In this document: positions 1 to 64,000 of the stretch, in pieces
How the letters are laid out: each line of letters begins with the position of its first letter
Position numbering within the stretch: the stretch's first letter is position 1
NCBI GenBank assembly: GCA_015039465.1
Contig: MU129998.1
Coordinates: 276,437-340,436 of the forward strand
DNA: 64,000 nt
Direction of reading: 5' to 3'
From: Phlegmacium glaucopus
Lineage: Eukaryota; Basidiomycota; Agaricomycetes; Agaricales; Cortinariaceae
The notes under the pieces: generated by a model
Told to the model about the DNA's origin: nothing
Database searches by the model: none
The model's input: the letters and a program-made list of their open reading frames with translations, nothing else
Position numbers and translations under genes: made by a program

Positions 1-775
1 TCAATGCAACATCTGAAATGGGAGAACTTGAGCTGGGGACGGTCGTTTCAAAGAGTACATCAGTCTACGCCGGTACTAGTCCAGTCGACATCCCCTTTTT
101 TTTAATATCAATTTAAGTCTAAGGGGCGTGGCCCCATGCAGACATAACAAACTCGTATGAACTTAAACTACCGGGGCCCCTAGTGCCCAGCTCCCTTCCC
201 CTTCATCTCCCGTAGCACTAATGGGGTACGCCCTAGGCGATCCTATCCCCAAATTAGCCCGGCACGGAAACGCCGTTCACGAGAGCATGACTGATGTGGT
301 GGGGTAGTAGCTCCATGTCCCTGTATTTCCTATGACTTTTCCATGATGGGTGCGAAGACCCTCCTACTTTTAAGTACCCGACTGCTTGCAGTAGGTACGA
401 CAGGATGACACATGCTAGAGGGGGTAAGAATGAGAGCCAGTCGTAAGGCGGGTGGGTGAGGATGTGTGTGTGAGAAAAATGAACAGCCTGGGTATTGCCA
501 GGGCTTCGCTAGTTTGCCGTCGCTGGGACATGTTGATGTATCTATAGATAGGTGTCATCTGTTTTTGTAATTGACTATGGGGGATTTGCTGGTTGAGGAA
601 CATCACCTGGTGCTTTTAGACGACCTGTTCGCCCAATATAACGAATCAATTCCTTGATGTCTTCCTTCTTCGAGAGAATAGCTTTCAGGTTTCGTGAGCG
701 CCGCCCTAGTTTGCGATTCACAAGTACATTACGGACCTTAACAAACTCCATGAGGAACTCTGAAAAGCTATCCTC
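1..775. other. Intergenic / decayed repeat sequence
   Basis: No coding region I can support. The right end runs into the gypsy remnant that follows. Short open frames here have no family signature. Confidence 0.4.
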
Positions 776-1303
776 ACTTCCCAGGAACAATACCAATGTT
801 CTGCAGACAAGCATCGGATTCCTCCTCTGGACTTCAAGGTTGGAGATCGAGCCTTTGTCAGAGCACAATTCTTCCATACAACCAGACCTTCAAAGAAACT
901 CTCCGAGAAGTATCTTGGTCCATATGAGATTATTGCTCAGGCAGGTCCTTTGTCCTGGACCCTCCGTCTTCCTGACAACTTGTGTGCTGTCCATCCTGTT
1001 TTCCATGTTTCCATGCTAGAGCCCTCCATTCCGAACACTATTCCAGATCATACCCAACCTCTGCTTCCTCCGGTCGTCATCGACGGAGAACAGGAATTTG
1101 AGGTCTCCAAAATTTTGGACTCTAAATTGGACAACAGACAGCGCGTATGCAAACTTCTGTACCTAGTCAAGTGGTCTGGCTATGAAGGTACCAATGAAGA
1201 AACTTCCTAGTTACCAGCTAATGAATTAGGACACGCATCCGAGCTTGTTGCTGATTTCCACATGAGCTATCTGGCTAAACCCGGACCTCTTCTGCTCTCT
1301 TGA
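776..1303 (+). pseudogene. Ty3/gypsy polyprotein 3' end: integrase C-terminus plus chromodomain
   Basis: Reading from about 776 gives the C-terminal integrase region of a chromovirus-type Ty3/gypsy element: a DFKVGDRAFV-like beta-barrel start, then KKLSEKYLGPYEII, then HPVFHVSMLEP. A chromodomain follows, with YLVKWSGYEG as its hallmark. The chromodomain is cut by an in-frame TAG at about 1208, where the family normally has the Trp of a (E/D)(E/D)(T/S)W motif. The frame then continues through NELGHASELV to a natural-looking stop near 1303. The reverse transcriptase, RNase H and integrase core are missing upstream, so this is a 5'-truncated, inactivated copy. Family assignment is from motifs only. 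Confidence 0.85.
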
Positions 1304-1478
1304 TTCCTTTTCCTTTCCTTCCCTTGTTTTTTCTGTTCCTTTCCATGTCTTTTCTGTTCCTTTCATTTCCGTTATCTTACACTTCTGTTTCACAAAAAAA
1401 AGTCAAGAAAACATTATTTTTATAAAACAAAACAAAAAGAAATAACAAAAAAAATATAATTATATACAATCTATTTTT

Positions 1479-2498
1479 CTATTCTATTGTTTTTTCTACT
1501 CCTTCCATCCTTTCTTCCTCCACACTTTCCACCCTCTCCATCTCCACTTCCAATCCTTCTTCCACCTCCTTGTCTTCCTCGTCATCCAACTCCTTGTCTT
1601 CTGTATCCTCTTGCCTCTCCATTTCCACACCCTTCTCTGCTTTCGCCACCTCCTTCCATTTTTTCTCCTCTCCTCTTCTATCCTCTTCCCATTTCTCCTT
1701 TTCAAACTCCCTCCTCATCTGCACTTCCATCGCCATCCTGATCCCCTCCTGCGTCTCTGCCATCTTCCTCAACAACCCTCCAATCATATCCAGCCCCTCT
1801 ATCAATGAATCTGTAGCGTCGTATGCGGGCGCTACCTCCTTGCCTTTCCCCTTATCCCCCCGTCCGCTCCGTTCCTCCGTCCGTTCCTTTGCCTTCCATT
1901 TGCCTCTGACCAGGCTGCAGGCGATCTTGCGCTGGGAGCAGCGCCAGCACCCTGGCCTGCTGCTCTTCTCATAGCACACTTCCTGTGCATTGATACACTG
2001 GCTGCATGCCGGGTTCTTGCTCGTCTTGGTCTGATAGACCTCCTATGTGTTCTGTTAGTCTTGTTTTGTTCTGTTTTTTGAACCACTTACTTCTTCATTT
2101 GTTTTTCTTTTCTTTGGGGCACTTGGCCCCGGCTCCATTCCATGTTCTTCCTCTTCTTCTTCATCGTCGTCGTCATCAACTGTGATTGCTTCCACTTTCC
2201 TCTTCCTCTGCTCCTCCTCCTGCTGCCTCTGTTGCATCTCCTGCAGCTTCCGCTGCTCATCCACTCTTCTCCTCCTCTCTGCCTCTACCCATTGCCTCTC
2301 TGCTTCTACCCGTTGTGTCTCCGCTTCCACCCTCAGCTGCTCCTCCTCCTCCTCCAGCCTCCAAGCCTCCTCAATCTTGGCTTCTTCCCGCTTCTCCTCC
2401 TCCTCCCACTCTTTCCGTCGACGCTCCTGTGCTCCTTCGAGCTTTGCTCGTTGCAAAGCTGGAGGCAGGGAGGGACCAGCTCTGTTGTTGGAGTTCAT
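1479..2498 (-). CDS. Coiled-coil protein with Zn2Cys6-like cysteine cluster (transposon-associated type)
   Basis: Two exons, 2498-2091 and 2042-1479, joined in frame across a 48-nt intron (GTAAGT donor, CTAAC branch-like site, TAG acceptor), give about 323 residues. I start at the first real ATG (2498); the open frame extends further up without one. The first part (about residues 20-110) is a highly charged E/R/Q coiled coil, followed by an acidic run and a PKKRK nuclear-signal-like stretch. Just after the intron comes C-x2-C-x6-C-x8-C-x2-C-x6-C, the spacing of a fungal Zn(II)2Cys6 binuclear cluster. The C-terminus is again E/K-rich coiled coil. It lies between a gypsy remnant and an LTR. A broken relative sits at 62401-63993. 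Function is not known to me; DNA binding is inference. Confidence 0.6.
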
Positions 2499-2641
2499 TG
2501 AATTTTTGTTTAGAGGATGGGGGTTTAGGGAGTTTATCCGAAGTGAAGAGTCACCACCAGTCTCCAACGGTCTTTATACCACATCAACCATGCATGGACC
2601 ATCACATGGCCTTGAGGGTCTCGGCCTTGACAGGGAGGTAC

Positions 2642-3215
2642 TGTTACATTCCATCATACATTACTCCGGTCCAGCTCTGTCGGAGCTGTCTCCGGTAGTC
2701 CATACTCTGTACAGTGCTTTCCCTCACATCCTGAACTACTTTTCCTACGTTCAACTCATGAGACCTTTCTGTGTCATTCTGGCTCCTCCATCTATACTCC
2801 AAACCCATTACCACTTCTTCACCACTACCACTATTTCTTTGTCATCATGTTCCCACTATCAGTCAGCACACCAGCCATGGATTATTCACCCCAAGAATGC
2901 AGGACCTTCCGGGAGCAGAACACAGCACTTTATATTTATACTTTATATTTCGGTTGCAATTCCTTTTATTATTTAAGTACTCGAAACTTGTATGTTTTCC
3001 TCAGTTCAAATATCAACCTATTTTCCTCCTCCTATTCTTCTTCTAAGTTCCTGCAACTTCTGGTTCCTCTCCGTTCCGTTCTTACTCCAAAATTAGGACA
3101 CAAAGGTTTAGGGCAGCACAGCATATACACTGAGGCTATAGTCCTTTTCCGTTCTGTGATTCTGTTCCGATAAAACTCTGTCTGATACTCTGGAATAGAG
3201 TTCCTGAACTTAACA
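2642..3215 (+). repeat. LTR (TGTTACATTCC...CTTAACA), probable solo LTR
   Basis: Starts TGTTACATTCC and ends TTAACA, with TG...CA termini. The sequence from about 2770 to 3180 recurs in inverse orientation at 9846-10260, and its two ends recur as a 99-bp insertion at 26072-26170. An AT-rich stretch near 2930-2990 could be the U3 promoter region. I see no matching target-site duplication, so the element may be old. Confidence 0.7.
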
Positions 3216-3925
3216 GACCACAGACAATGTACAGCATTGTCTGTGGTTGTTGTTACTGCTGTGTGATGGTGTGAGAGACAGAGGATGAATTCAACAAATG
3301 GTGATGATCACATCACATGTGGTCACGTGACCTCACCCCGCACACTGAACAAAATACATGATTTTGATAGCAACACCATATTGCTATCAAATACTTGTAT
3401 ATTATAGAAACTATTTTCTTAAAATTTCAAGTCTGATCAGAACTCATCAGATTTCACTCAGAAAAATGAGTGGTCAGATTCTGATCAGATCTTGTGGGGA
3501 GTGTAAAGACCTCCAACTTACAATGTCTTATTTTTTTTCTATCTTTTTTCTTTTTTCACAGTCATGCCCACATAGGAGCCCACCCTATGCTTCTTCGTCT
3601 CCAGCAATATCCCAATTGTGGCCACGGTACAGTGCTGGTGACACAAACAACATCCCAGTGAACAATACCTGTTCATGTACATTGCCACATAATGTCCCCT
3701 ATCTATCATTCACCTATTGCTTTAGTATTGTTTTGAAGCCTTGACTATTGGCGTTCCAGCCAACTCAATGTTGTCACATACTAATGTTCACTTTGCATCT
3801 CATAAACAAGTCCTTCATGTTGAGCCATATCCCAAGTTGGGTCTTGGTATAATGCTGGCAATGCAAATGACATCCCAGTGAACAATACCATTTCCTGTTC
3901 ATGCATGTCACCACATCATGTCTGG
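3216..3925. other. AT-rich intergenic sequence with a transposon-like terminus
   Basis: No gene supported. GTGTAAAG at 3501-3508, preceded by palindromic GATCAGATTCTGATC-type sequence, matches the right end of the TIR element at 8061-8746. No matching left end was found nearby, so only one terminus survives. Confidence 0.4.
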
Positions 3926-5231
3926 TATTGCGCACCAATACTGATTGGTAGCATGGGTAGAAAGCTTAAAAGTTGCCATCATGAAAATAAGTGGACTTTG
4001 AATTCACTTGCCTGTTTTGGAAGCGGCCCTGAATCACGTTCCTGGTCAATAAAATCATTCATTCATTCAACATCATCATCCTCATCACTCATCATATTCT
4101 CAATGTCTCTCACTATGCTCTCCATCATTTACACTATTGACATGATCCTCTCCATCTACCATCCTTTTATTCCTTGGCTAGCAATACAACAAAGCAATCA
4201 ATCCACTATTTGCATTGGTCATTGGCTCATGTTTGATCGTATCTTTGGCCCATCATTTCAAGAATGGCCTGTTTATGGACACATCAGCTACATCTCCCAT
4301 TATGTAAAAGGCTTTGTCATTGTTGTTGTGGCTATAGACCCACAAGTCTTTTGCTCAGCTATCTACCTTGCCATACCTCGCTCCTGGATCACACTCAGTC
4401 CCCTATCCTCAAGAATCTACCTCTTATCTTATCATTCACTGCCAAAACCATCATTCACATGGTACCTGAGACCTTCCCACCCTCTTTATGACACTTTAGG
4501 AAGTCCAGGAAGCAGGAGTTGCAGATGAATCAGCAGCAGGGGATTATTCTCACAGTGTGTCAAGTGTTATCACGGCTGTGCAACATGGGATCATGGGCAA
4601 GTAGTATTTTCTCTTGGAACAAGGCTGCGCCTTTCAAGTGTTGACTCAGGACCTTTCATATTTTGACATGACCACACACCTATGGAGTTGATATATTTTT
4701 TCTATTGGCCTGTGTACACTGCCTTCTCTTCTTTTCTCCTTTCCTTTTTATTGCTCTACATAGCCTCATCCTTAGGGTATAAATACTGCTCTTTTGTACC
4801 AGGATAGGTAGTTTCTCCCAATTCATTCTTACTCCCCAACAGTCATCTTCTCAGTGGAATTCCAGTGAATTCCTCCCTCAAGTTTGCTTTTTTATCTCTT
4901 TACTGTCAATCTATCCCTCTACTGCTATAGTCTTGCTGAAGACTCTATCATCCTTATCCTCATCCTCTATTCCCTCAAGTTCGCTTTTTCAGCCTTTAAC
5001 TGTTACTGTCCCCTATTGTCTACTGCTATAGTCTTGCTAAAGACTCTTTCTCATTCATCCTCGTCCTCTACCCTCAGTCACCTGTTAAGAGATTCATCCT
5101 CATCCTCCTCACCTCTACTCTTGCCCCCTACCCTCTGTGTGTTACAAGTCAAGGTTATACCTTCCCTAAATGAACAACAGGGAGGCTTTCTACTTAAAGA
5201 CTAGTCCATTGCTCTCTGGTTGGTGTTATTG
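3926..5231. repeat. Dispersed repeat R1, copy 1 (LTR-like)
   Basis: Begins GCGCACCAATACTGATTGG and ends near TTGGTGTTA. The same sequence, about 85-90% alike by eye, recurs at 60905-62008 and partly at 60246-60750. It contains a TATA-like TATAAATA (4778) and a CT-rich tract. The block around CTGCTATAGTCTTGCT is tandemly duplicated with 100-bp spacing (4921 and 5021). The promoter-like layout suggests an LTR, but the ends are not TG...CA. Confidence 0.65.
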
Positions 5232-6235
5232 TTAGGGAATGACTGCCAAGGATAAACCAAGACAGTCACTCAATCAGTCACACTTGTGGAGAACCCAATA
5301 AGTGTTGTTATTGACCAAGGTGTCCTGTGTTATTCTATCTTCAGGAGAGTTTACAGGCTGTTGTTCATGATCAAGTCCATGTTAGGGCAACTGTGATGCT
5401 GACTTAGTCAAGCTAGCAGGGGATCCAAAGTTAATAATATTTCAGAAAAGATATCTACAAGTGACTCACCTAGCAGGGGATCCAAAGAGGAAAGGATGGG
5501 GATCCCTGCTAGGCTGGAGGTATTTAAGTACTAATATGGACATAATGGAGATATAAAATAAATAAAGAAATGATATGATAATAATTAATTAATTAATTAA
5601 GAAGTGGCGTGATGTGAAAAATAAAAATAAAAGATGGAGCAAACCAGAGGATCGGAGTCAGAATGGAGTTATGGAGTTCTGGAGTAAACCAGTGATGGAA
5701 GCGGAGTTGGACGGAAGGTCAGAGGTCGTTGGAAAGGCGGTGATGTACCTGTGGTGGGGACAGACCGCAAGTAGTACGCAGTTCGTGGGGTTGATGTAGT
5801 TCTCTTCAGTAGGTGATAGTGAGGTTTTATGAGGTGCGAAGGTTCGCTTTAAAGTGCAAGATAATGCACAGAAAAAGCAAAGCCTGCAGGATGATTTTGA
5901 AGGAGTGCTAGTGTAGCTTAGCACAATGTTCCAAAGGTGGGATCAAAACTGTGGTAATTCGTCCATTCTCCTCCTGTTCTTTACCTTACTTGCTACTGCT
6001 AATAATATAGTAACTAGCAATAGCTAAGTGCGGAAAGGTGAAACAAGAATGTAAAATGTGGGTTAAAGCGGAGTCACATGGATCCGGTAAATTGGTAATG
6101 AAACATAGGAGATAAGAGCCAAATAAAGGAGACAAGATAAAAATAAAGGTGATGAGTAATACAATCACCTGAGTGACCTTTGTTTGAGTCGTGTTTAATG
6201 ATTGCAAGAACAGCTGGCAACTGCGAATGATAATG
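5232..6235. other. Non-coding; direct and inverted CTAGCAGGGGATCC repeats
   Basis: No gene supported. TAGCAGGGGATCCAAAG occurs at 5412-5430 and 5469-5487, and an inverted near-copy (GGATCCCTGCTAG) at about 5500-5513. This could be the subterminal part of a DNA transposon. (ATTA)n microsatellite at about 5583-5599. Confidence 0.4.
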
Positions 6236-6412
6236 TGAATGTTGGTGATGACTGCAAGCATCTGCGATGATCTGCAAGTGTTCTGCGAGTATGTGCGATG
6301 ATCTGCAATGACCTGCAATGATCTGCAATGACCTGCAATGATCTGCAATGACCTGCAATGATCTGCAAGTATCCGCAACGATATGTGAGCATCTGTGAGT
6401 ATACTGCAAAGG
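6236..6412. repeat. TGCAATGA(C/T)C tandem repeat next to hAT remnant
   Basis: A 10-bp unit alternating ATCTGCAATG and ACCTGCAATG is near perfect at 6296-6370 and degenerate on both sides. It lies immediately upstream of hAT transposase remains, so it may be a subterminal repeat of that element or an unrelated microsatellite. Confidence 0.7.
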
Positions 6413-7374
6413 TTGTGAAACCGCGAAAATGGTGCGTTTACATCCCTAGATGTCTCCTGGGTCCTATCAGCGGGATGTATGGTTCTGAGGTTGAGGTTTG
6501 GATTGAAATCAGGTGTCCCCTAACAGTCCAGAACACTAAGGATGATGTCTCTGACATATCCTCTTCTGGTGAAACACCTGCAGTCATCCAGATTGCTGCT
6601 CATGCTGGAGTTTTGTTAATTAACAAGTATATGGACTTGACATGGGATTGTGGGATCTATGTTATCACACTTGGTGCATTTTATTTTTTCTTTCTTATCT
6701 GATTTAAATGCTAACATCTCTAAACAAGTTATGTGCCCTGATTGGAAGCTTCAGTGGCTGAAAGACCGTGTTTCATCAGAATGGTTAAAGGAGATCAAAA
6801 AGCTGGTAGTCAACCAATGGTCAAAATCTTATGCATCTGCACAGTCCCAGATTCCAGTCATAAAGAAGACAACCAAGGTAATATAATTTCCAAGCCATAA
6901 ATTCAAATATATTCTTATTCTAGATTCTAGGAAAAGTCAAAATGGGCTGCTCCCACATCTTCTTCTGGCTCCAGCAAATATCCTCTTGACTCCATTCAGG
7001 CATATTTTTCAGAAAGTACTGTCCCCTCACACCTCATTACAGAAGCAGGAAGATATATGAAATATTGGTATCAACTACAAAACAGTCGGCCTAGCCTTTC
7101 AAGAATGGCACAAGCATATTGTTCAGCACCAGGGTTATATTTATCTACCATCCAGAAGCCCTTCTAATTTTTTTCCTTGTTTTCAGCAACCTCTGTTGAT
7201 GCAGAACATGCATTCTCAACTGGTCATTGTCAAGTAAATTACATGCAACACAATATGAGCTCACAAACATTCAAGGCACATGTAGCAATTGGTTCATGGG
7301 CTAAAACTCCCATATTTCCTAAATTTTCAGATATGCAGCAATGGTGGCATCATGCATGGGTGAAGATGTTTTAA
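6413..7374 (+). pseudogene. hAT-family transposase remnant (C-terminal half)
   Basis: Broken reading frames together resemble the C-terminal part of fungal hAT transposases. A helical segment (about 6590-6890) includes CPDWKLQWLKD. After a stretch with frameshifts comes the dimerisation domain (about 7180-7374), with ATSVDAEHAFSTG, MSSQTFKAHVAIGSW and a final PIFPKF. Stops and frame changes around 7000-7170 show decay. The zinc-finger N-terminus and catalytic core are absent. Confidence 0.75.
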
Positions 7375-8060
7375 ATTGAATGAATATATAATAAACTTGT
7401 ACCATATTCCCATTTTCTCAAAGACTCAGACTCCAATTGTTTGTGATTAGCATATAAATGAATACCCCTGTTCAAGAGATTTCTAATGCACCCAGCTTCA
7501 AGCAAAACAGGTAAGAATTGATGAACATAGCTCTTGAGTGCAGAATTCTCATGGATCTATCCAGATCATGCTGATCCAAACCATATCTGAGCCATATTTG
7601 GCAAAATCTGTGGTTTGGTTACAGATTTGGTCCGGATCTATCCGTGTTAGTCCCTACATGTGACCAAGAGTGAAAAAGAGCAAAAATGAGATAGAACACA
7701 TAAAATTGTCTGGTTACTGCCAGAAAAGAGGGCAATTATACAAGCAAAATACAGGGAAGTTGTAGTGGGTGACTTAGGGTGAAATTGCTGCAAAAAATGG
7801 GGTATACATGGGCAGGGAACTAGCATGTTCATCACCATAACACTCACAGACATTAGAGCTCTATCCATATAATAGGAAGCGGAAATTCACTGGGACATTA
7901 AAGCCTATATCTCATGATTCCATTCAACCAGCTCTTTTGATTTGCCCAAGATCATCTGTCTGTCTAACATCTGGTTGCAAATCAACCTTCTCTAAAACAA
8001 AATAGCCAACCATGGAATATTCCTTGGGTGACTCTTATTAAAGGCACCAATGTCTCAAGA
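7375..8060. other. AT-rich intergenic sequence
   Basis: No coding frame or RNA gene supported. It probably includes the 3' flank of the hAT remnant and the left flank of the TIR element. Confidence 0.35.
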
Positions 8061-8746
8061 CTTTACACTGACCCACCAGTCCGATTGGACTCTGAGTAAT
8101 CCAAGTAGTCCAAGTAAAAACATCAAAAGTCTGAACTCAGACTGCATCAGGAAAAATGATTTCAACACCTTTAGTGCATCCTGGTGCATTGACCATCTGG
8201 ATTAAATCACATCAGGAGGCCCTGAGAGTCCCTTAGAATTTATTTAGAATTTATGAATTTTCATATAGAATGTTTAACTGCTGTGTCCAGGAAGGTGTTT
8301 TGCAATTTTCTCAATAAGGAGAGCTGCTATTAATAGAATTTAAACATATTCAGGGTCCTAAAACAATTCTCTACCATCTTTTAAAAATTTCCTCCTTTGG
8401 AATCTTATGTAATCTACTCTGACCCACCATATGCTTGAAATCATGCTTATCTGTGATCATGTGACCAATGGTCTGTGTGGGAAGAGGACAAACATGGGTA
8501 CAAACATGGGTACAAGCAAGTAGTCTAAGCAATTTACTTGGACTAAGTCTGAGTAAATCCAATCAGAATCCAATCAGAATCCGATGACACACAGTCCAAT
8601 CAGATTCTGAGTAGTCTGAGCAATTTACTCAGACTGAACTCGGACTGGGCTCAGACTCAAAGTTTGAAAATGGCTGGTGCTCCAGCCAAATTTGAGTTGG
8701 ATCAGACTGCTCAGAATCCGATCGGAATTAGTGGCTTAGTGTAAAG
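8061..8746. mobile_element. MITE-like element with CTTTACAC terminal inverted repeats
   Basis: The left end CTTTACACTGACCCACCAG mirrors the right end ...CCGATCGGAATTAGTGGCTTAGTGTAAAG, so the terminal inverted repeat is imperfect over about 35 bp and perfect over the outer 8 bp. The subterminal parts are rich in AGTCCGATTGGACT-like palindromes. About 686 bp, no coding capacity. Related right ends occur at 3501, 10573 and 60800. Target-site duplication not clear. Confidence 0.6.
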
Positions 8747-8756
8747 ACCTCCAATG

Positions 8757-9845
8757 TCTATCATGATGTCCAATGACTCTCAGGATGCTGTAGTAATTGT
8801 GAAACTATATATTATGCAGATCACCTGCATCTGAGGATACAGAAGCTATGAAATTATTTCTAAACTCTGCACATTATCTTAAAATTGGGCAGAAACATTG
8901 GGTCAATTGTCAGTTCTCAACTGCAGTACTAAATGCAATGTATGACCTTCATGCATCTGCATCTGGAAGGATGAAATTTTTTCAATGACACATATGGCAA
9001 TGAAGGTCTTAAACTTTCTCACCACCATATTTGGGCTGCTTTTGTTCATGAATCTATCCAATAAGTTTCTAATGCATCTGAAGTTGATTTTTCCATATGA
9101 GACACTTCATCAATGGATGAGATTACACAGTCTACCTTTATAACTTTGGGAGGAAATGGTATTATTCAGTCAGCAGAGAATAATTCATGTGATGAATGTT
9201 CCCAACCCTACTGAGCAACATCAGATGTGATTTCAAATCCTAATGATCCTTGTGCTGTATGTGGTGTTAATAATCCAGTAGCCACTGAAGTTGCACAATC
9301 CAGTTCCAATATTCCAACATTCCAAGGCTCAGAGTCTGAAATGAATGTTGAAGTGCAAAATGTAACAATGGTAGTAGTAGATGGAATTATTGTTGGCACA
9401 AAGGTACTTGTAGATTTATAAAAATGAATAATAATAATAAAAATTTAACACTTTATTTTGCATTGTGCTTATGATAATTGCACATCAGACCTTAGTAGAT
9501 TACCAAGGTGGCTCTTTTTGTCAAATGCATGAAAATGTGTTTGGGAACAGATGCTGTGTTAGAGACTGTACAGGCACGGTGATTACTGAAACCATGGCCT
9601 GTGCAGCTCATCAAGCTCTTTGGAAGAAATGTAAGCTTGACCACTCAGCTGGAAGTATAGCAGGATCAAAAAGAATGTTGAACTGTCACCAAGAGAATCT
9701 GGCCTGGAATCCAAAAGGTGACTGTAAACATCAGCCCCATGGTCAGCCCGCTCCAGATCCCAGAAAGTCAAAACATTTCTTTGGTCCTGCAAATTTTTGC
9801 TGTGTTGAAACTATTTGTGCCCCATTGTTAAGTTTAAACAAAGGG
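8757..9845 (+). pseudogene. KDZ transposase remnant (CxC5 and CxC6 cysteine-cluster regions)
   Basis: From about 9190 the sequence resembles the N-terminal region of basidiomycete KDZ (Kyakuja-Dileera-Zisupton) transposases: a CDECSQPY cysteine pair, then VTMVVVDGIIVG, then (after an apparent intron and a one-base frameshift near 9480) HCAYDNC and the CxC6-like block with FCQMHENVFGNRC, ACAAHQALWKK and FCCVETICAP. Stops and the frameshift show inactivation. The frame ends abruptly where the reverse-strand LTR begins, so the catalytic KDZ domain is missing. The part before 9190 is assigned only by continuity. Confidence 0.75.
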
Positions 9846-10260
9846 GAAAAGTCAGAGTGATTCTGGAACGGAACCGGAACAGTAACAGGAAGGACTATGG
9901 CCTCAGTGTATATGCTGTGCCACCCAACTCCTATAGTGTCCTAATTTCAGAACCGGAAGAGAAAGGAACAAGACAGAAGCCTCAGTGACTTAGAGGACAA
10001 ACAAGAGGAGGAAACTAAGTTGATATTTGAAACTGAGGAAAACATACAAGTTTTGAGTACTTAAATCATAATGAGGAATAGCAACTGAATGTAAAAGATA
10101 AATATAAAGTGCTGCATTCTGCTCCCGGAAAGTCCTGCATTCTTGGGTGAATAATCTGATACTGGTGTGATGACTGATAATGGGAAAGTGATGACAAAGA
10201 ATGGTTGTTATGGTGAAGATGCTATCAAGCAACAAACAAATGAAGCAAAAAGAGAGAAGT
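9846..10260 (-). repeat. LTR fragment, inverse orientation
   Basis: The reverse complement matches the 3' two thirds of the LTR at 2642-3215, including the GAATGCAGGAC...CCGGGAGCAGAA and GTATGTTTTCCTCAG stretches. It truncates the KDZ remnant on its left. The LTR 5' end is not recognisable. Confidence 0.75.
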
Positions 10261-10980
10261 AGGAAAGGTCAATGACAATGATGATTAGTGAGGCTTAATA
10301 AATAATCAAATAAATTGTACATCCATACACATGTAACAGAGGCAGAACAAATAAATAAATCATATGGATGTAATGTTAGTCAGCAGCTATCATCTATAAA
10401 ACTTCCTTGAAATTATTAAAAATCCACTAAAAGTCCAGTGGAGTCTGACTGGACATGCCAGTCCAGTCATTTTTTGCTTTAAAGTTACTTGACCAGACTT
10501 TGACCAGACTTTTAGCAGAGTCAAGTGGAATCTAGTGGAGTCCAGCTAGAGTCCACTAGACAATGTGGGGGAGTGTAAAGGTACACAGGTTAGTGCATGT
10601 ATGAAAAGAGGTGTTAAACACATGTAAAGAAAACAAGAATTGTAACACTGCCTAGGCATACAAGGAAGACTCATCAAACTTATGGTCACCAAAGTTAATT
10701 GAAAGGTTATTGTTCTAAGGTGACAGCTTTAAATCACTAAATCATCATGAATGGTACCTGAGTTAACTGGGGCCATGTAACTATCAATAGAAAAAGCTAA
10801 GCATAGATGACAAACATGTGTAGCTGCAGATAAAATGTATGTAAAGCAAAGGAGAGGGTAGTTAATGTGTACACTAAGTGATATAGCTAGCTGTAAGGCA
10901 GTGTCAGACCAATCTCCAATTCCAATTCAAAATTATGGGATCAATACATGTCAAATAAGACCAAGAAAATGGAAGTGGAT
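10261..10980. other. Flank of NLR copy A with MITE-type end
   Basis: GTGTAAAG at 10573-10580 preceded by AGTCCACTAGA/TCTAGTGGA-type palindromes is another right end of the CTTTACAC element family. From about 10581 the sequence is homologous to 26021 onward, which marks one border of the segmental duplication. No gene supported. Confidence 0.5.
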
Positions 10981-13900
10981 CTAAGATACTAGGAGGTGGG
11001 AAAAATATTTTGACAACTGATAATAAGGAGAATGAAAAATAATTGTCTTGTTGTAATGGCCAGTCAGGCTTGATGAGAAGTTTACAATGCTAATCCAGAA
11101 ACTATATTTGAGACCAAATGTTGAGCAATGAAGTGAATATACTGAGTAAAATCTAAAAATTGTGCATACCTCTAAAACCAAAACCTCTCCTGATATATAT
11201 CCAAGGAATATCTTAGACTGGTGATGACTGATGATTGATGGTTCACGGAAAGGAGGTGGAATCCAGATTTTCTGAAGGTTTTGGGTGTGGAATATGGTGT
11301 TTGCAGATATTTCAAGGAAGGATGGCTGGGATGAGAGATGAATGTCACAACAAGAATCTTTGAAGGTAAAAACACCATCAGGAAGTGGTGATACAACATG
11401 AAATTGAGTACTGTTAGATGAAGATGGAACAGAAGTGTGTTCTTTTAGCTCAGATTCACACTGTCCTGTGGCTGTATTCCAGATCCGTGTGGTGCAATCA
11501 TCAGATGCAGAGACAACATACATACCATCAGAAGAGAAGACAGCAGATATGACAGGGGATGAATGTCCCTTCAGCTCCACTTCACACTCTCCTGTGGCTG
11601 TATTCCAGATCCGTGCAGTGTGATCATGAGATGCAGAGACAATATGCATACCATCAGAAGAGAAGACAGCAGATGTGACCCAGTCTGAATGTCCTTTCAG
11701 CTGTGCTTTACACTCCCCTGTGGCTGTATTCCATATCCATGCAGTGTGATCATAAGATGCAGAGACAATATGCATACCATCAGGAGAGAAGGCAACAGAT
11801 GCAACTGAGTCTGAATGTCCTTTCAGCTCTGCTTCACATGCTCCTGTGGCTGTATTCCAGATCTGTGCAGTGTAATCATCAGATGCAGAGACAATATGCA
11901 TACCATCAGGAGAGAAGACAGCAGATGTGAACCAGGTTGAATCTCCTTTCAGCTCTGCTTCACACTCACCTGTGGCTGTACTCCAGATCCATGCAGTGTG
12001 ATCATAAGATGCAGACATAAGATGCATACCATCAGGTGAGAAGACAGCAGATCTGACTGAGGATGAATGTCCTTTGAGTTGTGCTTCACACTCTCCTGTG
12101 GCTGTATTCCAGATCCGTGCAGTGTGATCATTAGATGCAGTCACAATATGGATACCATCAGGAGAGATGACAGCAGATGTGACCCAGTTTGAATGTCCTA
12201 TTAGCTGTGCTTCACACTCTCCTGTGGCTGTATTCCAGATTCGTGCAGTGTGATCATGAGATGCAGATGCAATGTGTGTACCATCAGAAGAGAAGACAGC
12301 AGATATGAGCTGCCTTGAATGTCCTCTCAGCTCTGCTTCACACTCTCCTGTGGCTATATTCCAGAGCCGTGCAGTGTAATCATGAGATGCAAACAAAATA
12401 TGCATACCATCAGGAGAGAAGACAGCAGATATGCCATCAGAAGAGAAGACAGCAGATATGAGCTGCCTTGAATGTCCTCTCAGCTCTGCTTCACACTCTC
12501 CTGTGGCTGTATTCCAGCGCCGTGCAGTGTAATCATGAGATGCAGACAAAATATGCATACCATCAGGAGAGAAGACAGCAGACATGAGCCGCCTTGAATG
12601 TCCTCTCAGCTCTGCTTCACACTCTCCTGTGGCTGTATTCCAGATCCGTGCAGCATAACCAGATACAGATACAATATGCATACCATCAGGAGAGAAGACA
12701 GCAGATGTGACAGCAGATGAATGTCTTTTCAGCTCTGCTTCACACTCTCCTGTGGCTGTATTCCAGATCCGTGCAGTGCAATCATCAGATGCAGAGACAA
12801 TGTGCATACCATCAGAAGAGAAGACAGCAGATGTGACAGCAGACAAATGTCCTTTCAGCTCTGCTTCACACTCTCCTGTGGCTGTATCCCAGATCCGTGC
12901 AGTGTGATCAGAAGATGCAGACACAATATGCATACCATCTGGGGAGAAGACAGCAGACATGACTAATCCTAAATGTCCTTTCAGGTTTGCTTCACACTCT
13001 CCTGTGGTTGTATTCCAGATCCATGCAGCATGACCAGATACAGATACAATATGCATACCATCACCAGAGAAGACAGCACATTTGACACTATCTGAATGTC
13101 TCAGAACTGCTTCAGAAAGGCTCCATGCCTTCCTCCTCCCTACACAGAGCTTCCATTTACAGTCCATTCTACTTCCATATGTTTTCCAGATATTTGATTT
13201 TTCTGGCAGCCAAGCTAATGCTGATGGACATCCTTCAAGGCTATTTTTTTTGATGAAATCAAAATTTTCTTTTAAAAATCGTTCAGCATCAATCACCAAT
13301 GTGGCCAAGTCTTTTTCAGTCTAATTTCTATTGTAAGTGCAATTCATTGCAAGCAACAAGATCACTTACATTTACCCAATTTTCCAGCTTATATAGTGCA
13401 TGCATTGCAGTTTTCAACTTTCCTAAAATGCTCAAACAATCCATCCATCGCAGAAGATGTGTTTGAAAAAAGTGTTTCAACTTATCAGATCCATTGTTAT
13501 TGTCTGTGTAGATAAAGTGAAAGGCCCAGCTATCACATGCATATGCAAGAGCTTCAGAGATATCTTCATGTCTCCTCTCTGCCAAGTAGGCCACAACATT
13601 TTTTGTTGACCATTCTTTGTCCATCAATGACAGACACTGATATCCTAAGGATTTATGTGATGCATGAGGGTCAAGGTAGTGCTTTGAGGAAAGAATTTGA
13701 TTGCTGATGAAATCATGGAAGGAAGCATGCAGTATTGAGATGTGCTTAACAGGGTATTGAGGTGATGGAATATATATCAAAGAATGAAGGGAAGAAAGGG
13801 CATTCCTAACTTGTTCTATGGGCAATTGCACCAAAACACTGATGGCACTCATAGAAAGAGGATTATATACATATACAACAGCTTTAAGAACTATGCCTAT

Positions 13901-15595
13901 GTCTGATCTTTCCCTAGGATTTCTAGAGTCATAAGCAGTATCAAAAATTCTTTTGTAAAGAATATCCAATGGTTGGGTGACACCAAATGTTATATCTGAT
14001 GTGAAATTGACCACATCTGAAAGCCGCTGCGGCATGTGGGAGATACCCATCTGAGCAATATATTTGCAGACAGTTGCTGCATAAATGAACAAAGTGCCAG
14101 ACATGTTCACAAGGCTTTCAACCTCAGCCTGAGGAGGCCAGTCAGGGCTATTAAGCCATATTTGGCCATCAACCAAGCAGTCTTTGATATAAAGTTCAAT
14201 ATCAGCCTTTACAACATCCTTTTCAACCTCATGAAGGATGAAGTTTGAATGAGCCCAAGATTTACCAAAAGACTCCTTGAGCCTTATCTCTGGACGGCTA
14301 GTGATGAAGAACTTCACTGGAAGAGAGGCACTGTGCTTTAAGATCATAGAAAGTAACTCAGCCACAAGGGACTGGTCAGAGCACTCATCCAAAGCATCAA
14401 GAACAATGACTGGGACAACTACTACTTGTCTGATATCCCTGTATGTATCAGTGAGTGGCTTAACAATGAAATTCAGAAATTGATTCCTAATCCTCCAAGA
14501 TGAGCAGTCAGGATTGGCTTCCACCACATCCAGGATGAGTTGTGATAGGGAAGGAAGATACTTGGCCAACTGAAGGGCAATTGTGGGGATGATGCAACGA
14601 ACATCACTAGTATCAATTCGGAGATGAGAAGAGAAGAATGTACCACCAAGGGAACCTTTTTCACGGAGGATTTCACTGAATGAGTAAGCAATTGTCGTTT
14701 TCCCAGTTCCAGCCATCCCATTGAGCCAATATACCTTTGTAGTCGTATTATCATTTGCCCACGCTCGCAGCGCGTCAAGGATTGCCTTGCGAGTGTTCTC
14801 CGTACATGCGTTGCGTGGAGCAGGGGACGCTGCGTCGTATTGCGCAAACTCGGCACGTGGCAAGAGATTCTCACGTAGCACAGTCTATGAACTGCGTTTT
14901 AGCGAGATCATCACACCCCAAAGATCATACACTCACTAAGATTCGAGAAATCGATGGTTCATTTCCATCAGCTTTGGACACATGCTGGATCTGACAAGAT
15001 GATAAAGTTCTCAGTACACCAATTAGCTCTTACGCGGATAGAATGATGCTTACACTGTTGGCCATGTTAATTGTCGACTGGTGCAGGTATACATTGTGAG
15101 CGCCTTGGAAGAGAGACATTGCACTATGGGCGCTTGGAGACGTGTGCTACATGAGCAGTAATTAGTGGCGAAGATGGCGAGCGCAGCATAGACGCTGACC
15201 ATGAGTGGAATCTCTGGTCCTTGTCTACTAGCGGAATCAAGTTGCCTGGGCACAGCAGGCCCGGATGCTGAGATGGGTACGAAGATCGGAGAGGACATTG
15301 TGGATGCTTCCGTACTCGCAACCGCCGTGGCAAGTGCGCAATCGGGGCTGGCCATCTCGAGTGGCAAATTACTTGAAAGTATGAGGGATGTTAAGTAATA
15401 ATCAATGAATATCAGTCAACAGGATTTAGCTACCCACCTTGTTCCCGCATCCACAGCGGCCATATGATTACCAAAGCTTGAACCCACCTCGATCGGTGAT
15501 GGTGTAGGGGGGCGCTTCGAATGAAAAAGAGAAGATAAGTGCTTTTTGAAAGATCGAGCTACGCGATTGTTCTTAGATGGTCTTTCGTTCGACAT
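10981..15595 (-). CDS. NACHT-WD40 NOD-like receptor (STAND NTPase), copy A
   Basis: A STAND-class receptor: the NTPase acts as a switch and the WD40 propeller as sensor; in fungi such proteins serve non-self recognition (family knowledge). Exons: 15595-15438 (basic FKKHLSSLF start), 15371 onward (Ala/Ser-rich, 3' end unsure), one ending 14937, 14884-13370 (NACHT), and 13320 to the end. Introns at 15437-15372, 14936-14885 and 13369-13321 have good signals and keep frame. The NACHT exon shows Walker A GMAGTGKTT, Walker B VIVLDALDE and FFITSRPE. The last exon carries about 13 near-identical 42-residue WD repeats ((S/A)PDGMHIVSAS...TARIWNTATGEC). One repeat has an in-frame partial duplication near 12430. 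The 3' end is either 10981 by read-through or 11082 if a 28-nt intron (11169-11142) is used. Confidence 0.85.
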
Positions 15596-15861
15596 GATGA
15601 TGATGGTCTCGATGAGGAGAGCATCGTCACAATGTCCAGTCACTACAGTTTGCCATTCCCACGGTGAAGCCTGTCTAAAAGTAACACGGCTACCAAAAAC
15701 CTTTTGGAAGAGTGTGTCGATTGAATTGCTTGAGTGTGTCCTCTCTTGTATATCCCTTAATCGGTGGCGGTGCTGCCCATTGTTTGCTATCAGCATCTGG
15801 CGACAGCTCCAGCAGACCGCAGAAATCAAAACCGATATATCCACCGACATCCGGACAACCA
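15596..15861. promoter_or_regulatory. Divergent promoter region, copy A
   Basis: A 266-bp space between the start codon of NLR copy A (minus) and the start of the partner gene (plus). It is homologous to 31233-31557, so the head-to-head pair was duplicated together with its shared promoter. No specific element is claimed. Confidence 0.5.
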
Positions 15862-16880
15862 ATGCTGGATTCTTCACCAGTGACCTTGCCACCCATCTCT
15901 GGACCTCTGAAACGCTCGGCGTCGACAGCCTCATTACCTACACCTCCTAGAAGTTATGATAAACATGCTAGAAAAGTCTAGAGGATTTTGTGATAGCGAC
16001 AGTAACGAGGACTCGGATGTGGTGTTGACCAGTGATGATGAGATGGGGGAGAGATATAAGAAAAGAAGAATTGGGAGACGAAGCGAGTAGACGAGGATGG
16101 GTTTTGGCTTGGTGATACAGCCGTAAATGCTAAAGCCGAAGCCAAAAACGAACATTCTGGCTCGAAATCTGGTACCACGGCAATTGTTGGTCCGTCTCAG
16201 GCAGCGCCTCTGCTGTACAGGCGCAGACAGGCGCAAGTACTTAGATGTGGCACTTTTTCTCCGCCAGTATCTTATCGAAGGCCAGTTGCAACACCCAAAG
16301 TCCCTTGTTACTCGAAAACCTGAACCTCATATTTTAATTGTCACGGATTCTCCTCGTGTAACTCCGAAGACGCGATCATCGACCAGATGTACCCTTCGAG
16401 ACTCTCCAGACAACCCATTCCTTTCCACTCCTGAAAACACCTCGACGACACTCCTAGCCCAAGTGATAGCAGCGGAAACCCTAGTCCACATGCACAATTG
16501 CTTATGTATTGCATGCATTCCCCTTTCTTCGTTGTATCTATATTAACTGTCTTTTCACAGTCGTGGTGTTCAACGCGAATGCGGGAATCCATTGTATAAT
16601 TATGCTCAGGACCGGCTGTTTTCCCCTCCTCCAGAAATAAACTTTCTATCGATCATCCGGATTATTCCCCTTCTATTCATTGAAGTCATAAACGCCTTTT
16701 TGCCGATGCTCTTCCAAAGAAAAAGAAAAGTGTCGCCTCCAAGCAGGACACGCCCTCTCGTAACAGCGTTCGCCGTCGTTAAGCGCTGATAAGGGCAATT
16801 TTGGCGAATCCCGCCAGCTGAAGTTGGATTTTGGTCCAGGGAAGAGAGCTGGTGCTCAGACTTTGGACCAAGGTCTCAGA
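15862..16880 (+). pseudogene. Broken copy of the gene at 31558-32608
   Basis: Near-identical to the intact gene in the second block. It starts with the same ATG (MLDSSPVTLPP), but a 2-nt deletion near 15970 and a 1-nt deletion near 16076 shift the frame. Later segments remain recognisable in other frames (TPKTRSSTR, LRDSPDNPF, and after the intron NPLYNYAQ and KLDFGP). The normal stop is also lost near 16876. Alternatively this is a recently dead allele-like duplicate. No function is inferred. Confidence 0.8.
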
Positions 16881-17014
16881 TGTACTGAAGAATCTGTTTT
16901 TCTTTAACCATCGCTTTATCAGCTTCTATGATAATCATCTTCATGACTACCTTCACACTCGTTTTGTTCCCGTACTTGCGATGTCTCAATCATCTTTCTT
17001 TTGTTGTTAGCTGC

Positions 17015-18720
17015 CTGTTCACCACACCAGATATTAGTATTGGCAACCTCGGATGCCTCCCTCCCTACCAACTTATACAGTTCCAACGCAGTTCAAATTT
17101 TGATTCGAGCACACACAAGAGTCGCTGGTGAACATATCTCAAGTCAGACGCCAGTTAGCTCTTCTGCATGCATTCGCCGAATTGAAGAAATAGGTGAAAG
17201 GACCTTTAGGAAGCGATCCCTCAGATGCCGGTGAATCTCGAGAGAAGATGGGCTTGATTCGTAGCACTGGCTGTTCAACGGTCTGTATTTTTCAGGATTC
17301 TTTCGTCATGACGATGTACCTTTCTCCCTTACCGCAGATTTGACGTTTGGTGTCATAAATTGCGATGGCCGGATGCGGAGAAAGGTTTGGAGGTAACTCT
17401 TCCTCCACTAGATGTCATGATGGTACGCGTCAAAAGGAAACAAAGAATAGTTCACAAGGTATGAGATCCTTATATATTGAATCTTATATATGTACGCAGA
17501 TGGCTACGCATTAAAGAGGACCGTTGAAATTTTTGGACAAGGTGGTACACAGAAGTGTCAAGTGTACCTTCTCAAGCTAGGCTGGACTTCTGGGTTGTCA
17601 AGACGGCCCTTCCCTTCGATCATGTGGGTTCCGCGCATAAGTTAACTAACGAGATAATCTATTGTCCCAAATGTGGTGCGTCTATCGATGTTGGTGCGAT
17701 GTCTTCACTTGATTTCCCCTGACATCGTTTCTTACTAGTTTGCATTCAGATATGATGACGCCTGAGGGATCTGGCTACTGCAGCACAAGTTCCCAACATC
17801 TTGTTCTCAAGGCTGCAGTATGCCGGCGATAATTAAGGGGACGCTTGGATTACGGAAGATGGCTCAAGATCTGGCTAGGCCGGGTGATTCTTCTCTTGCG
17901 TAAGCCACTTCACAGGGCTTCCTTTCATAAGTTTCCTGATTCATGAGCTTCCTCATGAATCAGTTTCCTTATGAATTGATTAGAATAACATTGCTTAATC
18001 CTTCTATATATGCTTCTACTGTCGGGACAGTGATAAAGGGGCATATCCGTAGCAATGGTATCCACTGCAAGCTCCGCAATCTGCTTAATACAACCAGGCA
18101 TTGTGTGTTGATATCACCGAGTGTTTTCTTTGTCAACATTGAAGAGTCGTACATTTACATTGGCAACTCAGGTGGGTGCTTTGCTTTGCATGTATGTCTA
18201 GGACTTATCTTATCTGCCTCTGGATTTTGGTCACTTATGTCTCTTCAGGGCTACACGGATAATGGGTGCCTACAATGATGATAAGGTGGCGTAAGTTCAC
18301 GTATAGTTTATTCCTATGCTAATGATGGCGACCCCAGGTTCCCCGGCAGGAATCACCCGTAAAGAAAATGTATCGCCTGGGTTGGACTAGTCCTAGTTTT
18401 TTCGACGCGCTTGCACTCTAACACGCCATTTCCCGATTTCACCTGTCTATTTTTCAAATCTATCCAACTTTTGATTAACCGATGTTCGAATTCTTAGCTT
18501 CCTGTCTCTTATGGCCACATATGTGGGTCGCTTCGTTGACCAATAAACATTCGTGTCCGGATAGAAATGTCGTATGCTTGTCAATGATAGACTTTCATAC
18601 AGCTTAATCTCGCAAACGAGGGCGATTTGGAGCATATGATTCAGGGGCGGATTGACGATGAAACAGTTGGCGTATTTGCAGTTGCTTCTTTGCAAATATT
18701 TTATGGATTGGCCTGAAAGA
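17015..18720 (+). pseudogene. GRDP-like (former DUF1399) gene, degenerate copy 1
   Basis: The same order of segments as copies 2-4 can be followed, but the start ATG has become ATA through a 2-nt loss, stops occur in the first exon (about 17100 and 17192), and about 100 nt are deleted near 17550. The DUF1399 histidine motif region and the Gly/Cys-rich tail are missing. What remains (LALLHAFAELKK-like, DVMMV) is enough to identify the family. A pseudogene without doubt. Confidence 0.8.
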
Positions 18721-19498
18721 GATTTGTGAGTTTGGGATTTTGTGAATTTGATATTATTAAATGACGCATGAAACGAACCATTACTTTTTTTGACATTGAA
18801 CCAGAAATCGTCTAATCAATGGACGCGTATAGGGCTGTTTTTATAGTAGGTATACCTCTTCAACGCAGTACCATGCGTGTTTACACTTTAGAAAGGGGAA
18901 TTCCATGAATAGACAGTTCGAAGGACATGACGCGATGTATGTACCTTGGCTCAAGCAACAGAGATGTTGGATCGCCCGTCTTTAATTATCTTCTTTGGAA
19001 CCGCTGTTTCACGAAAGTATGGTCTACCCTTGGTGAATATTGGCAGATTTCTCAGCGGATCCCGGTTTTGAGCTTGCCACATGGAATCTACCGGTCCTTA
19101 ATTGATAACTTTCAGAAGGTTTTAAAAATAAATAAAAATATATGCCTCCTGTGATAAGTTGGAAGCAAGGCAAGGATCGTCGCGACGTCGGACATCGTAC
19201 AAAAATGTAAAGTATAATTTTCTCTTACGTAAGGACGTTCCGTCACGTTTTGACCAGCTCTTCTTGTTCAACAAGACTTCAAGTTTCTCGTCCACATTGC
19301 CCGAAAACAGCTACTCGAACAACATATTGAGCTTTACAAACGGTCCTGGGCAACAAAAGCGCTGCACTTCTGACCTGGCGCACCCTAGAGTTCCGATCCA
19401 ACATCAAGAGCCTGATGCCGAGAACATGCATAGGTTTTCCCGAAGATCAGTGTTTAACGTCTAACGTAAAACGTTCAACATCAGGAACATCCGAAACT
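18721..19498. other. No supported gene
   Basis: Several short frames of 60-100 codons occur, without family signature, good splice structure or conservation in the other duplicated block. I see nothing to annotate. Confidence 0.4.
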
Positions 19499-20263
19499 TC
19501 AGAACCCAGATGTTTTCGTATGCAATATCCAAACGTCGCGTTCTTTCGTGCTTGGAGTCAAACCGGCCCAATTGGTACGAAAGTTCATGTACTGACTGAC
19601 GCTGAAGCTGACAGTATCGTCTCCTGTCATAGGCCCCGTATCCTGGTTGACCATTTCACCATACTCTTGCATAGCCGGCGCCAGAAGCTCCGTATCGATG
19701 TTTAAATGTTCACAGAAGATCCGTGTCGCTCCAGCTCGAGCAGCTTTGTACACAGCCATGAGAATGTCGCCAATAGTGATGCCTCTCGTTGTATCAGATG
19801 CGAATACAACGAAGGGTCGATCGAAAGGCTCCAGTATAATGGTTATGGAAGTTACGGAAGTTGGCTCAAACGCCAGCAGTGATTGCCAATGGAAGAATTT
19901 CTGTCTCCTGATGTGGTAAGCTAATACGGCGTTGTTGGGTGTATCCCGTATTTGCCAGGCGATGGGAGTGACTGGGTGAAATGCGAGGAGTGGGTGGATC
20001 GTGATCGGGGTTGCGGATAACGCAGGAAGAGGTATGGGAGAATATGGCGATCCCTCAAAGTTGAGTGGAGGTGGACCTTCAGACCATTGGGGCTCGTTCA
20101 CCCCATATGCTGTAGTGGTCACGGTATGGCGATATGGAGGTTGGTAAGAGTCAAGATCGCAGTGGAGAGGACTTAACAGTACTCCATCTAGATTCTTATT
20201 CTTGACGATTTTACGGTCCACTAGATTACCCTGATGGGTTCTTCTCCCGACGATGTCTGGCAT
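19499..20263 (-). CDS. DUF6699 domain protein
   Basis: A single-exon frame of 254 residues starting at a real ATG. Residues about 75-190 resemble the fungal DUF6699 fold: (I)PLPALSATPITIHPLLAF, WQIRDTPN, then SLLAFEPTSVTSITIILEPF and ITIGDILMAVYKAAR, the usual ITVxDVLxAIY signature. The C-terminus (about 190-254) includes a RTNWAGLTPSTKERDVWIL stretch typical of the end of such proteins. The function of the family is unknown. It is flanked by GRDP-like copies 1 and 2 and has no counterpart in the second duplicated block. Confidence 0.75.
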   Translation of the reverse strand: MPDIVGRRTHQGNLVDRKIVKNKNLDGVLLSPLHCDLDSYQPPYRHTVTTTAYGVNEPQWSEGPPPLNFEGSPYSPIPLPALSATPITIHPLLAFHPVTPIAWQIRDTPNNAVLAYHIRRQKFFHWQSLLAFEPTSVTSITIILEPFDRPFVVFASDTTRGITIGDILMAVYKAARAGATRIFCEHLNIDTELLAPAMQEYGEMVNQDTGPMTGDDTVSFSVSQYMNFRTNWAGLTPSTKERDVWILHTKTSGF

Positions 20264-20879
20264 CGAAGAATAGAATTGATTGAGAATTGATTAGTAGGGT
20301 ATTATCTGGAGGCGATATCAATAGATTGACTGCCCGGTTGGTACTTGATGGTTAGGAGCCTAAATATGTATGTCAGGCAGGCAGAACGGACTCGGACACG
20401 AGTCAGGGAATAACATAAGCTTATTATACCCACGCAACGCGACTCCTGCATGGTCTAGACTCTAGATGCCGTTTGTCAAAAGTAAAATAAAAATCGAAAT
20501 ATACTTACCTCTGCAAGTTACAGAACAGTTTACAGAACGGTCCAAAGGCCCACTTGGTTCTTATCTAAAGATCTAAGGTAAAAAGAAATGATACGAAAGC
20601 TGCGTTGAAATCATTACAGATTGCGGTGAGCTTCGGCAGCTGAATCTCAACGGAGCTCCAAAATCAGCCAAACATTGACCGGCAGAAGAACGGCCCGGGC
20701 TTGGAACGAACTTCTGTCTTAACGCGATACCAGTGGTATTCAATAACCAATACTTTTTCACGTCACGTCCACCGAGTCGTTCCATGGAATCCCTGCCAAA
20801 CGGATTACTCTATATCCCAGGTACCGGGGTCCAAAAAAAAAAATCTTTACTACTGCTCGGAATGCCTTTAGGACCAGCC
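20264..20879. other. Intergenic
   Basis: Upstream region of the DUF6699 gene. No coding frame or repeat recognised until the GRDP-like 5' fragment begins at about 20880. Confidence 0.4.
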
Positions 20880-21090
20880 TTCCTAATTTTATTTCAACGA
20901 GACCAGAGTACGAAGTTCCTAGGGCAATTGTAACTTGTCGGTCCTCAATCCTGAGAACAACTGGCCATCCCCCCTGCCTATTCCACCACACCAGACGATA
21001 GTGCTGGCGACCTCGGGTACTTCCACCACCAACTTATACGGCTTCAAAGCAGTTCAACATTGGATTCCAGAACCGCTGGTGAACGATGCC
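20880..21090 (+). pseudogene. 5' fragment of a GRDP-like gene
   Basis: Upstream flank plus the first 60-70 bp of a GRDP-like coding region (CACACCAGA...ACCTCGG...ACTTATACGGC...CAGTTCAACATTGGATTCC), then broken off. It stands about 160 bp before copy 2. An equivalent fragment precedes copy 3 at 33400-33600, so the truncated duplicate predates the segmental duplication. Confidence 0.6.
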
Positions 21091-21251
21091 AAACAATAAT
21101 TTTATTGCATTGCTTTGATTTGATGGTCTGTTGATCAAGACGACTAAAGCTCGTAATTTTAAGACCAGAGTAGAAAGTTCCTAGGGCAGTTATAACTTGT
21201 CGTTCATGAGAACAACTCACGATGTCCCCCTCCCTTATTCCACCACACCAA

Positions 21252-23825
21252 ATGTTAGCGTTGGCTACCTCCAATGCTTCATCACCAACTTATACAGCTC
21301 CGACGCAGTTCAACATTGGATTCGGGCGCACACAAGAGCCGTTGGTGAACATATCTCAAGTCAAAGGCCATTTAGCTCTTCTGCATGCGTTCACCAAATT
21401 AAGGAAGCAGGTGGAAAGACTTCAAGTTCGGAAATCGATCCCTCAGATGCTGGCGGACCTCGAGAGAAGATGGGCATGGTTCGTAGCACTGGCTGTTGAA
21501 CGGTCTGTATTTTTCCGGATTCTTTCGTCATGACGATGTATTTTTCTCTCTTACCGCAGATTTGACATTTGGTGTCGACAGTTGCGATCGTCGGATGCGG
21601 AGAACGATTTGGAGGTGACTCTTCCACCACTAGATGTCATAATGGTACGCGATCGTCAAAATGAAACATAATATAGTCTCGCTGATAATTTTCACAAGGT
21701 ATTGCATGCTTATATGTTGAGTCCTATGTACGTACGCAGATGCTTACTGATTAGAGACGACCGTTAACATTTTGGACAAGTGGTCCGTAGAAGACTGCAT
21801 GAGGCTTCCTGCGTGTCAGGTTTTGAAAGATGTTGGAATTTGTTTAGCCAATGCGTTGGTGAGTTGTCCCACCCACTTATCACGTTTCAGTTTGAACTCG
21901 GATCCTATCTTTAGGATGGCCAGCTACAATCCATTTTGTCAACTCCACCTTCTCAAGCCAGGGTTGACTTCTGGTTTGCCAAGATGGCCCTTCCCTTCGA
22001 CCATGTGGAGTCCGTGCATAAGTTAATTAACAATATAATCCATTGTCTCCAATGTGGTGCTTCTATCGATGTTGGTACAATGTTTCCATTTGATTTCCCC
22101 TGACATCGTTCCTTACTAGTCACCATTCAGGTATGATGACGCCTCAGGGATCTGGCTACCTGCCACCGAAGTTCTCAACATCTTGTTCTCATGGCTGCAG
22201 CATGCCAGAGATAACTAAGGGGACACTTGTATTACGGAAGATGGCTCAAGATCTGGCTACGCCAGGTGATTTTTCTCTTGCGTAAGCCACTTCACAGAGC
22301 TTCCTTTCCTGTTTCTTCACGAATTGATCAGAGGAACATTGCTCAATCCTTCCATATACACTTTTACTGTTTGGTCTACTGTTGGGTCAGTGATAAAAAG
22401 GCATATCCTTAGCAACGCACAAGTATTCACTCCAAGCTCGCAATCTGTTTAATACAACGAGACGTTGTGTCAACATTGAAGAGCCGTACTTTTACATTGG
22501 CAATTCAAGTAGGCGCATTGCGTCGCATGTGTGTCTAGAAATTCTCCATGTCTCGGTCGCTTATGTCTCTTCAGGGCTACACGGATAATGGGTGCCTACC
22601 ATAATGATAAAGCCTATTCAGTGGAACTAGTAGGTGCTGTAAGTTCATGTCCATCTATCATATAGTTAATTCCTATGGTGATGGCAACTCCAGGTTCTCC
22701 GCCAGGAATTATATGTAAAGAAAATGTATTGCCCAGGATGGACTGGTCCTAGGTTTTTCGACCGTGTGGGCAACGAGCTTGTACTCCAACATGCCATTTC
22801 CCGATATCACGCATTCGTTTCCTTTTAAATCTATCCAATTTTGATTAACCAAAGTTCGGATTCTTAGCTTCCTGGGTCTTATGGCTTCATCCCCCACCTC
22901 ATTCTTTGTTCCAACATTGGACATAGACCTCATTTGGTACACACATCAACTCATGCCTGTTAAATATAAAGCTCACTGTACCGCATATGTGGGTCGCTCC
23001 GTTAACCAGTAAGCATTTGTTTCCAATACAATGGCCATTTTTCAACATATTCAATACTTTTCCGTGATGATAAAGTTGAAGGGATTCAGTTATCTTTAGT
23101 ATTTAATGCAACCTGTCAGGTGTGGAAGGTGAATAAGATATTTCAAATTTCAAATTATCAACCAACTGACATAAACACATATATTTCCAACAGGATCAAT
23201 TTCATGTACAATACAGTCATTGTGGTTGTCCTATCACCAGTGATGGTGTAGGACAAAATTTGACTCAACTCATCAATTCATACAAGCTAGCTTCATCTTC
23301 TCATCTTCTACCACTCAACTGGATGGACCTGCTTTCTGTAACCCCCTCTACTGATCATACACTGTACACTTTCAATCCAAAGAGGAATGTCACAACAAAC
23401 ATGCAAGGCTCATGTACCATGCTGTATGAACATCTAGCAAGACAGAAAAAGAAAGAAGCCCTAAAAGCCACTGCAAACTCAGTAGAAAAGCTGCTAAAGC
23501 TCAAGTTAATGGTGTTCCAGGGTGAGCAGAATCTCTTCCAGCCATCCTTCATCCTCTTCATACCCCTCACCTTGAAACCTCTAGTCCCCAGAATCCTGGA
23601 ACTTCAAGGACATTGAATGCATATGAATACCATTTTTGGTTCTGGTACCAATATCCTATGCTTTAGGCTGTGTGGCTCCAGATGTGTATCTGATCAATCC
23701 CTTTGGATCATGTGGGGTTAGAGGATTTAAACAGGAACTGGAGGGTTTGATGTAAAGATTAATGTATCTGCAGCAGTTTGTGGTAGCAGTTATAGAGGAG
23801 AAGGTTGTGGAGGAGGCTGATAGAA
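21252..23825 (+). pseudogene. GRDP-like (former DUF1399) gene, copy 2
   Basis: Starts at ATG 21252 (MLALATSNASSPTYTAP). The first exon carries the helical GHLALLHAF..RKQVE..ADLERRWAWFVALAVER block. Later exons keep MASYNPFCQ/DGQL frames, the AYNDDKAYSVEL exon (about 22600), and a VWHTHQL-type region read here as IWYTHQL (about 22930). The tail exon from 23200 keeps HVQYSHCGCP, but the usual Gly/Cys-rich end is degraded and frameshifted near 23640-23820. Frameshifts and mutated splice sites indicate a pseudogene. Plant GRDPs of this family are linked to stress responses; I infer no role in fungi. Confidence 0.75.
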
Positions 23826-24665
23826 ACATGAGTCAGGATGTATTATTACAAAGGACCATAGATTTAACTTGAAAGAAAACTATGTTGGAAAAAATGCATG
23901 GAAACATACTGAGCACTGTTCACACTCCTTGTCTGGGTGGTTGACCATGCAACAGAGGTAGCTTGCTTCTTTGACAGTCCAGCCCTAGAGTACAATTTCA
24001 GAGTGATGTTCTGAAATCTCAGCAATTCAGATAGGATAGTGTGAGTTGAATTTTGCATTCAAAGACTAAGGGGGAATCAGGATTGCTACATTTGGCCAGG
24101 GCAGGTAAAAATTTTAAGGGGTGGAGGCCTGACCCACTACCCCTCCTCCCCCCTGAAAAAAAGACCATTTTTGCCCAAAGAAGCATTTCTCCATGATGAG
24201 GAACCTCTGAGAACATATTGCCAATGTTTTTAGAGATCCCTCATTTGGAAAATATTTTTGTTATCACCAAAAGCTGGTCAGGATGGCTTCAGAAGCCCTT
24301 TAAATATCATTTTTCTACCCCAGATCATCACAAATACATGGTTTTACAAAACAAATTAAGCCCTGCAGGGCTGACACCCACCTCAGGTCATGAAACAAGT
24401 TTGAACATCATCCTCATTCCCCTTGCTCAAAGTCCTGGTTTTCTATTAACAAAATTAACAAAACACCAATACAAACTAATCCAAGTGCATTAGCAGAAGG
24501 CCAAGTAGAGAACATCCATTTTGTAAGCTGACATATATTTAGGCTGGTAGGACCAGAACACACAAGAGTGACAGGAGCCTCAGTGATTGAATAGCACTAA
24601 GGTGCTACAAAATAATGAGTGACTTGTTGTACTAATCAATTATGTAATATGATTACTATATACAC
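23826..24665. other. GRDP-like 3' flank and unassigned sequence
   Basis: From about 23860 to 24060 this matches the 3' flanks of copies 3 and 4. A C/G-tract region around 24110-24180 (CCCTCCTCCCCCC) is reminiscent of the element at 36718-37218 but without identifiable ends. No gene. Confidence 0.4.
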
Positions 24666-25027
24666 TGTTAGGGGACATTAACTAGTTGCAAGGGGTAACC
24701 CAAGATAACTTATTAACTTAGAGAAGATGGTACTGCCAGTAACCAAGTTTATACAAAGGTGTTGTCTATGGATGATACCTGCTACCATATATACAGAAGG
24801 ACTGAGGTAACTACCCTAAGCCCTGATAATGATTGTATGTAAGGAAAGTAAATATAGAAGGCACATTCATAAGAGCATGTGATAAGGATCTACTTGGAGA
24901 CACACATGGGTACAGTACTAGGGAACATTTGTATACACTACTAGTAACTGTCTGTGTGCCATACTAGTGAGAGGTTGTGATGGAGTAAGTAAGCATTGTG
25001 TATGTACCTATGTAGTGTCCTCTAACA
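24666..25027. repeat. Solo LTR candidate (TGTTAGGGGACA...TGTCCTCTAACA)
   Basis: A 362-bp segment with 12-bp imperfect inverted ends, TGTTAGGGGACA and TGTCCTCTAACA, the TG...CA form usual for Ty1/copia-type LTRs. No second LTR or coding remnant adjoins it. A target-site duplication is not clear (TACAC against CCCAC). Confidence 0.6.
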
Positions 25028-26071
25028 CCCACAGCACCCACAGCAGGTTGGTAACTGAAAGTGTTGAAATAAGATAGTGGTCAATACTATTCAGTTCAGT
25101 TTGGTTCAGCATGGAATCATAATAAAAGCCTCTTCATCAAAGTCTCTGCTCTGGGGTTCTGAAATGTTCTTCTTCACTTTCAGATTCATCATTCATGTAA
25201 TCCAAAAGTTTCTCGTTATTGAGAAAGATACATCTTTGCTATCTTCTCTGGTGTCAATCAGATCTTTCAACTGTATGATGTTTGATTTCATTTTCATGGT
25301 TTCTGTTACAACTTCAAAAGATTCAGAAGGTTCTGATCTTAAACAGTTGATAAAATATCAGTTCTAAACAGTGAGCTCTCAAGAATGCCAAATGACCTCA
25401 GTATTGTCTTAGAGCGTTTGAGAGAGATTGAGTAAAAAGTGAGGTACTATTCTCAAGAACTAGCTAAAGAATGTACAGTGAAGTAAATATGGTATTTATA
25501 TTGAAAAGATGAGTTGCATGTAGGAAATGAGTCATAGGTAAAACAAGTGTGAAACAATGAAAAGATGAAGGGAAAAAGCATGTAGACAGTAATGAAAAGA
25601 GAATGTAAAGCATGTGTAAGTGAAATGGTAATGTGTTCAGTGGAGTTTAGGAAGGAAAAGAAAAATAGTTGTAACAGTTTCAGGATTCAAGGTTCACTAC
25701 TATACAACTTCAGAATATTCAGAATAATTCAGATATTTGACAGTTATTCAAGCACTCATCTGAATCAGATCTAAGCTTAAGAATGCAAATGTAGACTCAT
25801 ATTGTCTTAAGTTTGAGAGTGAGGTTCAAGTGAGAATTAGTCTATTGAAGGCTATGTGAACAATTATACATAGAAATATACAACTTATATACTGAAGGTG
25901 TGAGTCATCATGTGTGTTAAACATGAGTCAGAGAATGAGGAAGAAACAAGTAAGGAATGAGTCATAAATGTGCATGTGAAACAATAAAAAGAAGATAAAC
26001 ATCTGTTAATCAATGAAGTAGGTACATGTATGAAAAGAAGTGATGAATGCATGTAGAGAAAACAAGAATTG
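25028..26071. other. AT-rich non-coding sequence with diverged internal duplication
   Basis: Two related stretches (about 25380-25610 and 25790-26040) share phrases such as TATTGTCTTA, GAGTCATA, GTGAAACAATRAAAAGA and GCATGTAGA in the same order: an old tandem duplication. From about 26021 it is homologous to the flank of NLR copy A. No gene. Confidence 0.4.
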
Positions 26072-26170
26072 TTTTAAGTTAAGGGAAAACATCAGACAGA
26101 TTCTGGAACAGACAGAATGGAACTGGAGTGTAATGGAAAGGACTGGAGTAACACATGATGGAATGTAACA
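26072..26170 (-). mobile_element. 99-bp LTR-derived insertion with AATTG target-site duplication
   Basis: Flanked by AATTG (26067-26071 and 26171-26175). Copy A of the duplicated block has the uninterrupted site (about 10632-10650). The reverse complement starts TGTTACATTCCATCAT, identical to the LTR at 2642, and ends in a CTTAACTTAAAA that resembles that LTR's 3' end. It is an internally deleted LTR remnant inserted after the block was duplicated. Confidence 0.75.
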
Positions 26171-26630
26171 AATTGCAACACTGCCCAGGGAGACTCATCA
26201 AAAATTATGGTCACCAACTTAATTGAAAGGCTATTGTTATAAGGTGACAACATTCAATCATTAAATTATACATGAATACAACCTGAGGTAACCGGGACCA
26301 TGGTAACTATCAATAGAAAAAGCTAAAAATAGATGACAAACATGTGTAACTGCAGATAAAATGTATGTAACCCAAAGAAGAGGGCACCTGTGGTCAATGT
26401 GTACACTAAGAAGGTAACTCAGTGATATAGCTAACTGTAAGGTATTCCAAGACAGATCACCAGTTCCAATTCAAAATTTTGGAATCACTACATATCAACT
26501 AAAAAGAGCAGGAAAATGGAAGTGGATCTAAGAAGATACTAGGAGATGGTAAAAAAAAGTGACAACTGATAATAAGGAGAATGAAAAATAATTGTCTTGT
26601 GGTAATAATCAGTCAGGCTTGATGAGAAGT

Positions 26631-29600
26631 TTACATTGCTAATCCAGAAACTATATTTGAGAACAGATGTTCAGCAATGAAGTGAAAATCCTGAGTAAAG
26701 TATAAAAATTGTGCATACCTCTAAAACCAAAACCTCTCCTGATGTATATCCAAGGAATATCTTAGACAGATGTTGACTTATAATTTGTGGTTTGTGGAAA
26801 GGTGGTGGAATCCAGATTGTCTGAAGATTTTTGGTGTGGAAAATGGTGTTTTCAGATATTCCAAGGAAGGATGGTTGGACCGAGAGATGAATGTCACCAT
26901 AAGAATCTGTCCAAGTAAAAACACCATCAGGAAGTGGTAATACAACATGTGATTGAGTACTATGAGATGGAACAGAGGTATGTCCATTTAGCTCTGCTTC
27001 ACACTCTCCTGTGGCTTTCTTCCAGATCCATGCAGTGTGATCATTAGATGCAGACACAATATGCATACCATCATGAGAGGAGACAGAAGGTCTGATTGAG
27101 GATAAATGTCCTTTCAGCTCTGCTTCACACTGTCCTGAGGTTGTATTCCAGATGCGCACAGTGTGATCATCAGATGCAGACACAATATGCATACCATCAG
27201 AAGAGAAGAGAGCTGAATTGACTCGGTCTGAATAGTGATTTAGATCTGCTTCACATTTTCCTGAGGCTGTGTTCCATATCCTCATAATTTGATGGTAACA
27301 TATAGACATAATATGCCTACCATCAGGAGAGAAGACACCAGACTTGACAATAGTTGAATGTTTCAGAATTGATTCACACTGTCCCATGGCTGTATTCCAC
27401 ACTCGTGCAGTGTGATCATGAGATGTAGTCACAATATGCATACCATCAGGAGAGAAGACAGCAGAATTGAGTGACTCTGAATGTCCTTTCAGCTCTGCTT
27501 CACACTGTCCTGTGGCTGTATTCCAGATCCGTGCAGTGTGATCATAAGATGCAGACACAATATGCATACCATCAGGAGAGAAGACAGCAGAATTGACCTG
27601 GTATGAATGTCCTTTCAGCTCTGCTTCACACTCTCCTGTGCTGTGTTCCAGATCCGTGCAGTGTGATCATCAGAGGCAGTCACAATATACATACCATCAG
27701 GGGAAAAGACAGCAGAATTGACCAAGTCTGAATGTCCTTCCAGCTCTGTTTCACACTGTCCTGAGGCTGTATTCCAGATCTGTGCAGTGTGATCATTAGA
27801 TGAAGTCACAATATGGATGCCATCAGGAGAGAAGACAGCAGAATTGACCAAGTCTGAATGTCCTTTCAGCTCTGATTTACACTGTCCTGTGGCTGTATTC
27901 CAGATCCGTGCAGTGTGATCATTAGATGCAGACACAATATGCATACCATCAGAAGAGAAGACAGCAGAATTGACCTGGTATGAATGTCCTTTCAGCTCTT
28001 CTTCACACTGTCCTGAGGTTGTATCCCAGATCCGCACAGTGTGATCATCAGATGCAGTCACAATATGCATACCATCAGAAGAGAAGAGAGCAGAATTGAC
28101 TGAGTCTGAATGTCCTTTCAGCTCTGCTTCACACTGCCCTGAAGCTGTATTCCAGATCCATGCAGTTTCATCATTAGATGCAGTCACAATATACATACTA
28201 TCAGAAGAGAAGACAGCAGAATTGACTGAGTCTGAATGTCCTTTCAGCTCTGCCTCACACTGTCCTGTGGCTGTATTCCAGATCTGTGCAGTGTTATCAT
28301 CAGATGCAGTCACAATATGCGTGCTGTCAGGAGAGAAGACAGCAGAGTTGACCTGGTATGAATGTCCTTCCAGCTCTGCTTCACACTGTCCTGAGGCTGT
28401 ATTCCAGATCCGTGCAGTGTGATCATTAGATGCAGTCACAATATGAATACCATCAGGAGAGAAGACAGCAGAATTGACCCAGTGTGAATGTCCTTTCAGC
28501 TCTGCTTCACACTCTCCTGTGGCTGTATTCCAGATCTGTGCAGTGCAATCAGAAGATGCAGACACAATATGCATACCATCTGGAGAGAAGGCAGCAGACC
28601 TGACTGATCCTAAATGTCCTTTCAGCTCTGCCTCACACTCTCCTGTGGCTGTATTCCAGATCTGTGCAGTATGATCATTAGATGCAGACACAATGTACAT
28701 ACCATCAGGAGAGAAGACAGCAGAATTGACATTATTTGAATGTCTCAGAACTGCTTCAGATGGGCTCCATGCCTTTCTCCTTCCCACACAGAGCTTCCAT
28801 TGACAGTCTATTCTACTTCCATATGTTTTCCAGATATCTGATTTTTCTGGTAGCCAAGCTAATGCTGATGGACATCCCTCAAGGCTGTTTCTTTTAATAA
28901 AATCAAATTTTTCTTTTAAAAACCGTTCAGCATCAATCACCAATGTGGCCAAGTCTTTTTCAGTCTAATTGCTATTGTAAGTGCAATTCATATGCAGCAA
29001 CAAGATCACTTACATTTACCCAATTTTCCAGCTTATATAGTGCATGCATTGCAGTTCCCAGCTTTCCTAAAATACTCAAACAATCCATCCATCGCAGAAG
29101 ATGTGTTTGAAAAAAGTGTTTCAACTTATCAGATCCATTGCTATTGTCTGCATAGGTGAAGTGGAAGGCCCAGCTATCACAAGCATATGCAAGAGCTTCA
29201 GGAATATCTTCATGTCTCCTTTCTGCCAAGTATGACACAACTATGTTTGTTGACCATTCTTTGTCCATCAATGACAGACACTGATGTGCTAGGGAATTAT
29301 GTGAAGCATGAGGATCAAGGTGGTGCTTTGAGGAAAGAACTTGATTACTGATGAAATCATGGAAGGAAGCATGTAGTATTGAGATGTGCTTAACATGATG
29401 TTGAGATGATGGAATATATATCAAAGAATGAAGGGAAGAAAGTGTATTGTCAACTTGTTCTATGGGCAATTGCACCAAACCACTGATGGCACTCATAGAA
29501 AGAGGATTGTAGACATATACAACAGCTTGAAGAACTATGCGTATATCTGACCTTTCCCTAGGATTTGTAGAGTCATAGGCAGCATCCAAAATTCTTTTAT

Positions 29601-31232
29601 AAAGAACATCCAGTGGTTGGGTGACACCAAATGTTATATCTGATGTGAAATTGACCACATCTGAAAGCCGCTGAGGCATGTGGGAGCTACCCATCTGAGC
29701 AATATATTTGCAGACAGTTGCTGCATAAATAAACAGAGTGCCAGACATGTTCACAAGGCTTTCAACCTCAGCCTGAGGAGGCCAGTCATGTCTATTACAC
29801 CAAATTTGGCCATCAACCAAGCAGTCTTTGATATAAAGTTCAATATCAGCCTTTACAACCTCCTTCTCAACCTCATGAAGGATGAAGTTTGAATGAGCCC
29901 AAGATTTACCAAAAGACTCCTTGAGCCTTATTTCTGGTCTGCTAGTGATGAAGAACTTCACTGGAAGAGAGGCACTGTGCTTTAAGATCATGGAAAGTAA
30001 CTCAGCCACAAGGGACTGGTCAGAGCACTCATCCAAAGCATCAAGAACAATAACTGGGACAACTACTACTCCTTGTCTGGTATCCCTGTATGCATCAGTG
30101 AGTGGTTTAACAATGAAATTCAGGAATTGATTCCTAATCCTCCAAGAGGAGCAGTCAGGATTGGCTTCCACCACATCCAGGATAAGTTGTGAGAGGGAAG
30201 GAAGATACTTGGCCAACTGAAGGGCAATGGTGGGGATGATGCAACGAACATCACTAGTATCAACTCGGAGATGAGAAGAGAAGAATGTACCACCAAGGGA
30301 ATCCTTTTCATGGAGGATTTCGCTGAATGAGTAGGCAATTGTCGTTTTGCCGGTTCCAGCCATCCCATTGAGCCAGTATACCTTTGTAGTTGCATTATCA
30401 TTTGCCCACGCACGCAGGGCGTCAAGGATTGCCTTGCGAGTGTTCTCCGTACATGCGTTGCGTGGAGCAGGGGATGCTGCGTCGTATTGCGCGAACTCGG
30501 CACGTGGCAAGAGATTCTCACGTAGCGCAGTCTATGAACTATGTTTTAGCGAAAATCATCCTGCTTTAAAACCCATATACGCTCACTAGGATTTGAGGTT
30601 TCGTTCGTTCATTGCAATCAGCGTTGAATATATTCTGGACCCGACAAGATAGAACCATTAGCACGCAAATTGGTATTCACGCTACTTAGAATGACACATA
30701 CGTTAATCGTTGCCTGTGGCATGTATACATTCTGAGCACTTTGCAAGAAAGGCATTGGACTATGGGTGTTCGGAGACGTGTGCTACACGAGCAGTAATTA
30801 GTGACGAAGATGGTGACCGCAGTATAGGATGCTGACCATGGTTGGAAACTCCGGTCCTTGGTTACTAGCGAAATCAAGTTGCCTGGGCACGGCAGGTCCG
30901 GATGCTGAAATGGGTACGGAGATTGGAGAGGACACTGTGGATGCTTCCGTACTCGCAACCGCTGTGGCAAGTGCGCGATCGAGGCTGACCGTCTCGAGTG
31001 GCAAATTTCTTGAAAGCATGAGGGATGTTAAGTAACAATCAATGAATATCAGACAACAGGATTTAGTTACCCACCTTGTTCCTGCATTCGCCGCCGCCAT
31101 ATGATTACTAGAGCTTGAAGCCACCTCGATCGATGATAGTGTAGGTGGGCGCTCCAAATGAAAAAGAGAAGATAAGTGTTTTTTAAAAGATCGAGCTACA
31201 CGATTGTTCCTAGATGGTCTTTCGCTCGACAT
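26631..31232 (-). pseudogene. NACHT-WD40 NOD-like receptor, copy B (frameshifted)
   Basis: A close paralogue of copy A over its whole length. It starts at ATG 31232 (MSSERPSRNN). The NACHT exon (about 30540-29020) is open with Walker A GMAGTGKTT, Walker B VIVLDALDE and FITSRPE. The WD exon begins after a 49-nt intron near 28970 and holds about 14 WD repeats. Two lesions against copy A: a one-base insertion near 30825 in the second exon, and a loss of one G near 27640 within a CTGTGGCTGTATT motif that stops the propeller after nine repeats; the remaining five are open in the next frame (27567-26631). Repeats here mix ATGQC/ASGQC and ATGEC types, unlike copy A. If translated, the product is a truncated NLR; a pseudogene is most likely. 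Confidence 0.8.
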
Positions 31233-31557
31233 GATGATGGTCTCAATGAAGAGAACGTCGTCACAATGTGCAGTCACTTCAGTGCAGTTTGCCATTCCCA
31301 CGGTGAAGCGTGGGCTAAAAGTAACACAGCTACCAGAAACCATTTGGAAGAGTGTGTCGATTGCTTGAGTAACTCTGTCATCTCTGTGTGCCCTCTCGTA
31401 CATCGGGGGTGAAAATATTTAATTGGTGGCGGTGCTGCCCGTTGTTCGCTATTAGCATCTGGCGACACCGTTTGTTTGTCGTCGTGGCCCTTGTCTCCGA
31501 CCTCCAGCAGACGCGCAGAAATCAAAACCGAAATATCCACCGACATCAGGACAACCA
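31233..31557. promoter_or_regulatory. Divergent promoter region, copy B
   Basis: 325 bp between the NLR copy B start codon (minus) and the partner gene start (plus). Homologous to 15596-15861 with small insertions. No defined motif is claimed. Confidence 0.5.
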
Positions 31558-32608
31558 ATGCTGGATTATTCACCAGTGGCTTTGCCACCGATCCCTAGAC
31601 CTCTGAAACGCTCGGCTTCGACAGCCTCGTTACCTACACCTCCTAGAAGTCATCATAAACATGCTAAAGGAAAGTCTAGGGGATTCTGTGACAGCGACAG
31701 TAACGAGGACTCGGATGTGGTGCTGACCAGTGACGATGAGATGCTTGGGGAGAGATATAAGAAAAGACGAATTGGGGAGACGAAGCGAGTAGACGAGGAT
31801 GGGTTTTGGCTTGGTGATATAGCCGTAAATGCTAAAGCTGAAGCTAAAAACGAACATTTTGGCTCGAAATCTGGTACCACGGCAATTGTTGGTCCGTCTC
31901 AGGCAGCGCCTCTGCTGTACAGACGCAGACAGGCGCAAGTAGATGTGGCACTTGTTTCTCCGCCACTATCTTATCGAAGGCCGGCGATTGCAACACCCAA
32001 GGCCCTTGTTACTCGAAAGCCTGATCCTCATACTGCCACGGATTCTCCTCCTGTAACTCCGAAGACACGATCATCGACTAGACGTGCCCTTCGAGACTCT
32101 CCAGACAACCCATTCCTTGTCACTCCTGAAAAACACGTCGACGACACTCCTAGCCCAAGTGATAGCAGCGCAAATCCTAGTCCACATGACCCATTAAAAG
32201 AGAGGCCCACAATTGCTTATGTATTGTATGTTTTCCCCCTTCTTTGTTGTATATCTATATTAACTGACTTTTCACAGTCGTGGTGTTCGACGCGAATGCA
32301 AGAATCCATTATATAATTATGCTCAGCACCGGCCGTTTTCCCCTCCTCCGGAGTCTCAACTTCCTATCGATCATCCAGATTATTCCCCTGCTATTCATTG
32401 CACTCCTAAACGCCTTTTTGCCAATGCTCTTCCAAAGAAAAAGAAACGTGTCACCTCCAAGCAGGACACACCCTCTCGTAAATGGGCTAGACAGCGTTCG
32501 CCGTCCTTAAGCGCTGATGAGGGTAATGTTGGTGAGATTCGCCCGTTGAAGTTGGATTTTGGTCCAAGGAAGAGAGCTGGTGCTCAGACCTTGGACCAAG
32601 AACTCTAA
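31558..32608 (+). CDS. Basic, probably nuclear protein of unknown function
   Basis: Two exons, 31558-32225 and 32278-32608, with a 52-nt intron (GTATGT...CACAG) that restores the phrase AYVFRGVRREC; total 332 residues. The N-terminus is Pro/Ser-rich (PLKRSASTASLPTPPRS), then an acidic SNEDSDVVLTSDDE, a basic YKKRR, several SP/TP sites (TPKTRSSTRRALRDSPDNPF), and after the intron NPLYNYAQ, LPIDHPDYSP, a KKKKR cluster and a conserved-looking KLDFGPRKRAG end. Ser-Pro/Thr-Pro sites and basic clusters suggest a phosphorylated nuclear protein (inference). I do not recognise the family. It is head-to-head with NLR copy B; the copy in the first block (15862-16880) is broken. Confidence 0.8.
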
Positions 32609-33399
32609 CGTGCTCAAGAATCAGTTTCTCTTTAACCATCGCTCTATTTCGACTTTTCACCTTCTATACTAACCATCTTCATGATTGCCTTCACACTCGT
32701 TTTGTTCCCGTACTTGCCATGTATCATCTTTCTTTTTTTCTCACTTGATTTATCAATGTGTTGCGATACCGTCCGTCCTCTTATTTCCTGCGACATAAAC
32801 CTGCAAGCTTCCGTTATAAAACTTCTCTCGCCTTACTCTTTTGATCTCCTTACGTCACCCTCCCATGATTCAGGTAAATAGCATATCCATAACAAGTTAA
32901 ACAGAGAATCTTTGTACCTAATTTTTACTACATATACTGTTCTATGACATTTTCCATTTCAGTCTTGGATTTATTCTATTGCAAGTAGATGTTGTACGCA
33001 TCCTTTAAGCGGATACTTGATAAGTGCTAAATCAGTGTGCATGTCGCCAAACTCGAAAGGATCCTGAGACCTGCAGTTGCTAGCATTGACCGAGATTCGT
33101 TCGAACATAAATGATTCAAAGCTCATTATATACGGTAACCTACACAGCCAACTCCTCGAATGCGTTCGGTTTACATAAACATCCAAAATAGCTTTAAGCA
33201 TGACGGGTCCACCGTAAGGTCTGCTCAGACAGCTGCGGGAGGGCTTCATTCAACAGCAAGAAGCACGAAACTGCAAGTGCTCACCAAAGCGCTCTCACTG
33301 TTTTTGACCCCAATCAGGACCCAAACCAGGCTTCAATTGGTACTGCTTTGATCATCGGCTTGCTCTATTTGTGGATCACGATGACGCTAAGTTTATTAC
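32609..33399. other. Intergenic
   Basis: 3' flank of the preceding gene, homologous to the start of the region after 16880. No gene supported. Confidence 0.4.
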
Positions 33400-33600
33400 A
33401 TAAGAGTACGAAGTTCCTACTTACGGCATTGTTACGGCAATTCTAACTTGTCGTTCCTGGCCTATTCCACCACACCAGATGGTGGTGTTGGCAACCTCGG
33501 ATGCTCTACCACCGACTCCAACGTAGTTCAACATTGGATTCCTGCGCACACCAGAGCCGCTGGTGAACAATGCGAAATCATGCACTGCTTCGATGGCCTG
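33400..33600 (+). pseudogene. 5' fragment of a GRDP-like gene (second block)
   Basis: Same structure as the fragment at 20880-21090: promoter flank, CACACCAGATGG, first codons and then TGGATTCCTGCGCACACC..., after which homology ends. It precedes GRDP-like copy 3. Confidence 0.6.
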
Positions 33601-33712
33601 CTCTGCCTAATTTTATTTCAACAAGACCGGAGTACAAAGTTCTCAGATCAATTATAACTTGTCGTTCCTGAGAGTAACTCATTGTGTTCCCCTGCCTATT
33701 CCACCACACCAG

Positions 33713-36176
33713 ATGGCAACCTCGTATGCTTCCCCACCAACTTATATAGCTCCGACACAGTTCAAAATTGGATTCGAGGGCACACAAGAGCCGCTGGTGA
33801 ACATATCTCAAGTCAAAGGCCATTTAGCTCTTCTGCATGCATTCGCCGAATTGAAGAAGCAAGTGGAAGGACTTCAGGAAGCGATCCCTCATATGCCGGC
33901 GGATCTCGAGAGAAGATGGGCTTGGTTCGTAGCACTGGCTGTTGAACGGTCTGTATTTCTCAGGATTCTTTCGTCATGACAATGTATCTTTCTCCCTTAA
34001 CACAGATTTGACATTTGGTGTCATAAATTGCAATTGCCGGATGCGGAGAAAGGTTTGGAGGTGACGCTTCCACCACTAGATGTCATGATGGTACGCGATT
34101 GTCAAAATGAAACAAAAATCAGTCTCACTAATAATGTTTACAAGGTATGGCATGCTTATATGTTGAATCCTATGTACGTACGCAGATGGTCACTGATAAA
34201 AAGACGATCGTTGATATTTTGGAGAAGATGGTACGCAGAAGACTGCATGAGGCTTCCTGCGTGTCAGGTTTTGAAAGACGTTGGGATTGATTTAGCCGAG
34301 GCGTTGGTGAGTTGTCCCACCCATTTATCATGTTCAATTTTCCGTTTGAACTCGGATCCTTTTGTCTTTAGGATGGCCAGCTACAGTCCATTTTGTCAAC
34401 TCCACCTTTTCAAGCCAGGCTTGACTTCTGGCATACCAAGACGGCCCTTCCCTTCGACCATGTGCAGTCTGCGCATACGTTAATTAACAAGATAATCCAT
34501 TGTCCCCAATGTGGCGCTTCTATCGATGTTGGTACGATGTCTTCATTTGATTTGCCCTCACATCATTTCTTAATACCATTCAGATATGATGACGCCTCAG
34601 GGATCTGGCTACCTGCAACAGAAGTTCTCAACATCTTGTTCTCAAGGCTGCGGCATGCCAGATATAACCAAGGGGACGCTGGCAATATGGAAGATGGCTC
34701 AAGATCTGGCTACGCCAGGTAATTTTTCTCTTGCGTAAGCCACTTCACAGAGCCTCCTTTCGTCGGTTTCCTCATGGATTGATTAGAGGAACATTGCTAC
34801 ATCCTTCTTCCCAATCTGCTCCTACTGTCGGGAAAGTGATAAAAAACGAAATCCGTACCAACGCACCACTATTCGCTCCAACATCGCAACCCGTCCAGAC
34901 GTCGTTTGCCGATATTATCCAATATGCCGAGTTTTCTCTGCCAAAATCCAAGGCTCGTATATTGGCAAGTCAAGTGGGTGCTTCGCGTCGCATGTGTGTC
35001 TAGAGCTTCTACATGTCTCTCGCAATTTTGGTCGCTTATGTGTCTTCAGAGCTGCACGAATACTGAGTGCCTACAATGATGATAAAGCCTATTCAGTGGA
35101 ACTGATAGGTGCTGTAAGTTTGCATCCATCTGTCGTATGGTTTTGTCTTATGCTGATGATGGCAACTCCAGGTTCTGCGCCAGGGATCATTTGTAAAGAA
35201 AATGCATCCTGGATCTTTTGGCTTCATCCCCTACTTCATTATTCGTTCCAACTTTGGACATAGATCTCGTTTGGCACACACACCAGCTCATGTCGGTTAA
35301 GTATAAGGCTCACTGTACCACATATGTGGGTCGCTTCGTTGACCAGTAAGCATATTTGTTTTCAATACCATGGCCGTTTTTTAATGTATTCAATACTCTT
35401 CAGTGACGATAAAGTGGAAGGGCTGCAGTTATCTTCAGCATTTGACGAGACCTGTCAGGCGTGGAAGGTGAATAAGATATTTCGAATTATCAACAACTGA
35501 CATAAACACATATATTTCCGGCAGGATCGATTTCATGTACAATACAGTCATTGTGGTTGTCCGATCCCAGGTGATAGCATAGGACAAAAATTGACTCGAC
35601 TCATCAATTCGTTCAAATTGCCCTCATCTTCTCATCTTCTACCATTCAACCGGACGGACCTACTCTCCGCGACCCACCCTAGCGATCATAACGCTGTACA
35701 TTTTCAATCCAAAGAGGAACGTCGCAAAAAACATGCGAGGGAGGCATATAAACATCTAGTGACACAGAAAAAGGAAGAAGCCATGAAAGCCGCTGAAAAA
35801 GCTGCTAGGAAAGCTGCTAAAGCTCAAGGTAGTAGTGCTCGAGGGAGAACAGTATCTCTTCCGGCCACCCTTCCTCCTCATGCCCCTCGTCTTGAAACCT
35901 CTAGTCCCGGAACTCCTGGGACTTCGAAGGCATCATTGAATGCATATCCAATGCCATTCTTGATTCCAGTACCGATATCCTATGGTTGGGGCTGTGTGGC
36001 TCCAGATGTGTATGTGATCAATCCCTCTGGATCATGTGGGGTTGGAGGGTTAAAGCCAGGTGTAAGCGGCGAAGGTGTACAGTTTGATCTACAGATCAAC
36101 CCATCAGCTGGTAGCAATTGTGGAGGTGGAGGTTGTGGAGGGGGTTGTGGCGGGTGTGGAGGCTGTGGAGGCTGAT
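33713..36176 (+). CDS. GRDP-like (former DUF1399) protein, copy 3, with internal exon deletion
   Basis: The best-preserved copy. Exons: 33713-33948, 34006-34090, 34145-34173, 34228-34306, 34372-34531, 34584 onward, with in-frame joins giving VERFDIWCHKL, DVMMVWHAYMLNP, WYAEDCMRLP and DGQLQSILSTPPFQ. Further exons: LIRGTLLHPSS..., AARILSAYNDDKAYSVEL, VLRQGSFVKKM, then the DUF1399 hallmark DIDLVWHTHQLMSVKYKAHC (about 35260), HVQYSHCGCP, a Lys/Ala-rich linker and a GGGCGGGCGG-type tail ending at 36176. Compared with copies 2 and 4, about 150 nt (FFDSVG(N/D)ELVLQHAISRYHAF region) are missing near 35210, so the product would be shortened or frameshifted. It lies in tandem with copy 4. Family known mainly from plant glycine-rich domain proteins; fungal role unknown. 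Confidence 0.7.
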
Positions 36177-36717
36177 AGAAACATGAGTCAGGATGTATTA
36201 TTACAAAGGAGACTTTGAACGCACAAACGCCATGCCTTTAACTTGAAAAGAAAACTATGTTGGAAAAAATGTGTAGCCTTGGCGTGCTGAGCGCCGTTCA
36301 TGCTCCTCGTCTAGGTTCAATTATAACTAGTTGTTCCTGAGAACAACTCACCATGTCCCCCGTGCCTATTTCACCACACCAGATATGTTAGTGTTGGGAA
36401 CCTCGGATTCTTCCTCACCGACTTATACAGCTCCAACGCAGTTCAACATTGGATTCGAGCGCACACAAGAGCCGCTGGTGAACATATCTCTAGTCAAAGG
36501 CCATTTAGCTCTTCTGCATGCATTCGCCGATTTGAAGAAGCATGTGGAAGGACTTCAGGAAGCAATCCCTCAGATGCCAGCGGATCTCGAGAGAAGATGG
36601 GCTTGGTTCGTAGCACTGGCTGTTGAACGGTCTGTATTTTTCAGGATTCTTTCGTTGACGATGTATATTTCTCCCTTTCCGCAGATTCGACGTTTGGTGT
36701 CATAAATTGCAACCGCC

Positions 36718-37218
36718 AAGGGGGCCCCGGGATTGGAATCCCGAACCGGGGGTAGGGGGGGGGGAGGGGTCCCCATAGAGTTAAAAAAATTTACTAAAAA
36801 AAGATAAAAGTATATTTTTAATGCCCTGTAGCAACAATTAAATTGCCATACTTGTTGAGATAGACACTGAGCTTCATTTAAAGGCCTCAGGGACACTGTA
36901 GTAGTGGAAGAAATGAAATTTACTGTTCATTTACCAGTAAAAGAAAAATATAAAATATGACACTACAAGGTAATACAATAATCACATGTTGTCCTGAGTG
37001 CAATGAAGAAGCCAACACAGACTGCAGGCTCATTGCTGGCCTTCATGTGTCCATAGATACCTTGTAAATTTTAAAAATATGATATGTTTTTCTTGGAATT
37101 ACCATTTTTGGTCTGACATATCCATATTTGGGCATAAGAGGGGGAGGGGGGTCCCTCCAAATGGCTTAAAAAAATTTACCGACCCCATGTCATTTTTAAG
37201 ATCCTTGGGCCCCCTTGG
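36718..37218. mobile_element. TIR element with 8-bp target-site duplication (CAACCGCC)
   Basis: Ends AAGGGGGCCC and GGGCCCCCTTGG; 12 bp are perfect inverted repeats if the flanking CC is counted (CCAAGGGGGCCC). CAACCGCC flanks it at 36710-36717 and 37219-37226, and the other GRDP copies have one uninterrupted site. An 8-bp duplication fits hAT-type insertion; a 6-bp reading (CAACCG) is possible. Inside, a TTAAAAAAATTTAC motif beside a G-tract is directly repeated near each end. No coding capacity. Confidence 0.8.
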
Positions 37219-37902
37219 CAACCGCCGGATGCGGAGAAAGGTTTAGAGGTGACTCTTCCACCACTAGATGTTATGATGGTACGCGATCGTCAATGAAACA
37301 AAAATTAGTCTCACTGATAATGTTCACAAGGTATGGCATGCTTATATGTTGAATCCTATGTACGTACGCAGATGGTTATTTGATCAAAGACGACCGTTAA
37401 TAGTTTTGGACAAGGTGGTACGCAGAAGACTGCATGAGGATTCCTGCGTGTCAGGTTTTGAAAGATGTTGGAATTCCTTTGGCCAATGCGTTAGTGAGTT
37501 GCCTTGCCCATTTATCACGTTTCAGTTTGAACTCGGATCCTATCTTCTTTAGGATGGCCAGCTACAATCCATTTTGTCAACTCCACCTTCTCAAGGCAGG
37601 CTGGACTTCTGGCTTGCCCAGACGGCCCTTCCCTTCGACCATGTGCAGTCCGCGTATAAATTAATTACCAAGATAATCTATTGTCCACATTGTGATGCTT
37701 CTATCGATGTTGGTTATGATGCCTTCACCTGATTTCTTCTGACACCGTTTCCTAATAGTTACCATTTAGCTATGATGACGCCTGAGGGATCTGGCTACCT
37801 GCAACAGAAGTTCTCAACATCTTGTTCTCAAGGCTGCAGTACGCCAGATATAACTAAGGAGACACTGGCAATATGGAAGATGGCTCAAGACCTGGCTACC
37901 GC

Positions 37903-38432
37903 TAGTCTCTCCTAGCCAGACTTCGATATATGTGATGTGCCCTACGGATCACGATATATGAAGTCTGTTGTTTACCGCGCCCTCCGAACCGTGTCAGAAA
38001 GTTGTTATGTAATCTTCGGACTTTTGAAAATATGGTCGCAGGCGTTTTTCTCAACGAGGAAGAAGTTGTTGGATAAAATTTAGAGAGCAAGACTTTTAAG
38101 ATATCACAATAATCATTGTTGTAAAAATTTAGGGGCTTATGAGCTGATGTGGAAGAGTTAGGCAAATGGGTGAGCAGTTCGAGGCAATCTCAATGATTAT
38201 GTAAGGTACTTTCTTCGTCTGACCCACAGGAACGAAATCGACAACGAGAACTCAGCCGCTCAGGACGAAATTTTCACCCGATATTCTTTAAACTAATTCC
38301 ATATCCCTTGCATATAAAACGTCGCAAAATATCCACCCCGTCGCGTCCACTCGACGCGACGATAATTGAAGCTCCGAAGATTACATAAGAAGTTTCTGAC
38401 ACGGTTTTAGGGGCGCGGTAAAAACAGGACTA
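37903..38432. mobile_element. MULE-type MITE with 9-bp target-site duplication (GGCTACCGC)
   Basis: GGCTACCGC is present at 37894-37902 and 38433-38441; uninterrupted copies have it once. The ends are TAGTC...GACTA, followed by long inverted repeats containing TTTACCGCGCCC, ACCGTGTCAGAAA and TATGTAATCTTCGGA on both sides. A 9-bp duplication is characteristic of Mutator-like elements. The left arm is interrupted by a separate hairpin at 37917-37967. No transposase. Confidence 0.8.
37917..37967. repeat. 51-bp hairpin nested in the left arm of a MITE
   Basis: Arms CAGACTTCGATATATGTGAT and ATCACGATATATGAAGTCTG pair almost perfectly around an 11-nt loop. The right arm of the host element has no equivalent, so this looks like a tiny foldback insertion. 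Confidence 0.7.
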
Positions 38433-39556
38433 GGCTACCGCCAGGTGATTCAACTTCTCTTGCGTAAGCCACTTCAGAGAGTCTCCTTTCATCAGTTTCC
38501 TCATGGATTGATTAGAGGAACATCATTGCGTCATCCTTCTTTCCCAGCTGCTCCTTTTGCCAGAGAATCGATAAAACGGGCAATCCGTAGGAACGCGAAG
38601 TCCGTTCAACCGTCATTTGCTGATATTATCAAATATGCCGAGTTTTCTCTGGAAAAATTGAAGGCTCATATATTAACAAATGAAGTGGGTGATTGGCGTC
38701 GCATGTGTGTCTAGAACTTCTACATGAATTTTGGTCGCTTATGTCTCTTCAGAACTGCACGAATACTGAGTGCCTACAATGATGATAAAGCCTATTCAGT
38801 GGAACTACTAGGTGCTGTAAGTTCGCATCCATCCATCATATGGCTGTGCCTTATACTGACTGTGGCGACTCCAGGTTCTCCGTCAGGGATCATTTGTAAC
38901 AAAAATGTATTGCCTGGGATGGACTGGTCCTGTTTTTTTCGACAGCGTGGGCGATGAGCTTGTGCTCCAGCATGCCATTTCCCGATATCACGCGTTCGTT
39001 TCCTTAATAACTATGAAAATTTATCAAGCCCTTATTAACCAATGTTTGAATTCTTAGCTTCCTAGATCTTATGGCTTCATCTCCTACATCATTATTCGTT
39101 CCTCTACTTTGGACATAGATCTCGCTTGGCACACACACCAGCTCATGTTCGTCAAATATAAGGCTGACTGTACCACATACGTGCGTCGCTTCGTTGACCG
39201 GTGAGCACTTTTTTTTCCGATATGATAGCCGTTTTTCAAGATATCTGATACTCTTCAGTGATGATAAAGTTGAAGGGCTGCGGTTATCTTCAGCATTTGA
39301 CAAGACCTGTGAGGCGTGGCAGGTGAATAAGATATTTCGAATTATCAACCAACTGACATAAAGACGTGCATTTGTTCGGGCTGTGTGGCTCCAGATGTGT
39401 ATTTGATCAATCCCTTTGGATCATGTGGAGTTGGAAGATTTAACCCAGCTGGCTGCGGAGGTGTACAATTTGATCCACAGATCGATGGTTCAGCAGGTGG
39501 TTGTGGAGGAGGCTGCGGAGGTGGTTGTGGAGGCTGCGGAGGCTGCGGAGGCTGAT

Positions 39557-41740
39557 AGAAACATGGGTCAGGGATGTATTATTACAAAGGAGACTTTGAA
39601 CGGGCAAACACCATAGCTTTAACTTGGAAAGAAAACTATTTTGGAAAAAATGCGTAGTGACATGTTGAGCGCCGTCCATGCTCCTTGTCCATGCTCCTTG
39701 TCTAGCTAGTTGACCATGAAACACAGAATCTGAAGTAGCTTGCTTCTTTGAGGATCCAACCAGAGCGATGTTCTCAAATATCAGTGATTCAGACAGGGCT
39801 CTCCGTTAACAAGATATCAAAATGCTAATCCAAAATGACCCCAAGTACGTTAGTAGAAGACCAAGGACATCTGGGTCGTACACCCATCCAACATTGACAT
39901 TTCTGAATCTACTGGGTTCCGTAACCGCAGGAGGGGGCGGGTCGTGTAAATTGATTACTCCAACACACAGCGGATTGGTGACTGAAAGAGTTCCTGGGTA
40001 GCTGAGCACGATGAACAAAGATAGGCTTGCTTTACAATAAAACCCTCCAGAGCCAGAGTATGACAAGTACAGTTGAAGGTGTAAACGAGGAAGGAGACAA
40101 GGATCATCGATCAAGGGCCTTCTTGCACTTGCCATCCCAATCAAAATTTGTCCCTTTTATTCTTGGTCTTGCACCGTCCTCATGAAACGCAAATCCTCAC
40201 CCTCGCCCATTGCACTCCAAGTGGCCGCAGTTGTCGCATCCAAATCCTAACTCGCTTTCAGACGGCGCAGGTTGCACAACCTCATTGGCATCGTGATCTG
40301 AGCGGCAGGCTCGAGCATCGATGCAGCCAGGGACCGACTAGAATAATCCAACGACGCTTTTGATATGATATGAAGGACCACTAGTTGACACTTCCGTCAG
40401 GAGTGAGGCTAGTGAAGAGGGATTCGGCTCTAACATAAGATCGAAGGAATGCTGGTGGAAAGTGCATGCTCTTCGAGTCTTGGGGATAGCTGCACAGCAG
40501 ATGTACGCAGTAAAGAGATCATCGAGTTTCGGTTTGTGTTCACCAGCCACTGGCTCCACTAGTTACGTGCTCTTACTGTTAGTACAGTTGGTGATGGTCG
40601 GGAAATGACTTTCTCGTGCCGGAAACTGGAGATTGAGGGAAGAGCTCGAAAACTGAACCAAATGAGCGGGAGCTTTGAGCTAACCTGATGAAAAAGACAC
40701 TAGGAACAGAAGAAGTTTGACATCGTACTTGTTCTGTAGACCGAACGAAAGGAATAGTAATTGTCGTAAAGTGAATATTGCAAATGAGGTGTAAAACCGG
40801 AGGAAGACGCCAGATAGCAGGGTCTGGTATGATTTTTTTTGTACAGGGCCTGTACAAAAAAAAGGCCCGGGGGACCACCACATTACGAGGGTCGCGGAGT
40901 TTGATTACTATGTTGTTAACCTGAGCTCACATATTCTTTTGCCCCTGCATTGGTAGATACCCGTCCCTGGTCCATTTTTAAAGTTATCGGTAACCTGCAT
41001 TGAAGTGACATAGACATACCGCATCGGCACCGTACCACGCATTTTACCCTGAGCTAATTTGAATAAGCGGAACCGTCAAAGATGTCCGACGTTTCGATAA
41101 TATTAATAATCTAGACGGAGGCCTGGAAGTTCGCAGACGCCATGGAAACCAAGACATTGACAGTTGTACCGCATAACCTACAGCTCCCAGCGACAGCCCG
41201 AAGGGGATTTCTAGATCTTCGCCTTTTTGCTTAGACGGGTTAATACACAAATAATTTGTTCAAGGTCAAGGTTTAATATTTAATGCGTAAATAATTCAGG
41301 CCTACGATGGCTGACCCATGTTCAAATAGAACATCGAGATAGAGGACGATCAACCAAGGCAAAAGTTAGAGGAGAAATAATACAGGTGAAGACAATTAAT
41401 AGTAGAATGAGGAACCGGTGGCGAGTGACGAAAGAACTAAGATATGTCAGGTGTAGAAAGGAATTTAATAGCGCGAACTGTGCAATTCAAGCTTATCTAT
41501 TAAGTTGAAAACTCGCCACATACATAGAGAGAAGGTGAAGATGAGCCTTGAAGATTTTAAAACATGTAAGGACACAAACTAGCGTATTCCACGAAAACAT
41601 ATTGTACAAATTAAGATTTAATTGAGATTTCGACCTCTTCAAGGGTTAGTCAGGCTGGGCGTCCACTCTAAATATTTTCAAGAATTAATAATTGAATTCG
41701 TAGATAGAAATGTAAATGAGTACACACTGAGCAACCAAGT
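39557..41740. other. Intergenic; GRDP 3' flank, then no supported gene
   Basis: 39557-39800 repeats the 3' flank of copies 2 and 3. Beyond that there are only short frames without family signals. A 31-bp palindrome lies at 40833-40863. Confidence 0.4.
40833..40863. repeat. Perfect 31-bp palindrome (T8GTACAGG G CCTGTACA8)
   Basis: Two 15-nt arms are perfect reverse complements around a single G. Possibly a foldback end or bidirectional terminator. It is immediately followed by GGCCCGGGGG. Confidence 0.8.
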
Positions 41741-42723
41741 TCAATTTCCCTCGTCGATAGTCGTTGCCTCAACAGTATGCTCCCATAGTAACCTTTGAGC
41801 ATCTTGTGCTTGAGGAAATCTCGTCAACCCAATATCATCCCCGCTTGCATTCCTTCGATACATGCCTTTCTCAGCATCAAGAAGACCAAAAAGCATGTAT
41901 TCACCACTCTCCTCTGGGGTCATACCGATGAGCCAGATGAGTGGTCTGAGGAGAAATACGATGAAATCCAGGATTGGATTGTTGAAATTGAGTATGCCGG
42001 TGTTGACGCTGCCTGGGTAGACGTGGGTAAACGCAATTTCAGGATCTCTGCGGGCGAATTCCTGAAAAGGGCGAGAGGAAGATGGGTTAAAGACTGGAAT
42101 TTTGAGAAAGAGGGACGACTTACAGCGACCATAATATCATTGTAAGAGATACTTTGTAACATCGCCTTGGTTCCAGCGTATGTTTTTTTTAACCCTAAAT
42201 CATCGAGATCGATTTCGGGACCATTACCAGCTCCAAGGACAGATAAGACGCTAGCAGGCTCGCCTGCTTCCTTGGCTTTACGCAGTAGCGGTAATAAATC
42301 GTTGGTCAAGGCCCAACGAGAATAATACCTCGAAGCCAGTTTCTGATCAATACCTTCTTCTGTTTCCTTTCGTCCCCCCAGTCCTATTACTCCAGCACTG
42401 TGTACGAGGAAATTTATCTTCGGCAGCCGTCCAGATAAGTCTTTAGCCATGGCATGAACATTTTTCATTAGATTCACATCGCAAGAGATGAATTCGTATG
42501 TGGACTCGGAGGTGGTGGACTTGGGGAATGAAGCAATGATGGATTCGGCTGCGGCACGGTTGCGGCCGACTAGAATGATGTGAGCTCTACCATGGACGTA
42601 GCGAGCAAAGACTTGTGCTAGGCCTTGTCCGATACCAGATGTACCTCCGGTAATGAGAATTACTGGAACATAGGATGGAGTGTACGTCGCGTTTGAGTTG
42701 CGTACTACAGATAGAGAAGGCAT
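41741..42723 (-). CDS. Short-chain dehydrogenase/reductase (SDR)
   Basis: Exons 42723-42124 and 42061-41741 with a 62-nt intron (GTAAGT...TTCAG) that joins NDIMVA to EFARRDPEI in frame; about 306 residues. I use ATG 42723, because the open frame upstream lacks an ATG. The Rossmann fold starts at about residue 20 with TGGTSGIG (25-32), followed by LVGRNRAAAE, a CDV, HSAGVI in place of NNAG, a Ser in SVLSVLGAG and the catalytic YAGTK (YxxxK). After the intron come FTHVYPGSVNTGI, the usual PGxVxT, and a hydrophobic FIVFLLRPLIWLIG stretch. It would reduce or oxidise a small alcohol/ketone with NAD(P)(H); the substrate cannot be told. Divergent to the DUF6699 gene at 43232. Confidence 0.9.
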
Positions 42724-43231
42724 GGTATTCAAGAGATAATTTCTTGACACAGTTAGGGGCCATTTTTATTGTGCTACAGTCTGCAGGACACCGCTGCGGA
42801 TCTGCGGATCTGCGCTTGAACGGTGGGCGCTGAACAAGTCCTTTGACTTTGCCTGCGGACAAGCTGCGTGGTTGACATTGGATTGACAATTGGTTGACAA
42901 GGTTTGTAAGCGCCTGTAAGCATTGGTATTGTAATATACAAATTGTATGGAGATGGGTCAGCGGTCGCGCTCAAGTTGGATCGTCACATGACCTTCTTGT
43001 TTCTGTTCGTCGACGGTCGACGTCCTTTGACCTTGTTCTTTGAGTCTTGACGATGGAGACGTTGTGCATCATGCTATTATAATCAAACCAGACCCACCTT
43101 CAAAACCCCGGCTTCCGAATTAAGCAACTGTCCTCGAGGCATGAGTCGGATTTAGTAGAAGGGCAGCCCTTTACACATGGCAGGTTCCAATCGTTTTCTC
43201 TGCTTCATCCATTGAGGTTACCTCTTTCTCC
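42724..43231. promoter_or_regulatory. Divergent intergenic region SDR / DUF6699 gene
   Basis: About 500 bp between two start codons pointing apart. No specific element can be named; a GTCGACGGTCGACG repeat occurs near 43010. Confidence 0.4.
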
Positions 43232-44456
43232 ATGGCTGATACTGAACATCCCAGACCTTCATACCAACATCATGCAGGCTTCTATCGCAAGATCATGCCA
43301 GGAGACGACCTTCAGCCTTGGGAGTGGAGTCCGGTCACTGATCATTCACTACCGATGTCGCCGATGAAGCCTATTTTCGAGTTTTCGAAGGCTTACCCGC
43401 CTGGTCTGAGCGGCCCAATACCATCACCTACTATCATGGTGGTCAAAGTACCCCCCAACTCCGCCAAAAAGAAAGGTTTATGGGCTGCTATTCGCCGATT
43501 CCTGAGATTTGGTGCGTTTTATTTATGGTGTTCTGAAAATTTAAAGGCTTTCTAACTATTTAACGCATAGCTTCTAATTCCCAGAGTCTGGTGGACGCTA
43601 TGCCTGTGCAACAGGGTTGGGGTCTCGACACAGGCTCCCCGCCAGTGTCGAAGGTTCAACCTTGTGAATGGAAACAGTACGGTTACTGGGCTCGGCCTTT
43701 CCTTAATAACGTCGAGTGTCCCAACTCTCGTGAGCATTTCCTCTCCTTAGTTGATGCCCTACTAACACCAAATCAGCCGTCGACAGCGAGAGAAGTGTCA
43801 GTACCCAATACCTCAAAGATATCATCCTCAGCCTGCGAGGTCCCGAGCCGTACGATAAACATCCAGAGTTATGGCTTCCTGGCATTAAACACCGTTGCCT
43901 CCCACCTCGTCCTACTCGTTGGACAGTCCCCGTCCCTGGTGAACCCCTACCATTTCCATGGGAAGTTCAAGTCAACCCCTTGCTGCAGCACATGATTTGG
44001 GGTCCTTCGCCATTATCATGGTACATCGGAGCCGATCCTGACCGTAGCCTTTCCTATGGCCGTACCCGATTCGACATCCCTTGTGCTCAGGCAGATAGAG
44101 CTCAACCAGCTACTTGGCCCTTCCTCACCCATATGCGTTTCAATGCTGTAGCTGGGGATAGTGCTCCAAAGTTTCCGTGGCCCTTCACAGTGTGTAATCC
44201 TCGTGGATTGAAGTGTGGAGATATCTTGTTGGGGATATATACGGAATTTCATAAACCTGTGACGAGGGATGAGAAGATGAGTTGGCCACCGTTGAGACAG
44301 AAAGCGGCGCAAGACGCGCTTGAACTTCGTTGTCGATTGATGGGAGACGAGGATGAGATGCGCCGGTATGATTCGTTGGGTGGTGTGATGTGGTTTAGAG
44401 GTATTGAGCCTACGATTGATGGCGAGGGATGGATGATTTGTCTTGGAACGCATTAA
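43232..44456 (+). CDS. DUF6699 domain protein
   Basis: Exons 43232-43511, 43571-43729 and 43777-44456; both introns (GTGCGT...GCATAG; GTGAGC...CTAAC...CAG) keep frame, giving 372 residues. The N-terminal half is Pro-rich with no known domain. The C-terminal half (from about residue 215) is DUF6699: NPLLQHMIWGPSPLSWYIG, THMRFNAVAG, FTVCNPRGLKCGDILLGIYTEFHKPV, an RYDSLGGVMWFRGIEP segment and a closing WMICLG. Family function is unknown. It is followed in the same direction by another DUF6699-type gene. Confidence 0.85.
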
Positions 44457-45033
44457 GTTATTATTTTTTTCCGTCATGTTTTCCGATACTGTGGTCTCCT
44501 ATCATATCCTCTTCATGTTCTTACAAGTTATACCTACTCATCTGTTGTTTAGTTCCTGTCTCGTTCCATCAGATGCCTGCACCCCACTCCAGCATAATCC
44601 AACTCAGTGTATCGTCATGATCGGTCTGCACCACTATAATTACCATTTTCCGGGTCCGAGGGCCGTTCATTCAAGATTCGAAGACTGCAATAACCACGCT
44701 CCTGATCCTGGGACATCGAAGAAGGTTATCATTTCGGGAAATGCTCCATACTTGGTTCGTAGGCCTATAAGCAAGGAAACATGCGCAGGACCAAGGCCTT
44801 GGTCTTGGCCCTTGGACACGAGACATTAATCTCGCACTAGAACATCGATAAGAGATCCATCTCATTGATAGTCTCAAAAGCTTTTTATTCACACCACGAG
44901 GACGACTTGAGTTTAGCCTTGAATACCGGCAGAGAAGGATCATAAAGTCCGAGTATAAAGGTCAACAGTTCTTCGGATCTACCTGAAGAAGGTTAACCTC
45001 TTGTTCGAGTCATCACCCAACCCTTCCTCCCCT
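44457..45033. other. Intergenic, between two same-strand DUF6699-type genes
   Basis: 3' flank of one gene and 5' flank of the next. No further gene seen; the short frames here have no support. Confidence 0.4.
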
Positions 45034-46445
45034 ATGCGTTTCCCGGGTTGGTTTTCTAATTTTCCTCTCTTCCGAGACCGTCAACAGAGGTCTGACGGAA
45101 ATGAATATCCTGATCCTGCATCGATCCCCGATCAGTGGCGACAATCACAAAGTCAATATCCTGTGTATTTCAGTGCGTTTCTTTTTTTCATTTGGGCTCA
45201 ATTGATGGCAAAAAAAAATCTTACATAGATCCCTCTGGTTATGCTGGCCCTGGACCTTGGCATGGATACACTTACCCATCGCAAGCAAATTGGCGTGCCT
45301 ATCCATCCCAGCCACTCCAAGGCCAATATCGACCGCACCAGCATCAAACTCCGCGTCAACCACAAATGAATCAGGCTGCCCAGCCTTATTTCTATCCTAA
45401 TGATACCAGTAATCCTAATCCCAGTCCTTATCATCCTCAAGGTCGATCACAAGGCAATCATAAGCCAGGATTCGCAGACCCTAATACGCCTTTCAATCGC
45501 TCTCAACCATATCTTACCCCACAATCTGTCCAGCCAAGTGCCCAGCAGGCATGGACGCCGTTTTCGAATGCATCGCACATACCACCATCCCGGGATCAAA
45601 CACAAAAGTCTCAACAGTCTCATCGGAGAGCATCGCTCAACGACCATCGGAGACGCAGTCATTCACAGCGGTCAAACTCAAGGGTACGAGGTGCTAGTAC
45701 ATCACGCGCCACACTGGACCCGGCAGCATCCTCAAACGCCCCACATATACAAAGCAGAATGCTTAATATTGCAATGGTCCACCCTCTCGTTTGTGGACAT
45801 CGTCATAGCTTAATCCCCGATCAAATACCTGAAACGGAAGTAGGCAGGCCAGAAAGGAGTGTATGGGACGGACAAAATTTCAGTTTACCGCAAGGTAGTA
45901 AAAGTCCTATGATGATAGACGCTGTTCAAGTCCGCTCTCTCAGCCTTGATTGGGATATCACACTTCCTCCCTCATTCGCCAAAGAGATTGGACGAGATGG
46001 ACAAATTTTTAATCCGCCGCGACATCTCCACCTTCCTCTAATCAATGCCAAGTTCAGGAGTGAGGTATGCATCAAGACGAGGCAGGATAACCCTCTCACA
46101 AAATGTTTTCTCCGCTGGGGCTGTATAGTCGTTGAATCTAGGGATCCGAATGGTATACCCCCGACGATGAAACAATTCTTATATGATATCTGGGAGTATT
46201 TCCATACGTCATTGACTGAAGAAGAATGTCTCTTCTTTGCAGGAGGTGATTTGGCTAAACTTTATCAGATAGTTGAGAGCCGAGTGGAGAATTATGCGAG
46301 AAAGGGGGAGGACTCGCCTGATATTCGGGAGAGAGGCCCGACGCGTCGTGATGTGCTTTGGGGATATACCCGCTTTGCTGGATTGGAAGTGTGTCCAAGG
46401 TTTGCTGATACGGGAGATTTATTTCTCTACCTTGAACCGTTGTGA
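45034..46445 (+). CDS. DUF6699-like protein with long Pro/Gln/Asn-rich N-terminus
   Basis: Exons 45034-45172 and 45229-46445, with a 56-nt intron (GTGCGT...ACATAG), give 451 residues. Residues about 45-220 are low-complexity (Tyr/Pro/Gln/Ser: GPGPWHGYTYPSQ, HQHQTPRQPQ) with an RRRSHSQRS basic stretch. From about 270 the sequence follows the DUF6699 pattern: VRSLSLDWDITLPP, HLPLINAKF, then PPTMKQFLYDIWEYFHTSLTEEE (the domain's IxDVLxxIYxYF helix), RRDVLWGYTRFAGL and a final LFLYLEPL. Adjacent to the gene at 43232, so probably a diverged tandem pair. Confidence 0.75.
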
Positions 46446-49277
46446 CTCAGGGACCCAAGATAATTATCAGCGACCGGTTCCACAATTTGAACAAATTCTC
46501 ATTGGCCCCTAGCTTACCGTCTATGTACTATAGTTTTACTATACTCTAGGGCTTTATGTCATGCAGATCAATTGACACACGCGTGCAACACGCATGCTTT
46601 GGGAGGAGCGGCACCGCCACACGTTTGACGGCCATCGACTCATCCCTGTTCAACGTTCAACATGTGGTCGATGGACCCTGTGGCAATGAACACGACTTTC
46701 AAACACCGTCTCGTGCATGCTTAGATTTACGAGAAGGATCAAGACCAAAACAAGACAGATTTCCGAAATTGACAGGGCGATATTTTTGGCCATTTTTAAT
46801 TTGGCCAGAATCCAAATCACGTGAAATTCCCATATAATGATATATAGCATATCTAATCTTATCTAACCAATCAAATCGGCATGCGGCCGCCCGTAACACG
46901 AGTGTGTTTCCTGAAACTGGTCCTTTACATGCTTCTGAGCAGCGGCTGAGAGACTGGCATGGTAGACGTCCCTCCAGTGAACCAAAAGTTCCATCCCAAA
47001 AGCATTCTTCATTTTCTGAGTCAGAAAGGTTGGAAAGGTTTGGGAAAGGTCGACCAGGACTTGATTTTCGACATTAGGAGCTAATATTGGTGTGAATTTG
47101 TGCCGTTTATCAGCTTGGGAATGAGTAACGCTCTCGAGAATGCCTCGTGTGCTCAACTTTTCAATATATCATGAAGATCATTTTTTTGGTCCTCTTGAGT
47201 CTTGACTCGTGCCCCGAAAGTGCCAAGAAATTTATTGAATTGAATGATTATTATCAAAAAATAACTTCACTCTACAACGCTGCCCTGCCTGGGTATACTT
47301 GCCTTTTCGACTGGATATTCAAATCACGAATCACGCAGGGTCATGAGCTGAACAGACATGCGTTTCATCACGCATGAACAGGCCCCTGTGAACATCCACC
47401 GAATGAGGATTGAAAATGCATCGTTTTGAAAAATAGCACCCTTATGGAAACCCGTTCTGGGAAACTCTGAAAGGGGAGACTCACAAGTTGAAACAACAAA
47501 CGAGAACAGCGTGTATTTTTGACTAACAGAGAACGGTTAATAAAAACGGAAGGGAAGAAGGAACAGGTACGGAACCAAATGCTTCCTTAAGTAGGAGTCG
47601 CATCAACAACTACCAAAATATTATGTATGGTAAGGTACCCTTACACATTCCATTAGAATAATGGAAATTCAAATCGGCCAAAATTTTTTGGGCCATTCCT
47701 CACAGTGAACCATTTTCCGGTCAGGTCGATCACAGTTCTCCATGAACTTTTCCTCACTGAACTATTGGCATAACGCTTCACAGGCCGTGAACATGTGGTC
47801 GAAAAGGTGCAGTGGTCAATGATTTTTCGCCTCGAGACATTTGACCACCGTCACAAAGTAGCGGTGAGTATTTTGTTGGAAATTGGAATGTTTCTAGCCT
47901 GTTGCTGGGAATGGAAGCGATATTTTTCTTTCACTTGGTCGGCATGGTTATGTAAAGTTACACTCCGAGTCTGAGATCTGGGACTCGAGCGCCTCTTATA
48001 TATTTTATTTGTTCCAAGTTCCAACGTAAGATATATCCAATTCTTGGGCTTTCTGAAACGGACCATATCTTAGGCTCAGACTAGTCATTGCACCCGAATT
48101 AAAACTATGTATTGTGTTTTATATGGGGAAATTTCTCGTGAATACCACCATAAAAAAGGCTGTAACACCTTCTCGAAAACGACCTGGAAATAGATGTACG
48201 TACTTGGAGACCACGGCTGGCTCCTACGGAAACTTTCGGTCAAGAGTGCTTAAGCGTTGGTTACGCCAGTCGGTACATCTTGCCTAGGATAAAATTTTAC
48301 TTGCAGCGACTCAGAAGTAAAAGACGATCTTTAATATTAAAGCAGCGCATCGGGAAATTTCATCGATATCCGACGTCCTGGGAAGTACTACTTGTATCGC
48401 CCAAGCCTAGGCCTTTCTAACGAACAAATGGAATAATGCACTTGACTTTTTTTGGCGGGGCTGTTATGTTGGTTTAAACCTTAAATAAGCGAGCAAGTTG
48501 AGTTTGAGTTTCGATGTTGGAGCGAAATTTGATATGATCCCATTATGATAGTATCGCTAGCAGGTAAGGTTCTTGTCATGATAATTATATGATATAAGTA
48601 TTCCGCAAGTTGACTCCCAGACAAAGAATTAGTGTCTGTCAATGCGGATACTAGTTTGTATGTAAATACTCTATGAGTATGATACCATGCGTTTTTACCG
48701 TTTACGCGTCGCCGATTGACACTGACGCGTGCTTCGGGTGGCTCTTCCGCAACTGAATAACCCGGCTAGTTGAAAATCAGCCGACAAAAGAGCAAGGGAC
48801 AAGTCAGGACCAAGTCTCAGACAAGTGCAAATTTCATTGAATGGCTCCCTCGCTTTGTCCCTTTCTATCTTCGTTTCTAGCGAAATTTCTCGAAGTCCAG
48901 ACGATGAATATTCCCGACCAGACTAAGCCATAACCTCTTCGTCCTTTTGGGGGGTTTACAAGAATGGAACTTCGAACGTGCATTCCAAGGCAAACAAGGG
49001 CCCTGAGCGACGGCCCATGGGTCGGCTGCGATCATCAGATTGAGCCAATAACTCGATCATCGATGATTCACCGACGACTGTTAGCGCCCAACTTGGAATG
49101 AGCCTGAATAAGCCTCCATATCTCCGTACCTGTTCGTACGTAATTTAAAGTTCAAATTTCGAACCCTGCACGGCCTTGATGATATAAGAAAGACCTCGAT
49201 CACCCCCTCTTACGGGACACTATGTTTAGTACTTCACTCCAGCCTCAAAAGCGTCTCCGCAATTTGTAGGACCCACA
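46446..49277. other. Long intergenic stretch, no supported gene
   Basis: 2.8 kb without a convincing reading frame, intron pattern or repeat family. Frames of up to 97 codons on the minus strand near 46863-47156 start without ATG and lack family signals. Confidence 0.4.
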
Positions 49278-50677
49278 ATGCTTCCTGACGAGGTCGTATC
49301 GAATTGGAGTGCCGTCAATGCACGGAACTACTCGTCGCGTACGTCCTTAACATCACCCTGAACTTATCATTGACCACAAATCGATCCGATATGTAGTCGC
49401 AGCTCTGGTATTTACGCTCGCAGACTATATCATGACGGTCAAGTCGGAGTATGTACACATCTGGATGTGGAGGTACGCACGATCTTTTGGATCCATGGTT
49501 GGTCAACGAGACTGATTTAGACATCTCGTCAAGGGCACCATTCTGGTCGCCAAAACTACTGTATTTTTTGACTAGGTACATTGCGGTTATCACACAGATG
49601 TGCGTAGGAACAATTTGGGTTTCTCCACGAATCTTCAACTGACGGCGTTATACTCCAGAGTGAATTACACCTTGGTACAGACGTACCTCAATCGAGGCCC
49701 CGTTCAACCACACCAATGCAGAACTTGGTTCATTTTCCTCGCCTCTTCTACCGCTCTTTTGGTCTCAGCTTTCGATTCGGTCTTACTGCTTCGAGGTACG
49801 TATATTTTGGCCCCATTTCCCCCCAAATCCCAACGGTCATTGATAATTATTACGCCGGATACACTACCTGCCAGTATACGCCCTATACAGAAAGAACTCC
49901 AAAATCTACATGCTAGTGGCGCCGCTTGTACTTCAACATGTCATGGCTTCGTTATTAGTTGGAAGAAATGCGTTCCGACATGACTCCTTCAATTCTCGAT
50001 GTGATATAATCGACGCACCCATCGATGTCGGCATTTTAGGGTGCTTGTTCATTTGGTTCCTTGTTAGGTCGACCCGACTAACACCTTTGATAGGGGACTT
50101 ACCGTCGCGGCTCACGTTCCACTATGGTTTGCAACAATATGGAAGCGCCGTGAAGCAAGTCATGCGGAGGCGGGCAGGCTTGTAGTCCATGAGGGGTCTT
50201 GGTCTTTTGGTCTTCTTACCAGTAAGTCACTTGTTTTGTTCATATTTTCCATTTCACTGATCTGTGACCTAGTTTACATCGCTGGGATGCTATCCTACTG
50301 TGTTGTAACCCGTTCTGGTAATCCATTTGCCATCTTTGTGTGAGCTACTGTCCCATTTCTGAAGTTGTAAACATTCTCAATCTCATCCCGCTCCTTCCGT
50401 GACACAAGCTGGCCAATGGTGGCCGTGTCGATGGCGGTAAGTCCTCTTCTCCAGTTATACATTCCAACCACATATGACGGAATTGTCGATTCAGTCCTGT
50501 AGAATGATCATCCACATGCGTGAACTAAAAACCGTTTGCTTGAGACAAGAAAACAGGCCTTGTAGCCCATCGATCGCATTCACCAGTTACATCAACACGT
50601 ATTTCACAATCGACGATATTCAGATGGATCAGCCAAGGGAAGAGGGTCAGGACGGACCAGTCAGCAGTTCGTCTTGA
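49278..50677 (+). CDS. DUF6533 seven-helix membrane protein
   Basis: Nine exons: 49278-49338, 49397-49472, 49534-49599, 49659-49795, 49875-50040, 50094-50221, 50273-50339, 50409-50436, 50495-50677. All joins keep frame and give 303 residues from ATG 49278. The first helix with ALVFTLADYIMTVKSEYVHIW is the DUF6533 signature. Then come PKLLYFLTRYIAVI, CRTWFIFLASSTALLVSAF, LRVYALYRKN, a KRREASHAEAG loop, LVVHEGSWSFGLL and the closing WPMVAVSMASCRMIIHMRE. The layout is that of a fungal plasma-membrane 7TM protein; a receptor-like role is only supposed for this family. A damaged 3' paralogue fragment follows at 51753. Confidence 0.85.
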
Positions 50678-51752
50678 AATTAGTTTTCTTTATTTCGCTT
50701 TATTTCATATTCTAATTCTGTTCATATCATCATTCCTTCTGCATAGTTATTATTCTAGCATTCCATCTATGTTCTTGAGGACACCCCACTTCCCAGCATA
50801 ACATCCAATATATTTACACATAATAAATATCTGTTTATGAATGCGCGCATGCTTTGACTTCTATTCACAGGCGGAGATGAAAAGACAGGGACGCCTCGGA
50901 ACAAACGAGAATTTTCTTGGCAAGAGGGGTGCTAAGGTGGATAAACTTTGCATCTTTCCTGATGGATTTCAATCCGGAACGTTGTGGTCTCGACAGAAAG
51001 ACTGTTCTGAACCAGTTTTTCGGCTCTAGCCTGAGAAACGAGGATGTAATTAGATTTTGAAACATATTCAACTTGTCCTAAAGATTCACTGAAATACGCA
51101 AAGAGTAATAAGGTTAAGTAAATTCAATGCAACGGCTTTAGTAATAACCTACTTGAAGTGAGTCTCGAATTGACAGCGGGCACGCATACTTGCTGCGGCC
51201 GTCCGGCCATCACGGGAATCAACTCTATTCGGATCCTTGTCTTTCGTCAACCCCTTGGCTTCCAGTGAGAAGGGCAGCCTACCTGTGGATATACTTAGAG
51301 GTATAGGTTTCGCACCTCACACTCAATCCAAACCCTGCAAATGTTAACGCTGTAGTTCACTCAGTGAGATTTATAAAAAAATGCGAGTTTACTCAGCCTG
51401 AAGGTTATTGCAGGTTCAGGCTTGTTCTGGCAATGCTTCCGAACGAGTTCACATTCAACGTTCAACGTTTCGACCCCAAAGCTTTTGAAGTTCGAATTAC
51501 TCATCATGTGCGTTGTTTTTCCAACTTTGAAGACCTCCTTTTCACTGATGCACCTTACTTCTGTATGGAACAGTTGGGGCTTTGGTTTTTCTCATGTTGC
51601 AAATCGAGAAGATATCTGGGGTAAGGACAAGCCTCACATTATGCGTTATCTGCTGTCATTACCGACGAAAGACCTGCAGGAGCACGACAAACGCCAGTCG
51701 AGTACGTATACTTGATATCGTGTATCATTGGACGGGTGTGACTTATAAATCT
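50678..51752. other. Intergenic
   Basis: Between the DUF6533 gene and the fragment of its paralogue. Two frames (50841-51029 and 51364-51715) are open for 60-95 codons but match nothing I know and are not in a splice-consistent model. Confidence 0.35.
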
Positions 51753-52310
51753 TAGACAAAAACGATATAAATGTGCGTGCTGCTCACACTCCAATTCGTC
51801 GTGGGATCAATTGTGATGGAACGTCTCAAAGTCACCCGTATCTATATGTTCGACTCCCACCATGATGAGGCGACCTCGCCGATTGAGATTGGTGTTTTCG
51901 GTGCGTGTTTTACTATCCTTCTCATTTAGTTTCTATAACTTTTCTTCTCTCTCAGAGGTGGCACCGTACTACTGGCTCGAGCCGGATTGTGGTTAGCTAC
52001 TTTTGCAAAGCGAAATGTTGCAGGAGGCCGTTCGACAGTTGTTAAACTCGTGGTTCGCGAGGGCGCCTGGATAATTCTCGTTCTTGTCGGTCAGTGTGAC
52101 CTTTCTATTCTTGTATTCCATTTACCAATACTAGCATTCCAAGTATCGTTGCCGCGTCAACGGGACATAATATCGTATATGATCCAGCCAATCCTTTTGC
52201 CGTCTTCATGTGAGGACCCTTTTATGCGCTAAAAACAAATTTTGATATTGATTTTATACTAAAAAATAAATTGTTAGAACAGTTGGCCAACCGTACTCAT
52301 CTCCATTGAC
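51753..52310 (+). pseudogene. 3' fragment of a DUF6533 paralogue
   Basis: Aligns with the last four exons of the gene at 49278: GGTVLLARAGLWLATFAKRN (last outer helix region), KLVVREGAWIILVLV (against LVVHEGSWSFGLL), VYDPANPFAVFM (against VTRSGNPFAIFV) and WPTVLISID (against WPMVAVSMA). The N-terminal DUF6533 helix is absent upstream, so this is a partial duplicate. Confidence 0.65.
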
Positions 52311-53142
52311 TTGGACTTGCTTCTTCAGTCATCGAACTCATAGATCTGGAAACGTAACCTGATACCTGCTAGTCGTTCTCAAAGCCAACTTGTTCCTTCA
52401 CATCGAGCCTGCGTCCGTCATCTCAAAAAGGGAAAATAGAGCTTTGATTCCGAGTTTGAATTCATACACGCACTGGGTCGTTGGATAATTTCCTACACCA
52501 CCCCCACAAAATGGCGTCTTGGCGTCTGGTTCTGGAGCTGGTTCTGGAGCTGTTTCCGAAACTAGAGCTGGTCCTTCGAAGCAACATCATTCGTCTACTA
52601 ACACTTATGCTCATAATCATCCTCTCTTTATATCCAGTGACGAAGAGAATGAACCTCCTACTCCCTATTGGACCCCTTGGGGTTATGAGCGATGCAGTGG
52701 GGAGGATAAATTGTTTAGATGTGGGAATGGGTCGGAGATTTGTTACTTGTAGAGGGTGTAAGAAGTGGGTATGTATTATTTTTTCCTTGGTTGAGGTGAT
52801 GATCCTGATGTTCTCTTTGACGAATAAGATCATCTCCCGAAAACCTGTAAAGGTAGCGATGACCTTCCCTTCCTCGTGTCCTCTCTTATAACCTTTTCAT
52901 CCTTTAATCAGGAGTCGATGAAAATAAATGCCTCGACAGATATTTCCTCTTTTTAGATTTATTTTATTAATGTTATCTCTTTTTACCGCTGGCCCGGGCC
53001 TTAATGACCCTAATGAGCAATTCTAACAAAACGCAGAAGGATTTCAGTTCCCAGCAGCGGAACTTCCCATATTGGTGACAGTCAGTGTAACTTAAACGTG
53101 TACTCCACCCTATCGTTCACATCTACGAGGGCGTCTTTTGCA
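52311..53142. other. Intergenic; one small Ser/Gly-rich frame
   Basis: A 77-codon frame at 52519-52752 (ASGSGAGSGAVSE..., SSDEENEPPTPYW) might be a small exon but has no recognised family. Nothing else supported. Confidence 0.3.
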
Positions 53143-54352
53143 ATGTCCACTTGATCAAAACCCCAACTCACTGTTGAACAGATTCAAGAACTGCGAGCAA
53201 AGTTTACTCAATTCCGTATCCTCGTGGTCGGCCGAGCCAACGCGGGCAAGATAACAATCCTGCGAAGACTCTGCAACGCTACAGGAGAACCCATAATCTT
53301 CAGTCCGAATGGTAAAAAGGTGAAGTATATGGAGAAGGTTCATACTAGATATTGACTGACATCTATGCCCATGATCCCAGGTCAAATCATCGGCTCTTAA
53401 CCCAACGTCGGGGGTAAGCGGTTCCTGTACTAGTATTGGGTTACTCAATTAAAATCCTCACAACGCAGCGTGGAGAGCATGATATTAATAATCAAATGAT
53501 ATTTGAGAGCAATCCTGGTTTTATCTTTCATGATTCCCCTGGTTTTGAAGCTGGCAGTGCTCAAGAGTCGAAGTTGGTACAGGAATTTATTAAGGAGCGT
53601 TCAAGAGCAAAAAATGTGAAGGAGCAACTTCATGCAATCTGGTGTGTTAGTCCTTGCCTCTAGGGAACAACTTTCTTCACAGAGAAATAGGTACTGCATT
53701 CCAACAAGCGATGACTGGCCAATCACTGCAGCAGAGAGGAAGTTTTTCAATGAATGTGACAGGGCTTGGTATGTGTTGTCTTAGATATATCTTATTGCGA
53801 AAGATGACTGTGAAGTACCAGTGATTGTCTTGTGAACTAAGACTGACTCTCTTGATGTTGCTAAAATCAGGCAACTCATGAAGGAAGGAAATAGTAGGGC
53901 TGTGGCAATTCAACAAGCTCCCCAAAAAGCTTGGACTGATTTTGAACAGAGTATTCATCAACAGTTTGAAGAGTTTAAATATCCACCTAAGGCATATGTT
54001 ATCTTTTGAAGTAAGTGTTATACTTCTTAGTAATAATTTGGCTAATTATGTGATGTAGAAATGCATGAGCCTGGAGCAGATTGTAAAGATTTGATTGAAA
54101 AAACAACAACTGCACTCTCTAGTGAAGAATTACAACAGCTCTTTCTTTCAACACAGCAAAACAATGCTGAGTTTTGTGTTGCATATGGAATTAGAAGGTA
54201 GGGAACCATTACTGTTTAAATTTACCACATTAACATGATTTTTAGAAGTGTAAACAAGGCAGATTTCACTCTGTTGGAATATTTTAAGAAGAATAAAAGA
54301 GAGGGGGCAGATATTATGGCAATTGTACTGGGATATTTTCCACAAATTGTGG
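53143..54352 (+). pseudogene. AIG1/P-loop GTPase-like gene, degenerate, 5' of a microexon-like array
   Basis: Reads as a G-domain protein of the family common in Agaricomycetes. ATG 53143 is followed by MST and an in-frame TGA. Then come QFRILVVGRANAGK-I-TIL (P-loop, with Ile where the Mg-binding Ser/Thr should be), FIFHDSPGFEAGS (switch II/G3), WYCIPTSDDWPITAAE, VPVIVL-stop-TKTDSLD (G4 with a TGA just before it), PPKAYVIF, MHEPGADC and an all-helical C-terminal part. Intron signals are good throughout (e.g. 53320 and 53730 regions; AATAG acceptor restoring WYCIP). The last recognisable exon ends ...GYFPQIV at 54352 in phase 0, directly at a GTATGT donor whose next acceptor is unit 1 of the array. 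Three lesions suggest a pseudogene unless read-through or another splice form exists. Confidence 0.65.
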
Positions 54353-57300
54353 TATGTATTTGGTCACATCATGATAAACCATTGACAACTGATTGAGTTG
54401 TGCAGAGTGTTATCTTGAGCATTTAGTGCTCAAAAACTGGACTAACATGTATTTTGACAGTGTGTATGTAGGAAAGATTCATCATTATATTATCTGGCTG
54501 ATTACCATGCTTTTCTCTGACAGGTTGTAAGTGCAGGACCATCTTGGTCTGCCTTGACTCTAGCTTACTTTTTTAACAGTTAGTAAGTGCAAGACCATCT
54601 TGATATGCCTTGACTCTAGCTTACTTTGGACAGAATGTAAGTACAAAACTATCTTGATCAGCCTTGACTCTGGCCTACTCTTTGACAGATGGTAAGTGCA
54701 AGACCATCTTGATCTGCATTTACTCTAGCTTACTCTTTTGACAGGATGTAAGTGCAAGACCATCTTGGTCTGCCTTGGCTCTAGCTTACTATTTTGACAG
54801 TTGGTAAGTGCAAGATTATCTTGACCTTGCCTTGCATCTGGCTTACTCTTTGACAGGAGGTAAGGGCAAGACCATCTTGACCTGCCTTGACTCTAGCTTA
54901 CTCTTTTAACAGGAAGTAAGTGCAAGATCATCTTGACCTGCGTTGACTCTAGCTTACTCTTTTGACAGTTAGTAAGTGCAAAACCATCTTGATCTGCCCT
55001 GACTTTAGTTTACTCTTTTGACAGTTGGTAAGTACAAGACCATCTTGATCTGCCTTGACTCTAGTTTACTCTTTTGACAGTTGGTAAGTGCAAGATCATC
55101 TTGACTGCCTTGATGCTGGCTTACCCTTTTAACAGTGGGTAAGTGCAGGATCATCCTTGATCTACCTTGACTCTGGCTTACTCTTTGATAGAATGTAAGT
55201 GTAGGACCACCTTGATCTGCCTTGACTCTAGCTTATTCTTTTGACAGATGGTAAGAGCAAGATCATTTTGATCTGCCTTGACTTTAGCTTATTCTTTTGA
55301 AGTGGGTAAGTGTAGGATCATCTTGATCTGCCTTGACTCTGGCTCAGTCTTTTGATAGGATGTAAGTGCAGGACCATCTTGATCTGCCTTGACTCTAGTT
55401 CTTGACTCTAGTTTACTCCTTTTACAGATGGTAAGAGCAAGATCATTTTTATCTGCCTTGCCTTTAGCTTACTCTTTTGACAGTAGGTAAGGGCTGGATC
55501 ATCTTGATCTGACTTGACTCTGGTTTAGTCTTTTAATAGGATGTAAGTGCAAGACCACCTTGATCTGCTTGACTGTAGCTTACTCTTTAACAGACAGTAA
55601 GTGCAGCCTTGCTGCCTTGGCTCTAGCTTACTCTTTTGACAGTTAGTAAGTGCAAGACTATCTTGATCTGCCTTGACTGTAGCTCACTCTTTTGACAGGA
55701 TGTAAGTGCAAGACCACCTTGATTTACCTTGAATCTAGCTTACTTTTTTGACAGTTGGTAAGTGAAAGACCATCTTGATCTGCCTTGACTCTAGCTTACT
55801 CTTTTTACAGAGGGTAAGTGCAATACCATCTTTATCTGCCTTGACTCTAGCTTACTCTTTTGATAGATGGTAAGCACAAGATCATTGTGATCTGCCTTGA
55901 CTCTAGTTTACTCTTTTCACAGATGGTAAATACAAGACCATCTTGATCTGCATTGACTCTGGCTTAGTCTTTTAATAGGTAGTAAGTGCAGGACAATCTT
56001 GATCTGCCTCAATCTAGCTCATTCTTTTGATAGGAGGTAAGTGCAAGACTATCATGATCTGCCTAAACTCTAACTCACTTTTTTGACAGAATGTGAGTGC
56101 AAGATCATCTTGATCTGCCTTGACTGTACCTTACTACTTTGACAGTTGGTAAGCACAAGATAATCTTGATCTGTGGTGACTCTACCTTACTCATTTCACA
56201 GAGAGTAAGTGCCAGACCATCTTAATCTGCCTTGACTCTTGCTTACCTTTTGACAGGATGTAAGTGAAAGACATCTTAATCTGCCCTTGACTCTAGCCTT
56301 ACTCTTTGACAGTTGGTAAGTGCATGACTATCTTGATCTGCTTTGACTCTAGTTTACTCTTTTGACAGAAGGTAGGTGCAAGACAACCCTGATCTCTCTT
56401 GACTGTAGCTTACTCTTTTGACAGACTGTGAGTGCAGAACCATCTTGATTCTGCCTTGACTCTTACTCACTCTTTGATAGAGGGTAAGTACAAGACCATC
56501 TTAATCTGCCTTGAATCCAGCTTACTCTTTTGACAGGCAGTAAGTGTAGGACTACATTGATCTACTTTGGCTCTGGCTTACCTTTTTGATAGGATGTAAG
56601 TGCAAGGCCATCTTAATCTGCATTGACCCTAGCTTATTTGTTTGGCAGATAGTAAGTGAAACACTATCTTAATCTGCCTTGACTCTGGCTTATTCTTATG
56701 ACAGACAGTAAGTGCAGGACCATCTTAATCTGACTTGACTCTACCTTATTCCTTTGGCAGGCAGTAAGTGCAGAGCCACCTTGATCTGCCTTGACTCTAC
56801 CTTATTCTTTTAACAGAATGTAAGGGCAGGGCCATCTTAATCTTGCTTGACTCTAGCTTATTATTTTAACAGAGAGTGAGTGCATGACCAGCTTGATCTG
56901 CATTGACTCTAGCTTACTCTTTTCAAAGATGGTAAGAGCAAGTCTTTCTTAATCTGCCTTAACTCTGGCTTATTCTTTTGATAGAGAGTGAGTGCAAGAC
57001 ATTTTGATCTGCCTTTACTCTGGCTAACTCTTCCACAGGATGTAAGTGCAAGACTTTCTTTACCTGCCTTGAATATGGCTTACTCCTTGGACAGGAAGTG
57101 AGTTCAAGACCACCTTGATCTGCCTTGATGTAGCTTACTCCTTTGACAGCTGGTAAGTGCAAGACTATCTTGATCCTGCCTTGACTCTAGCTTACTCTGT
57201 TGACAGTTGGTAAGTGCATGACCATCTTAGTCTGCCTTGAGTCTAGATTTCTCTTTTGACAGAAAGTGAGTGCAAGACAATTTTGATCTGCTATGACTCA

Positions 57301-58110
57301 AGCTTACTCTTTTGACAGGGTGTAAGTGCAAGACCCCCTTGACATCATCTGCCTTGACACTAGCTTACTCTTTTGACAGGGTGTAAGTGCAATACCATCT
57401 TGATCTGCCTTGCTCTTGCTCATTCTTTTCACAGATGGTAAGTGCAAGGCCATCTTGTTCTGCCTTGGCTCTGCTTACTCTTTTGACAGGATGTAAGTGC
57501 AAGACCATTTTGATCTGCCTTCACCCTACCTTACTCTTTTGACAGACAGTGAGTACAAATACCATCTTGATCTATCTTGACTGTACCTTACTCTTTTAAT
57601 AGGAGGTAAGCACAAGGCCATTTTCATTTGCCTTGACTCTAGCTTAATCTTTTGGCAGGCAGTAAGTGCAAGACCATCTTAATCTGCCTTGACTCTAGCT
57701 TACTCTTTTCACAGTTGGTAAGTGCAAGACCATCCTGATCTGACTTTCTATAGCTTATTCCTTTAACAGTTGGTAAGTGCAAGGTGGTCTTGATCTGTTT
57801 TGACTCTAGCCTACTCTTTTCACAGTTGGTAAGTGCATGACAATCTTGATCTGCCTTGACTCTAGCTTATTCTTGTGGCAGATTGTAAGTGCAAGACCAT
57901 CTTCATCTACCTCAACTCTAGCTTACCTTTTTGACAGAGAGTAAGTGCAACACCATATCAATCTGCCTTGCATCTAGCTCATTTTTTCCACAGAGAGTAA
58001 GTACATGACCATCTTGATCAGCCTTGAGTCTAGCTTATTATTTTCACAGAGAGTAAGTGCAAGACTGTCTTGATCAACACTGAGTCTAGCTTACTCTTTT
58101 GATAGAGAGT
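54353..58110 (+). repeat. Tandem array of ~66 intron-like units separated by 3-nt microexon-like triplets
   Basis: Period 56 bp (for example triplets at 54745, 54801, 54857, 54913, 54969, 55025 and 55081). Consensus unit: GTAAGTGCAAGACCATCTTG, then ATCTGCCTTGACTCTAGC, then TTACTCTTTTGACAG, then three free bases. Each unit is a complete 53-nt intron: GTAAG donor, CTTAC/CTGAC-like branch site, pyrimidine tract, YAG acceptor. The distance AG to next GT is exactly 3 in all units I read, although spacing between units varies from 49 to 69 because introns carry indels. Acceptors are CAG, TAG or AAG, never GAG; donors are GTAAG, GTGAG, rarely GTATG/GTAGG/GTAAA. 56 is not a multiple of 3, so the unspliced array has no long frame. 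It follows a GTPase-like exon in sense orientation. Confidence 0.9.
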
Positions 58111-59046
58111 AAGTACAAGCACAGAGAAGTCATTATCATTCAGTCATCTTCCTCTATTACTGTCTATTTTCTTGGTATGTGTTTGATGACAGGAAGTATG
58201 TGCAAGAGAGCTATAATTATTAATTTCCAATCTCTTACTAATGTTACAATGTAATTGGACAGTATGTAAGTGCATAGTGTAAGGAAAGTAATTCCCTTAC
58301 GATTGAACAATGGACCCATAATATATTACCAGAATGGGATAGGGCCACCAGACGGCCCAACGAAGCATGTTATATTTAGTGTATGCCACACACATTTTCT
58401 CTCATTGTCCTATTTACTTAAAATACTGGACTTTTGTACCGTAATAAATCAGTTGAATACTCCCCCGTAAAATTCATTCTCAAAGAGCTCAGACACGAGT
58501 TCTACTTTTATTTCTATTTACAAAACACAGGTAGTCTATTTCGGAGTAACGAAAGTCCGTTACCGAAAGGAGCTTGTGCTAGTAATTCAGAAACTCGAAA
58601 CAATTCATCCCGAAAACTCTTGCTGCTTGAAACATTTGAGGACGGAGTCCTTGACCTCTCGCATTAATATATAATACCTATTTCTACGGTAGTACAAACT
58701 ACTGCATCACAATAGGCCATATTATTATTATTACTAACCCAATTGGCATATTATTTGGGCAGCATGCATGTTGGAGATGTTATCTCTATCATTTACTTCA
58801 TGACATACATTTGTCAACAGACTGTATGTGCAAACAGTTTGTGATCAGTCTTTTTCTCTACTTATGGAGTGCCATTATTTATAGAGGGTAAGTATTACAA
58901 GTACTCTTAATATTGTTTTTTACCCTGTAACAACATTTGGTGATTATTTTTTTTACATCATTGCCATCTTTATACTCAATTTTATTTATTCAGTTTTCAT
59001 ATATTTCAATGTTTAGGATACCATTTCTGAAATCACATCATCTATT
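58111..59046 (+). other. Diverged microexon-like units 67-70 and a 30-nt candidate exon
   Basis: Outside the homogeneous array the AG-NNN-GT pattern occurs four more times: GAA at 58193, TAT at 58263, ACT at 58821 and AGG at 58885, each with a GTAAG or GTATG donor. A 30-nt segment at 59017-59046 (TTTAG acceptor, ten codons DTISEITSSI, GTGAGT donor) is the next conventional exon candidate and keeps phase 0. A 434-bp insertion (58278-58711) splits this stretch. Confidence 0.5.
58278..58711. mobile_element. LTR-like insertion with ATAG flanks
   Basis: Ends TGTAAGG...CATCACA (TG...CA), flanked by ATAG at 58274-58277 and 58712-58715. Base composition and codon-free sequence differ from the array on both sides, and array-type spacing resumes after it. 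Perhaps a solo LTR; a 4-bp duplication is shorter than the usual 5. Confidence 0.5.
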
Positions 59047-59329
59047 GTGAGTATCTGCACTCTGGAAATGTAAAAAATGACAAATGTATTTTCAAAATTT
59101 CAAGCTTACTGGCCTATCTACCAACATGAACTTAACAGAAACTGCATATTGTGCAATTGGCATGCATCTGATTCAACTTTCTTTTCTATACTCTCTATAT
59201 TGACTTTTCTATTAGTTGCTGCCATTCTTGGCCACTTGTCTTTCTTTCTTCACACAGAATCACCACATAAAACTGACTCTTTGGAAAGAGCTGTCCAAAT
59301 TTACCAGTAATCAACTTGTGACACCTCTG

Positions 59330-59445
59330 TCAAGCAAGCACTTGAAAATATTTTTCAACTTGGAAATCTTTCCAAAGCCCCTCATGACAATCATGCATTG
59401 CTAGCTGAAGAGGCTGTACAGATTGCATTAAATAATCTCATATGT
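59330..59445 (+). other. Candidate last exon of the GTPase-like gene
   Basis: One frame reads SVKQALENIFQLGNLSKAP and HALLAEEAVQIALNNLIC, a plausible amphipathic helical segment, but a TAA lies just upstream in the same frame and no clean acceptor is visible. Tentative only. Confidence 0.25.
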
Positions 59446-60245
59446 ATGGATTTACAATTAACTATCTTTTATTTTTCAACAAGTACTCATTGGGAACTAT
59501 AGTAAGGAATTAAGCTAATGCAAATCATCATGACACTCTATGTGAAGAACCAAAAACAGAAAAAAAAAAACATGTAGGCAGGGAGAAGAGCTCAGGATGG
59601 AATCATGGAATACTGGTGGATGTCTTTGTTTGTAATTGTAATTTGTAACTTGTGGAATGAATGATAGTGAAATTGTAACTTGAAGGGTCTTTGCTCAACT
59701 ACTTTTCCCAGATGAACTTTGTTAAAGTGTAACCTAAGGCTAGCACATCCCTGGCCCACATCTTTTAGAAGAGGATAAAAACAGCAATTGCATGATGGTG
59801 GTGGTGGTGGACTGTGGTGGTAATACAAGAGTAATGCAGTATAATTTTAATACAAAGTGCTGTAGGGGAAGAAGCAACCTGGATGTTATACATATATAAC
59901 ATACAGATTAAATGAGTGGTGGTGATTACAAATGCCAAACACACCCTTTCCAAATATGCATAGTGAATGAAGGATCAGAAGAAAGAATGAAGAAAAGAAT
60001 GACAAGGGTGAATGAGATTCATGTTGGTTTGGATGATTCAATAGATGGATGAGTTCCAGGATGTGTGGTATATTTATGTTGTTGACAAAAAAGAAAGGCA
60101 AAAGGAGAGTCTAATTTCTAAACAAAAAATTGCCCAATTTATTTTGTTAGGGAGTAACTATGGCATAGGTCACATGAGAAAAGGGCATCAGTTTTTTTCA
60201 ATCCAACTTCTGATGAAGCTTTCTGGAGTCTATGGAAAGGTGCCA
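59446..60245. other. Non-coding, with (GTG)n microsatellite
   Basis: A GTGGTGGTGGTGG run lies near 59800. No gene supported. Confidence 0.4.
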
Positions 60246-60807
60246 CCAATATTGATTGGTAGCATGGGTAAAAACTTAAAAAATTGCCATCATGAAAATA
60301 ATTGTATTTGGAATTCATTGATTCATTTTAGAATTGACCCTGAATTGTGTTCCTGGTCAACAAATCATTTCTTCAACATTATCTTCCTCATTGTTTATCA
60401 CTTCCCCAATGTCTTTTATCATTCTTACCATTGTCTACACTATTGACATGCTCCTAACAGTTTACCATCCCTTTATTCCCTGGCTAGAAATGTGACAAAA
60501 TGATCATTCTACTATTCACATCAGTCAACAACTTGCATTTGAACTTGTTTACAGTCCATCATTCCAAGAATGACCAATCTATGGACAGAATTTCCCATTA
60601 TGTACAAGGATTTGTCATCATCATTGTGGCTATGGACCCACAAATGTTCCCCTCAGCCATCTACCTTGCTGTCCCTTGCTCATGGATCACACTCAATCCC
60701 TTATCCTCCCTTATCCATTGCTTATCCTATCATTCACTGCCTTGGAGTCTGATCAGATTACTTGGAGTCCAATCGGATTCCGATCGGACTGGTGGGTGAG
60801 TGTAAAG
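60246..60807. repeat. Dispersed repeat R1, partial diverged copy, ending in GTGTAAAG terminus
   Basis: Starts ACCAATATTGATTGGTAGC and follows R1 in order (TGCCATCATGAAAATAA, CCTGGTCAA, ATTGTCTACACTATTGACATG) to about 60750. There GAGTCTGATCAGATTACTTGG-type palindromes and GTGTAAAG (60800-60807) show the right end of the CTTTACAC element family. Confidence 0.6.
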
Positions 60808-60904
60808 TCTTGACTTGGTCTCCCGACTGGGGATTGGTCCAATGAAGCCGACTACCAAAAGCTTCTTGCCCAGCCTTTTCAATGACTAGCCCACTGGAAC
60901 CGGT

Positions 60905-62008
60905 ATTGCGCACCAATACTGATTGGTAGCATGAGAAGAAAGCTTAAAAGTTGCCATCATGAAAATAAGCGGACTTTGAATTCACTTACCTATTTTGGAA
61001 GTGGCCCTGAATCACGTTCCTGGTCAATAAAATCATTTGTTCAACATTATCATCCTCATTGCTCATCATATCCTCAATGTCTGTCACCATGCTCTCCATC
61101 GTTTACACTATCGACATGCTCTTAAACATCTACCATCCATTTGTTCCTTGGCTAGCGATACAACAAAGCGATCAACCTACTATTCACATCAGTCATTGGC
61201 TCACGTTTGATCATATCTTTGGTCCATCATTTCAAGAACAGCCCTTTATGGACGCATCAGCTACATCTCCCATTATGTCAGAGGCTTTGTCATTGTTGTT
61301 GTCGCTATGGACCCACAAGTTTTCACTTCAGCCATCTATCTTGCCATCCCTCACTCTTGGATCACACTCAGTCCCTTATCCTCAATTATCTACCTCTTAT
61401 CTTATCATTCACTGCCAAAACCATCATTCACACAGTACATGAAGCCTTCCCACCCTCTTTATGACAACTTAGGAAGTCCAGGAGGATCATGACTAAGCAG
61501 GAATTGCAGATGAATCAGCAGCAGAGGATTATTCTCACAGTGTGTCAAGTGTTATCAAGGCTGCACGACATGGGATCATGGGCAAGTAGTATTTTCTTGG
61601 GAACAAGGCTGCACCTTTCAAGTGTTGACTCAGGACCTTTCACATTTTTGACATGACCACACGCCTATGGAGTTGATATATTTTTGCTATTGGACTATGT
61701 ACACTGCCTTCTCTTCTTTTCTCTCGCACTTTGACACTTTACAGATTTTTTTATTGTTCCTTCTTCTTTTCCATCATCTCAGTGGAGTTCCAGTGAATTC
61801 CTCCCTCAAGTTCGCTTTTTTACCCCCTTACTGTCAATCTTTCTCTCTGCTGCTATAGTCTTACTGAAGACTCTACCATCCACATCCTCATCCTCTACTC
61901 TCTTCTAACCAAGTGTGCTTACTAGTCTCTGGTTATACCTTCCCTAAATGAACACAGGGGGATATTCTGACCTAAAGTCTGGTCCAGTTCTCTCTGGTTG
62001 GTGTTATA
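60905..62008. repeat. Dispersed repeat R1, copy 2
   Basis: Matches 3926-5231 from GCGCACCAATACTGATTGG to CTCTCTGGTTGGTGTTAT. About 200 bp around the TATA-like region and one of the tandem internal blocks are missing here. Confidence 0.7.
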
Positions 62009-62400
62009 TAACAACACAAACAATGATTTATACCGGAACCTTCATACCTCTTTTATATAGCATCTTGTTCTTATCACAAATTCAAAAATTGTATGCCCTT
62101 CTTGATTACACTTTCTTGTGAACATGCCAACCAGGGTAGTTACCAGAAAGTAGAATTTTCTGAATTCAATCTTGGGTCCACCCAAATTCGAGTTTCCTGT
62201 GTGCTCAGGCTACCATTGCAAGAAATATATTTGGGTCACTATATGGTGACCGATGGGATATGTTTACAATAAAATTATTGGGCCACTTATGTGGGTGACC
62301 CATCCGCAACAGATGCATCAATGTTGTTGTTCTCTATATATATGCGCCAAAAAAAAAAGCCCCCCAAATAGACAGTCAGCCAGCTGACAACACTACCCGA
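62009..62400. other. AT-rich intergenic
   Basis: No gene or repeat recognised; an A-run lies near 62347. Confidence 0.4.
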
Positions 62401-63993
62401 CTATGACTCCCCAAGTTTATGATGTTTGCTCTGACCAGGAGTAATGCTAGACGCTGACTGCTTGTTGGACTTGGGAGATTCATCCACGTCAGCATCCATC
62501 AGGAACATGTGGATGGGAGTGGAGTCGGCTGTTGGGGTCGAGAGCTCCAGTGGGGGAAGCAATGCTGGCGTTGTGGGCTGGGGAGTTGGGGAGGCTGGAG
62601 TTGGAGTCAGAGTCAGAGTGGAGGGTTTGAGGATGGACTCTTCATGTGGGAGCCCGACTGGAACCTTGAGCAAGGCATTCAGTTTGTCTCCGGCCTCATG
62701 CAACACAACGTGTCAGGATGTTTCCTCCACCTGTTCCCAGATGGCCCTGACAGCTGCCCCAAACTTCTTATCCTGCCTGTTTGCAGTCTCTCAGAGCAAC
62801 TTGAGCCAGGTATCAAACCATTCCTGCGTTGTCTGGTTCTCTTGGGTGAGGCAAGCCACCGTTTGAGATAACTTGTCAATTTTCTCATCCTGCCGGCATG
62901 TTGCCAACTCGTAATCTTCAAGCTTCTTGAGAATATTAGGGGGGATAGACACCGCTAGAAAGAGTATCTATCAATTGAAAAAGAGAAGAAAAAAAGGATT
63001 GAAACAACTGACCACCGTATTGGCCAGGCTGGCCATGAGAGGGCTGAGTCAGGGCCTTCCTCTGTGTCTTCTGAGGTTTGGCAACTGGAACTTTGATCTC
63101 CATGGCGTTGTCATCGTCATTGTGAGCCAGCTCAGCAAGCTTTTTGCCAGTGGATGGGCCATCAGAAGCAGGCTGAGCATGCTTTTGATACAGGTGGTAG
63201 TGTCGGGAGCATGCTCAGCCTGCTTCTTGACCCGGGGTCCTGCAAGAGAGCACTTCAGTTTCCAGTGGTTGCACTCAAAACAGGTGGTGAGAGCGTTGGT
63301 GGCCTTTGGATTGATGTGACATCCATGGCCACGTTGGCTGCACATTTTTCACTTGCTGCTATTCTTCTCTATCCCATTGGTCAGGGGGAGAGGCTTAGAA
63401 GCCTGTGATGGCAGTGGGGATTTGGGTTCCGGTTCTCCAAAGGATTTGTTGTCCTCCAATAGGATCAGTACTTCAGAGATTGGGGCCTTTGACTTGCCCT
63501 TTTTTGATGGTCCTTCATTGCTCAGAACAATGCAGGCCATGAGTTGTTGTGGCTTCAGGCTTGGCATGGTTTTTTCACCAACTTTGTTGGTGGGCATTGG
63601 CATTGGCTTCAGGGAATTCAAGGTGGGGGAAGGTGACCGACTCCACTGATTGGGTGGGCCAATCCATTTGGTCACAGGTTTGTTGGTGCAGAAGTTGGAC
63701 ACAGCATCTTTGAGAGGCTGGTAATGGATATCGGGCTGATAGCCCTGCGATGCGACGTGATCGTAAATCAGGGCGACATGGTCCAGCATGGTGGTCTTCA
63801 TGCTCTGGCTGCCTTCAGATGTGTCACAAAGCCTGTTGAACTCATCAAAAAAGTCTTGGTGGTCTGGGGCATAACTCCCATCCTTGATTGCTCCCCACAG
63901 CTTCTTTGCCCAGCTGACCACATCAGTGTTATATTCTTGTTGTTCTGCAGCACCCATATTGGCCTTGGAGGGTTGAGTTGACTTGGAAGGCAT
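62401..63993 (-). pseudogene. Zn2Cys6-like, transposon-associated type protein gene, broken
   Basis: Starts at ATG 63993 (MPSKSTQPSKAN) and is open for 214 codons with a helical N-terminus (WAKKLWGAIKDGSYAPDHQDFF) and a Pro/Ser/Lys-rich middle. A TGA at 63351-63349 stands where the first cysteine of C-x2-C-x6-C-x12-C-x2-C-x6-C would be; the other five cysteines follow in the same frame (MCSQRGHGCH, CFECNHWKLKC). The frame then shifts at an inverted repeat (63164-63227) and continues as KHAQPASDGPS. After an intron (about 63008-62948), coiled-coil KLEDYELATCRQDEK and EWFDTWLKLL precede two more stops, and a Pro/Thr-rich end closes at 62401. It resembles the architecture at 1479-2498. Function unknown; inactive. 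Confidence 0.65.
63164..63227. repeat. Inverted repeat with 19-nt perfect arms
   Basis: AGAAGCAGGCTGAGCATGC (63164-63182) and its exact complement (63209-63227), loop 26 nt. It lies within the coding frame of the broken gene and coincides with a frame change. Confidence 0.8.
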
Positions 63994-64000
63994 TGTAGCA

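What the first reader, a model, noticed from the sequence alone, without database searches (positions are those of the whole stretch)
54353..58110. Array of about 66 three-nucleotide microexon candidates between 53-nt introns
Seen: each 56-bp unit is a full small intron and every unit is joined to the next by AG-NNN-GT, with exactly three bases between acceptor and donor (70 of 70 units including four outliers downstream, read by eye). Unit spacing varies from 49 to 69 bp, so indels are tolerated inside introns but never inside the AG-NNN-GT window. A plain minisatellite would not protect these four bases while leaving the three between them almost free. Inference: one-codon microexons, or a chain of recursive splice sites, that can be included or skipped without changing frame. 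I know of no described system like this.
Basis: partly seen in the sequence, partly recalled or inferred. Interest (0 to 1): 0.95.

Follow-up and report, generated by a model that had tools for sequence, protein, structure and literature searches.

The report
Protein segment spliced codon by codon
In a mushroom genome, dozens of related GTPase genes appear to encode a highly variable stretch of their protein one amino acid per exon, each codon sitting alone between two small introns; this bears on how small an exon can be and on how variable proteins evolve.

Summary
Confirmed, and much larger than reported. The window array (65 codons, 54524-58108) is one of about 40 with the same intron at the same place in a GTPase gene family, probably of Phlegmacium (Cortinarius) glaucopus. 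Over 939 units the AG and GT around each codon are nearly invariant; donor T changes only to C (19 GC donors). The three bases between are almost free, yet 930 codons hold 1 stop where 79 are expected, and that one lies in the window copy, a pseudogene. Distant paralogues have one-codon-exon arrays at the corresponding place with three other, dissimilar intron families. Ten environmental contigs that look like cDNA read through this place as an uninterrupted hypervariable peptide; in 8 of 8 of one subfamily it follows a motif ([DHEY]Y[GED]KTE) that here is split over exons of 3, 3, 9 and 3 nt. So dozens of single-codon exons are most likely spliced into one variable protein segment. Young arrays show growth by duplication of intron plus codon, and codons that differ while introns stay identical. 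Function is unknown. Against: no RNA of this strain; one cDNA-like contig retains the first array intron; some gene models skip the array; peptide order shows no periodicity.

The parts
53143..54351 (+). Seven upstream exons of the GTPase gene copy (53143-53319, 53381-53413, 53469-53641, 53691-53768, 53816-54010, 54059-54197, 54246-54351). Broken here: in-frame stops (for example codon 4), a 2-nt shorter fourth exon.
   Evidence: Aligned with paralogues, splice boundaries shared; 21 of 25 paralogous upstream parts are open, the window's is not.
54461..54463 (+). First single-codon exon (TGT), before the regular array; variable codon in paralogues
   Evidence: GACAG-TGT-GTATGT; 24 paralogous copies read at this place, codons TAT, CAT, AAT, CAA, CGT and others, none a stop.
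54524..58108 (+). Array of 65 single-codon exons (NNN) in 56-bp units, separated by introns of about 53 nt
55484..55486 (+). Codon TAG: the only stop among 930 codons of the 53-nt class; sits in a three-unit duplication (ATG TGG GAT / ATG TAG GAT)
58193..58887 (+). Downstream single-codon exons GAA 58193-58195, TAT 58263-58265, CAT 58763-58765 (GC donor), ACT 58821-58823, AGG 58885-58887; all but GAA have counterparts in paralogues, with introns unlike the array intron
59017..59046 (+). 30-nt exon (counterpart of DSISKIMSPI in paralogues)
   Evidence: present in transcripts P0018 and P0121.
59105..59159 (+). Exon ending ..YCAI with a GC-AG intron after it; end set from P0002/P0018/P0121
   Evidence: Read from sequence.
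59216..59310 (+). Start of last exon (hydrophobic stretch and C-terminal part), cut by an in-frame TAA in this copy

Best explanation
The array is a chain of constitutive single-codon exons. The spliceosome removes each intron of about 53 nt as an ordinary short fungal intron (GTAAGT donor, CTTAC-like branch site, CAG acceptor) and joins dozens of one-codon exons in phase 0, inserting a peptide of roughly 8 to 97 residues between the GTPase domain and a conserved C-terminal part. Because a duplicated unit is one whole intron plus one whole codon, the array can grow or shrink by one residue at a time without shifting the frame; the codons then diversify, so every gene copy carries a different peptide. 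Shown: sequence constraint, stop avoidance, recurrence with other introns, growth by unit duplication in one young array. Inferred: splicing of every unit in this species, translation, and any role in variable recognition.
For: (1) 930 codons in 25 arrays hold 1 stop, 78.7 expected with positions shuffled within arrays (lowest of 300 shuffles 62); the one stop is in the broken window copy. Other phases hold 56 and 156 stops. (2) AG and GT nearly invariant; donor T goes to C 19 times, to A or G never, against 67% C at other T positions (chance 5e-4); all 19 GC donors read GCAAGT, against 772 of 909 GT donors with AAGT. (3) GT inside the codon 59 against 181 expected. (4) 21 of 25 upstream and 18 of 21 downstream parts of paralogues are open, 15 both. 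(5) The same layout with dissimilar introns: 73 nt (25, 20, 41 codons), 56 nt (about 50, 55, 61), 66 nt, about 64 nt (41), no stops. (6) Contigs P0018 and P0121 read FPH/N-..-[42-51 variable residues]-..MSxxL with the second variable residue V or I as in the genome; 8 of 8 contigs of the 56-nt subfamily carry [DHEY]Y[GED]KTE followed by 19-40 or so variable residues, where L033 has exons GAT, TAT, GGGAAAACG, GAG then the array. (7) A gene model of this species, P0002, holds 20 of 25 residues I predict for L024 in the same order.
Against: No RNA of this strain was available. That the contigs are cDNA is inferred from uninterrupted reading across conserved intron places, and their genes' exon structure is unknown; two of the eight (P0132, P0134) seem to keep an upstream intron in frame. 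P0003, a cDNA-like contig, reads into the first array intron, as do gene models P0001 and P0004. Gene models P0129, P0137, P0155 and the second half of P0002 jump the array or lack it. Peptides show no helical or strand periodicity (combined Z -0.53 and 1.37 over 29 arrays), so a fixed fold is not supported. The window copy is a pseudogene. L039 has a 2-nt exon and five class-1 units have 4 or 6 nt.
Confidence: 0.88

Rival explanations
1. A non-coding minisatellite inside one long intron: the whole array is removed as a single piece or left in transcripts, and the splice-like words are a by-product of the repeat.
For: Gene models P0129, P0137, P0155 and part of P0002 jump the region; P0003, P0001 and P0004 end just inside it.
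Against: A non-coding repeat gives no reason for 1 stop where 79 are expected in one phase only, for GC as sole donor variant, for avoidance of GT in the codon, or for the same layout with dissimilar introns; and ten contigs carry a peptide.
Confidence: 0.05
2. Introner-like spread: one intron element inserted again and again between the codons of an already variable coding stretch.
For: Codons are not correlated with intron similarity; introns look like independent copies of one consensus, about 5 of 53 bases away, with variants nearly unlinked; runs of repeated codons are hardly above chance (22 against 18.0).
Against: Insertion would not leave exactly one codon in phase 0 between nearly all neighbours; L038 shows units duplicated together with their codon (10 of 11 GAT, 9 introns identical), and L032 a six-unit block.
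Confidence: 0.15
3. Growth by duplication of intron plus codon, then unusually fast change of codons alone, by strong diversifying selection or by mutation aimed at the codon.
For: L030: 11 consecutive 73-nt introns identical, 12 codons of 6 kinds (at least 8 changes in 36 bases, none in 803). L039: identical 66-nt introns with GGT, GAT, CGA, CAT, CTT between, while its relative L038 still has GAT throughout.
Against: Some older duplicate units keep both codons while introns differ by 3 to 10 variants (L018, L027, L016), so codons are not always fast; the assembly of near-identical repeats may be imperfect (assembly gap in L035); intron-only homogenisation would give the same picture.
Confidence: 0.5
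4. The variable peptide is a tolerated spacer with no recognition role; only stops and mis-splicing are selected against.
For: No periodicity; any residue seems allowed; no similarity of peptides between copies.
Against: Codon identity within a locus is above shuffled (8.0 against 5.7%, sd 0.19), and codons differ where introns do not; arrays persist in several subfamilies.
Confidence: 0.35

Closest known systems
Single 3-nt microexons (Drosophila homothorax micro-Ex8; two 3-nt exons in lipS of Dactylellina)
   Same: Exon of exactly one codon spliced into mRNA (PMC7392893, passages; PMC5639578, one passage).
   Different: One or two per gene there; here dozens in a row, in tandem units, in many gene copies.
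Aphid bicycle genes
   Same: Fast-evolving protein families made of many small exons of one phase, expanded in number (PMC9168663, passages).
   Different: Passages give about 17 exons on average, phase 2, and one gene with over 100 microexons; here phase 0, 3 nt, tandem homologous introns, and a GTPase scaffold.
Schistosome micro-exon genes (MEGs)
   Same: Protein variation linked to tiny exons (PMC4350168, passages); symmetric exons of 6 to 36 nt are recalled, not read.
   Different: Recalled exon sizes are larger; no tandem intron arrays known to me.
Introner-like elements in fungi
   Same: Many near-identical spliceosomal introns in one genome (PMC4457414, abstract).
   Different: Those are dispersed over genes; these lie head to tail in one gene family with one codon between.
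Recursive splicing sites
   Same: Acceptor directly followed by a donor (recalled).
   Different: Here three coding bases stay between them.
Trichoderma Xlr2 microexon
   Same: A functional microexon in a filamentous fungus; the abstract says none had been described before in filamentous fungi (PMC11121469, passages).
   Different: One regulated exon.

Membership tests
Single-codon microexon | exactly 3 nt between a used acceptor and a used donor | tested here: inconclusive
   Sites present in 930 of 939 units; use inferred from constraint and from contigs, no RNA of this strain.
Single-codon microexon | phase-0 coding constraint | tested here: met
   1 stop of 930 against 78.7 expected.
Introner-like elements | near-identical introns dispersed over unrelated genes | tested here: not met
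   Of 41 clusters by eye in 150 listed of 308 matches, those fetched (25 stretches) lie in one gene family; unfetched ones not checked one by one.
Introner-like elements | target-site duplication or insertion signature | not tested
   No array-less allele at hand.
Minisatellite | tandem units of fixed period | tested here: met
   TRF period 56.
Minisatellite | no position-specific protection in the unit | tested here: not met
   AG and GT kept, NNN free.
Bicycle or MEG-like families | many tiny exons of one phase in an expanded, fast-changing family | tested here: met
   phase and size differ from those families.
Bicycle or MEG-like families | sequence homology or secretion | tested here: not met
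   Pfam hit is MMR_HSR1 GTPase (22.9 bits, cut-off 21.9); secretion not examined.
Fungal G-domain GTPases (TRAFAC-like) | P-loop GxxxxGKT and relatives among Agaricomycete G-domain proteins | tested here: met
   GRANAGKTT; 367 proteins at E<=0.001, listed names from Laccaria, Pisolithus, Suillus and others.

The most novel reading that the evidence does not exclude
A hypervariable, receptor-like protein segment is assembled by the spliceosome one residue at a time. Duplication of an intron-plus-codon unit is a frame-safe engine that adds residues, and the codons then change much faster than the neutral introns around them, giving each of dozens of GTPase genes a private peptide; skipping of units could add isoforms. 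The layout arose with at least four dissimilar introns in one gene superfamily, and so is itself favoured.
Probability: 0.3. Interest if true: 0.98.

Novelty: categorically new. Interest (0 to 1): 0.95.

Why it matters
If true, a whole protein segment is coded with one codon per exon, up to 97 in a row, which sets a new extreme for exon size and number under intron definition and asks how a spliceosome works through tens of consecutive short introns without skipping. It shows a way to lengthen a coding region by one residue at a time without frameshift. It makes diversity generation in a fungal, possibly immune-like, GTPase family directly testable, and it means that gene models of such families in mushrooms are wrong in their most variable part. 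Ten of ten literature searches made here listed no description of such arrays; the library holds only open-licence papers.

Tried and rejected
A further candidate exon AGT (TGTAG-AGT-GTTATC, before the first single-codon exon) was rejected: L010, L012 and L023 break it.

My first end of the 46-nt exon was wrong; P0002, P0018 and P0121 show that it runs on to ..YCAI and is followed by a GC-AG intron.

The chain search put a false AAA as third member in L032, L033 and L037; the true exon there is the 9-nt GGGAAAACR. The 169 codons of the 56-nt class thus include 3 false ones, and the total of 1225 should read 1222; no stop is affected.

I first took the 56-nt and 66-nt introns as unrelated; one search shows that they are related (z 5.2, 0 of 300 shuffles), whereas the other nine pairs of intron families are not above shuffled (z -1.2 to 1.1, one consensus or medoid each).

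L035 looked array-less, but an assembly gap of N lies where the array would be.

No intron-less copy of the array subfamily was found among 144 exon matches (capped candidates). Structure prediction of P0121 was useless (mean pLDDT 38.7). Zero-difference intron pairs proved a weak test, because most are simply both at consensus. P0005 does not reach the array and P0123 seems genomic.

Full report
WHAT IS THERE. The window lies on contig C8 (276437-340436) of a 60.5-Mb genome in 259 contigs. Proteins named Phlegmacium glaucopus match it, and several of their contig lengths equal those here (459859, 880866, 195706, 108199), others do not; I take the species as probable. The array holds 65 AG-NNN-GT joints with codons at 54524-58108, plus single-codon candidates on both sides.

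IT IS A GENE FAMILY. The first 548 bases of the array have 308 matches in the genome, of which 150 were listed; by eye these fall into 41 clusters, a few perhaps one array. A C-terminal exon gives 47 matches, some of them split. I fetched 20 loci of 10 kb and used four shorter ones. Alignment of 25 stretches, window included, gives one gene plan: seven upstream exons (P-loop GRANAGKTT), a single-codon exon, the array, four single-codon exons with unlike introns, a 30-nt exon and two more. The upstream part is open in 21 of 25, the downstream part in 18 of 21, both in 15. Of 249 splice pairs in the 21 models, 239 are GT-AG or GC-AG; the other 10 lie in downstream parts of L009, L011 and L026 that did not align. 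The window copy is broken.

THE UNITS ARE CONSTRAINED AS INTRONS AND CODONS. See the observation check for columns. Arrays run from 8 hits (three short or cut stretches) to 97 (L019). In phase 0 the 930 codons of exact length hold 1 stop, 78.7 expected; all 32 arrays hold 1 in 1225 (1222 after correction), 94.1 expected, and none outside the window. The 73-nt, 56-nt and ~64-nt classes alone have small expectations (5.9, 9.1, 0.5). NNC is almost absent (1 of 937), as are CGN and NCG, which fits loss of CpG; this is inference. Interior C and G positions differ from consensus at 13-15%, A and T at 6-7%, as for neutral sequence.

THE SAME PLAN WITH OTHER INTRONS. Relatives at about 48% identity (P0014 group) have arrays with a 73-nt intron: L029, L030, L031 with 25, 20 and 41 codons. 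L032, L033, L037 have a 56-nt intron with about 50, 55 and 61 true members; L036 has 41 members with introns only 64% alike; shuffled controls of the chain search reach at most 3 members. L038 and L039 have a 66-nt intron related to the 56-nt one. L034 shows no array, L035 has a gap.

EVIDENCE FROM TRANSCRIPTS. No RNA of this strain is held. Two JGI contigs (P0018, 1373 bp; P0121, 955 bp) read without break across several intron places and carry 42 to 51 unlike residues exactly between the GTPase part and the counterpart of the 30-nt exon. A search with a composite of L033 gave 69 proteins; I fetched 16 of them. Eight JGI contigs of 1.0-1.6 kb carry [DHEY]Y[GED]KTE followed by a variable stretch and a conserved end (seven by regex, P0128 by eye). 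In L033 and L037 this motif is coded GAT, TAT, GGGAAAACR, GAG; in L032 the last is GAT; in L038 the third reads GGGAGAACG. Hence the first two single-codon exons of that subfamily correspond to residues that are in natural mRNAs of relatives. Against this stand P0003 (intron kept), P0001 and P0004 (models ending there) and models that jump the array (P0129, P0137, P0155, part of P0002).

HOW IT GROWS. L038: 10 of its first 11 codons are GAT and 9 of its 14 introns are identical, so units were duplicated with their codon. L032 repeats six codons in order with introns 93-100% alike. Yet L030 and L039 have identical introns and different codons: in L030 at least 8 changes in 36 codon bases and none in 803 intron bases; if all sites changed alike the chance is about 1e-11 (my arithmetic, not a run test). 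In older arrays codons are unrelated to intron similarity, with partial exceptions: 75 intron pairs sharing rare variants, 30 of them in one locus, have 10 left and 14 right codons identical. Peptides of copies that are 90% identical elsewhere are unlike. I cannot decide between fast codon change after duplication and homogenisation of introns alone.

FUNCTION. Position between a GTPase domain and a hydrophobic C-terminal part, privacy of each peptide, and large copy number suggest variable recognition; this is inference. Peptides show no periodicity and the structure model failed.

LITERATURE. Ten searches listed no such array. Passages were read in PMC9168663, PMC4350168, PMC11121469, PMC5639578, PMC12308204 and PMC7392893, the abstract in PMC4457414. 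Lone 3-nt exons are known, in fungi too.

Noticed in passing
window 58284-58700: The intron after TAT 58263 holds a dispersed repeat of at least 417 bases, 98-99% identical to three other places and with 38 matches in the genome; probably a recent insertion in the broken copy.
   Followed up: partly
window 11438-13087 and 26980-28730: Two blocks of 126-bp tandem repeats (12.9 and 13.9 copies) that look like WD40-repeat coding sequence on the minus strand, by eye.
   Followed up: no
L039 (rc) near 2180: A 2-nt exon (AG-GA-GTGAGT) among identical 66-nt introns: a frameshift, a pseudogene or an assembly fault.
   Followed up: no
L024/L026, contig C237: Gene model P0002 fuses two neighbouring array genes: array peptide of the first, array of the second skipped.
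   Followed up: partly
last intron of the 53-nt family (window 59160-59215): A conserved GC-AG intron (G|GCATGC) in the C-terminal part, supported by P0002, P0018 and P0121.
   Followed up: partly
L036: Additional 3-nt joints at 1328-2166 upstream of the 41-codon chain suggest that the array there is longer.
   Followed up: no
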